Source: Paragyromitra xinjiangensis (taxonomy: Eukaryota > Ascomycota > Pezizomycetes > Pezizales > Discinaceae). Taken from it: a DNA stretch of 64,000 nucleotides. Numbering within the stretch: position 1 is the stretch's first letter; each line of letters starts with the position of its first letter. The stretch covers positions 1,625,001 through 1,689,000 of the forward strand of contig JBCAMK010000004.1 in assembly GCA_038503065.1 (NCBI GenBank). Reading direction: 5' to 3'. Below are positions 1-64,000 of this stretch, piece by piece. The position numbers were made by a program, and so were the translations under genes. The notes beneath the pieces were generated by a model. The model was not told the origin of the DNA, ran no database searches, and worked only from the letters and a program-made list of their open reading frames with translations.

Positions 1-824
1 TTCCGGGTTCCACAGGCGTAGTGATAATCTGTGGACTGCTACTGGTAACTCTTCTTGAAACAGCCCCCGAACTTGGCGCTCTATCTCTTTCTGCAGATAT
101 TCTTTGATGAAGGGTATCGAGTCGAATGTCGATGATACCTTGAGGGATTCGAGGGGGTCGTTTCGAAAGACAAGAGTGATACCCTTAGCCTTAGAGAATA
201 CGAGGATGATGAAACCGGAGAGGCGGAAATCAGATAGCGTGATTTGTAGGGGAATGGTGAGAGGCGATGATGCAGCTAGGGGCGTAGGAGATGTATAGGC
301 AGGGGTAGTAGAAAGATAGGTATTGAGCGGATTCGCCTAGAATCGGGTTAAATTATTAGCACCAGGAATGTAAGGTAATCAGGCGTTGCGTGACGTAGGT
401 AGGTTTAATATAGCCGGCTCGTACAAACTCCCCCTCCCCCTGTCACGCATCAAAGCATGCGGCACAAGACGAAACGAAAAAAGAAGAAAAGTGGAGGTGC
501 ATGAGCAAAGCTGGATAGAACAGAGTAAAGGATCAAGATACACACCTGAACTTTTGTTCTGAGAGTCAAGGAGGCATCTCCCTCGTAGCTCATTCGAAAA
601 ATACCCCTAAACCGATCCTCCGCCAGATCCCCAATTTCCAATATCTCTAAATCTGGCGCACTCTGCCCTAGGTTCAGCTCCTCGACGAAGATATCATCAA
701 CAATAATAGGCGGCTTTTGTGATTTATTGAGTGCTGCCGTGAGGAGTGATTTCGCGTGTGTGTAAAAAGCAGAAGAGGTAGTGGAGGTGGTAGCAAGCGG
801 TGTCCAGTTGATATTGAAAGCCAT
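1..824 (-). CDS. MDM34: Mdm34, ERMES complex subunit (5' part of gene, cut by window start)
   Basis: Mdm34 is the mitochondrial outer-membrane subunit of ERMES, the ER-mitochondria tether that moves phospholipids through SMP domains. Exon 1 is 546-824 and begins [10 protein letters not shown], the family start; the same frame is open 24 codons further upstream but that part does not look like the family. Exon 2 runs from 336 to beyond base 1. The intron is 337-545 (209 bp, GTGTGT...CTAG, phase 0). The joined product shows the hallmarks [36 protein letters not shown] and [16 protein letters not shown], all of the SMP domain. About 205 residues are visible; the rest of the gene lies to the left. 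Family identity is secure; only the exact start is open. Confidence 0.93.
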
Positions 825-3281
825 CACAGTTGAGTGGACATTCAAATGCCTCGCGTGTGTTTGGCCGCGGTTCCTGAACTCGGTTTCGAGTGACACTCTT
901 GGGTGTTTCTGGAAGTTATGGCGTGTTTGCTACTCCTGGTCTCGAAACGAGAAAAAACGAACGAGAGAAAAATGCTGTTGAAGCCTTTCTTGTGGGTTGG
1001 TTGAGTTTAGTGTAGAGGACAAAGTGAGGCCGAGTGGTGTGCTTGGTGCCTGTGCTCTACTTGTCCGTGGGGTGAGCGTGGGCGGTTGCGGCAAGATTTG
1101 GGATGGCGAGTGACGGGATCTCGTGCTCCGGTTTTTCTATTGTCCGCTCGATTCAATATTGAAATTTATCGAAAAGGAGATGGGCTCGATGGGAATGTCA
1201 ATAGATAGATAGTAGTAGTGTCACGGTCGTAATTGCCACTGATGGGAATGCTTTTTTCGGGTACCAAGCGGCGAGAGAAAAAAGTAGCCAGGAACTTTTA
1301 TTGTGGCTGCGTTAATAATATTTGCGCTGATTCTGTCTTGTGCTGTCAGAAAAGAAGCAAAAGCGTAAACCGGAAAAAATCGCTTCGTGGGATGACGGCG
1401 CCTTGACTAAGCGAGGTTCCAAGTATCCCCGATCCCCCTTTGCAAAAAGGTCCGGAAATAACCCCACCCCTTTACATAAAAATACATTCCCATCAACCCC
1501 GCGCGAATCATGCAATTGTTTCCTACCCCGCAAATTCCTCTGTACCTCACGAGCCTCCCCAGATACTGTTCTGTGTGTTGTGGTAGCAAGGGTGAATCTA
1601 TCCGGCCGGTTCCCCGTGAAAGGGGAAACTAACCGCACGGACAACCTTACGTACTCGGGCTCGCGTACATACGACATTCAAAACAGCGCGCTCCGGCTAC
1701 ATAATGGCCTCTCCTTACTTACTCACACATGCCTCCAAGACATCATGCCTGTGCGTTCTACCCGAGCCTGAATTGGGTTAACATATGCGACTGCGTTTGC
1801 CCATTGATCATCTCGGAAAGAGATCTTCTAGAGACTCGAAGGACCCTTGAAGGGGCTCGTGGCAGCAGCAATGAACAATCTTACCATCTGAACATTTCAC
1901 CTGCACTGAATCGAGTGGATCACCAACATGTGATCCCAGCCGTATTCCATCATGATTTGATAGAGTATTACTTTTAGCTCGTTGGAACTTGCACAATCAT
2001 GATCTCGACCCATTCACCATACGAGTATGTCAGCCAGCCAGCGCAGGAATGAAAGTGAAAAAAAAAAGGAAGGAAATAAAACACAGGTAACAGAAGAAAA
2101 AACCGTCTAGATCTCCTGCATCCCGCTAAAGGTTTCGCCGAGATCTATTCCCTTCGAAGAATCGGTTCTTCATTCGTGCAGCTGCAATGCTTGCCACACC
2201 AATCACGGGAGATCAACCTTATGCCAGCTCAGCAATTCCGGTGGATGGGGAAGGAAGAAGAAATAAAACCAAGTCGTGGTACAAATAGATGCCTAGTGGC
2301 GATGCTTATCCTGTAAGAGTCGATCTTTCTTTGCTGCCTGTTTGGTTAGCTAACCTGCTTTCGTTGGTTTATGCAGATTACTTTTTTTGACGCCCTCACT
2401 TCAACGGATCATCGTTTTATGATTACCGGTGATGGATTGCGTTTGAGCACTGGAATAATTGGGATCGTCGAATCGGTACTAGGTAGCCTACAAGAAGACC
2501 AGAGTTTGGCACGAGATTGCCATTAGATCTGTGAAGGGTTCTTTCTCACCGAAATCATACGTTATCACTCGAAACAAATGTAGATTCGAACTGGACGGTC
2601 AGATTTGGATTTTGGCACTTTGATCTGATACATACAGGAGATCTGGGCATATTTGATACAAGCCTAACACGATCTGTGCCCAGCGGTCAATGATTACATT
2701 CCCTCAGTGTTTAAATTACCGATTGGAACCCTGGTTAATGATGAATTAAATATCGGGTCCGGAACCCACTTGGTAGTCCTATTTCCAATATTTGAGAATC
2801 CCTTTTGATAATTCAACGAGGTTTGAGGTAATAGGCAAGGGAGATATATAATTAAATAAAATAAAATCAGGTTGGTAAAGATGTGGACGGGACTAGAATT
2901 CTCGGCGGGAACAGTGACACCGAATCACGGAACCGGCGAGGTAATTGATTTACTAAAGACACGATAGTTGAAAAAGCAAAAGCAATCATATTTAGCAGAA
3001 AGATGGTGTGGATATATCTTAACGAAGGAACCGAGGAGGAGTAGAGGATCATAACGAATGGCATAAAAAAAAAAAATTTCTGTAGTGCAATTTATCCGAA
3101 AATATAGTGCCGGCACACTACAACTTCAACGTATCACAATTTTTTTAGAAATATTCCGATCCCACAAACTTCGTTTGTATCATTTCTCTAGTGTATTCTA
3201 AATGCAGGATCTATAATAGGTCTTAACTGTAGTTATAATCTAAACAATTGTCCCTATGACCAAGATATTCCCCCTCACAGC
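825..3281. other. Intergenic: MDM34 upstream region and PDX2 downstream region
   Basis: About 2.4 kb between the MDM34 start and the PDX2 stop. Several open frames of 60-143 codons occur, the largest at 1340-1771 (+) and 1312-1677 (-). They overlap each other antisense, have no low-complexity or domain signature I recognise, and no splice-joined continuation. I treat them as chance. The first few hundred bases should contain the MDM34 promoter. No repeat or RNA gene was recognised. Confidence 0.5.
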
Positions 3282-4290
3282 TTATGCTCTCTGTCCTTCC
3301 TGCATCTTCCTCACCAAATCTTCCCTTTGCTTCAAGTCCTTCAACACCTCTCCCAACCACCATCTATGCATTCTTGGATCACTTGTCAGTTCTGGATGAA
3401 AGCTTGTCCCAACCACGTTCCCTTGCCTTACAGCCACAATATTGCTTGTATCACTGCTATTCTCCCTCTCCCTACACTCATCCACCTGCATAGGCTCCGC
3501 GACCTCCCCTTTTGAGTTTGTATCATGTAGCGGTCTATCCGCCGTACTCAACCCCTCATGCGGCAGCAACTGCCTTCTTAGCTCCGCAATCACCTCCACG
3601 TGTTCATCATCAGTAAACACCCTTTCAACCTCCCCCTTCGGTGCTTTCCTCGGCGCCCTGACTTCGACTTCATCACTTCTCTCTTCACGGGGTAGAATAC
3701 ACTCGACTATCGGTGCTCGTATGAAAACACCATTGAAAGGTCTCTCTCCCTCACCAAGGAACGAGAGCTGCAGCGGTGTTTCAAACGACTCCGTTTGGCG
3801 TCCGAAATGATTGCGGTTAACACGAACGGAAAGACCCCCGATAAGGGATTGTCCGCCCTTCTTGGTACGATTTGCTGCTTCAGAGAGTAAGATCATTCCT
3901 GCGCAGGTACCCCAGGTTGGACGCCGATCCGCCTTGACAAAGTCACGGAGGGGTTCGAGGAGGTTAGAGCGCTCAGCGATGAGAGCCATAGTTGTGGACT
4001 CGCCGCCTGAGGTGGGTTAGTTGGGTTTGGTATGTATTTAGGGGGGAGAAGTACCTGGAATCACTAGAGCAGAGCATTGGGTGAGTTCTTCAGGAGTTTT
4101 GACAAGAATAAAGTTGAGTGGTTGTGAAGACTCGAGACCCATGGCAGCCTTCTTCAAGAGCTGTATGTGCTCACTGAAGGCACCCTGGAGAGCTATTTCT
4201 CATCCGATCAGTCTACATTACTTGAAGTTGGAAGTGAAAGTACTTACCGAGGACCCCAATAGTGATACTGGTACTTTCTACCATTTTCAT
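3282..4290 (-). CDS. PDX2: Pyridoxal 5'-phosphate synthase glutaminase subunit (PdxT/Sno family)
   Basis: This enzyme hydrolyses glutamine and channels ammonia to the Pdx1/Snz synthase for vitamin B6 synthesis. Exons are 4248-4290, 4055-4192 and 3282-4006; introns 4193-4247 (55 bp) and 4007-4054 (48 bp). The joined CDS gives 301 aa. Class-I glutaminase features are present: ITIGVLALQGAFSEH near the N-terminus, IPGGEST split by intron 2, the nucleophile Cys95 in GTCAGM, and the His264-Glu266 pair in SFHPELTSD. The family usually has about 190-230 aa. The extra length is a charged, low-complexity stretch between about residues 140 and 250, which looks disordered. Two in-frame Met codons (4290 and 4284) could serve as start; I chose the first. 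It is divergent from the COQ11-like gene across 574 bp. Confidence 0.93.
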
Positions 4291-4864
4291 TCGTTTATTT
4301 ACAATTATTTATTTAGTTAATTAAAAAGGGATGGATGTTTGGTGGCGGGGTCATCGTAAAACTTTCTTCTCCTTCTGTCTGTGGGGGTGACGAAGTTTCG
4401 AGGATCCCTTATCGATAAGGGCGGGGCGGGGCAAGCCGAATGGTTTGTTGGGGAAGGATGTGATGCCATATTCAACGTGGACCCGGGAGCACAGCAAAGA
4501 AAAGGTAGACATCTAAGCTTCGAGTCGGTAGCTGGAGATCTAAGCAATCAGAACTGTAGACTCTTATCTCTTGGAACATTCTACTCTATGTAGAAGCATC
4601 GATTCCTGCGTGCAATGTTGCTGTAATCTCAGGCACATTTCACAGCAGAGCCTCCGATATTGACGTTGGGATCCCATACACAGATCGGGCTCCTTACATA
4701 TCCAATAAGTAAATCAGACGAACGCTGTCGGGTGTGTGGCCTTGCAGAGAAACGGTTAGTCAAGGACGTCATTCTCTATAGCTACCCACTGCAACATCAC
4801 ACAAAACCAGTACTACAACAACACCACATCACTCCTGTGCACAAGCTGAATACCGGCGGCTTCA
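4291..4864. promoter_or_regulatory. Shared divergent promoter region, PDX2 / COQ11-like
   Basis: 574 bp separate the two start codons, so both genes must be driven from this interval. No clear TATA box was recognised. Open frames at 4317-4547 (-) and 4660-4875 (+) cross it but look like chance. The 13-mer at 4381-4393 (gtgggggtgacga) resembles an arm of the inverted repeat near 13.1 kb, possibly a chance match. Confidence 0.5.
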
Positions 4865-5907
4865 ATGGCTTCTAAAAGCACACCTCGTCTCGTCGTTTGT
4901 GGTGGCAATGGCTTCCTCGGTGCGTTTTAGATCTATTCACTGTAGGGGGGCGGGCCTTCTGATGATAACTCAGGCTCCCGGATTTGCAAATCTGCTGTTG
5001 CGAGAGGATGGTCTGTGACCTCTATTAGGCAAGTTTATCATCACTACCAAACTCAAAAACACTCCCAGCTGAGATTCTTATTTTTCTAGTCGTTCCGGAA
5101 CACCCGACTGGAAAACCTCGACCGGTTCGGAAACTCCCCCAGCATGGAGCAAACATGTTACGTGGGCGAAAGGGAATATCCTCTCGCCGTCGACGTACCG
5201 CCAGCACCTCGTTGGTGCAACCGCTGTTGTGCACAGCATGGGGATTCTCCTAGAGGCAGACTATAAATCTGTACTTAGTGGAAAGGAATCCCCCATTACA
5301 GGGCTTCGAAAGGCATTTGATTCCACACGAGGGACTTCGCATAACCCGCTCCGTGAGGAGGGGGGAAAGTCCCAGTTGACTTACGAGACTATGAACCGCG
5401 ACTCTGGTATATAATTCCTAGCTGCTTTCCAAAAGGCAGTAAAATAGATCCACTAACTCACACATTATAGCAATAACCCTCGCCGAAGAATCCCTCTCAG
5501 CAACCAACACAGTCCAGACCTTCCTTTACGTCTCCGCTGCTGATGGCTCCGTTGCCCTCCCGGAACGGTACATCTCAACTAAGCGTGAAGCCGAAGTGGG
5601 AATTAAAAAGCTCTCACAAGACGGACAGAAATTCCGTCCTATCTTCCTACGTCCTGGGTTTCTGTATGATTCGAGTCGGCCAATCACGTTGCCGTTGGCG
5701 GGGATTATAGGTGTGACTTCGACGGTGAATTCGTGGCTTGGTGGGAAGTTGCCGTTACTGGGAGCTGCGGGGTATAAGCCTTTGAATGTAGGGGTTGTGG
5801 CAGATGCTGCAGTAGAGGCGATTGCGAGTGAGGGGATAGAGGGCGTGGTGGAGGTGAAGGATATTGTGGAGTTGAGCACGAAGGCGTGGAGGGCGGCCAT
5901 GTTGTAA
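4865..5907 (+). CDS. COQ11: NAD(P)-binding epimerase-like protein of the Coq11 / YLR290C family
   Basis: Coq11 is an atypical short-chain dehydrogenase of the mitochondrial coenzyme Q synthome, linked to CoQ abundance rather than to a defined catalytic step. Exons are 4865-4919, 4974-5028, 5090-5406 and 5471-5907; the CDS totals 864 nt (287 aa). The N-terminus LVVCGGNGFLGSRIC is the Rossmann GGxGxxG nucleotide loop, followed by SISRSGTP. Further family signatures are VVHSMGILLE, FLYVSAADG, YISTKREAE (the YxxxK-like site) and PIFLRPGFLYD. Intron 2 (5029-5089) uses a GC donor (AG/GCAAGT) with a normal acceptor; only this splice keeps the SRSG motif in frame. Assignment rests on family resemblance, and other NDUFA9-like epimerases are the main alternative. 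Confidence 0.85.
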
Positions 5908-6849
5908 TGATAATGTAGGGAGGAGGGTTTTTACGGGTAGTAGGATTGATGTTGGAAGGCATAAATACGTATGGGATTTTAAGAAACCAAGGGTTTGAGT
6001 TTAAGGTACTGGGAAGTTAGGATACGTCATTCATTGTAGTCAACTCGACTTTATGCTCACGATGCTAAGATGTTTGATTGAGTACTAAAATAGTCATTGT
6101 GGTTTATTTCCAGTAAACTACTTAGTATGTCTAGACCTTTGTTCGGCACAGTAATCCAAAACACTAGTATATGTTTACGTGCTTACATGTAGTTATTGAT
6201 GGTATTTCCAACTGATTTCTACAGGCTCCCGTGCAGTGTTAGCGGATCCACACCAGCTTGATCAAGAATAAGACGCAAGAGAAGGTTCTAGATCAAAAAG
6301 AAGCTGTTTGGAATGTATACATGTTCCTATTGCGTGCTTTCCCTAGCCCTTCTCCATCAGACTGTGCTTCTAGTGAATACCCAAAACGGTGACTGCTCTT
6401 TTGGGAAAACCGTTTACTGTCCTCCCCCCTAAAGCGGAATATTCCCCCCTGTCCATCTCTGAAACCGAATAAGCCCCAACCCAGTTCCGAGATCGAATAA
6501 CCCTCCAAGTGTGGCGAAGTCACTACGCCACCACATCGGGGTGGAGAAAAAAAAGTTGAGGGACCACCTTTCAGGAACCATCCACGTTTGCCATATCTAG
6601 CACTTCTCCTTACTCTCCCATCCCAACAACTATCTACTCTGCCCTTGGGTTTACCTTGAAAATCACAATTCGGTTCGTGCACACTCCTTTCCCCATATAC
6701 AACCCCGTGGCTTTTGCTTTTCTCTCGGACGACGGTTTCTCTTATTTCACTACCTCTGACAGACTCACACCATAGGTGAACCATCGCTCTCACCAAACAT
6801 ACTCAGAAGCTCCGGAAAAGGAAAGAAAAATAATACTACTCCAAACATC
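5908..6849. other. Intergenic: COQ11-like 3' region and BFR1-like promoter
   Basis: 942 bp between two genes on the plus strand. One TACATGTA octamer lies at 6184-6191. A 167-codon open frame on the minus strand (6293-6796) has no recognisable domain and is probably chance. A pyrimidine-rich stretch precedes the BFR1-like ATG. Nothing else was recognised. Confidence 0.45.
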
Positions 6850-8724
6850 ATGGCCGACGTCGCATCTACCTACGCTGAAGGCGGGAAGAAGAACTATGTC
6901 CAGAAACCAGAGAAGCCGGATCAGGAACTGTTCGACAAGAACCTCAAGATCGCACAGGACGAGCATAATGCCGCTCGGGAGGAACTGGTAGGTTCACAAT
7001 TCACTTTCCCTTCTTCTCACTTATTTCCTTTCCCTATGTCTTAATTCGACTACGGCGATCTGTCATGATCGAGCTGTTATTGGTTTTATGACATTGAATA
7101 TTAGGCTAACCACCCCACTCTAGAACGCCGTAAAATCCCGTCTCGAATTAATCAAAACCCCCGGCAGGTCCCCACGTGAGCAAGATCTCCGCAGTCAACT
7201 CAACGCCCTTAGCGCCACGCAGCAAGACAAGAAAGCCAACCGCGCTAAAATCGAAGAGGAGATCAAAGCACTCGATACATCGATTAGGGCCAAGAGAAAG
7301 GAACAGGATGCTGCGCAAACGAAACTTAAGTATAAGACGCTTGAGGATCTCGATGCCGCTGTTAAAAATATGGAGAAGGAGATGGAGAGTGGGAAGCTGA
7401 AGTTGGTGGAGGAGAGAAAAACACTAGCGGAAATTTGTAGGTTCTTTCTTCTCAATTGGATTGATTGAGTGGAACATGTGCTGATTTTCGTGGGGGGATT
7501 CTTTTAGCGAGCTTGAATAAAGTCCGGAAGAACTATGCAGCTTTGAGCGAGAGCCAGAAGGCCATTGACAACGAAAGAGCTAAGCTCGACGAACTCAAGC
7601 AGCTGAAGAAGGACCCTGAGGTCCAGGAACTAAGCGACAAGTACGAAGCTGTCAAGAAGGAACTTGATGGTATCAAAGCTGAGCAAGATGCTGCGTTAGT
7701 TGATGACAACCGGTTTGGCACCTCGATGGACCATTGCTGACGGAACATAGTTTCCAGAACCGTAGCAGTCTCCTTGACGAGCGCACAAAGCTTCAAGAAG
7801 AGCAGCAAGCCAAATGGCAAGCGATCCAGACGCTGAAGGATGAGTACTTCTCCGCTAAGAACGCCTATCGCTCCTATGAACAGGAGGCACGAAGGATCAA
7901 ACAGGAGAAGTGGGCCAGAGAACAAAAGGAGCAAAAGCAAGCCTATAGGCTCGAAATCGCTAGGAGGAAGATGGGTACGTTCCTCTATAAGAGGAAATAT
8001 TTAATTCCATGTGAATCGGAATAACCGCTAATAGTCTGCAGAGGAGGCTTCCGAAAAAGCATACGCCTCCGAGATTATCACCTGCGAGGGCCTCATCGGT
8101 TTCTTCGACCCCTCCTCTACCGAAGCCGCGCGCAAAGCAAAGCTTTCAGCAGAGCCCCGCGCCCTCGCTGCGCAGCCTACCCGCTCGGTCGACACCAAGC
8201 TCGTCGGTACCAAGATACTTAGCAAGGATGACCGCGAGGAAGATTACTTTGTTGGTAATGTTGGTAAGAAGAAGGGTAGGAGGGGCCGGAAGGAGGCAAC
8301 TTCGCCTGCTGGTTCTGGCACATCGACTCCGGCGGAGTCTGCTGGTGGGAAGTTCAATCTGAGTTTTGGTGTTCTGGAGGAACTGGCGAAGATTGATGTG
8401 GAGACGCCTATGAGTAAGGATGATGTGCCAAAGACCCTGGAGAAGCTAAGGGAGAAGTTGGCATGGTATAAAGAGAATCAGGAGATTAAGACCCAAGAGG
8501 TAGAAATATTGACTCTTAGGTATGCGAGATGTGATGCTAATATTGTCTCGTAGAACATCGCCAAGGTTCAAAAAGAAATCGATCGTCTTGCAGCCGAAGC
8601 TGCCAGGGAAGATGGCGAGCTACCTAGCGGTAGTCGCACCCCTACGAAGGAAACTGAACCTGAGACTGAGGCTAAGGAGGAGGAGCCCACTCAGGAGGAT
8701 GGTGCTGCAGAGAAGACCGAGTAA
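6850..8724 (+). CDS. BFR1: Bfr1-like nuclear segregation / polysome-associated coiled-coil protein
   Basis: Bfr1 binds mRNP and polysomes at the ER and affects nuclear segregation and secretion. Exons are 6850-6987, 7124-7436, 7508-7698, 7758-7974, 8042-8499 and 8554-8724; the CDS is 1,488 nt (495 aa). The protein is almost wholly coiled coil and rich in Lys, Glu and Gln. It begins with a short leader and KPEKPDQELF, continues with family-like DERTKLQEEQ and CEGLIGFF segments, then a basic patch KKKGRRGRK, and ends in an acidic tail. Intron 3 (7699-7757) needs the weak donor GTTGAT; a branch-like CTGAC lies 18-22 bases before its acceptor. That intron is the least certain part of the model. 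Start at MADVAS follows the family pattern. Confidence 0.87.
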
Positions 8725-9505
8725 AAGTGCTGCAGATATTAGGTGATTGAGGATAACAATAAAGATGAGTTAGGTAGTGTGGGTTGATATGGGTTGGTGG
8801 AAAAAATCACGTTGGTTCCCTTTTTTTCTTATTACCATGGCGGATACCTTTCCATTTTATGCAGATAGCGAAAGCGGGACCAGTGGTTTCTTCCTTTTTT
8901 TGCAATTGAAAAGTTTTTGGCTTCGAGGTTATGGAATGATGTTGTGGGTGGGCGGAACGGTTTGCTTGTGAAGAATGGCCAGTTTATGTGGGTTCTTTTG
9001 TGTGATATTCCCCTCCACGAGTTTTAATTATAATTGTTCTCCCTGTGGTGCTTCCTGCGTCCTTGTTCACACAATTATCTTGGCTTTCGGTCTCGTTTCG
9101 GTCTGCATGAAAATCCTTGGAATGGGATTGGTGAGTCCATAATGGTATGGATAATTTTTGGCATGGTAAGACGAGATGATACTGCTGCATATTACCTCCT
9201 ATTCACCTCTATCTACCATCTTTATGTAGATACTAGGGGCTGCCTATATATATTACCACACGGGCGTCGGTAGGGGAAGTAGTAGCCTGAGGAGGGTACA
9301 CGTAGATTTGACAGTAAAGGTATATTGGCTCATGGTGACTCTCCCTCTCATCTATTCGGCACATCAAGCCAGTTAAGAGTCCGCTCGGTTGAGAAGCAAA
9401 ATATCCCTCACTTCTCACTTCACTCGCTTCGCTCGTTACGTTCAAAGTTTGTCATATTTTGGCTTCTCAACCTCGTCCCCGTGATATTAGAATCAATTAC
9501 ATGTA
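8725..9505. other. Gene-free stretch downstream of BFR1-like gene
   Basis: The segment contains the BFR1-like 3' region and T- and G-rich DNA. Short open frames at 8777-8971 and 9034-9273 show no family signature. A TACATGTA octamer ends exactly where the inverted-repeat element at 9506 begins. Confidence 0.4.
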
Positions 9506-9972
9506 GGCCCATATACAAAGTGAACCTAAGAGATGGCCGATATTCCAAGTCCCCTCAACCACTGGTGCACTACTTTAGGCTCTTGCAGCTTCAGCATAGC
9601 TGTGATATATAAATAAACCCCAAGCCCTCTTCCATCATATATTAGTGAGCAAAGATGCAAGCTGCCTTCCGATCTAGATCTAGATAGAGGTGTGGTTACA
9701 AAATACTCCGCGGATGTAAACTACTCCTCTTCTACACATATCCGGAGATAATACTACACCGTAGTGTCGGTGGGGCTTAATAGGTTGAGGGGTAGTTTAC
9801 ACCCGCAGAGCATCTTGAAACCGTACTTTTGACAGTGCCCTATCTTAGATAGATAGATATATAGATAAATCATACATGCATCCAGCCCTAAAGTTGTGAT
9901 ATTGGAAAGGGTTTTTCCACAGTGTATTCTTTGAATATCGGCCATCTCATAGCTTCACTTTGTATATGGGTC
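9506..9972. mobile_element. Non-autonomous inverted-repeat element (MITE-like), with an inner inverted repeat
   Basis: Outer arms of about 44 nt, 9506-9549 and 9929-9972, are near-perfect reverse complements; the shared core reads tatcggccatctc on one strand. Inside lies a second inverted pair, 9687-9730 and 9786-9824, built around gtttacacccg / cggatgtaaac. This inner pair matches the arms of the element at 30158-30592, so the structure may be one element nested in another. There is no coding capacity. The left outer arm is directly preceded by TACATGTA at 9498-9505. Target duplication was not identified. Confidence 0.7.
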
Positions 9973-12900
9973 GGCCGATGTTCAAAGTGCTCCCTTTTTC
10001 AAAGCGTCCTGACCCATTTTGAAATGGGAATCCTCGGAATACGGGTCAGAACATATACACATGTAGATGTCTTGTCTTCCTCAGGTACTACATGTATTTG
10101 TGGGGCTTGCGCTTTTGGCAGATAGGTACATGTATTCATACATCTCGGGAAGATATACTTATAAAATCTTAGGGGTAAAGTATGCTCTAATTCTAAAGGA
10201 TGATCAGTACCATACTGTGATTTTTTGTTTTATTCACTCTACTTTCCCCCGGTTCTCTATACCCTGCCTTTATGCCAGCCCAAAGACGGCCCGCCCCCTG
10301 AAAGCTCCCACAGCAGCTCTTAGCTCAAATTAGGAGAACACTTCATCCCAGGCCGGCACTAACCAACCCTAACCCAAAACCTAGAGGCCCACTGTGTTTG
10401 CTACCTAGATAAATTCAGACTTCACCTTCAAGTTAGTATTTCAAGTGGGGACTCAATGCTTAGCTACTTGAAGGCTGAGGAGGGTTTTATAGACTGCTCG
10501 CTTTCTTTCCCCTCCATCAGAGGCTATCAATTAGAGATATCTCCTTTTTGTGAGAGGAAGAACTATCCGACCCCACCCCTTGCCAAAGAGCAGAATTAGC
10601 CACAGTGTATACAACACTAAAAATAGTTAGCTAGATTTTCTCACTCCACATCTAGCAACGTATATTAAAAAAATTAGTTTAAGATGGCTATTTAGGAAAA
10701 AGCCAGCTCTAACTCTGTGATAGCAACACGAAACTCATATCATGCCTCACCCCCCCCCCCCCCCAACTACTAGTTACGATCCGGCGGTTGGATCCTGGGC
10801 TTAGTTTACACCCGGCTCGCCTCAGAGTCTATAACGCAAACCATTTACTACGACTTACGATATTACGTGCGTTAACGATCGTCCGCTATAACTGCTCTAC
10901 TAGTTCCCCACTTATACAAAATCGCCTATAATTCAAAGAAGGATGGCTAAAAGAAATGAATAAGGTGGCCAGTGTTAGCTTGTGCAGCTAGGGTGTGGAT
11001 CTGTTAACCTAAAGTTCTACTTGCTATAATGGTATGACTAGTCATAGTTGAGGGGCCGCTTAATCTTGGTGAAATAACAAAAAGGAATTACTTCAAGCTT
11101 AGGTACTAGTGCTAAAAGCCTCGCCTTAATAAATATTAGTGCCGCTTGCCTGACAGCTCGCCCTATCGCAGGGAAATTTCTCTCTATCTCTATACGTCTA
11201 CTATTCACAAAATGGGAGGTATCTAGATCCAAGGAAATGCTGCACTGTGCAGTGGTAAGCCCTAGAATATGCCCTCAGAGTAGTCTCGTGTTTAGCCCCT
11301 TGCGTGTAGCCTGCTGAGACTACCCCGAAAAGGCAAGAGAGGATGAGCTTAATTATAGCAAAAACACGGCCACTGAGCAAATAACAAAGGAAAAGCTCAT
11401 TAAAAGATATATTTCTAATAGAGGTTTGTGATAGTACCATAACCCAGGTGGTAGGATGTACTTAAGGAATTAATCAACAGATCAAAAAGAGGTTGGTTAG
11501 ATGTACTTGATGATCATGAATAATCAATCGGTCAATCTATCAAATAAAGGTTCGCAGAAGCAAACCGAGTGATTTCTGGTGATGAGTAATATAAGGTTGG
11601 AACCACAGGAGACGTCTCCATGCTCCCCACCACCAGCACATTCGCCTGCATCCTATACCTTCTTCTACTCTAGCACTCTTCTACTCACCTAAGGGTAGTC
11701 ATTTGGTATAGTATCTTTTTAACTTCCGCTAAAGTCACCCCAAGTTGCTGGTTTTGCGGCTTATTCCACGTACGGCAACCGGGAAACCAAAATTGGGGCC
11801 TTAACTATTATGGAGCAGTTTACCTACTCAGATTTGGAACGCATAATAATGAAAGGGTAACAAACCCCTACACAAACGGCTTCCTCCTTTGTAGTAAAAT
11901 TCCAACGAGCTCTGTTTCATTTCTAATCTATTTCCTCATAATTACAGTGATGCGTGAGGTACGAACCTTGGCGCTAAGCATAAGCCTGGGCGCGAGACAG
12001 CTGTGAGCTTTCTCATAAGCATGTGGTCTATGTGGTCGGATTATCTAGCCTAGCTAGGAGAATTTCAACCCAGGGACTCTAGAGTCAGTAGTAGATCTGT
12101 AGTACCAACCGGTTTGCCCTGGGGCGCTAATCGTGCGGAAAACGTATTCGACATAGGATATGAGCGGGCGTGCTTCTTAGTAAGATGGGGTTTTTTCACA
12201 TCATAACTTTGTTGCATGCGATATTCTTGTACCCAGAAATCAATAAAATCATGATTAAAAAAAAGCTTCTTAGTAAGCCTATAGTTATAATAACGAGTGA
12301 TATACCGTGATTTAGAGACACGTACAGCCGCGCCCTGAAAGTCTTCGCGCCCCTCCATCACCACCAAGCTTGGCTACCGACGGATTGGGGTGTAGTTCCT
12401 GCAAAAGGTCATATGAAGTGGTAAGATTTTATTTATGTCATTATTTGTATCTATGTTCTCTTTCTGCTTGCTGTTCTCCAGCTTGTTCCAGTATCATTTC
12501 ATTGTAGTGGTCTTCTTGGCTGTTAGGATGCAAAGACTTTTGGGGCGCAGCCGTACTATATTAACTGCGCGCAGCAGCCGGTCACACAGGGCATCCAAAA
12601 TTACTTTCTTCAGCAAAGTTGCAAAAAGAGGGAGTTTGAAACCACCCAACCCCAACGTCGTGTGACTGGCCGCTGTGCACAGTCGATATGGTACCAAGTA
12701 TAATTAACCCGTATGTAGATGGGGCGAAATATATCCTTATATTCCTATTTAGTTTAAGTTCAGGCGACACAATCGAGGGAACTAGTTATTTACGTGAAAT
12801 ACTACAATTTCTAGAGTAATGAGTCGAATAGTCAGTCTAATTTGGGTAGGTTTTGCCAATTCGATAAGGGTTAGAATCTACCCCCACGAATTATGAATTC

Positions 12901-13114
12901 TATGTGCATTTCAAGAGACAAAGGGAGATAGAGACCTCGGGTTATTTATTTCAAGCTTTGTGCTCTGATCAAGGATAATAACCTACATTCCTGAGATACT
13001 ACAAGGAAAACAGCACAAATTTTTCCGTAATACCTGATAAGAAAGGTCAAACTTAGTTAAAACACTATATATACCCTGGTGGGGAAACGAGGAAAGAAGT
13101 AGAGGATAGAGTCG
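9973..13114. other. Gene-free DNA with a poly-C tract
   Basis: No gene was recognised. Two TACATGTA octamers lie at 10089-10096 and 10127-10134. An uninterrupted run of about 14 C residues begins near 10750, shortly before a fragment (tagtttacacccggctcg, about 10803-10820) similar to the MITE arm sequence at 9.8 kb. Minus-strand open frames at 11038-11440 and 12065-12367 have amino-acid compositions that could be decayed transposon coding sequence, but I cannot assign a family. Confidence 0.4.
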
Positions 13115-13319
13115 CTTCTGGGGGTGACGAAACTGGGGGTGATGAATTTCACCCAAAATCGAGGACAAGTCAAAAATGAAAGCGGAAAGATACTGATAAA
13201 ACCAAAGAATAATAATAAGAATCTTCTCAATAAATAAAAAGATCAAGAGAATAATTGACTCTCCTTTTCGACTTTCCGAAAGATTCATCACACCCCCAGC
13301 TTCGTCAGGCACCCAGGAG
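13115..13319. mobile_element. Short inverted-repeat element (about 205 bp)
   Basis: The left arm, about 13115-13147, contains ggggtgacgaaactggggg followed by tgatgaat. The right arm, about 13283-13319, read in reverse complement gives cctgacgaagctgggggtgtgatgaat. The arms match over most of about 33 nt with small gaps. The interior is AT-rich and non-coding. This is consistent with a MITE of a family not otherwise complete in this window. Confidence 0.6.
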
Positions 13320-16300
13320 CAATTTCATTGCTAGCTAATGCTTTCCATAACCAGCTAATACGACGGAATAAGTACTGGATCAACTTGACAGCAATCAGTT
13401 CGGAGAGCAAACCTTCAACGGAAAACTTCGGAAAATAAGACATAAACAGAACACCCGATAACCGGATTTCAACGGAGAATCCAGAAAAGGGTAAGGGATA
13501 ATCCGTTCCATGGCCTAAATTGCATCGTGATAATAACCGGCAGTTCGACCCTGTGTCTGCCGACCCGGGTTTGTTGAGCCCGGCGAATACCCAAAAGGTT
13601 TCAGATACAGAGATCAGGCTGATTCACCGGAATCCCAATCCCGGCTGCGGTACGTGCTGCAGACCGCGACAATATAGTCCGTTAAGAGTTCTGATTTGTG
13701 GTAGGCCCCTGCTCTACAGTCCACATGATACAACAGTTTCAATATGGATGACAGTAACGTAAAATATGAATTAATATGGTAGCCATTCTAAATTGTAGAT
13801 GAGATGTTAAAAAATTTGTCACACTCTATGCGTAGAGGCCAGCCCTTGATTCCAACTAAGTTTTCAGCCCTAGACTAGCGTTGACACCATTTCAAGAACT
13901 TGAATATCGCTGGTGGAGGGGGAAACAACCGCTGAAGGTTACGTGTGATGCCTCGCCTACCATCATTACCACCACCCACAGAGGTATATCCCATTGCCAA
14001 GTCTGATCCAATAGGCACTCCATTTTAAAATACACGCACAATAACGTAGCATATAGCTTCCGGCCTAACACACAACCTTAGGCGCCATTCTGCATGCGTT
14101 TATCGTGAAGACTGGCTGGAGGAACATCTCCAATCATAACGTATCACTCACTCATGGCAATTGTGTAACGCTCGCCCGGGTGGCCTGTGAGCTTAAGATA
14201 ACACTGCCCAAAAGCCCGACTGGCTGAAGCAAAAGTTTGACAGATGGCTATCCCACGATGTAGCTGCAAGTTGTCTTGTTAATGGATACATGCCCTATTA
14301 GTCAATCATGCATCTCCCATGTTACATGATGCACTTTGATAATCAAGCAGCTGGCCTGTCCAACAGATCTAAATGAAGGCCTTCGACGATATTAACTAGC
14401 TTCCTATGTGTCCAGCAATCGGGTCTCTAAAAAAAAGCAAGCACACCCGCACTTGCACATGTACAACCGTCGGAGCTCTGTCAACCCCCGCAAACCCTTG
14501 AGATAGTCACGCATCCTTGGGAATTCCATCGCTTCCCCATAAACTTGATAAAAATATTAAAAGTCATTCGGGGTAAATCAAGAAAATATGGGATTCATAG
14601 AAAAACGTCTCCACGATAGCATAGCCTGTAAAAAGGCACCTAGCATTCCCAAGTGCGGAATCAACCATGATATTATTTAAACCTCCGCGTCGGGGGCCCA
14701 GGATCTGTACCTTATTCAATTGAATTGCATCAGGTGTATATTTGTATCCGCCACCCCTCTAAAAAAAGCCTTAGCTGTGGGACTTAACAAATGATGCCCT
14801 AAAGCAAAAGCCTGAGCGTAGCGTCTGGGCTCCACCAAAGCTAGCCAAGGCAGTTATTCGTCATGCGGGGATAAGAGCGATCTTAGCTTTACCTACTTTT
14901 TCCCAATAATCGAGTTTAGATTGCTATGCCTACGGCATAAATAGATGCTGCAAGACATTTGACTTGCGACAGGCACAAATAAAACTGCCGTCCTGGAAAC
15001 CCATTAAGACTGAAAGAACATCATGCAATTGACAGCTTGAAGATCCTAAGGGCGAGAACGGTCGAGACTGGACTGGACTGGGCTTTCTGCGGCCTGGTAT
15101 TCAATCATATTTACCATACAAGACTTGCCAGATCAGACCTGCGTCTACAAGCCCGTGACTAGATGGTTCACAGGACGTAGAAACCTCCAAGCCTTAAAGC
15201 CTCATCGCAGTACCAAGCGAACCATGGACAAATTTTGATTGATGGAGGGCGAGTAGTCAACATCGTGACAAGGTAGGGGCCTAGTCCAGTTCACTTATTG
15301 CAATGCAAGGCAGCTCCAGAAGGGCTAAAATTATGTTACCCTACAATCTAACTAGGCATGGGGAAATGTGCCCTAATGCGGTGAATGCGGGGCCGATCGC
15401 AGGCCTATGAGTGGCCGAATGTGACAGATTCTATGCCCGAGGATATCCATGAAGATGTCGATAGTGATATGCGATTTTCCCTGAAACACTAGCTGTTTCC
15501 GAAAAGCGGCAGATGCTCAACCATGCATGCGATCATGATAAATACTCCGCTCTAGCAGCTGCGGGAGTACTCTATTTGAAGTAGATAGCGGTTTAAAGGA
15601 GATCTAGAGGATCCCACTGAGCATACCCTAGCAGCGGGACGTCCGCGGGATAGACACACCCCGGAACTGAGCAAGGTATCGTGGGGAAAGGCCGGGGGAC
15701 TTGACGACTGTGCAAGCAGCCACCAAACACTCTCGCCCTTGGAGTCCATGTAATGCTTTCAGTCCAATTCACAGAATGGCCTCAAGACTGCTGTACCCGC
15801 TGTTCACCCTGCAAAATGAACGAATTTATCCAATGATCACTAGGCGGCTGCTTGTAAAACGTAATACATGCATATGCACGGTGGTTCCAAATATTGTGTT
15901 CTTTTCGAAGCGATTAGATTCAACATAGGGGTCTTGGCCATTTGAAAAGATTGCCCCGACTTCCGCGGGCCCCTATGACCATACAAGGACGAGTGATCGA
16001 ACATGTAGTTAGGTCAACAGATGAATACTATCGGATTTCGTGCATCTCCCATTTATAGCTAGCTAGTTTTCAATTCCGACCACCCAATCACGTCTCGAGC
16101 GACCAGAGCAAATACCCCGCTTGTGATTGGGAACGAGTTCTAGAAAATATCCCAAAAAGTTAATTAAGCCAACCCCAGGCGGTAGTTCCCCAACCCCTGG
16201 CCATTCACATGTCGAAAACAAAACAGAAAAACATAAATGCAATCAACCACAACAACAATCCTGAAAGTGTATCTCGCTTAACTGTTTCCCGCAAAAAAAA

Positions 16301-17405
16301 AATTGCCGTCGCTGAGCATTTTTCCGAATGGTAAAACACCGCATCGTACATCGTCCACACATGCTTCCGTCCCGCGGCATGGCCTGTCAAACGGGAGGGC
16401 CGGTTTTTGACGTCGCTTGGCATTTCTCGGCAATCTAATCAGTTGCTGGTCTGCTCGGAAGATTTCAACTCCATAATCGTGGTTGCCGAGTACCGGACCA
16501 TGGTAACACGCATCACATCATCAGATTCAAGATCGACAGTGACAGTTATATTAGATCCATTTATGGTTGAGAATCTTAGAGTCCTTAAATTACTACCATA
16601 AAGGCCAATCATACAAGTGAAGGATTAACATTTCTGTGCGTCGAACGAAGATAAAACTTACCCATAATCTTACCTGCATGGCGAAAATTAAGAGTTAGAT
16701 ATTCGTTATGTGCAACATTCGCTTCCGATATCCCAGCACCATAGAGATTCAACTAGTCAAACACCTCCTCACGGAAATTCTCTCCGAGGAAGAATACGGC
16801 AGATCTACAAAAAAGAAAACTTTTCATGTTCTCTCCCTTCAATATCATCCCAAACTTAAAAAAATGCAAGTGACTGCACGATACCCATATTTCTCCAAAA
16901 ACAATGTATAAAAAAACAAATGAAAAGGCTCTAGCCACGAAACGTTAACAGTTACAACGTACCCTTAGAAATAAAAGAAAACTATAAGCAAAAATAATGC
17001 CGCAAGAAATGCTCGAGTACAAGAGAACCATTGAACCCTATGTATAAACAGAAAAAAAACGAAACTAAAACTGAGCGAATGCTCAAAGCACTCCCTCCTA
17101 TACAAAGCACGATAAACCCTGAAGCCCTTAAAGATATAAAACTCGAATCGGCACTTCCTTGCCGTTAATGCATGATCCAATATGCACCCCGTTCCCCAGA
17201 TAAAACAACATAAGATATCGAAACAAGAAATTTAAAGGAATGAGAAAACATAAGACTTCCAAACGAAAAAATAAATAAATCGTGTGCTCGATATTAAACC
17301 CCGATTTTTTTTTGGCGTGCTTCTAGGTTGATGTCTATGACAAAGAAACCCCAAAAGTTGAAAAACATTCATGAATACGCTTGACTTGATGGCTCAAATG
17401 AATCA
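13320..17405. other. Gene-free DNA downstream of the TALE homeobox gene
   Basis: About 4.1 kb with only short open frames, the longest near 13520-13762 and 15552-15749, none with a recognisable motif. The part next to 17405 should hold the 3' UTR of the homeobox gene. No transposon end, tRNA or array was recognised. Confidence 0.4.
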
Positions 17406-18725
17406 CTAACTGGAGCTAGGGTTTCCCATTGAATGGGAAGGTTTTTGGTCCGAATCTACTCGACCAGTATTTGTGATGCTTGGTAGTCTTCGTCGACGAG
17501 CATTGATGAACCAGTTGCTTACCTATACTCTAAGTTAGATAGGTGATTCGCGGAAAAGAAGTCGTTGCTACCTACTTGGTTGATATTAAGGCCTGTTTGC
17601 GCCATCAACATCTGCTTCTCGTCTTCTGTTGGATAGGGATGGTGCAAATGATCATTTAGCCAACCTCGAAGGAGATCGGTGACATGTTTGGGTAAATTTC
17701 CTCTTCGTCGCTTTCCTGGGCGGCCATGATCGAAATGGTCCATAGTCATATCCACAGGGTGGCCACCAGCAGAAAATGGTGATCTATTGTCCATCATCAT
17801 CGGCTGCGCAGATGCATAACTGGAATTTCTTTGTGGCTGAGAGTAAGAAGAATGAGAATAATATTGATTAGACAACTGGGGTACTGGAGAGGAACTTCGG
17901 TACGAAGGACCATTAGGCATCCCAGAACCTCCAGAATATCTATGATACTCTTGAGAGGACTGTTGGTACCGTATATCATTGTCGATAGGGGATGTGTAAG
18001 AAGACTGTTGAGTAGCTTGTGGGAGCGACTGGGTATGGGCAAATAATGATGGGAGTGTGACGGGTTGTTGCGGCCTGTCTGAAGGATCCATATCGAAAGA
18101 TGACCCGCGTGATGATGTCAATGAGGCTACAGGTGGCAGGTACGGACTGGGCCTATTATCGTTCACATATGAAGATGAAGTAGATGAGATAATGCTTATT
18201 CGCCTTTGATCCACCGATGAGGCGGGCGACGCATAATTCTGTCCGTCATAGCGAGCATCGGCAGGATCACTCGATACTATCCGCCCGCCTGTCAGAGGTA
18301 TATTGGGAATTGAACAAGCAGTTGCCGTCGCCCCGCGCTGGCTAGGTGACGATGATAGAACGGGCATACTTGAGGAGGAATCGGATACAGCGCTTGAAGG
18401 GCTTTGAGAAACCCTTCCATGTACTTGGAAAGTGGGCGAACCACGATCCGCTATCCTTCGTGGCATAGAGCTTGACGAAGCGTGCATTTCTCGAGAGTTT
18501 TGTGAGGGGGTATGTGAGTAAAATTCTGGAAGCGCCTTTTTCCTCCCTAATTGTCAGTCCACCCTAGAAACGAAGAGCGAGCCAGATCATCCCAGAGGCT
18601 TTTACCTGATGCAAAGGAGGAAGGGATTGTTCAACCCCAGGAAAAGTGGACGATGAAGTAGGTCCCATTGTCATAGTGCTTGCCATTGCTCTTTTGCGAC
18701 TACGATCGAGTGGGGACGTGTCCAT
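17406..18725 (-). CDS. TALE/KN-type homeodomain transcription factor
   Basis: Predicted nuclear DNA-binding regulator; relatives in Pezizomycotina act in development. Exons are 18606-18725, 17576-18535 and 17406-17522 (398 aa). The body is Ser/Pro/Gln-rich and likely disordered. A basic GKRRRGNLPK starts a homeodomain at about residues 315-375. It carries the TALE hallmarks HHPYPTEDEK after helix 1 and, across intron 2 (17523-17575), the recognition helix NQ/VSNWFINARRRR. The C-terminal tail is about 25 residues. Intron 2 is secure. Intron 1 has a clear donor (CAG/GTAAAA at 18605), but the acceptors nearest a branch-like CTGAC are in the wrong phase; I use AAAAAG at 18536, which keeps the frame, and regard that junction as uncertain. 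The gene stands alone in gene-free DNA. Confidence 0.87.
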
Positions 18726-21700
18726 ATGATGCCCAACGAAGGAAGATTATAGAAGACTCGAAGGTGTAGGTACTTGACAGATTTTATCCGCCAATGTGTT
18801 ATTATAATCCCTAATCAACAAGCCAGAGTTAGTCAAATGCCGAATACAAATGCTCACTGTGCAGTAACTTTAGAAGTGGTCGTGGCTTCCTTGTCAAAGC
18901 AAGAGCTAGCTCCATAGCCTCGAAGTGAACTGTGAGGCTCATCACCAGGGCCACACGGGGAATTACAGCAAAAGCAGAAACATACAAAACCCAGCGCACA
19001 GTATAGAAATCTTACTTCCAAACGAGTAAGGGTATCCTTGAGCAGCTATTGTTGCAAGAAGAAAGGTGGGGCAAGAAATAATCGGACAAAACACTTGCAG
19101 TAGTGAAACAATCCGTAACAAGGGGCCGACTCTAGATTCCAGAAAGAAGAGACCGGAAGATTTATAACGTAAAAGAACACAAGAAGAAAAAAAGATCAGA
19201 ACCCACCAAAGAAGAATTTATGTGGGGATCAGGCACGGTAGGGGGCCAGGCACTTTATATCGGCGACAAAACAAAGGAAACACCGATGAGCGTTGAAAAG
19301 AACTGGCTGTCAGGCGTGGCCCGAACAGACAAATCGTTGCAATGGCCTGAATTAAGCCTTATAGAGCCTAGAATTAAAACTGGGGTAGGCTTTGATGATT
19401 GTTCACTTTTGTGGGATATGCGTTCGCTTGAGATGGATGATGCCGATAATTTCCCGATTGCTTGCGATACCGAGAGTTTGGCAGATGGCGATAATGCAGT
19501 CTTCTCAGTTGGATGAAGTTCTGACAGGAGAGGTGAATTGTGATGCTCCAGGCCTAACAGCGACAGTGACAATGAATGCTTCGCAAGCAGGACTGTACCT
19601 GATAGGGTAAAAGAAGCACGATTGAATTGTAACGCTGTGAGAACGACCACGCAGAGGTTTGCCTGCTTAAAGACCCAACGCCAACAGAAATGTGCCTGCG
19701 AAGGGCAGAAGAGGGAAGCGCGGGAAGAAGAAGAAACAAAAGAGGGCTGGAGAGCAAACGCAGAAGACCGCTATCGGAGCAGGGACGGCGTCATGTCGCG
19801 CAGTACAGCTGTACCGCTATCCCCTCAATGCCCAACCACTGAACACTACAGTGACTTCCAGCCAGTCCACCTTGCGTGGAGCCGATGTCGATCGCCACAC
19901 GCACCTGGCCTGTCAAGTTTATCGCTTGTCTTGTCTCGGGCTACTCGGCGGACTATACCACCAGAGGGGAGCCAGGAGGTCTGTGTATATGTAAGGAGGG
20001 GTGCCTGCTTCTGCTCGCCGTCTGTCAGTCGAGCTGACGCACAGTTGGGATGCTCGATCGTACAGTCGGTGAGAGGTCCCACAAGGGCACCTGGCAACTG
20101 GGCAACTAACTAGCTAGTCTGTACATAGAATCAAAGTACCTGCGGAACGACAACTCGATACCAGCAAGACCGTGGGAGAAAGACCACATGAACTAGGATA
20201 GACAAGACCCTACACTGCGCAGATGTGCGGCAAGTTTCTTCATCCTATCCTGGCCCTCCTGGCCCCCAAGAACAAATACTCCTCGGCCATACCGTGATCT
20301 CTTCAAGCCGTCACGGTATGGTGGCCTACAGCCCACCTGAAACCGCACTGGACTGGTTACTGGATTTACCAGGCACTTTGAGGCTTGATCGATCGGCTCT
20401 CAAATGATGCCTACATGATTGCCGGATATGATCGTCGAACCCAGGACAGACGTGACAAAAAAGGATAGTGATCACCCCCGACGCCATCTGGGACATGGGT
20501 CGGAAAGAAAACAAACCAGGATCAAATGGAGGTAAAAGGAGGAACTTGACAGCTGCTGCGGGCAAGGAAACATATGTATGCCGCTGTTTGAGGTGGAGAT
20601 GGGCGTCGCTGTTCCTTACTTTCTTAGTGGAAATTCTTCCTGGCGTTACCAATAACTCCAAATTTCCCACCGATTCTAGGAATTGGGATTTAGGAAACCC
20701 CGGCCTCTGTGCTGCTTTCGGTACCAGCTCTCGGTCTATGATCGCCGACCGTTCTTCTCTTTAAAAAAGAAAATATCAACCAGCCTCCCTTGCTCTAGAA
20801 ATGGCGCATATAGCACGTCATTGGCAAATTTTCCTTTAGACTTTGCATGGCAAACGTGTGAAAAGAAACACCACCAAATGTGAATCAAAAGATGCTGAAC
20901 TCACTGAGATTTAACACCATAGACAACAACTGACAAAAAAGAGACTGGCTGGCCTATTTGACAATCATGCACATAACCGGGCAGCAGGGGCCAGATGATG
21001 CCGGCTGAGAAGGGGGTAGCGAACCGAAAGAATTCCGACAGGGATGGAGGGGCGGGACAAGGGTAGATTGACATGGTTGGCACTGGCAATTGTCTACCAC
21101 TTTGCAAGGGGGACCCCACCTATTACCGAGAAAACAGAACGCGATACGAACAAGATCTCTTTTCTTTCTTCTACACCACACCGGATCTGGAAACGGGGGG
21201 AAAAAGAAAAGTTAACATATCTGAAGTGCAGAAAATTCCCACTTCCTTCTTGAAAAAAGGCTACCAGTAGCCACGCACGGCAAATTTGCCCTGACGAAGA
21301 AATTTTACCAGGGGTACTAAATGTCATGATCCTTGCAACACTCGATGTCAGCTAGTCCCATAGCTAAACTGTGGTAGGAACGGGAGGAGACGAACTTCTT
21401 ATTCTCGGCCTGGTTACGTGCACGAGCTATCACTTGACTTTAAGAGTAAATATTTGGCCTCAGAAGACTATTTCTGCCTGTTGGTAACCGATTCTGAGGT
21501 TGACTTAAGTCTGGTGAACTTAGTTTATAAATCATTATCAAATGGTTCTAGTAATAGTTCGCAAAGTTTGCCGGGCCATATCATAGTATAAAACCAACAA
21601 AATAACAAAGAAAGTTAATGCTAAACACCAAAAGCTCCTCGGCAAGTCACCTTTGTTAACCCACAAAGATGACATACCACCAACTAGACATCTAGCATGT

Positions 21701-24700
21701 TGTCAGCTGCCAGACGTTGCAAAGTTACAAGACAGTCAGATTTAATCCTTACTAAAGGGGATATGGGCGCCTACGTATCTGGGGGGCGCACATGAAAACA
21801 GTGCTCATCAGAGCCATCGCATTTTAGACACCACGGAGAGCATCGATTTCAGTAACTCCTTTGGCTTGGCAAATACCACCATGGTCAAATTTTCGCGGAA
21901 GGCTACCAAACGCTTGCTATAGAGTAGATCGATTTTCCTGACAACTGTGAGACAAACCCGAAACTGTGTTGCCTTGTGCAGCCTGAGCTAAAGAAGAACA
22001 GCTGCATCGATTCGTGATGTCCTAGATCCCGGATAGTCCAGAACAAGGTCCGGAGTAGTAGCCGCGCCATCCTTCGACCCACGGTCTCCAATGTGATGGA
22101 CAGCGGGAGCATCATCGTAAACCTCGGTCTGCCGAAACCTGCCGAGCAAGCCACCACCTTGTTAGTGAATCTCTTCTTAGCTGTAGCACTCCCCAGACAT
22201 GGACGCACGGCTTTTTGGAACCCATGTTTTTAGGGTTTCGGAATCGAATCGCCGGTTTACTAACACAAATCGATGAAGATTGAGCACAGATGAGATCTAG
22301 CGCACCTATTTGTAACTCTTGTGAAATATATGCCGATCAATAACTTGGATCATATGTTTAGGGAATCCATAAAAGGAATATCTAGTAAATGGTAATCAGG
22401 TTTGCTTGTTTCTGTCAATCTCTGGTGGATTTCCTCGTCAATCGAGAAAAACTTAGCGAGTAGATTGATGCATCAGTTACGCCACCCTTGCCGTGGATCC
22501 TTGTTAACTTTTTCAGTCTGGACCTGATGCCCATCCACTTCGTGTTGGGAATTTAGAATCGGGAAGCCCTTTTCATCCTCTGGAAACTCTCCGAGAAAGC
22601 AGTCCAATACTCTCCAAAAGAATTATCAAAGAACTTCTCGGCCGTTAGACATCATGTGGATTCCCGCTGAGACCGGGTTATAGCTTCCTGTTTTCGTGCC
22701 TCCGTAAAAGTAGCAGCCGCGTTCCTTGCCAGCTGTCAGAGCGGGCAGCTTTTCCAGATGATTTTCTAGACCAGCCTCTTTGGCTGAGCCTGCGCTCCCC
22801 AGGTGCTTTGACCTCCTCCAAACTAACCCCTTACTTCCTAAATAGGAAGCTGATGGCCGCTCATCAGTTGCACTGCATCCATTCCTTGGGAAGGATGAAT
22901 AGCTAACTCTGTGACCTTGGTTCAACAATGATTAACCACCAGGGTCCATATCAATGTTGGTTTTCGCGAAATTCGGGTTGGAGGACAAAATAGACTGGGG
23001 GTGCATTTTAACTCATCCGAATGCCCAATAGGCAGGCTTCTTCAGGTGAGATCGAGTCAAAGACTTGACCCACCTTTCGTCCCACTGCTGAAAAATTGTT
23101 TTTGTTTTTTCTCTGTTTCCCTGATTTCTTTTTCGTGAACCCCCGCACTGTGTACGTGATTGCCGAGAATCCTGTCAGGCTTTTTTTTCTTGGATTGCGG
23201 CAGAGCTTTGTGCATACCAGATCGCACCAAAAAGAAGAAAAGAAACTCGGCATGTTGTTGACTTCCGCTACCGACAGCCGACATCAAATGGATTGAGAGT
23301 ATTCTCCTTTACAGTCACCTGTGATGTCTAGCCTCCGGCAGTACGTAACTTCGCATATATCAGCTATGATACGCATTACTCAGTAAACATAAACAATTGC
23401 AAAGCTAGTCACGTCTAGCTAGTGTCTTTCTGGGAGACGGTAAGGCGCTGATATGTACTCTTCGCTTTTGAGATCCCAGCTCCTCACACACAAAGCAGCA
23501 AGTGCAGCAATGCCATTGCCATAATATTCTAATTCCTTTTTTTCAAGTGGATGTAATAAATGTTGGCAGCCGGTGTCAGACGTGAGTTCTTGGCGGCATC
23601 TGAACAACCTAAAAGTACTCTCGTCGAAAGACATATCTTTGACCACCGTTTGACCTGACTTGATCTGAATATTGGCGTCATCGTTAAAGGGCTCTGACAA
23701 CATCGAGTTATTCCTAGAATCCATCCAACCTCTCAATCCCGCCTACCAGTAAAAGCGAGAACACAAAGAAATGCCACACAGCATTGCATGTTGCCGACTG
23801 ATCTTTGATAATTTGACAAGCGATCCCAAAATGGCCTCACATCTCTCAATCGTGGCCCGCCTGTGCCTCTCCGATAGAGCATAACCAATGCGAGCCATAT
23901 TTCCTCGAGCTGTTAGGATGTACGATCAGCCAGCCGAAGCATGCGTACATATTCAACGCTAATGTTGGGTCCACAAGTAGGCATTGATCATGAAAGCTGA
24001 CAGGCGCCCGCATACCAATCCCTTCCTCAGAATGAGAAACAGTACCTCGGCTGTTTGCCAGGTGTATCCTTTTATCTCTCTCTGTCTATCCCCTAATTAT
24101 CCAGGCGACATGTTTCAGGACTGGCACTTGAAGCTCCTAGCTGATCAAGAGTTCGTCCAGCGTCTCCAGCGATCCGATTCCCAGGGCGCGGGCTAGAAGA
24201 CAACCTCTGGTATGAAATTTGGTAGAAGGTCTGGACTGTACTAGACCAAAAGGAACTGTGAAATGATTAGCTCGTATGGAGGCTAGGCGCAGTCTTAATT
24301 CCCAAAGTTCGGAGATTCGGCACCTCTTATGGCCCTTGTCTCATTTCTGTACAGCAACATGATGCTATTTTTCTTTTGGTTGGCTCAGCGTCATGGAAAG
24401 CCATCCGACATGTTAACAACCCACTATCATGGATCCGCGTCGGAGAACCTAAAGTAGTCTGATATACATCCCACAGCAAAGTCGGAAGAGAAAACGTGCC
24501 AAACTTGCAGTCCTAGCTCTCTAATTCGACCGTGTCTGGGCTCCGGTGCAATAGACGGGCTCACCCCCACATCTTCTGGAAGTTCTCCCACACGTCAGCT
24601 TCCTGCTGTTGTAAACTTTGTTTCTGGGACTACCAAGTTTCTGAGGGTGGTTGCCATGTGTTTCAGTCGACACGAGAAGCGTCACCACTAGCATGACCAG

Positions 24701-27700
24701 ACCTTCCCACTAGATTCTATGTGTAGGTTTAGTCCCAGCAATGATTCATCACAACTCTTATCCTGTAACCCATATTGGCCTCCGAAACCAACATATCGAT
24801 GCAAAGTGTTATCTGCGTATCACCTTGAGATCGATTAAGTTGACAAACATGTCGATTCTGATCGCTCAATATGATGGAAGAGAGCTTTGTCGAATCGCTT
24901 GGAGTTGCGGCAATCACTGGAAAGGCTGTATTGTGACTACCAACATCCCTTTATACCAAAAGAACTTGTCAGTGACTTATACCACGGATTCTAGATCACT
25001 AGGGCACAAAATTGTCGTGGAAAACCATCCAAGTGCCTTTTGGGGGCAGGCTTTTCGTCGTGAGCTTCGACTTGCCGAATCAGCGAAATATCTGGTACAA
25101 ACTCGAGGTGTTATGCCAGCCAGTCATTTACTCTGTTGATGCTTAGATCTTTAAGAAAAGTACGCTAATCTTCTACAAAGCAGCTTTCAATCACTTTGAT
25201 CCCGTACCTTGGGTTGTCAAAGTTTAAAATTTAAATTCTAAATGAAATTATCCAAACCTTTCTGTCCAAACAAGAGCAGAACGCGGTGAGGCTACGCCAC
25301 CCAGCTTTCAGCGGCATTTGTGGTTTCACGCCAGGCAGTAATATATCTTGAAAGCTACTTCCATAAGTTATCAACCCATGAACCTCCAAGGAAAGGACGA
25401 CGTTCAAGTTATTTGAGCCAAAGGTGGCATCGAGAATTTATCTGTTTACTCGATCCCAAGGCTCATATATGGGCCCCTATAGGAAAACTGACACTATTAG
25501 CAAACTGTTTATCGGCCTCGCTCGCTGGTATCAACGACCGGAAAGCGGGAAGAGCAGAAATTATGGCCGAGACAGCCGAAAACTCCCAACTTCACACTTT
25601 GTCCTGTGCATTTTGTGCGGACTAAATACCAAGCCTTCCTATGTCAAAAAGGAATTAGCAAATGAATGAAATGCGGGGCAATTTGACCCGGTTTTCTTCT
25701 GGAGGAACCGATAGTATATGGCCACGACTACGAACCATGGCAGCGAAACTAATTCTGGCAAGCACATGATGCAAATACAAAGTTGCTATGGAGTACACAT
25801 TTCTGCACCCAATATAGATTCTGTGGAGTCGACTTTTTTTGCTATTCATGAGTAATGGTCAGCTACAATAGTCCCTTTACTCCAAACAACAATCAAAGCC
25901 TGATACGGACGTCCTGATTTCCTCGATTACTTTCGTGCTTACCCTTTCGCCTGCGGGTTACCACTCTAGCTGTGACACAAACTTGGCATGTCATGATCAT
26001 GGGTATTTTGCTTCTTGCGTCGAGACCGAGTTCATCTCTATCAATCTATTCTTCTTAAAGTTTGTGGCTTTTGATGGTGTGAAGAATGTGTGCTTTGGTG
26101 TTTGGAACTTTGCCTGAACCTGATTCGCAGGCTTTTGCTTTGTTGTTAGATATTTTGGATTTCCAGCTTACCCTATGCTTGATGGTTTCTGGCCCCGATA
26201 CTCTATATTTGAGAGATCTATAGCCATCTACCCCTTTTCCCTTTGGTTCCAGTGTTGGCCTTCTTTTTATTTTTCTCCCGTTTATTCTTCTTTGGTGTGT
26301 TCAAAGTCTCCGCATTGTCAGCCGAATAGACCGTTGGGGCCAGAGCTGGTAAATAGCAACTGACCTTTTCATCCAGCGACAGAATCACCTCTCTCACATA
26401 CCATCTCAGAATGTCCTCTAGTTTTCTACTTCGTCTTCGGTCAAAGGTGACCAAAGTCGTATAGAAGCATAAGATATTTTCATAGGTGGGATAGGATGCA
26501 GGAGTTGAGGACAGAAGGTTGAAAAGCGGGAAAGAAAGCGGGAACGTTCGACCCCGAGGCAGACGTTGACTGTGGAGCAAATAGATCGTACCAAGGTCAG
26601 TATTACATACATATGGGTCACGCCACTTTCAAGCTTACCCCTTGTACCCCTCTGCTCACCTGTACAAATTTCTACCCTGTTCGTTCCACCTAAACTCCTC
26701 AGCAGAGGGTCGCTTTAAAGTCGCGGGAACAGACTTTTCTGGCTCCTTCAAAGTCGGTTTCAAAATGAGGTCTAGACAATAGCTTCGCTTATCACGACAC
26801 GGGAACTAGCATGGCAACACTTTTGACAGCAGCAGAAACGTCACGGCTGTGTTGCCGAAGCACTGACCCTTCCATCGAACGGTGTTATTAACCGGGATTC
26901 TGGACGTCAGACAACAAACGCAACGGCCGTGGACGGCTATATTTATCAAACCCCACTTGGCGGCTTGGATCTTGGATCTGGTGAGGGACCCAGGTCCTCA
27001 CGTTTGCAGTAATATTATGCAGCCAAGTTCATTATTTTGCGGCGATTTCCATCGGGTTTTTTAATGGGTCTGGAGGCCCAGTAACCCTCGTACATTACCC
27101 AATAGCAACATCAGCGTAAGCAGGGGTTTTAAGGTCGGCTGGCCTGAAAAGGCACTATCCGATTCACAAGTTACAACAAGTTACATTAAGGGATACCGAC
27201 AGGTTTCGGGTTCATTGGGCATAAGCACAACCTCCATATTCATGAATTACTAAAGGGCTATGAGAGGGATAACGAATACTAGAAGTTCTCTAGCTTGCTT
27301 ATAGAGATAGAAGATCTGTGTTTCATACTCCTATAGAGAAGTATGTATGCATTTACATTCGGAATTTAAAAGCCTGTGATCTGGAGGTGCCGAGAGCTTG
27401 GACTTTTTTGGCCGCATACCAGCCATAAAAATTTAATACATATATCGGTGGGAGATTCTTATGGAAATCACGCAGGCCTTACGTGAGACACAATTTTAGT
27501 GCTAGTAATAGGTTTTAATCCATTTGAAAAACTCGTTAAAACTTTTCAAGGCAGACTTGTCCTCTTGGTCGGCAGAAAACATAAAAAGGACAGATTTCAG
27601 GTCAGCCGATGGGTGGTTACTTTTGTTCGTTCGCTTCTTCGACATCAACAAATGCAGCCTTGGAGTCCTAAATCTTTGAGGATACATGTAGCTGACTAGA

Positions 27701-29320
27701 ATCTAACTGGTGTTGATTCGATAAGTGACAGCCTACAGGAAGTGCCAAATGCTCTCAGGGGTATTCTGACCCTAGGAATCGGTAAGAAAAAGGCGGGTTC
27801 TTTGCTTGCGATATCTCCATGAGAAGTTACTATTAAGAATTTGTACGATATCCCAGGACATCGTCGAAACTCAAGCCTCGGCTACAGGCATCGTAAATAA
27901 GACCGACTAATTACCTCACTGCCTCACTGCCTCACTACTAATTAAGGAAAAGAAGTCCCCTATGTAACCTTGATCCTAATAGGAAAGACGGTCACTCGCA
28001 ATTGAGGATGGTATGAAGGAAGGTCGGTAATATCGCGGGTATCCCGCGACTAATCCGGGGAATTTGGCGTGACGAAAACAGTTCATCCGAACCCAGGGGC
28101 TTGATTATTTCCTTCAGAGATGTTCACCCATAATTTTTGATGCGGTGGAGGCAAGTTGCCGAATAGCAAGAGGCAAGCTAGCCTCATAGGGCTGGTGACG
28201 GGAATGCGCTCCATCTCCCTGTTACTTGGATATTAATCTTCTTCTTTCGGAGCTTGCTTGGCCTTGGGACTACGGCCACAAGACAGGGGCGATCTGTTCT
28301 GGAGTTGTTATTTTTCTCTTTGACCTTTGGTGATACGTGCATCTGAGATAATAATTTACTTTTTGCTCTATAGATTATTAACTATCAAGGGAAGTATCGA
28401 GAATTTGAATCTCAAATGAAGGGTGATAGATCGAGCAATTTTTTAAGGATGCTCTCGCCTGATAACGATCAGTACAAGCGCTACCTCCCAACTTTCATAA
28501 CTTAACTCTATTCCCTCTATGCCGCCTTCACATCCATACCACGACTTCAATGGTCTGGACAGGGACCGAATACGATGGTAGGCATTAATCACAAATCTTT
28601 ATTTCGACTGAATCTCGACTGAAGAGAATTCTATCACACAATCCCTGTTGGAGATGCTTCCTAATACGGGGCTTGGCCTTCGGGATCGGAAATGATTGAG
28701 AGACAGGCACCCGAGAGAGTATTTAGATAGGGGCCGTATGCCCACCTAGCAAGCAAGCAATCAAATCTTCTATTCCTCCCTACGTGCTCCCAATATTACA
28801 ACAACCCCATCACTTGAGACTTCGAGTGATAAAGCATGAAGCTACTCACTATAATCAAGTTACCATAAGCAAGTTATCCACTACTGCGCCAAAAACGTTT
28901 TTACCTTTAATTATCCTTAAAGCAGTACTCTGCCTCCTACATAAGGTATCCAGCTAGTACCTATTCGCATGAATCTTTGTCGACCGATCAGTATAACTTA
29001 TCACTACGACCTGCGCGTGTACACCCAAGGTTTTGGGCAATTGAAGGCGTATAAAACAGTTAGCTATATGGCCATGCGATGAGGATATTAATCTCAATAA
29101 ATTCACAGGTAGTCTACGGATGAAATAACACCTATATTAGTGAATGAAGCTGAGTACGATATCAAATTGAGTGATGCACCTCAAGGCCACATCGATTACA
29201 TATAAGTTCTAGATTGGGACTTGGTGCGCATGCTCAGGCGGTGCCCAACTGGTTTGATTGTAACGCCTAAAGAAATCTTACCTATAAATATCCTCGGTAG
29301 CGACGACGCCACTACACTAC
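18726..29320. other. Long gene-free region upstream of the TALE homeobox gene
   Basis: About 10.6 kb with no recognisable gene. The proximal part has short stretches with splice-like signals and may be 5' UTR and promoter. Open frames up to 163 codons (19622-20113 plus) or 132 codons (24741-25139 plus) lack any motif. A threefold cctcactg repeat lies at about 27914-27937, flanked by taatta on each side, and one TACATGTA lies at 27683-27690. No retroelement or large repeat was recognised by eye. Confidence 0.4.
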
Positions 29321-29457
29321 TACTTGACGATTATTTTAGTATTCGGATGCCGAAAGCCTGACCCCACGCTCAGGCTGTATTCTTTGGCCTACTAACACTC
29401 GTTTAGCCTAGGGGCGGGTTTCTAGGCCATCCGAATACCCCAATTTTCGTCGAATAT
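29321..29457. mobile_element. Small inverted-repeat element sharing TIRs with the 51.1 kb palindrome
   Basis: The left arm at 29321 onward reads tacttgacgatta, then tagtattcggatgcc. The right arm (to 29457), read in reverse complement, gives tattcgacgaaaattgg and ggtattcggatggcc. Both arms match the termini of the core at 51110-51203 (tactcgacgatt, then gtattcggatgcc). The element is about 137 bp, is flanked by TA, and has no coding capacity. It is most simply a MITE of a Tc1/mariner-pogo-like family. Confidence 0.6.
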
Positions 29458-30157
29458 TTGGGGATCTCGTGGCATGTAAATAGCGATTATACTCTTAATG
29501 CCAAAAAGATTTTGGTGAACAATTCACAAATATCTCTTGATCGACAAATTATGAGCTTTCAAGCCGAAATTCTTCCTGCACTCTACCTTTTGGGGCATGG
29601 GAACGTTTTATTTCCAAAATTTCTCGACGATTCTTGGGGAGCAGGGAGCTTAAATAAAACTGACTGGGGCCTTATACTGCACGTATTATTGGGAGAAACT
29701 AAGAGAAACATATCATCCTGATCCAACATTTGGAAGACTACAAGAGCATCGTCACATTGTGTAACATACTGCATCATGAAGAATTAAGCTACCCATGAGT
29801 GACCCACGGAGCACTAATACCTACGAGTAGGAGGCTTAGGTGGCGAAAATACTATTTTCGGGGATATTCCCAACTTTCCGATCCATTTTCTAGAGAGTTT
29901 CTACCGATGAATTCTTAATAAGTGAGTTTGAGATACACTAGGGGATATAACTGGAAATGGAATTGAGAGGGAAGACTTTTTCCGTATAGATCGAGACTTG
30001 CTCGGTGTACTACAAGTACTCCATGTATATAGTTGAAAGCTACCACCTAACCAAATGATACTACTAGCTCTATCACGTATAGCGATTGAAAACTACAGAG
30101 CTAAGTTTCTAAATTAGATGAGCTAGATTACGGAATGATTGGCTCCTGAAACTATTC
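29458..30157. other. Gene-free spacer between two inverted-repeat elements
   Basis: AT-rich DNA. An 87-codon open frame (29458-29721 plus) begins right at the element edge, but I see no motif in it. Nothing else was recognised. Confidence 0.35.
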
Positions 30158-30592
30158 GTAAAGAGCAAAGGCGCAGACTGCCTCCCGATCTAGAGGTGTG
30201 GTCCCAAAATACTCCACGGGTGTAAACTACCCCCTCCCACCACGTAGATACACAACATAACAGGATCTTTATTCCACCATCATCGCCACTACCAGTACAA
30301 CCACATCCCGCCAAATCTTGCTTGTCAACATGGCGGCTCTCCAGGAACAGCAGGAATTCGAATCCTATACTCATACCAAGACTACAGTTGCGGACAGAAT
30401 GTCTACCAGTGAGCAATCAAAGTTGGATCCAGCAATTTCTTCCAAAAGCAGTATTTTTGATGTATTGCTTCGCGATGTGGGGTTTAGTGTTTCACTCAAT
30501 AGGTCAAGGGGTAGTTTACGCCCCCGGGGTACCGGTATTTCGGAACCGTACCTCTAAGTCGGGAGGCAGTCTGCACCTTTGCTCATTCTTAA
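30158..30592. mobile_element. Inverted-repeat element (about 435 bp) of the same family as the inner repeat at 9.7 kb
   Basis: The left arm, 30158-30231, includes agcaaaggcgcagactgcct and ggtgtggtcccaaaatactc. The right arm, 30508-30592, is its reverse complement with scattered differences (shared core gactgcctcccga and gtaaactacccc). The central part, about 280 bp, carries short open frames without a motif. The same arm sequence appears at 9687-9730 and 9786-9824, so the family has at least two copies in this window. Non-autonomous; the partner transposase is unknown. Confidence 0.72.
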
Positions 30593-32133
30593 ATGTAAGG
30601 TCATTGATGCTTAAAGATGGCCATCAAATATCTGTTTGAGGGCTCAGCCTCATTATATCTAGATCTTTATTTAGATTTGATATCAATTACATGCACTCCC
30701 TAAGTCACTCTAGCCATAATTCTCATGCAGTTCTTTGTAGTTGGTTGGAAGTTACTCACCCCACCATGATCTAGTTACCTGAGGTATCAGCTGCATCTGC
30801 AACGGACTGTGGGTCATAATAAGTATTTCGTAATCTAACCTAACTGTGTAGCTCTTATCACATTCAATAACTCTGGTCACTTGTTCCTCTGATTGCTCTA
30901 GGTAAACGAAGAGAAAAAAAGAAGAGGGGGAAAGAGGGGGGAACGAAATAGAGGGGGGGTTTATACTCGCGCTAAGAGCTTATTAAACTTCTAGCCAAAA
31001 TCGACAACACTCGTGACTCCTCTAGCAGAGAGGCAGGCAGAAGACTATTCCCTGTTTAGATCGTTCTAATTACTATAGCACACCAAAAATTCGATCTTTA
31101 TCCCCATTGCGTTCGAAATATCATCATTCATCACTCGGTTCCTCTCCGAATCAAGATGAAAACCACGGGGTCGATTTAGTCTCTTAATTCCTTCATAGTT
31201 TATTTACAGATAAGATCACATTTTTCATATAGTTCTACCACTAATAGAGAAATTGCGTTTACACCTCATGGCCATTGCGCTGCACATTGATAAGTCCTAG
31301 TATAGGCAAGAACCACTTGACCCGAGTGCTACTAGAATAGCAGATGTAGAGAATATCATAGAGAGCTCCATCCCACCCGAGCTTAGAATAAGCGAATAAT
31401 ATTTATTATAAACGGAACCCTAGCGAAAGAAAAAACTCCACCGAGAGAATCAAACCTCCACGCTAGGCCGGGCAGGGGCTGATACCTTAAATACGAGCTG
31501 AAATTAGGGTTCGCGCATCGGATCGTAGGTGGCACGAAAGTAAAAGACACCTTATTATCGCATTTTGACAACGAGGGATAAAGGTCCGTTCCACCGATAT
31601 CAACAAAAAGAAACTTAGATACCTTCAAGCTTATATCGTTCCCGGTATAACTTATCTATCACAATCACCTTTGCCTTGGATGGTATACATATCCAACCAA
31701 TAAAGTAGCATAAATGAAAGCATCGGAGCACCAACCTTTAAGAACATGTATGTATTACCCATGACACATTCCTCGAAACTAGAAGGAATAAACAATAAAG
31801 CAATAAAGGCCAACGCTTAACACCTGTTATTATCTTGTCTACCAAAACCAAATTTCTACTTAAGAATGAATTGCCCTAACAACCCTTCAAATTCATACAC
31901 TTCATAAAGCAACCAAAACAGTCAAGCAAGTTACCCATACCAATATGTGAATGCTACGCTCCCTTAATCTGTATCCTTCATCATCTCACTCGGCTCTAAA
32001 ATTTACATAATACTCCTTCCAATTCTGCTCTGCTCCACGAAAATCACTTGCGTCTCCAAACCCCTAAAGTAAAAGAAGGAAAGGTAGTTAGAAGGAAAAG
32101 GATGCAGAACGTCATTCAATTCTCTATTCTGTC
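30593..32133. other. Gene-free DNA downstream of the acyltransferase gene, with a purine-rich tract
   Basis: About 1.5 kb without a recognisable gene. A G/A-rich run at about 30908-30961 contains several GGG to GGGGGGG blocks and could form unusual structure. The last few hundred bases should carry the 3' UTR of the acyltransferase. Confidence 0.4.
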
Positions 32134-33262
32134 TTACGACGTCTTCTTGCCCTCGACTCCCCGAGCAGATATCATCTTCAGCTCATTCAACATATTATCC
32201 CGAGTTTGAATGACCAACTCATCCACATCCGCGCCTGTCAAGCCCTCCGTCTGTATCGGTTCCAAAACCTGGTTTCATAGAGTCAGTCCAACCCTTTTTT
32301 CCTTCTTTGTTGATCATGTTTCGAGTATAGGAGGATATAAGCGAACCTTAACGTTAATAAGACCAGGCTCAAATGTCCGGTCTTGCAAATGCAGCACATG
32401 TGAGTAGTTCGCGACAACAACTGGAACGATTGGAACACCAGCTTGTATTGCAAGATGAAAAGCGCCCTTCTTGAATGGAAGGAGATCGGCTTTAGAAAAG
32501 TAGGACCGGGTGCCTTCAGGGAAAATCCAGACACTTTGTTTGTTGTCCCTAATCTCCCGGATGGCACCATCGAAAGCAGCAATCGCGGACTTGCGGTTCG
32601 CACGATCGATGAATACAGTTCCACTCAAAGCCACTATTCGATACGCCAGTTAGTATGGTGTAAAGTGAGCCTTCCGGTTGAAGATGCGAGGGACGGGGAA
32701 TATACTGAACCAGCCGAGGAAGGGAATGTATTTGAGACTTCGTTTTGCGGTGACGCTGCAGTGCTTGGGAAATATTCTACCCAAGAAAAGAATATCGAGC
32801 TCTCTGTTTCACGGGAAATGATTAGCACCAGCCCTTCCACCAGATTGACCATCTTATAATTCCCGAGACCTTCACCAAACTCTAAACTCCCTCCCCTCCC
32901 CCACTTCCACACTTGTAATAGACGCATGTACAAGGGGAAACCCACGATTGATGGTTAGACACAAACACAGCCGGTCTCGTCCCCAGCCACTCTTCATTCT
33001 CCACCTTGAACTCAATCCCAATCAACGGACACGTCAAATTCTTAAACGCTCTCGCCGTTGCCCACTGCGCAATGCTAACTTTCCCCACGGCCCTCAACGC
33101 GACGCTCGCAACAACACCATACGCCGCACACGTGAGGAGCAGAAAGTAACATGACAGAATTCGCGCGTAGAATCTGCCTTGTTTAAAGAACCGCCCTAGT
33201 AGTGATAAGACCATGATGGCGCCTGCGTAGAACAGCAGGAAGTTGGTGAGAAGGTGGAGCAT
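32134..33262 (-). CDS. SLC1: 1-acyl-sn-glycerol-3-phosphate acyltransferase (Slc1-type LPAAT)
   Basis: The enzyme acylates lysophosphatidic acid to phosphatidic acid at the ER or lipid droplet, an early step of glycerolipid synthesis. Exons are 32946-33262, 32706-32803, 32633-32347 and 32268-32134; the CDS is 837 nt (278 aa). Two hydrophobic segments fill the first 60 residues. The catalytic HX4D box is NHQSELD (His104, Asp109), created by joining exons 1 and 2. FPEGTRS lies at about residues 176-182, and PVVVAN follows as motif IV. Intron 2 (32634-32705) has a perfect TACTAAC branch site (32649-32655) and splits the Met of WFM/ALSGT. All three introns are supported by conserved residues at the joints. 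Length fits the family. Confidence 0.95.
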
Positions 33263-35734
33263 GATACCGTGACCGCGGTCTTTAAGGAGGCGGATGTGGG
33301 GGAGGTGAGAGAGGAGGCGAGTGAGGATGGGTGGTGGGTGAGTGAAGAGGAGGTGGAGAATTAGTTGCGGGAGTGCTGGGGGTGATGAGCCAGCCGGGGG
33401 TGGGCGGAACGGTGGGCGGACTGATGACGACTGAATCGTGAACGGGGGATATGAGGTTTAGATGGAGAAAATAGAAGGAGTGACCTATAAGGTATAGTGG
33501 TAGTGGTAGTAGTCGTTTCGTTTCAAGGCCATGTGAGTTCCTCAGCCGTACTGAGGGTTGGTGATTCCCGTGATAGTTCCCAGGGCAAAAAGACACTTTT
33601 CCACTTCTCCCTGTTTTCGCTTCTTCCGGGATCCCCGTCCGGCTGTTTTGACACTACCAAGTTTTATTTATAAAAGTTTTTCCGTTTCGTTTCGTTTCGT
33701 TAGTATTGTTTCTTCGTCACAACAAAACTAAGGAGAAAAATGACGGATTCAAAGTCGACGTGCTCTAAGAGTCTTGGCGCGTCAGGATGGGGAAGGTTCA
33801 CAGAAAGTGCCAAAGAAGGGGCACACGTCGATCGAGGCCCTGAACCCATGATTATTATTTTGTTTTGGTGGGGAATAGCGGCAATTCGTCACAGGACCAG
33901 CCTCAACAAGATTTCAGCTGGCGCCCCTTCTTTCACATGCTACGGCTTGGCGAAGAACCGCCACTATCGTCCTCACTAGCCATCCCATCACTATCGTCAT
34001 CACCACAAATCACCCGCTGCACACCATGTGCTAGAGCAGGTGCAAACTCAACCATTAAAGTTTAATCCGTCAAATCGAACCCCTTCCTTCCCCTGTCCCC
34101 CCCGCACCCAGCCAACCCTGCAACATCCCCACCCATCTTGGTCTGCATTATCAGCACTACTTCTCGAGATCTTGGTTGCTAAAGATGTGCATGTACCGAG
34201 GCGATTTAAAAGCGGAGACATCAATGATCCGCGGAAGTGCTTCTCCGCCTGCTGACATGAGTTTGCTGCATCAACAATCCCTTCTCCCTCATAGTCCTGA
34301 TTGGAATTACCAGGTAGCCCATCACCTTTGTGCTACGTACAAGAATTCTATATTTGATACGATATGACCCCACGGTGCGGGTGTAGGTTACCACGCCTTT
34401 TCCAGCCCGATTGAGGATGAATATAGTAATCAGTCTGTTAGGCTCATGAGAATTTGCTTGCGTTTCTCGCTATACACTGCAAGCAGCTAGATAACTGATA
34501 CCGTATTTTACCTAAGGCCCTTCGAACGTGAGCGACCGGATCTAATAGCCAGGTATTATGCACAACCAATTATTGTCCCTACCCGATTGTCTATCGTTTA
34601 CGGGTCTGGCTTAACGTTATTCCTCGAGGATCGAGAGGCGGGGTCTACCCACTAGTATGATTAGATTCATAAGATATATATTCATAACTTACCGCAACCT
34701 TACCCAATATGCCGTCGAGTTAGTTACTAAGATAACTTGAGATGGGGAAGCGCGAGGCCTGTTACTATATCCCTACCCTAGCCTTCAGCAGTCCTACCAG
34801 GCAAGATAATCAGGCTACAGACCAGCCAACTCAACCCAGGCAGTAACAATCACCCAGAAAACGTACTGTTATCTGGTGAAGGAAACAAGCAACACTCCCC
34901 TTCAATCTGTATATACAGATTTGTAGGCGGAGTCGGAGTATATGGCAAGAGTTTCTTTCTTTCATATAGGAATATCATGGGCAGGCGCATACAGTGACAT
35001 GACGATATAGAGTACCCTAATTAGAAAAGGATTCTAAGAGTTTCGTCAAACTATGGGAGGAAGCTCACGTTGAACTAAATACTTTCATCATTGGGAGAAA
35101 AGGTTTAAGACTCCCGGCGTTTGCTCCCGTACCAGCGAGTAATCCCTCGAGCTTAATCTACATTCAATGTGGGTCAACTCGTACTCTAGAACGTGAGCTT
35201 AGAGGGGGCCATGCAACGTCTGAAGTACACACCTTTTACTCTGAGCTGAAGTGGCACTCATTCCCGCACCTCCATTAATAACAGAAGCTAGAGTACTTGG
35301 GTGTAGGGGTTAGTGTGACGACAGGTGGCGGTGCATTTCTGTGGCTGAGAGACTCACAGTTGTTTGAATTTCCCAGTTTTACAAAGGAGCTTAAGCCTAC
35401 ATTATCTAGATAGCATTCTGAATTGATCAGGTATTCCCACCAGGCCTCGCAAGTGTTGCATGGGTTGGGGCAGGGAAATTGATATCTCCTGCCGTACCGC
35501 CGAGTTCGCCAGACTTACCTCTGCACCCTAGTATAGCAAATTACTCTTCTGTGGTCGTTCTGTGTGAAATTAGTTAAATACAATAGTGGGTCACCAGGGT
35601 GGGAGTGGGGTAGAGCCGAGTGATGAACCGTGACGACCGGCTTGAGAGTAGAAAAAGTACATACATGTAGTTTCGGCGGATGCTAAGTTCATGCAACACC
35701 CAACTACATGTACTGATAATCAAGTTCGGGGCTA
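33263..35734. other. Intergenic: acyltransferase promoter and repeat-like DNA
   Basis: Next to the gene there is a G/T-rich strand-biased stretch (33290-33540) and a short (TTTCG)n run near 33685. Open frames at 33740-34255 have no motif. Two TACATGTA octamers at 35662-35669 and 35705-35712 lie just outside the left end of the pogo-type transposon. No gene was recognised. Confidence 0.4.
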
Positions 35735-38104
35735 CAGTTCAATCGCCCTATAAGGGTTCACTCTGGACCAAGTCTCATACCCTTATAAAGCAGATACCCT
35801 TATAAAGCCGCCGAGTGATATTTCATGATGCCGAGTTCACGGTAGGATTAAGCATCTTAGGAGGTTTCCCGGTGCTAGATCGAGGTTTGGTATACAGTGT
35901 GTTTTAGTTTATGAGTGTTTTCACGCACTTGTGTTTTATTAATTACAGTAATTTTTATCCCGAATACCCATCATTACATGAGAAGAAAGTGTCGATTTTT
36001 TGCTGAACCTGGCGCCCTAACCTACTTACTCTTTCAGTTTCCATCTCTCGCATCATTCTAGCTAAATCATCTTGATTCCGCCGACTTGGGCTGTCTTTTT
36101 GAAGCTCAAACAAACTAATTATTTCTAAACTATCCATGACATCCCCCAACTTTATTTCTTCATGCTCTACCTCATCTTTTTCCTCCTCTATTTGTTCGGT
36201 AGCATTAACAGGCCGGAAAGTGTCAAGGATTTGCGCCTAATAAAGTAATTTAGTGATGATAAAATTAAAGTCTGAGGACCAAAGTGCTTACATCAAGAGT
36301 CGCTAGATCATCATCAATTCTCTCTTCCACCGGATCCAAAAAGCCATCCAGGTCTGTTACCTCATCGATAAATTTTCCCGCTAATAGAATTTCCAAATCT
36401 GCAAGCACTGATCTCCTAATATCGGCTAATTCTTCATCATCTTTTAAGAGTAGGGTTTGATCATCGTCATGGTTCTGCCAGTGGTTGTCATCCTGGCTAC
36501 TTCTCGGGATAAATGTCATACCATGTGGTAACTGGTATGGCCCTGGCTCGAATAATTTGACGGTACTCTTTGTAAAGCAGTTGAATATAGTTGAAGGCTT
36601 AACATCATAGTTCCAAGCAGTTACAGCCCATCGAATTGCCTGTAAAAGACTAATTTTGGGTAAAGACTGACTAGGAGAAAGCTTGTCAACAGCATTGACT
36701 AGGTACCGAACATAGTGACGACGAGTATGAGCTTTCCAAGCAGATATGATCCCTTGATCTAAAGGTTGCCACTTGCTGGTAGTATTGGCTGGAAGAAAAA
36801 TAACACGAGTATTTCGGAGACCTAACTCTCCTCCAATGTCTCTAACACCACACTCGTGGGCTGAAAAATTGTCCATCAGTAAAACCACTTTACGTCCACG
36901 CATGCGTTGATCAAACCAAGTTAAAAACTCTATCATTATCTTGGTTTGCATCCAGGATGTTTTGTTGTTTCGATAAACTATTCCTAAAGCATTTTTGTTG
37001 ATTCTTTTAAAACAACGAGGTTTTTTGGATTTTCCGATTATCCAAAGAGGTAGTTTGTCCGTCCCAGTACCGTTACAAGTTAAAGCCACTGTAATTCTAG
37101 CCTTTTCTTTCTTGACTCCCTCTATTTGCTCGGTGCAAAGTCGTCGGTCAGGTTGCATTCGGTACCAGTAGCCAGTTTCATCTACATTGTAGGTGTCATT
37201 CAGATCGTATTTTGATAGAATTTTTCGTATGGCTTCCATTTCGGCTTCCGCTTCTGCACTACAGTCAGAGCTTCCCGATTCTCCATGTTGTTTGTATTCC
37301 CGGATCCCGTGACCTCTCTTCCAGGTATCAAGCCATCCATCAGAAAACTTAGGGGTATCGCAATCTATCTCACAACCACATCAAAAATTAGCATTTATTC
37401 TATCATTTTTTAAAACTAAATAATAGCTTACCAGGATATATCTCAACGAAAAAGCTCCTAGCTTTCTCTTTAAGGATTTCTCCTGTAAGTGGGACTCGCT
37501 TCTCCACTTTCTTGTGCCACATGAAAAGTGCTTCGTCTAACTCAGGCCATTCAACTTGACGTCTTTTCTTCACAGGACCTTGTCGGGAGGATAAAGTTTG
37601 TCCTACTAGATCTGCGGATCGCTCAAGTAATGTTCTACTAATCACTGATTGCGAGATAATTTTCCCGTTGTGGGTATCTGAAAACCATTTTTGAATTTCT
37701 TTCCAGTGCGGGTGCTGGTTTTTAGGGCTGCATTGTACCTGATCAGCAAACCACTCACACATATCTTTTCGCTCCTGGTCGGAAAATGCTTGTCTTTTTT
37801 TTACCGGTGGCTTTGTTGTAGATGTCATAGTGATCTGAGATGCCTGTGTTGTAAACTTGAATAATGAAGTCGGGGGAACATAACCAACCGATGAAATACC
37901 CCTATTGAAAAATACCCCTATCGAAAATACCCCTAACCCTACACTGGCTATAAGGGTATACCACCAAAAAAATCTGAAATACCTAAGGGTATTCTTATAG
38001 GGAGATACCCTTATTTTACCATACAAAAAAAGTCGGGACCACCAAGTATACCCTTATAGAGCAGATACCCTTACAGGGCGAACCCTTATAGGGCGATTGA
38101 ACTG
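35735..38104 (-). mobile_element. Apparently intact pogo-type DNA transposon with TIRs and TA target duplication
   Basis: The 2,370-bp element begins cagttcaatcgccctataag and ends with its reverse complement, each end flanked by TA (35733-35734 and 38105-38106). Behind both TIRs lie subterminal repeats of ataagggtat type: two inside the left end (35780-35812) and several inside the right end (37900-38090), probable transposase-binding sites. The interior is filled by one spliced transposase gene on the minus strand with no broken frame. The TA target site, TIR style and DDD transposase place it in the Tc1/mariner superfamily, pogo/Tigger branch. A related terminus is found at 52995-53039 and a related small element at 60282-60448. 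Confidence 0.92.
35955..37828 (-). CDS. Pogo/Tigger-type transposase, DDD catalytic core, CENP-B-like N-terminus
   Basis: Cut-and-paste transposase of the surrounding element. Exons are 37432-37828, 36292-37364 and 35955-36236; introns of 67 bp (37365-37431) and 55 bp (36237-36291). The CDS is 1,752 nt (583 aa) and intact. The N-terminus holds a helix-turn-helix region and a CENP-B-type domain (FSDGWLDTWKRGHGI then YKQHGESGS formed across the first splice). The catalytic triad is visible as NVDETGYWY, LLMDNFSAHE and QPLDQGIISAWK, the DDD arrangement of pogo. The C-terminal part is acidic. The start at 37828 (MTSTTKPPVKKRQ) was chosen because the longer open frame upstream runs into the terminal repeats. 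No frameshift or stop is seen, so the copy could be active or recent. Confidence 0.92.
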
Positions 38105-38940
38105 TAATCCCCAATAATCTGGGATGATAACATTTATCCCTACTGCCCCTCTTACCCTTCCCACCGAGGAGCCAGGGTCAAAAATACACGCTCAGAAAAA
38201 AAGGAACCGTGACCGCTGCATAGGATACAAGCGAAGCTCAACCGTAGAAGAATAGAGTCCGGTAAGGCAAGGCTACCTAATATACACTTCTTTATATTTT
38301 TTTCCCTAAAGTATTTTTTCGCACACCTTTCCCTCCCTTTTCTTTTATGCACATCACAAAAAAAAAAGCTATTCGTGAGCCGAAGTTATAGGAAACGGGA
38401 AAGCTAAAAATAAAGAATAAAAAACACCCCAGCAGCGCCCAAAACACACCCATGCCCAAACCGAACGCTTGCAGAGAAGGAGAGAGAGAAAAGAAAACCG
38501 GAGTATGGGGTAGTAATAAAAAAAGAGGAGGGGAGGAGGTGTAGTATAACAATCATGAAGGGCAAAAAAGAAAAGAAGGGAAAGAACTTTACAATCAATA
38601 AAACTAGCCCCCATAGTAAAGTAAGTAAGAAGCCATTCCCGTAGGAAAATGGATGCATGCAATGACCCCATCCCACCCTGCCTCCGTAAGAAACCCCTGA
38701 ATGCGAGAAGGAAACGAAAAAACTATACAGAACGGAAAAACCAGATATCGGTGGAAAGAAGCCGATTATAAAGCTATGCAAACGTCCCAACCCATTATCC
38801 TTCTTTTAATGGACTTGTACAGAATAGTTCAAGCCAATTATCTATTTTCCACTCGACTCCACCGCTTTCCTCATTATTCATCTGATCATCGGATTAAAGG
38901 AAGAAAAAAACGAACGCCAATACAAACAAGCTTTCAATGA
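38105..38940. other. Intergenic between transposon and CDC27
   Basis: 836 bp of A- and G-rich DNA (plus strand) holding the CDC27 3' region. Minus-strand open frames here (38292-38790) are rich in Phe, Ser and Leu because of the base skew and have no motif. No terminator or RNA gene was recognised. Confidence 0.4.
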
Positions 38941-41786
38941 TCAGTGATCAAGGAACCTATTAACCTCCGGATCCTCAGTGGAATACTCGTCGTCATCATC
39001 GTCAAGGTTCTCGATTGCCTCTTTAATCAGATGTCCAGCCTATCACGCACATCTGTTAGCCTAGTACTTCCTGTAAAAAAATAACAAATAAGTCCAGGTC
39101 TCATACCTTCGGATCCAGATTCAACGCATCGGTAAAGTGCTTAATCGCATTCTTTTTATCCTTAAGCAATTTATACAGCTTCCCAAGCAAGAAATGCACA
39201 TTCGCTTCATCCGGAGCAATATCTTTCAGTATCCGTAGTTCCTTTAAAGCCGCCGGATACATCCTCAAACTCATCAAAGTTCGCGCCTTCTTGAACCTAC
39301 TTAGCGCACTCCCGGGAGCCATTTCGCAAGCAATGTTATATTGCCCCAGAGCACCTTTATAGTCTTTCGTCTTCTCGAGCACCATGCCGACACAACATAC
39401 TAATACAGCGTTCGTAGGATTGATCTTTGTTGCAGTACGGAAATGTTTCTCGGCAACATCATATTTGCCCATTTTCTCATACACTTTTCCAAGACCGTAC
39501 CATGCATTGTAGTGTCTCGAATCCGCAGCAATTGCGCAGCGGTAGGAGGAGAGGGCTTTCTCATACTCCTCGTTTGATACGTGTTCGTGGCCTTGTAGCG
39601 TGAATGCATATGCGAGTTTGGGGTTTAGTTGAGTGGCACGTTTGAAACATTTGAGAGCCTGGTCGTGGTCGCGCTGGAGGGAGAAGCAGTTCCCGAGGGC
39701 GCACCATGATTCGGGGGAGGAACGATCGAGTTCGACCAATTCGTGCGCGAGGTACGAAAGATCAACATCTTTGCGCTGATGCCAGAGGATTGTGGAGAAA
39801 ACCTCCATGTCTTGTGTCCGAACAGGGTCTAATTGTCGGACTTTTAGGAAACTTTTCTCGGCCTATCGTTAAACCGTTATTTATGAGTTGCGTTGCTTAT
39901 CACTCGGCGCAACGGTACCACAAAGGATGGGGGAGCACAAACATCAACATAATTTGCCATCTCATAGTGAGCCCTCCCAATCTTACTTTGTACCCACGGC
40001 GTCTCTCTTTGACTTGCTGGCAACGAATTGAACGCCTGAAGAGCCTCTTTGCAATGAAACCTGCTCAGGCTAAAATAACCGCTACCTAATTTCCGGAATA
40101 ATTCAAGCACGAAGTACATGGCCTCCTCTTTCTTCGAGTCCACCAGCGGCTTTAAAGGAGCTACCTGTGCGACCGGCTTGGAGGCGGCGGCGGCGGCGGC
40201 ATCGGTCATCTGTTTTTTTCGCATTCTTGTTAGTGACGGATCCGCAGATGATGCCATTTGCTTCCTCTTGGCTATTGTTGCAGTTGTAGCCCTTGTAGCA
40301 CGTTGGGGCTGGGGCTCTGTGATTTCAAACGATACAGTGATAGTGGTGGAGGAACCGTTACGAACATTAACATCCTCGCTGTTCCCTTTGTCTCTCTCCC
40401 TTTCCTTCGCGGTAGCGGTAGTTCCGTTGGTGAGATGTAGACCACTTCTACTTCGGCTGCCGGCAGTCTTCATCTTTTTCGCGTCCCTTTCCCTTTCCCT
40501 TGCTGCTACCCGTGCTTCCCGCTCTGATCCAACTCCGAGTTTGCTTGTGAACTTGCTCGTCAGTCTTGTACTTCTTCGGGCTGGCGCGGCAGTGGCGTTG
40601 ACATCCTGAGAAGACGCTGTTGCTGGCCGTTTAGCGTCGTTACTGATTTCGCGAGTACTTCTGCTTGAGAGCTTTCTCGTTGTGATTTCTGTAGTAGTAG
40701 CACGAGTCTTTCTGACTGGTGGTGGCTTCTCGGGAATGGTATTCAAATTACCCCCACCAAGCATATCGTGACCCGCTGGATTCGAAGACTGCGCTGTGGG
40801 TGTCTCTAGTTCACTAATACCATTCCCGAGACCTTCATTTAACCGATTGAAGAATGACGGGTGGTTATTGAAAGCAAGATCTGAGCGGTCTCTAGAGCTG
40901 CCATTTGTAGTCGCGAACGGATCGTTAGGAAAGTTCTCGGACGCATTGCGTAACCCATTTGTGGCTGCAAACTCTTCAGGTATTGTAGCTGGGATGTTTG
41001 ACGGGTTTGAAGAAGGTAGTTTGAGCGATTCTAGCATCTCTGCTGTCGGCTTGAAGATGTTGTTTACCCGAAGGTTCACGCCTGGAAAACTCGGTTAGCA
41101 TTCACACCGGCGAACCGCCATAGGAGCTTAAAATACCGGTATCACACAGCCCTAGAAATGCCTCCCATAAGTATGGATTAAGCTTAACAGCTGCCACATA
41201 GCAATCCACCGCCTTCTTCATATCGCCAATGGCATGCCATAACCGCCCAACCAGAGAATATATAGTCGCAGCGTCAGGCATTGCTCTCCTTTCGGTATCC
41301 GAATGTTGACCTATCACTAAAATTAGCTATAAGCTCTGAAATCAAAGGGCGCCGCCTCGCCCCCCCCCAATTCAACCAGTCGCCCAAAGGAAATAACTGA
41401 ATTCGTGGGAGACGAAAAGAGAGAGTGTGTGAGGGGAATCACTCACTCCACGCGCTGCTTCCGCCCCAATACCGTTTACACCCCTCCAACGCATTGACCC
41501 CATGGTTTTCCCTCCCACCTCCAAGCTTCAGACAGCATTGCGCGTATATATAAGCACATCCCACATGCCGGAACCAACTCTTTGTCAGGTTCTCCGCGGC
41601 CTGATACTGGCCATCGCGATACAAGCATAGGGCAAGCAAGTGAACCGAGTCGGCGCCCTTCGGGTCATAAGCGTAGAGTCGTTCGGCAACAAACAGAGCG
41701 GTGGTCAAAGTGTCGGTATCCAAAGACTGCCATATTAGCGACCGAAACTGCGCGACGACGTTCGGTTGTGGCACTGCTGGTGACAT
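38941..41786 (-). CDS. CDC27: Cdc27/Apc3, TPR subunit of the anaphase-promoting complex
   Basis: Cdc27 is the APC/C subunit that docks Cdc20/Cdh1 coactivators and Doc1 through their IR tails. Exons are 41447-41786, 41137-41310, 39943-41081, 39107-39862 and 38941-39039; the CDS is 2,508 nt (835 aa). The N-terminal half-superhelix shows ALFVAERLYAYDP and CLYRDGQYQAAENL, then AVDCYVAAVKLNPYLWEAF. A Ser/Thr/Ala-rich disordered middle includes a short poly-Ala. The C-terminal TPR array contains SWCALGNCFSLQRDHDQAL, YNAWYGLGKVYEKMGKY and FLLGKLYKLLKDKKNAI. The tail is acidic (NLDDDDDEYSTEDPE). The start MSPAVPQP matches the family; the frame is open for 134 codons further upstream. It lies head-to-head with SMC3. 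Confidence 0.95.
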
Positions 41787-47329
<5,543 letters not shown>

Positions 47330-48446
47330 TTGGGCGCTCAGTTTTTTTCCTTTCCTGCCGGGTTCACTGTTTTCTCTTCAACCATCCCCTCCTATTTTCT
47401 AATGGGGAGTAGAATGGGATAATAATAAAAATTAGCTAGGGGTGATGGTTTATGGTTTTGATTGTTTTCGGGCCCGTATGTAAAATACTTCGGCGGTTTC
47501 TTATATTCCTTTGTACGCTTTTGGCTGTTGGGTATTCATATTGTTAGTTCTCGAGGGTGGAAATTGAATGGGTGTTTGTAGTAAACGACACAGGGCACGT
47601 ACCGTATGAACTCGTGAAATTCAAGCTGACGCCAATGAGAGGCTAAAGTAGGATCACTGCGGTTTAGGTCCTTTTTCCCTATAATATAAGCCACAAGAAA
47701 ATCTACCATCTTTAGAATAGCTCCAGATTGAATTTCGCTGCTTGGAAGTAGACAGCGAGTGATAGACGATGACCGGAGGCTGGGGTTTATAAGGTTTTCT
47801 CGTTTTGGAGGGCTCGGACAAGAGATGAGACATCAGAGATTGACAGGGATTTTGGGGTAATACAAAGCCAACTACGCATCGCTGGTGGCAACTTGCTGGT
47901 TGCCTCAGGGAGAAATTTTACCCGCAGAGCCCCATCCAGCCTCATAAGACTAAGCTTGATGGAATCTGATGCAAAAATAAGCCTGGGCCGGACCACGATT
48001 GGTTGTTCCGGATTCCCCTTGCAGCTGAAGAAAAAAAGAAAGGAAGGGAGAAAAATAACCGTGGCCTCACCAAGATATCCCTAACAATACCTTCTATTCT
48101 TCACCTACGCAATACAAGACACTCGTTATTCGCACGAATTTAGGTGGGTACTTACCCTTTTATGCTTCTTGTGGATTCTATAAACTAACGAGATATACAG
48201 CATAGAAGTTAGAGAGTAAAGAGAACAAAGGCACAACTTGGTTTCGCAAGGCAGCCCTCTCCATCCCCCGCTTTCTCGTCACAGTTTGTTTACGAGGGTA
48301 GCATCCACCGCATCTCATATTCGAGGCCAACGTATTCAAAAGGTCTGTTTACCCACATCACTCTAGTTGCGTCCGGATTCTAACAACCACAAGAAACCCT
48401 TTTTACGAACACATCGGCAATTATCTGGTGGCGCAAACAACATATA
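47330..48446. other. Intergenic: SMC3 3' region and F-box gene promoter
   Basis: 1.1 kb. The open frames at 47787-47996 (-) and 47893-48084 (+) overlap antisense and carry no motif. No repeat was recognised. Confidence 0.4.
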
Positions 48447-49655
48447 ATGGAGAAACTCAGCCCTGAAATTGTCCGAGAGATCCTCTGCCACTTCGACTCG
48501 AAAGCCGACCTTGCAAGCTTCCGATTGGTACAGCGTTCGTTGGCAGAGCTTGCGAAAGAGTTTCTCTTCCGAACGATCCCTCTAAAGCCTACCAAGTCCA
48601 GCGTTTCTCGCCTTCTCACGATATCTCAAAGACCCGATTTAGCACACTATGTCAAGGAGGTGTTCTTCGGGGTTGATGAGCCGAACTATATGATATGGGA
48701 GCAGTTCAACGAACAGTTGCGTATGGAGAAAATTACCCGCAAGAATGAAATACAGAAGGCAAGAGCTCAAGAGATTTTCAAGTCCTCTATTGAAGGATGG
48801 TATGAGTTCCAGACGTCGCTGGAGTACAGAACAGCTCTTTCCACAGCTTTCGTTGGATTTTCTCGACTCGAAGCTATCCAGATGGTCCACGGCGCCCCGA
48901 TGGCTATGGAGCGTCAATACACATACCGAGAAATCGATGTTTACCCATTCGAACCAAAGCCGGAATTTCATGGAGAACATGGGGCAGAGAAAGATTATCT
49001 CAGAGGATTTGCAGCGTTGGTTAATGCAGCCTACTTCGCGGATTCCAAACTTAAATCCTTCCGGATGACCGGTATGAACACGGAAGAAATCGTCGATCAA
49101 TCCGTCTTCGAAAATACTGAGCTTCTCCAACGTGCTGCTGTCGTCCTTCGCCATTGTAGCGTCATAGAACTTCATCTCGGCATCGACTCCACAGAAGTAA
49201 TTGATAAAATCAAGACGAACCCTTTGTTAAACGTGCTAGCCCCTGCCGCAAGCCTTGAAGAGTTATGTCTTGGTTTTGGTAATACGGCACCTAGCGAGTC
49301 GTATCTTTTCCCTCATATCTTCGGGGAAGAACAAGTTTGGCCGTGCCTGAAGAAACTTGAATTGTGGGCGGTTGAGATGCATGAGTATGAACTCATCGCG
49401 TTGTTGGAGCGGCATAAATCAACCTTGAAGACAATTTTGATCTCTAACGGTCTGCTGTTTACAGGTTGCTGGAACAATGTTATGCGGTTTATGAAGGAGC
49501 ATCTTCAACTCGAGTCGCTAGAGGTGTGGGATCTGTTCTGCAGACACGGGGAGGGAGATATTTATCGTAACTACAGTCATTCAGAGTCCCAAATGATGGT
49601 TAAGTATGTTCAGGGTGGAGGCGAGACCCTACCTGAACAACACGTCGACGCATAA
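48447..49655 (+). CDS. F-box protein with LRR-like C-terminal region
   Basis: A single-exon gene of 402 codons. The first 45 residues form a typical F-box: LSPEIVREILCHFDSKADLA, then SFRLVQRSLAELAKEF. Such domains bind Skp1 and recruit substrates to SCF ubiquitin ligases. The remainder has leucine-spaced stretches (SVIELHLGID, SLEELCLGFG, CLKKLELWAV, QLESLEVWD) that look like degenerate leucine-rich repeats for substrate binding. The ATG is at 48447-48449 and the stop TAA ends at 49655. The substrate is unknown; fungal F-box proteins of this type are numerous and fast-evolving. Confidence 0.85.
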   Translation: MEKLSPEIVREILCHFDSKADLASFRLVQRSLAELAKEFLFRTIPLKPTKSSVSRLLTISQRPDLAHYVKEVFFGVDEPNYMIWEQFNEQLRMEKITRKNEIQKARAQEIFKSSIEGWYEFQTSLEYRTALSTAFVGFSRLEAIQMVHGAPMAMERQYTYREIDVYPFEPKPEFHGEHGAEKDYLRGFAALVNAAYFADSKLKSFRMTGMNTEEIVDQSVFENTELLQRAAVVLRHCSVIELHLGIDSTEVIDKIKTNPLLNVLAPAASLEELCLGFGNTAPSESYLFPHIFGEEQVWPCLKKLELWAVEMHEYELIALLERHKSTLKTILISNGLLFTGCWNNVMRFMKEHLQLESLEVWDLFCRHGEGDIYRNYSHSESQMMVKYVQGGGETLPEQHVDA

Positions 49656-50910
49656 ACAGTAGATTGTAGGATTAGCAAAAATAGACTAGTGATAGACCTA
49701 TAGACAGATAGACAAGGTATTTCTCTCTAGATAGAAGTAGATTTCTCATTTTTTTTCTTTTCCTTCTATATTACTAGAAAATCGCGTTTAGATTGTTCGT
49801 TTTACTGGCGGATATGGGGGGTTCCTACACTAAAAATCCTTGTAAGCTAGCCTTTGGTTTTCTCTTTGAATTTCTGTTGAGAAGTTGATATATAAAAACG
49901 AGTTAGATATCTTGTATTTGCTTGTGGTCTACTGAAGGCACCAAAATTCAATGACTTCGGTTAGGGAGTAACCCGTGGTCTTCCGCCAATTTTATTATAG
50001 CTCCCTTCCCAACATAGATTAAATGGGAAACGGGAAATGGGAAATAGATCATATTAGATGGAAAGGAAGTGTAGAATTTGTCTACCATCCGATTTTGATT
50101 CCTCATCTGCTCTTTAGTAGGCCACCGAGTAGAATAAAGACCCCTCAACTAACTAGAAGCAAACGTGGGTATTTTATGTTGTCCATGCGTACGCCATGGG
50201 ATTAATGCATCCCATTTGTATAGCTACATGCATTGCAGGCATTTACGTCGCACTACTTAGGCGTTCATTAAATACTGGGAAATTTTGCCACAAGCTACCA
50301 CCAAACATCATAATGCAACCCCAAATGAACGAAATCAACCATGCCATGAAATCTAAACAATGGTTTGTGCTTTATGACCATCAACTATGTGTAGTTGCTA
50401 GTATCTCACTGTTGCTATAGTCAATTTGGTTGCCTTGAAGCGATTTTTGGTGGGCGGGCTCGTTGCAGCATTTCTCAGCATTTAATGAACACCTAAGTAC
50501 TGTCCAAAAAAAGCCCTAGCACGCCTGCCATAGGGCGCCGCAACCGAAAAATTACCCGGGAAAAACTACCGTAAAATCTCGGTTATAACGAGTTGGCCTG
50601 GACTGAGACCGCAGGATACATATATATACCCACTCTGACTGGTTGGGAGATAGGGCTTGGGTTGAGCATCTTACTTATACTAGTTGCGATAACCTGCGAG
50701 TTGATAGTATGTACAAAAATTTCATGGTAACCACTTGCTGAAAAAAAATCATCAGTCTTCTGTGTACCCATTGAGTACATAGCAACGGAAGACTAGACCA
50801 AAATAAAAACTACATGTGGATACCAACTAATTCAGCAGGATTAAAACACCAAGGAAAATACCGAAGAAGGCTAGACTGATTAAAGAATAGATGAAGAATC
50901 TAAATATCTA
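49656..50910. other. Gene-free DNA with a possible transposon end
   Basis: AT-rich DNA after the F-box gene. At 50569-50590 the sequence ccgtaaaatctcggttataa follows TA and resembles a pogo-type terminal repeat. It could mark the outer end of the broken element that continues to 52092 or beyond, but a matching partner end was not found. Open frames here are short and featureless. Confidence 0.35.
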
Positions 50911-51382
50911 CATCAGCAAAAGGTTTGAATTTCCGCTCAGAGCCATTTTATGCAACTCTCATTCGCCTAGAAAGGCTATCAAAAATCCTGATATTGTATT
51001 GGAATCAACTCATCAAACTACATATTCACACTGGGGCTTGGCAGGATCGGGTGAGGTTTAATGTTTGGTCTTACATCCTGAACATCCAAGTTTTTAGCCT
51101 TAAATCCTCTACTCGACGATTATTAAAGTATTCGGATGCCAAGAAACCCTTGGCTAGGGTTCTTGGCATCTTGGCATCCGGATACTTTAACAATCGTCGA
51201 GTATGTTTAACATGTAAGACCAAACGTTAAACCTCGCCTGATCCTGCCAAGCCTTGCGTGGGAATATGCAGTTTGATGAACTGATTCCAATACAATACCT
51301 ATTAGGATTTTTGATAGCCCCTCTGGGGGAATGGGAATTACATAAAATAGCTTTAGACGGAAATCCAAACCTTTTGCTGATG
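50911..51382. repeat. 472-bp imperfect palindrome with a MITE-like core
   Basis: The left arm, 50911-51109, and the right arm, 51204-51382, are reverse complements with scattered substitutions and small indels (for example gcttggcaggatc in both). The centre, 51110-51203, is itself palindromic: tactcgacgatt, gtattcggatgcc, a short spacer, then the complement. The core termini equal those of the element at 29321-29457. The right arm continues into the broken transposase to its right, so the left arm looks like an inverted partial copy of that transposon. Confidence 0.8.
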
Positions 51383-51389
51383 CAATAAA

Positions 51390-52092
51390 GGGTGGAAGAG
51401 CAGAATCATGCACTGACTGCTTCCAAAACTGTTAACATCTCTCAGGTCCTATTTTGTGTCACATAGATTTCGTTGACTTGCTTTGCATACCACTTTCACT
51501 TTTGCTGGATAGCCAAGGATGAATCCTTTTTCATCCATGTTGTATGTATCTCGTGGTGGGAAACAGTATTCGCATACAAGTTCAGGTTTTCGAAAATAGT
51601 CTCATAAGGTAATAGAGTTGTTGGCCTTTGCACGTTGCCGATCCAACTAACTAGAGTATCTTGAAGCAAGCTTTTTGTGTAGATCCAAAAAAAGCTGTTA
51701 TCTACATGTAGTTTTTGCCTAAATATGCTAGTTCAGGGTTTCTTTGTTTTTCAGATTCCTGAAGAGCTAAAGCTCAAGTCATGCCTTTTACAAGGTCCAT
51801 GACACCACTTCACAACTGCTTCTTCCATTGCCAGTGGTAGCTTTTGCTGATGCTCATGTGCTACTCGTTGATTTTTTTTTTTCCTCCTGGATCGTCAGTC
51901 TGACAAAGTTGAACGAGCAATTCCGTATTTCAACTCAGCTTCTTGATATGTGAGTTTGGGATTGTTGTCCATGTCATAACGCGCTCTAAGAGTTAAAATC
52001 TCCTCGTTTATTTTGGCCCCCGTTCGCAACTCCCCACGGCCCATGTTGATAATATTGGTTTGGTTATTGCGTTGAGTTAATTTTGACTTCAT
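51390..52092 (-). pseudogene. Broken pogo-like transposase (psq-type HTH start plus catalytic remnant)
   Basis: Reading leftward from 52092 the frame opens with MKSKLTQRNNQTN and then a psq-type helix-turn-helix: NNPKLTYQEAELKYGIARST. Further on, in shifted frames with stops, I see EEAVVKWC, then YNMDEKGFILGYPAK (first catalytic Asp region), REMLTVLEAVSA and SALPPFIASAKG. These are typical successive motifs of pogo-like transposases, so the order is preserved but the frame is lost. The sequence then enters the palindrome. It is a different subfamily from the intact copy at 36-38 kb, which has a different N-terminus. Confidence 0.72.
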
Positions 52093-52994
52093 TGCTGAAG
52101 ATGCGGGGTAGAATACTTTAGCGGCAACATCATACCTTATCGGTTAAAAAAAGTAACTCATCACCCTCTGATCTTTACATCTTCTTACAAAATATACAAC
52201 TCATTGGTATTAAACCTCTTGCGCTGATGAAAATCCTTCTCTAAAAAAAATACTTGCAGAAATTTCTCTTGCTATTAGCAGCTAGGTACGCAGTCATTTC
52301 TTCGCCCTCATTACTAAACCTACAACTTGAACTTTTAAATAGCGCTTAAATACACTGCAGTCATCATTTAGCGAATAGAAAAGGATTTACTAATACTTTA
52401 TATACCTCTATTTAAACTTGCGCTTATTTGGGATACTTAGTGATCGAGAAATTCGAATTTTTATGTTTCTCACGAACGGGCCTCCGTTGCCACCAGCTGT
52501 CCCTGATGTCCGGCTCCCCCCTGTACGTTACTAAGTAGCCGGAAAATCGCCAGAACTTGATGTTTTTGGTACCCAATAATACCACCTCAGTCGCATCTAA
52601 ACAATTTACAAAGATTGCTGGGATATTAACTGATACTAATCCTATCATGTTTGAGGGTACGGTTGCTATTGCTAATAGAGCAAGGTGGGGAGATGGCTGA
52701 GGGGTCGTTTATAGTAAGAAAAACGCACATAAATATAGCTACAGTCACATAGAACTGATCGAGCGGTATGCAACTTTCAAAGTTTTGACACTGCTATAAT
52801 AAAACGTAGGAGCTAATCTTTCTTAGAAAACTAGTGAGTTCCCAAAGGCCTCCGAAATCGGTTGCTACTCGCGATGGGAGAAGGATCTGAAATTGGAGTA
52901 ACCTCTTATCTCTATAAGCGTACGTAGATATCCCTACACAAAAAGCCCAGCGCACACAAAACAATTCCTATCAGGACCGGGAACCCATCGTTAT
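52093..52994. other. Gene-free AT-rich DNA
   Basis: 900 bp between the broken transposase and a solo terminal repeat. The only longer frame (52424-52648, minus, 74 codons) has no motif. Part of this may belong to the decayed transposon. Confidence 0.35.
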
Positions 52995-53039
52995 AGAGCA
53001 AATATCCTTATAAGCTAAATCCTTATAAAGAACTAACTG
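52995..53039. repeat. Solo, diverged terminal repeat of the pogo-type element
   Basis: The sequence agcaaatatccttataagct then ccttataaag and aactaactg, followed by TA at 53040, aligns base by base with the right terminus of the intact element (agcagatacccttacagggc, cccttatagg, gattgaactg, TA). Most differences are C to T or G to A, as expected from decay of a methylated or RIP-treated copy. The rest of that copy was not found. Confidence 0.6.
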
Positions 53040-53521
53040 TAGTTCTGGTCTTCGCACCGAGATATTCCCGAGACTTCGTAGGAGAAGCTCCCCATACTTA
53101 ACTCTCAGAATTTCCTTGAACATTTTGCAAAATTGAGGGTTCAAGGCCCCGGAACAGGGATAATCGGCTAGAAAAAGATTATCTGCCTCTGATTACCCCT
53201 ATTCATTATCAAGGGTCTGTGTGGTGCTCCGTTATTGTTATTAAATTGCACAGTGGGTATAGTTAAATCCATCGTCAAATAAAACATGATGTACGATATA
53301 ATCCTTGGGAGTAGCATTATAAACGGGAACGGGCATGAGTGAAAGTGGATCTCCTCCCAAAACACTAATCGCTGCGATACCAAGGACAGGGATGCGCCAA
53401 AAGGAAAGCATGAAAAGAAAAGAAAAAGGAACGATTGTTCATAATACAGCGCTCAATTCGGCCCCCCTCTCCCAAAAACCCATTTCCGGCCGAAATTTCC
53501 CAACTATTATCCACCAATCAC
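53040..53521. other. 3' region of the carrier fusion gene
   Basis: 482 bp between the solo terminal repeat and the stop codon at 53522. Short open frames at 53168-53383 and 53335-53613 have no motif. Nothing else was recognised. Confidence 0.35.
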
Positions 53522-56500
53522 TTAGTTATATCCTTTTCCCCTCTTATTATCCCACCACCTCTCCTCGGCAGTCCTTGTCTCGACCACACTCACACCACCA
53601 GAAACCTCCTTAGTCTCCTCATCTAAGAAGTTATAAACAGAACTCCTCGCATCCTCATCTACAGGCCAGAACTCCTCGGTTCTTGTAACTGTGGTAACGC
53701 CGTTGGTCCCGGCAGTCGCGGCAGCCGTGTTGATTGAAGTTGCATTGATAGAAGCAGCATTATTAACCAAAGCCTTCTTTCCAAGCCACTCCGTCTCTCT
53801 CATGGTCGTACGGGTGACGGCGTTATCATGTCCAATCTTACCAACAATGGCGCTATTGTTATTACCGTGGCTGTGGGAGCTGTGACTACGATGGTGCTGG
53901 TGGTGGCCAGCGTCGTGATGGGCCTCACCAAATTGAGTGACCTGGGTCTTCTCGATCGCCTTGTTGATCGCAGCATCTTCGAATCGGCCGAGGGGACTAC
54001 GGGTAGGAATGGCGCTATGGGAGTGGCCGTTGTGTGAGGTTTCGCCAATGCGGGTAACTTGAGTCTTCTCGATAATGGTTCGGCCATCAGCATGAAGTGC
54101 AGAATCGTTGTGCCTATGGTTATGCCTATGGCTGTGGTGACCATGCTTATGGTGGCCGCTGTCGTGGATGTTCTCGTCGATACGGGTGATCTCAGTTTTC
54201 TCGACAATTTTGCGGCCGTCAGTGTGGAGGGTTGCATCCCCAAAATTGCTGCGGGAATCATTATGCCTGTGGCTATGTGAGTGATTGTGATGACCGCCGT
54301 CGTGAAGGGTCTCGCCAATACGGGTAATTTGAGTCTTCTCAACTACGGTGTGGCCATGGCCATGCATACCATGAGATACCGCGTCATCACCGAAGCGGTT
54401 GGTGTGGCCATGACCAACTATAGAGTGACCCTTGTGCAGGGTCTCGCCGAAATCACTTCGGGAATCCTCATGCACGGTACTAGCAACACCGAATTGACGG
54501 AGATCCTCAACTGCGTTCGCCTCGTCTCTCCATTCTTTAACGGTTTCAGTGTGAATGATGACTTGACCGTCTCTTCCGTGAGTGCTGTGGTCGTGGCCGT
54601 GACTTTGAGTGCCAGTTACCTTACGAACGAGATCGCCGGCGGATAAACCCTGACGGCTGCCAGAGTGTGAGCGACCATGGCTGTGGCCAGTAACCCTCTC
54701 GGCGGCACCAACGATAGCACCGGCAACGCCTCCGTGTTCGCGGCCCCGGGATTCATGGGCAGCGGTATGTTCACGGTAAGAATTCTCGTCGAATCGGGCT
54801 CTAGAATCTGTGACAGTTTGATGACCCTCGTGGTGGTTCCTGATGAGCGGAGTATGCGAACCCTCGGCAATATCGAACTCCTCGACAACCTTGGTGGTAG
54901 TCTGGGTGATCACATCTCCACCGTGGTGATTGTGAGTATGGCCGTCATGGCTATGTTGATTATGATCATGGCTCAAGAGTTTGTGGCCAAGAGCAGCCCC
55001 AGTAATAGCACTGGCAACACCGGTGGTGTGGCCGCCGTGGCTATGTTCGCTATGACTGTGTTTCGAGAGCTTATGACCAAGGGTAGCGCCAGCAACAGCA
55101 CCAGTAACGCCAGCGACATGGCCACCATGGCCACTGTGACTATGTTCGTTATGATTGTGGCTCGAAAGTTTGTGGCTCGAAAGCTTGTGGCTAAGTGCAG
55201 CACCGGTAACAGCACCGGTAACGCCAGCGGCATGGCCACTGTGACTATGTTCGTTATGATTGTGGCTCGAAAGTTTGTGGCTCGAAAGCTTGTGGCCAAG
55301 CGCAGCACCGGTAACAGCACTGGTAACGCCAGCGGCATGACCACTGTGACTATGTTCGTTACGATTGTGGCTCGAAAGTTTGTGGCTCGAAAGCTTATGG
55401 CCAAGGGTGGCGCCAGTAACAGCACCAACGACACCAGCGGCATGGCTACTATGACTGTTGTGACTATGGCCCGAAAGCTTGTGGCCGAGGGCAGCTCCAG
55501 TAACAGCACCAACAACACCAGCAGCATGGCCACCATGACTGTTGTGACTATGACCCGAAAGCTTGTGGCCAAGGGCAGCTCCAGTAACAGCACCAACAAC
55601 ACCAGCAACAGCAGATCCGCGTCGACTGCGAGAACCAGTTCCGGAATGACCATGCTCTACACGCTCCTCGATACGAGTGTGTTCAGTCATTCCATTGTGG
55701 TTCCTTCCAATCCGGGAGCCAACGTGACCACCCCCACTATGCGTACGAGTCTCATGGACATCCTGACGCATCTCACCAGTGTGTATACGATCATCAGCGA
55801 TATGACCAGAGTGCGCAACCTTTCCGGTATGATGGTGAGAGTCTTCGCCAACACCTTCCCTCCATTCTTCGACCCTCTCGCGAGCTGTGTGGACGATGAC
55901 ATTTCCGTGCTCATCGTATCTCTCGTTTCTGTTGTGAGCGTGAGCTGCCCCAGCCGCAAGACCTGCTGCGGCGGCGGCGGCGGCGGCGGCGACCTTCATG
56001 CCACCGTGGCGGCTATCTTGCCTATGCTTCCCAATGCTAGTGTGCTCAGTGATTTTCTCACGAACCTCGGAGAGCTTTCCGGCCGCATGACCTCCCCCGA
56101 CCAGGCCGACGACTTTGGACTTTCCATGGCTTGCCATTGACTCAACTTTCTCGACACCCTCCATCGCTTTGTCTATGAGCTTTTTCTGTCGAGGGCCCGC
56201 CTTGTCGTAAGCGTCCTTTGCCATGAGTTTGGTTGTCGAGTGGAAGGTGTGGTCTTCTGTCCTGTTATATGCCCTCATGACAAAGTAGTAGAGTGAGAGA
56301 ATAGTTCGGTGGACGGATTCCTTTATGACCATAGTAATTCCTATTTCGGCATATTAGGCCTCGTATTAAGAACTTGAAGAGGGTGGGAACCTACCACTCG
56401 AAACAAACCCCCTAAGAAGTTCTCCAAGAACGCCCTCATAAAGTCCCGCAATACCCTCTCTTTTAAAAATATCTGCTAATACCTCGATCACATTCCCACT

Positions 56501-58074
56501 TCTTCTCACCTTTTTTGAGATAATATTTTTGATTTCTTTCCCTGCTTTGCCAATATTGGCCATATCCCGGAGGGTAAAATCATCATCCTCGTTTGCAATC
56601 TGCGTCCTCGACTTCGCAACTGCCAGTGGGTAAGTCAACCCCGTTGCAATTGCCTTGGCAACAGCTGCAATGAGGAACGTTTCTGCGCCTTTCAGTCTCC
56701 TCTGTTTACCACCAGCAAAGTTTTTAAGTGATTCATAAAGCAGGAAGGTAATGCTTGGGTTAAGCGATAGGAAGGCGCTCGCCGAATATCCAGACCAGAA
56801 CCCAGTGATACCCTTTTCTCGCATGATATCTTCGTAGATGTCGACAATACCAGGAGCCCTTGCATTCGGGTATAACATTGCATGTGTTTGTTTGCGCGTT
56901 GCGATAGTATTAAATGGAGTGAGGAAGAACTTAGATACAGACCCGGCGGCGAGACCAATCAAGAGTTCTTCTAGAACAGGAAGTTTGTTCGAATGCCGCT
57001 TGTGTAAACGCTTGTTTCGAAGGTAACTGTCTATTACCAAACCACTTTGTTACTAACCCACAGTTATAAGCTGGGAATGCCGCAGATACTTACAAACAGC
57101 AAAATACCAAAAAGCACTCCCTAATGTGCCCACAGTTTCTTCCACAACACCTGTATAGAATCCTGACAAACCCTCTTGTGCATAGATCTTCTGCGCGGCA
57201 TCAACCACACCCGAGTATCGAGCTTCCATCTCAAATTCGCTAGACGTCTCTCTCCACTCCGCCCGTGCTTGATCGTCCCCTCCCACGATAGTATTACTAT
57301 ACCTATACGAGTACGAGTACTCTCCGTCATCGGTTTTCCTCAAACGCTCCTCATTTCGCCCTCTCTCACCGAGCCCCAAAACCGGATGCTCCGGCGATTC
57401 ACCTCTTGGCCTTGGCGCTCTCCCACCAGTCTGCTTATATGAGCCAGGGCGTTCCCCTGATGACGAAGAACGACGTATCGGACTATCAGGCTTTAAACCA
57501 CCTCGCGGCCGCCCCCGAGCGCGAATCTGGTTCTGGATTTGTCGTTGGACTTGAAGGCGCTTAATGATCAAGTCAAGAGGATGAACGGCAAGGTTTGCGA
57601 TCGAGGAACCAACTGCGCCAGAGAATGCTTGGACAAGAGCTGGTACAGCATTCTCTCCAAATCGATGGTTTTGTTGAAAACCTTGTTTATGCCCATGTAT
57701 ACTGTGGCCATGTCTATGTCCTTCGTGGCTGTTTATGAGGTGCCCATCGTGCCCATGGGAGGTGCTACCGTTGTGCTTGGTAATCTCTGTCCGTCTAGAA
57801 ACTCATTAGGGTTTTATACTTTTTTACGTTATATCTATATTCCTAATGTATTTATTAAACGGAAAGGGTCAATTTACTCGACTCGATAAGTCTCGGCACC
57901 ACCCTGAAAAACCAATCAGCTTTCATTTTTTTATTTTTTTTATTTTACTTCATTTTGCTTCATTTCGAATCAATTGATGTTGTTGAGTGATAGCATGTGA
58001 AGTGGAGTAGGTAAACTCACGTGGCCATTATCCACGAGCTCACTGTCGTAAGGTGAACGAACTGAGTGAACCAT
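53522..58074 (-). CDS. Mitochondrial-carrier-family protein (PMP47/ANT1-like) fused to a long His-rich repeat region
   Basis: Exons are 58021-58074, 57094-57784, 56395-57030 and 53522-56340; the CDS is 4,200 nt (1,399 aa). Residues 60-480 are a solute carrier. Motif 1 is HPLDLIIKRLQVQ; motif 2 is the degenerate TPFNTIATRKQT and motif 3 YPLAVAKSRTQ, a pattern typical of peroxisomal adenine nucleotide carriers. The last helix (ITMVIKESVHRT then ILSLYYFVMRAY) begins at the intron 3 joint, and its exon continues without a stop for about 900 residues: an Ala run, seven glycine-zipper units (about 704-933), four units beginning xEKTxxTxxxE (about 1124-1288), and a TEEFWPVDED-type tail. A His-rich patch (residues 27-50) and an Arg-rich loop of about 90 residues lie around helix 1. 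The exon 1 to 2 joint (acceptor CAGAG at 57785) is the weakest. Confidence 0.88.
53858..54352 (-). repeat. Four EKT-type units inside the carrier fusion
   Basis: Units begin VVEKTQITRIGE, IVEKTEITRIDE, IIEKTQVTRIGE and AIEKTQVTQFGE, each followed by a His/Asp/Ser-rich linker. The EKTxxTRIGE core looks like a short strand motif. Related single copies occur elsewhere in the same protein (VHTARERVEEW, IIHTETVKEW, TVTRTEEFW), so the whole C-terminal region may be built from one ancestral module. Confidence 0.8.
54923..55612 (-). repeat. Seven tandem glycine-zipper/histidine units inside the carrier fusion
   Basis: Each unit starts with a 17-residue glycine-zipper helix of type AAGVVGAVTGAALGHKL, followed by a hydrophilic spacer such as SGHSHNSHGG or SSHKLSSHNHNEHSHSG. 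Units 3, 4 and 5 share the doubled HKLSSHKLSS spacer and are nearly identical at DNA level, which points to recent local duplication. Small-residue spacing (G/A every four residues) would favour helix packing or membrane insertion; the spacers carry His at almost every second or third position. Confidence 0.9.
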
Positions 58075-60281
58075 CTTTACCAGTATTTTTCCGCGGGATT
58101 GCGACAGAAAAACCACACGCACAATAAGCTGGCCGTAGACAATAAATCCCGACTGTCTGTCTTTCTGTCTATCTGTGTGTTTATCTGAAGATGTAGGCGA
58201 CAAGGAGTGCTCGAGCGAGCAAAGCAGCTCCGCAGGACCAAAAGATAAACAAACGAAGGAGCAGCAGTCGATCTGATTAAGTACTAACAAGTGGCCGGAA
58301 ATCACCCCCTCATTTAAGGACCCGCTTCTGGGTATAAGATTACAGATCAGCGAATCAAAAATGTGACAAAACCCTAGACGAAGAGGAGCAAAAGCCTAAA
58401 GGTGGTCTGTCTGGACACACGTCACAGCCTCCTTCTTCAGCAGGACACTGGCTACCATAAACCAGCAGAGAAGCAACCTCCCGCTGAAACCTAGGCAACG
58501 AGCCTACGACAACACCCGCTACCCTGTAGGTAACGCTACCTAAAACAGACCTTCGATCCACCATGGGCAAATTGCGATGTTGGCTTGCTTTTTGAGTTTG
58601 TGGTTCAACTTCCCAAGCCATGACGGGTAAAAAGAAACCTAAAAAAGTACAGCAACAAGCAAAGGAAAGATGACTGCTAAACAGCAGGGATTACCTTCTG
58701 CTGTATCTATCTATGTACAACAGTTCTAATTGCCCGCGGCAATCCTTCCCCACGAATTAAATTTCTCCAATCGGCATCCAGAAAAGCACCAACACTGCCA
58801 ACCCTCGTCAAACCACAACGGGTGAGCGCTCTGCAGACAGGTGGCAACCACCTAATAAAAACAAAAATATATGTCGCCAATCGCTAAAAGGCAGCAGTAT
58901 GGAGTTATAGATCACATCCTTCCCCTCACACGTACTGTTCGATAGCTGGGATCCGTCCAAATCTCGATTAATCCCGCTATGGATACTTGGAGTGGGAATA
59001 TACTCTACATGTATTCCCGCTCGGCACCCATCAAAATTGCCCAGTTGTAGCGCAAGCGGGAGCGACAATTTATTCCCAACCCAAGTACAAAGGTACTGCC
59101 ACAGCAGCTCTCATCCAAGTCCGAATTTATTTACGATGAAGCCGACCCTCGACAAGCTTAAATCCACTACCCAATCCCAAGAACCAGTTCTTTCTTGCAG
59201 ATGCAGGCGAGGGATTGCTGCATATCGTGACCTCATAAGACTTGTCTGTGCGTGTCTGTGCTTTAGCTTCACAATGTGCACGCAGGGCTTTGAGACACAA
59301 CACACCCTTCCTGGTGATTTCACCGCAAGTCTCAGTTAGTATTCACATTGAAGTAGCAGCCGAACTCAACTACACACTACTATTGGGCCTTAGGAATTCC
59401 CCGCACTGCAGTGCAACGCGATGTTGGAGCATCCTAAAGTCTAGCGTTCGTTCATGTTCAGCTGGAATTGCTTTGTGGAGACAGCTGAGATCCCAATGTC
59501 CTACCATCGCTTGCTCCATCGTAGCTGAAAACCGAGCCAGATATCGGTTTGCTGAGATAGGCTAAACTAATATTCTCGAGTAGATGACATGAGTCGAATC
59601 GGCACATCTCCCTGCTACCGATACAGCAACTCGTAGTTTGCAGATCAAAGTCTGTGATGAAACGAGATGAGGGACTATGATGACTTTTGTAACAAATGCA
59701 AGGGTATGCGTAGATATGATTATTTGAACTCTATATTATTCCCCTAATACATGTATCTTTAAATTGAAATAATAAACCCTCATAAACGCACGCGTACGCA
59801 ATTACCTTGAAGACTTGATTTATCTAAAAAATTCACTATGTTTTAGTATTTGCTCCATATAAACTACAATCTAAAAGTAATCTAGATGGATATCTCTATA
59901 GGACTTTTTGCCCCCGTCCCTCTAGGCAGATCAGTGAGGGTGGTCGCGGATTCGCCGTAGTAGATTTACTGCGTAAACCTCCCCCGGTGTTATGGGAGGC
60001 TTGTCGGGTTTCTTGGGCGTGTCTAACCGTCTCAATAACTAAATGTCCAACAACTCAAACTACCGTAGAAACTGGAAAATTACACTATCTCCGCGCAGGT
60101 ATTATAACTCTGTCGCTAGTTTTGAAGGGAAACCTTCAAAGCTCGAGTCAGATCTCTCAGCTGGGTCTATACTGCTTCAAGCACCCCCTAAACCAATCGA
60201 GGTTAGAACTAGATAACAATCCCTACGATCCGATAGTGTATTTTTCCATACGGTATTTCTTATCCAAAGAGAAGCACGGTA
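58075..60281. other. Intergenic: carrier fusion promoter and gene-free DNA
   Basis: 2.2 kb upstream of the carrier gene. It contains a CTGT/CTAT-type microsatellite near 58150-58190 and two TACATGTA octamers at 59006-59013 and 59748-59755. Open frames up to 115 codons (58992-59339 plus, 58355-58621 minus) have no recognisable domain. No RNA gene was seen. Confidence 0.4.
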
Positions 60282-60448
60282 CAATTTCCCTATAAGAACT
60301 TAAGTTTTAAAAATATACGCCTTAAAAGAGTATGGGGACCAGGCCGGCAGGGGTTATTTTGTGTGTGCCAATACTTTTCCATAAGAATATCTACCCCTAA
60401 GAATATAGGTTCGCTCCCATTTCATATTCTTATAGGGCGATTGTGCTG
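60282..60448. mobile_element. Small TA-flanked inverted-repeat element related to the pogo-type TIR
   Basis: The 167-bp element is flanked by TA on both sides (60280-60281, 60449-60450). Its right terminus, reverse-complemented, reads cagcacaatcgccctataag and its left terminus caatttccctataagaac. The right end closely matches the TIR of the intact transposon (cagttcaatcgccctataag), so this may be a MITE mobilised by that transposase. The left end is shorter and diverged, and there is no coding capacity. Confidence 0.65.
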
Positions 60449-61322
60449 TACTGCTTTGCAGGATATACCGCGGGCCAAACCTAGTCGGACTCAGCTGGGG
60501 GTTTCAAGTAGAGAGGGTTGCTAAAGCACTACATGTACTTCACGGCAATAGCGCTAGCAGGAATATCTATTTTACCCCAGAGCAAGGACTAGAAAACGAA
60601 TTCCCCCATTTTTTCACGGCCTCTTTGCATGCCAATAACACTATTAATAGTGGAGAACTTGCGAACTAGCCAGGCGAAAGGATAAGAGTGTTCTTAGCCA
60701 GTGTCGTGGTATGGTGTGGCCCAGTCATTTTGCGGGCCTGGATACGAGTAGATAGGTGTGATATGCTGAGCCTTGCACCCCCATACTAATCCTTCTGATA
60801 TAGTGGATTGTAACTATATTGACATGAAAAAACCGGAATGCTTGCCGCCCATTCTTTAAGCTTATTTTTCGAGTTTTCCAAAGCTGGCAAGACACAAGAA
60901 AGGGGGCTAGAACCCTAGAATCAGGGTTTGGAACTTATACCTAGAAGAGTAAAATGGACTTAAAGATCCATTTTATCCCTACCTTTATTTGGGTCGTCTA
61001 ATTCTCTATGTCCCTATATGCAAAAAAATAATTTGTTATGGCTTGTGAAGCCAACTTAATAGCCCGAAATTACGCGTTACATTACACATACATGTACACG
61101 AGAGAATACATCAACCTCGCGTGATACCGTGACACGAGCCCTAACGTGGCAGCCTAAACTCGGAAGGTACAGCACATCCAGGAACACACGGACTAAGTCA
61201 AGCCGATATCGTTATCGTGTCCCTTAGGTTCTAGACAAGTACCCCATAAAAACCTCTCCTCGCTGTTTCCCTCCCTGTAATACCCTCAATACCACCTCCT
61301 CTTTCACCCCTAAAATATTAAG
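60449..61322. promoter_or_regulatory. Upstream region of the DUF3605 gene
   Basis: 874 bp, AT-rich, with two TACATGTA octamers at 60530-60537 and 61089-61096. A pyrimidine-rich stretch (61250-61310) directly precedes the ATG at 61323, as is usual in fungal promoters. No gene was recognised. Confidence 0.4.
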
Positions 61323-62225
61323 ATGGCAAACAACTTAAAACCTGCTGATGAGGTAGCTGAAGCCGTCCATGATGGGTACCAGCTCACAGATAAAGATATC
61401 AAGCAACTGGCAACTCCAGATGAGCAATTTCAATTCATGACCTGGGAGGTTCTTAGAAATATTATCAGTTAGTTGCATCGCACTGCGAATTTTTCTGCTC
61501 GCTCTCCAGCTAATCTTGCTGACACTTAATTTCAGAGGAAAATCGACTAGATGATCTTAAACGAGTTCCTTCAGATCTCCGACGTTATATTGCCTGGTCG
61601 CATGCTGTGCGGAAGGAGTACGGAACGGTTCAGGCATTTGTTCTTTCCGAGCGGTTGGGGTGGAAAGACCTAGAACCGGAGGATATGACGCCATATGCTT
61701 GTGAAGGTTTGTTGTGCCTTGGGTGATGGATTAAGCGAGGCGGAGGAGCTGAATGTGTGGGGCCTTGTTAGCGGATACGAAAATTTTGGTTAATGATTGG
61801 CCGTATGGAAATGAGCCAGGAATTTGTATGTTAGATATCCCACCTCCCCTCCAATCATTTCTTCCCGCAATGTTAGGTTTCAGCTGACGGTAACTTCAGT
61901 ACATCTCGTGTGCTGGACCAAATCGCTAATTCCGATCCTTGCTAACTCAATTCCTGCCGGTGATATTACTCCTGAAGCTCGAAAGATTATTGAGGGTTTC
62001 GTAGAACGAACTTTTACGCGGCACCTTGGGAAAGAAAATGTCCTGTGGTTCAAGAATTGGGCCAGCATCCAGAGCGTCAGAAGTGTCGAACATATACACG
62101 TTCTTGTAAGAGACGCTGATGAAAAGTTCTTGAGATCGATTGTTGGAGTAGAGGCCAATGGAGGAATAGTGAAGGGCATAGGTCAGCTTCAAAGAGAAAG
62201 GGAGGAGAGGAGAAATGGCGAGTGA
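61323..62225 (+). CDS. DUF3605 family protein (function unknown)
   Basis: Exons are 61323-61467, 61536-61706, 61772-61825 and 61900-62225; introns of 68, 65 and 74 bp, all phase 1. The CDS is 696 nt (231 aa). Conserved blocks of this fungal family are assembled by splicing: RLDDLKRVPSDLRRYIAW, EYGTVQAFVLSERLGW, KILVNDWPYGNEPGI, HLVCWTKSLIP, then ITPEARKIIEGFVERTF, ENVLWFKNWASIQSVRSVEH and HVHVL-like IHVLVRDA. No catalytic motif is known to me for this family; the protein looks soluble. Length and order fit the usual family members. Start Met at 61323 is followed by ANNLKPADE. Confidence 0.9.
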
Positions 62226-63357
62226 TAGACTGTGAAGGGAATTTAGCCAGACTGGGATGGTATCTCGTGTACAAAGCAACTGGCATAGGTCAAGAGGTAG
62301 GCGATATGGGGTGCTGCCAGGCAAACGGAAAGGTAATTGTGGGTGTGTGCACCCAAGAGATACATGTACTACACGGTGCACATTTTGCAATCAAACCGGT
62401 CATAACAAAGATACATGTAGTTCTGGAGAAGAGGGCGGAATGGCAGCTTATAATTTAAAAGAAGTATGTAGCGAAATATTTAGCTGATTAGGGAAGGGAT
62501 AGGAAGGAGCCCATCGCTTGATACCACTTTTCCGCAGATGGAATTTCTTACTAGATACGATTAGCTTGGCCCATTTCCGACGGTGAGGATCTAGAGAGAT
62601 TCGTAAGCTAGAGGGCAAAGAGAGCGTCATAAATTATAAGCGATATGTCAGCCTAGAAGGGGATGCCTCTTTTTGTCTACATACTCCAATAATTTTAAGC
62701 TACCCCATAGATAAGGGTTGGTGGGTTAGAAAAATAGGCCTCCTGAGTGTGATAAGCTGTGAGTATTAGTTTGCGTCTCTTCCCTCTTCCCTCGTCCCGT
62801 TGGGGGCGAGGTTTCTTCGTAGTGGTTTAGCAAAGTAGGCTCGAAGCTCCAAGTGCGATCAAGACCGAGATTATGCCTGTATAGCTCTGCTGTTGGTACG
62901 GAAAATCATTATAATCCTACGCATCTATAATCGATATTTAGTCTCTACGGGTTGTCGTAGCTTACTATGATTGAGATGTGGTATCGTGACTAAGCATGCC
63001 AAGACAAACGTCAAACAGACGATTTCTGGGCCAAAAAACCCATACAAATATTTGGGGGAAAAGCGAGTAGGATTCAAGGGGGTGTAAGGGAGGAATTTCG
63101 GCGAGGGCAGACCCGTTGTCATGCGGCCTTGCCTTTCCCATTCTTCCTGCTGCCCCAGTCCCATTGATCTAGTCTTCACCTAACACTCGGGTATAAATAC
63201 TCGCCCCATAAGCTCCGCCGCCCTGCTGCCTTCTTCCTTCCTTTCCTCTTTCTCTCCACGCTCAGTAACAATCACGATATCATCCAACGCGTCTTTTTTT
63301 TCTTCCCAGCAAATATTTTTTTCAACATAACATCAACGTAACTAATCTAACTTTATC
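62226..63357. other. Intergenic with a zinc-knuckle remnant and the H4 promoter
   Basis: In the plus-strand frame 62257-62487 the translation contains RCTFCNQTGHNKDTC, a CX2CX4HX4C zinc knuckle often found at the end of fungal transposases, flanked by TACATGTA at 62361-62368 and 62412-62419. No catalytic part is present, so it is probably a transposon scrap. The rest, to 63357, holds the histone promoter. Confidence 0.45.
63192..63199 (+). promoter_or_regulatory. TATA box of the histone H4 gene
   Basis: TATAAATA lies 159-166 bp before the H4 start codon, followed by a pyrimidine-rich leader. Position and sequence fit a strong TATA-driven histone promoter; transcription start was not determined. 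Confidence 0.55.
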
Positions 63358-63964
<607 letters not shown>

Positions 63965-64000
63965 ATCAACGAGATTGTAGACGAACTGATTGATTTTTTT

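Follow-up and report, generated by a model that had tools for sequence, protein, structure and literature searches.

A predicted SLC25 carrier with a lineage-specific disordered tail in Paragyromitra xinjiangensis and other Pezizales

Within the 64-kb stretch of Paragyromitra xinjiangensis DNA that we analyzed (the window), the minus strand from 58074 to 53522 encodes one predicted protein of 1,411 residues that joins a C-terminal tail of 912 residues to an SLC25 carrier. SLC25 carriers are usually small, at about 300 residues. The ATG at 58074 and the stop codon at 53522 match the coordinates given in an earlier, sequence-only reading of this locus. Our best gene model is a prediction with five exons, four introns, and a coding sequence of 4,236 nt (1,411 amino acids, one stop). 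Exon 1 (58021..58074, residues 1 to 18) ends at a GTGAGT donor and is separated by intron 1 (58020-57904, GTGAGT...TTTTCAG) from a 26-nt micro-exon, exon 2 (57878..57903), which is followed by intron 2 (57877-57795, GTAAAT...TTTCTAG). These 5' splice sites are predicted, and alternative in-frame splices are possible there. The micro-exon has canonical splice sites and restores the frame, and the residues added around the new junctions (GHGGAETYRVERTEITKH) are similar to the N-terminus of the Morchella sextelata protein (GHDDYDTYHVKTTEIIQH). The sequence-only reading had overlooked this exon and claimed three introns.

Downstream, the gene model and Pfam place the His-rich N-terminus and carrier helices 1 and 2, with their long connecting loop, in exon 3 (57094..57794), and helices 3 to 5 with the start of helix 6 in exon 4 (56395..57030). 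Exon 5 (53522..56340) is a 943-amino-acid open frame that holds the end of helix 6, the entire tail, and the stop codon. Both introns between these exons, already named in the sequence-only reading (57093-57031 and 56394-56341), are of the GT...AG type and preserve a single frame from the carrier through the end of the tail. Carrier and tail thus form one gene, as had been proposed. The accompanying claim that helix 6 and the first repeats share an exon holds for the end of the helix, which exon 5 carries together with the tail, but not for its beginning, since intron 4 splits the helix. No Rfam family reached its gathering score in the 64-kb window.

The carrier core spans residues 73 to 499 (56261..57658, introns included), where Pfam detected Mito_carr (PF00153) in four stretches (E 2e-44). 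It keeps all 34 of the positions that are invariant in 47 relatives. The canonical SLC25 signature of each repeat is PX[DE]XX[KR]X[KR], and it is incompletely present here: repeat 1 reads PLDLIIKR, repeat 2 PFNTIATR, and repeat 3 PLAVAKSR, the acidic residue being absent from repeats 2 and 3. Because all invariant family positions are kept, these departures look more like a trait of the subfamily than like decay. A structure model of the Geopyxis relative P0009 matched 14 PDB entries at E <= 0.001, all of them carriers, including ADP/ATP carriers and UCP1. The same genome contains a second carrier, L013, of 327 amino acids and without a long tail, which is about 35% identical to the window carrier over the matched stretch and keeps 27 of the 34 invariant positions. 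It seems closer to yeast Ant1 and may be the Ant1 counterpart; in the carrier tree it sits on a very long branch.

The carrier family is spread across Pezizomycotina, frequently under the label "peroxisomal adenine nucleotide transporter". This or a peroxisomal ATP carrier is the name of at least 10 among the 120 rows listed, and "mitochondrial carrier" is the sole database name of many other relatives. Names of this kind, which are automatic annotations, support the earlier view of a peroxisomal-type carrier, and they are the sole basis for a putative location of the window carrier in peroxisomes or Woronin bodies. Carriers of Pezizomycotina that bear the name "peroxisomal adenine nucleotide transporter 1" (for example, P0019 from Lachnellula and P0021 from Hyaloscypha) belong to the same family and the same tree as the window carrier, but they have short amphipathic tails, few His residues, no RVxxW motif, and a loop of 9 to 29 amino acids between helices 1 and 2, compared to 107 in the window. 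Yeast Ant1, Candida boidinii PMP47, human PMP34 (SLC25A17), and Aspergillus nidulans AntA are described, in the portions of the sources available, as peroxisomal ATP or cofactor carriers (PMC7463629, PMC7829553, PMC7106852, PMC3709128), and the window carrier has the SLC25 fold in common with them.

The same carrier-plus-tail layout occurs in proteins of Morchella, Tuber, Choiromyces, Rhizina, Geopyxis, Kalaharituber, and Pyronema, so that the search for the same fusion suggested in the sequence-only reading found it in seven other Pezizales genera. Both parts are present together in 10 named Pezizales proteins from other assemblies, and in 13 other-source proteins the same tail follows a carrier or the final part of helix 6. 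Full-length relatives range from about 820 to 1,490 residues. We rejected a free-standing tail gene: a tail-only search, capped at 7,995 scored candidates, returned just P0001 and P0002 at E <= 1e-5, neither of which reads as one, although distant tail-only proteins could be missed because this search overlooked known Tuber and Rhizina tails. In a carrier tree built without partial rows (an earlier version with partial carriers from the same genome had very long branches), Pezizales do not form one group, with Kalaharituber among non-Pezizales rows at 95/89; the tree points to vertical descent for at least the Morchella-Tuber group. As the sequence-only reading had anticipated, we found no description of this layout among open-licence papers on long-tailed or His-rich-tailed carriers, Pezizales peroxisomes, and septal proteins.

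Ahead of the carrier lies a His-rich patch (residues 33 to 72, 57659..57778), and the 13 His among the 72 pre-carrier residues bear out what had been said of this N-terminus. Similar counts were found in Morchella (16 of 74) and Tuber (14 of 61 and 16 of 73), and the enrichment is absent in Rhizina, Geopyxis, Kalaharituber, and Pyronema, with 1 or 2 His each. The 107-residue loop between helices 1 and 2 (57218..57538) has counterparts of 64 to 195 residues in 9 of 10 Pezizales, compared to 9 to 29 residues in 117 others. A partial Sphaerosporella protein, P0075, has a loop of 10 residues, and thus no insertion; its tail is also absent.

The window tail contains 13.8% His, 12.7% Gly, and 9.6% Ser, no Cys, and six Trp, and it has a GRAVY of -0.86. 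The earlier description, His-rich glycine-zipper repeats over about 900 residues, is therefore right about the length and the His content, but the zipper array covers only about 215 of the 912 residues. His richness is uneven among relatives, falling to 4.6% of the tail in Rhizina and 2.9% in Kalaharituber. Tails of 795 to 1,059 amino acids are found in 11 of 14 Pezizales rows and tails of 311 to 396 in the remaining three, whereas the 118 other rows listed have a median tail length of 121 and reach at most 371. Non-Pezizales tails of at least 60 amino acids (n = 109) are mostly amphipathic helix, with an amphipathy z above 2 in 95% of them. The Pezizales tails are long and predicted to be largely disordered, and relative to shuffles the amphipathy of their proximal part exceeds a z of 2 in only 6 of 14 rows (1.2 in the window, 0.45 in Morchella). 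An AlphaFold2 model of the exon 5 frame gave a pLDDT below 50 at 860 of 943 residues, a value to which the thin, 14-row alignment may have contributed. That the window protein is a carrier bearing a disordered tail specific to its lineage is highly likely.

The tail sequence varies fast around a few fixed anchors, and conserved 12-mers are grouped at three places: the proximal region, an RVxxW motif, and the C-terminus. The membrane-proximal part (residues 503 to 553, 56099..56251) corresponds to helices 35-51 and 54-85 of the exon 5 frame, the ordered part of the AlphaFold2 model. The RVxxW motif (RVEEWREGV, residues 628 to 636, 55850..55876), a pattern that we defined post hoc from inspection of the tails, is present in all 14 Pezizales tails and in none of the 109 from outside the order, counts that leave out the tails of two further relatives, P0012 and P0016; P0013 to P0015 are without it. 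The Geopyxis model predicts a helix at this motif, with a pLDDT of about 50 to 71, and the window model does not. At the C-terminus, the block VDEDARSSVYNF...GKGYN (residues 1366 to 1411, 53525..53662) ends the window protein, and [VI]YNF is found there in 11 of 14 Pezizales tails, which are the long ones. The block is absent in Geopyxis (which has only a W..K.YK-like end), Kalaharituber, and Pyronema, and it is single copy in the window's own genome, where no second copy of it or of the tail was found. Since close relatives within Tuber account for several of the 11 long-tailed rows, the anchor counts are not independent.

Between the second and third anchors lies a glycine-zipper-like array of seven units (residues about 717 to 930, 54968..55609), identified from tandem repeats, Pfam, and codon comparison, in which hydrophobic runs of about 15 residues alternate with His/Ser stretches. 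The protein passes the Pfam cut-off for the glycine zipper 2TM domain (Rick_17kDa_Anti, PF05433) at 27.8 bits against 24.2, and the matches found in the genome are confined to this array. Tandem repeats of 84 and 105 nt match at about 91%, and differences among the seven units are mainly silent (pooled pS 0.39, pN 0.13), with 72, 34, and 144 differences at codon positions 1, 2, and 3 over 21 non-independent pairs. The seven-unit array and the shared carrier-tail layout exceed chance, given the silent-biased differences in the former and the 13 other-source proteins with the latter. Of five Pezizales relatives scanned with Pfam, those from Morchella, Tuber magnatum, Rhizina, and Geopyxis yielded no PF05433 match, and P0001 gave one below threshold. 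In the structure prediction that the sequence-only reading had called for, the proximal helices are ordered, but the zipper stretch is left unstructured. The short, unconserved zipper segments are thus rejected as the conserved core of the tail; on the sequence comparison, the array is a local expansion, and the glycine-zipper contacts offered earlier as a mechanism are not supported.

Both ends of a six-helix carrier are likely to lie on the same membrane side. We tentatively favor, from sequence and predicted structure, an organelle carrier whose tail acts as a flexible tether. The carrier would sit in the peroxisomal membrane, perhaps also that of Woronin bodies, and would move adenine-nucleotide-like cofactors in parallel with L013, the Ant1-like carrier without a tail. 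From this membrane the tail would extend into the cytosol, the disordered stretch serving as a spacer whose length counts for more than its sequence, and the conserved motifs would attach it to some other structure, for example a second organelle, the septum, or the cell cortex. The His-rich filler may render such contact responsive to pH or metal ions. The complete version, in which Pezizales converted a peroxisomal-type cofactor carrier into an organelle tether with about 900 disordered His-rich residues, fixed docking motifs for septum, cortex, or organelle, and a pH- or metal-responsive filler, is doubtful as a whole.

Two readings are close rivals of the tether. Somewhat unlikely is that the tail forms a surface brush, a membrane-anchored hydrophilin that protects the organelle, binds metals, or quenches oxidants and that has no need of a partner. 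The hydrophilic, Cys-free, His-, Gly-, and Ser-rich composition fits this, as do the fungal dehydrin-like proteins DprA/DprB of Aspergillus fumigatus and AbDhn1/AbDhn2 of Alternaria, which the available part of the source describes as peroxisome-associated and as aiding oxidative-stress tolerance (PMC3788798). However, the richness in His is not general among relatives, the DPR signature of those proteins is missing from 13 of the 14 tails, including that of the window, and a brush alone leaves the conserved Trp motif and the C-terminal block unexplained. Near-neutral growth, in which simple-repeat slippage enlarged an ancestral short amphipathic tail in Pezizales without new function, seems rather unlikely. 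It would account for the closely matching 84- and 105-nt repeats, the lineage-local array, and the highly variable length and composition of the tail, but silent changes outnumber amino-acid changes between repeat units, an excess that gene conversion or common repeat descent could explain only in part, and the anchors are maintained across families.

A different location or sidedness is quite improbable. An Ala/Gly-rich hydrophobic segment (residues 585 to 607, 55937..56005) may be a seventh span that puts most of the tail on the other side of the membrane, inside the organelle, since residues 589 to 607 are as hydrophobic as the carrier helices (Kyte-Doolittle mean 1.54 compared to 1.25 to 1.63). 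A simple sum of insertion values is 4.2 for them, compared to 4.6 to 7.0 for carrier segments, and some relatives have hydrophobic segments farther along the tail that reach 1.64. Yet the matching segment is weaker in relatives (0.75 to 1.22 in most) and absent in Geopyxis and Pyronema, Ala-rich runs are frequently soluble helices, and the AlphaFold2 helix at this place has a pLDDT below 50. The same alternative includes a mitochondrial rather than peroxisomal protein, in keeping with the many relatives named only "mitochondrial carrier". Finally, an artefact of annotation or assembly that joined two genes is so improbable that we reject it: the 5' splice sites are predictions, but the tail and the final portion of helix 6 lie in one exon, and the 10 named proteins found in other assemblies exclude both the assembly join and the consistently separate genes in relatives that the sequence-only reading had raised against the fusion, so that the layout is not peculiar to a single assembly.

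Comparison with other long disordered proteins further delimits the tail. Fungal dehydrin-like proteins (DprA/B, AbDhn1/2, and the Tuber borchii dehydrin) are, to judge from the available excerpts, like the window tail in being disordered, hydrophilic, and Gly-rich, and the tail shares with them a hydrophilic, disordered character and a low content of Cys and Trp, with no Cys and six Trp in its 912 residues. Unlike them, it is His-rich and a covalent part of a carrier, and it has no DPR motif (none in the window, one in Morchella, none in 12 other tails), which rules out membership in that group. SPA, SPP, and the Woronin-body tether Leashin are long disordered Pezizomycotina proteins like the tail, but they are not carriers. 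The disordered regions of the septal-pore SPP/SPA proteins are biased toward Arg/His and poor in Gly and Lys in the part of the account available (PMC10023807), whereas the window tail contains 12.7% Gly.

A fungal clade with edible and symbiotic members retains a carrier of about 820 to 1,490 residues whose disordered tail includes conserved motifs. Should this tail tether or protect peroxisomes, nucleotide supply would be coupled to organelle behavior. Were the tether reading true, one membrane protein would connect cofactor import with organelle position, and it might assume some of the work of tethering Woronin bodies or peroxisomes that falls to separate proteins in other Pezizomycotina. 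The A. nidulans antA mutant retains some peroxisomal function, and an AntA-independent ATP delivery system has been suggested, according to the available part of that study (PMC3709128). The family to which the tailed carrier belongs, a conserved second carrier of the peroxisomal type whose tail is amphipathic in many Pezizomycotina, is an obvious candidate for that role.

We found that the interval noted earlier (53522–58074) corresponds to a single minus-strand gene, whose product is an SLC25 carrier extended by a lineage-specific tail, predicted to be mostly disordered. The sequence-only reading had the main frame right, in that the carrier exons and the tail exon share one frame and one stop, but its three introns fell short at the 5′ end, where a model with one more is preferred. 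In this predicted four-intron splice model, exon 1 (58074–58021), a 26-nt micro-exon 2 (57903–57878), exon 3 (57794–57094), exon 4 (57030–56395) and exon 5 (56340–53522), all on the minus strand, are separated by introns of 117, 83, 63 and 54 nt, each GT...AG, and the predicted CDS of 4,236 nt encodes 1,411 residues. The micro-exon is a supported prediction: its splice sites are canonical, including it brings back the reading frame, and the residues it would add are similar to the Morchella N-terminus. Intron 4 lies within carrier helix 6, so that the end of this helix and the entire tail are on exon 5; the earlier placement of helix 6 and the first repeats in one exon holds for the end of the helix.

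Pfam matched four Mito_carr stretches in the protein (E 2e-44), and a phmmer search of the PDB returned ten distinct sequences, including ADP/ATP carriers and UCP1. The carrier half matched 296 proteins at E ≤ 1e-30, and we describe the 120 of these that were listed; among these matches, at least 10 bear the automatic names "peroxisomal adenine nucleotide transporter" or "peroxisomal ATP carrier," with others, also named automatically, called mitochondrial carrier or hypothetical. An alignment of 47 chosen relatives has 34 invariant columns, all of them kept by the window protein, so nothing in the sequence of the transport core points to decay. Searching with the full-length protein gave 18 proteins, among them the exon-5-type frames P0001, P0017 and P0018 and ten named proteins from Pezizales: Morchella sextelata, Tuber magnatum, T. 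aestivum, T. indicum, T. brumale, Choiromyces venosus, Rhizina undulata, Geopyxis carbonaria, Kalaharituber pfeilii and Pyronema domesticum. The order was looked up for four of these species, and we take the other six to belong to it; two of the gene models, from T. indicum and T. brumale, begin within the carrier. The helix 1-2 loop is longer in 9 of 10 Pezizales rows (64–195 residues versus 9–29 in 117 others), and an N-terminal His patch is confined to the Morchella-Tuber group. In the window, the long loop spans 57218–57538 on the minus strand; the Geopyxis model places predicted strands (118–146) within its loop.

In a 30-row carrier tree, the window protein and Morchella were sisters (support 100/99; 75% identity over 360 columns) and grouped with Tuber and Choiromyces (100/97). 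This tree did not recover Pezizales as one clade, and Kalaharituber fell among non-Pezizales rows (95/89). Within its own genome (48.2 Mb, 22 contigs), the tail has one copy, and the carrier most similar to this one shares 35% identity with it across the aligned stretch. That nearest carrier locus (L013, G000 C1:2304020-2304571), spliced by hand, gave 327 residues without a long tail and kept 27 of the 34 invariant columns. Since we take its protein to resemble yeast Ant1, the genome seems to hold two peroxisomal-type carriers.

Measured from after helix 6, the window tail is 912 residues long. Ten more Pezizales rows (Morchella, Tuber, Choiromyces, Rhizina and P0001/P0017/P0018) have tails of 795–1059 residues, those of Geopyxis (376), Pyronema (396) and Kalaharituber (311) are shorter, and among the 118 others in the matches listed the median length is 121 and the longest tail 371. 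Strong amphipathy marked the non-Pezizales tails that reach 60 residues or more (n = 109; median z 5.2 versus shuffles, 95% above 2). The Pezizales signal was limited to the first hundred tail residues, where it exceeded 2 in 6 of 14 rows, and did not exceed 2 in those of the window. AlphaFold2 models are consistent in outline with this picture: the Geopyxis model (47-row alignment, mean pLDDT 60.6) was ordered in the carrier and in the helices at residues 447–491 and mostly not in the remainder, and for the window's 943-residue exon-5 frame (14-row alignment, mean pLDDT 36.2), order was confined to about the first 85 residues, with 860 of 943 below 50. By eye, P0044, P0057, P0072, P0090 and other non-Pezizales tails are amphipathic repeats like LEA or apolipoprotein helices; the sole Pfam outcome for such tails was a below-threshold apolipoprotein match in P0044, and P0114 has PF01442 in its database entry.

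The approximately 900 residues of glycine-zipper repeats claimed earlier shrink to a Pfam-matched array of seven units at residues ~717–930. We found no other glycine-zipper matches in the genome, and when five other Pezizales proteins were scanned with Pfam, four lacked the zipper and the fifth fell below cut-off. Silent differences between units exceeded replacement differences (pS 0.39 versus pN 0.13, in 21 comparisons that share units), an excess that supports, at the sequence level, coding and some constraint. The best reading of the array is that one type of filler expanded locally. Antisense to the tail, a 489-residue open frame (54671–56140, plus strand) is most likely a by-product of repeat composition.

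The 12-residue segments that were conserved above shuffled tails in five or more of eight relatives cluster in the proximal part of the tail, a stretch rich in Ala, the RVxxW motif (RVEEWREGV in the window) and a second copy of its type (xVKEWRD), portions of the His-rich repeats, and the block at the C-terminus. All 14 Pezizales tails contain RVxxW, a pattern defined after inspection of the tails, and none of the 109 others does; [VI]YNF lies close to the C-terminus in 11 of the 14. AlphaFold2 placed RVxxW within a predicted helix (646–673) in Geopyxis and did not make it helical in the window exon-5 model. Tail His content is about 10–14% in the Morchella-Tuber group, 4.6% in Rhizina and 2.9% in Kalaharituber. 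The Ala-rich segment (589–607) equals the carrier helices in hydrophobicity, so the tail could lie on either membrane side, though this segment is weaker or missing in relatives.

A spacer that evolves fast between anchors that stay fixed is what would be expected of a flexible tether, and we tentatively read the tail as one. Close behind is a protective or metal-binding brush, for which peroxisome-associated proteins of the dehydrin-like type provide a printed precedent (PMC3788798), although the DPR signature of those proteins is absent from the window tail. Disordered septal proteins, described as Arg/His-biased and Gly/Lys-poor (PMC10023807), are a partial precedent, since the window tail is instead Gly-rich. 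Near-neutral growth of the tail is also close behind the tether.

These proteins are already in databases as uncharacterized or carrier-named entries, and we found no description of the carrier-plus-tail layout in the open-licence literature searched. Elsewhere, the window holds a SNO glutamine amidotransferase (3285–4016, minus), a homeobox KN protein (17522–18553, minus), a DNA transposon with a DDE_1 transposase and Tc5-type DNA-binding domain (36268–38053, minus), a TPR protein (39104–39862, minus) and an SMC protein whose N-terminal, hinge and C-terminal parts spread over three frames (43266–47120, plus).
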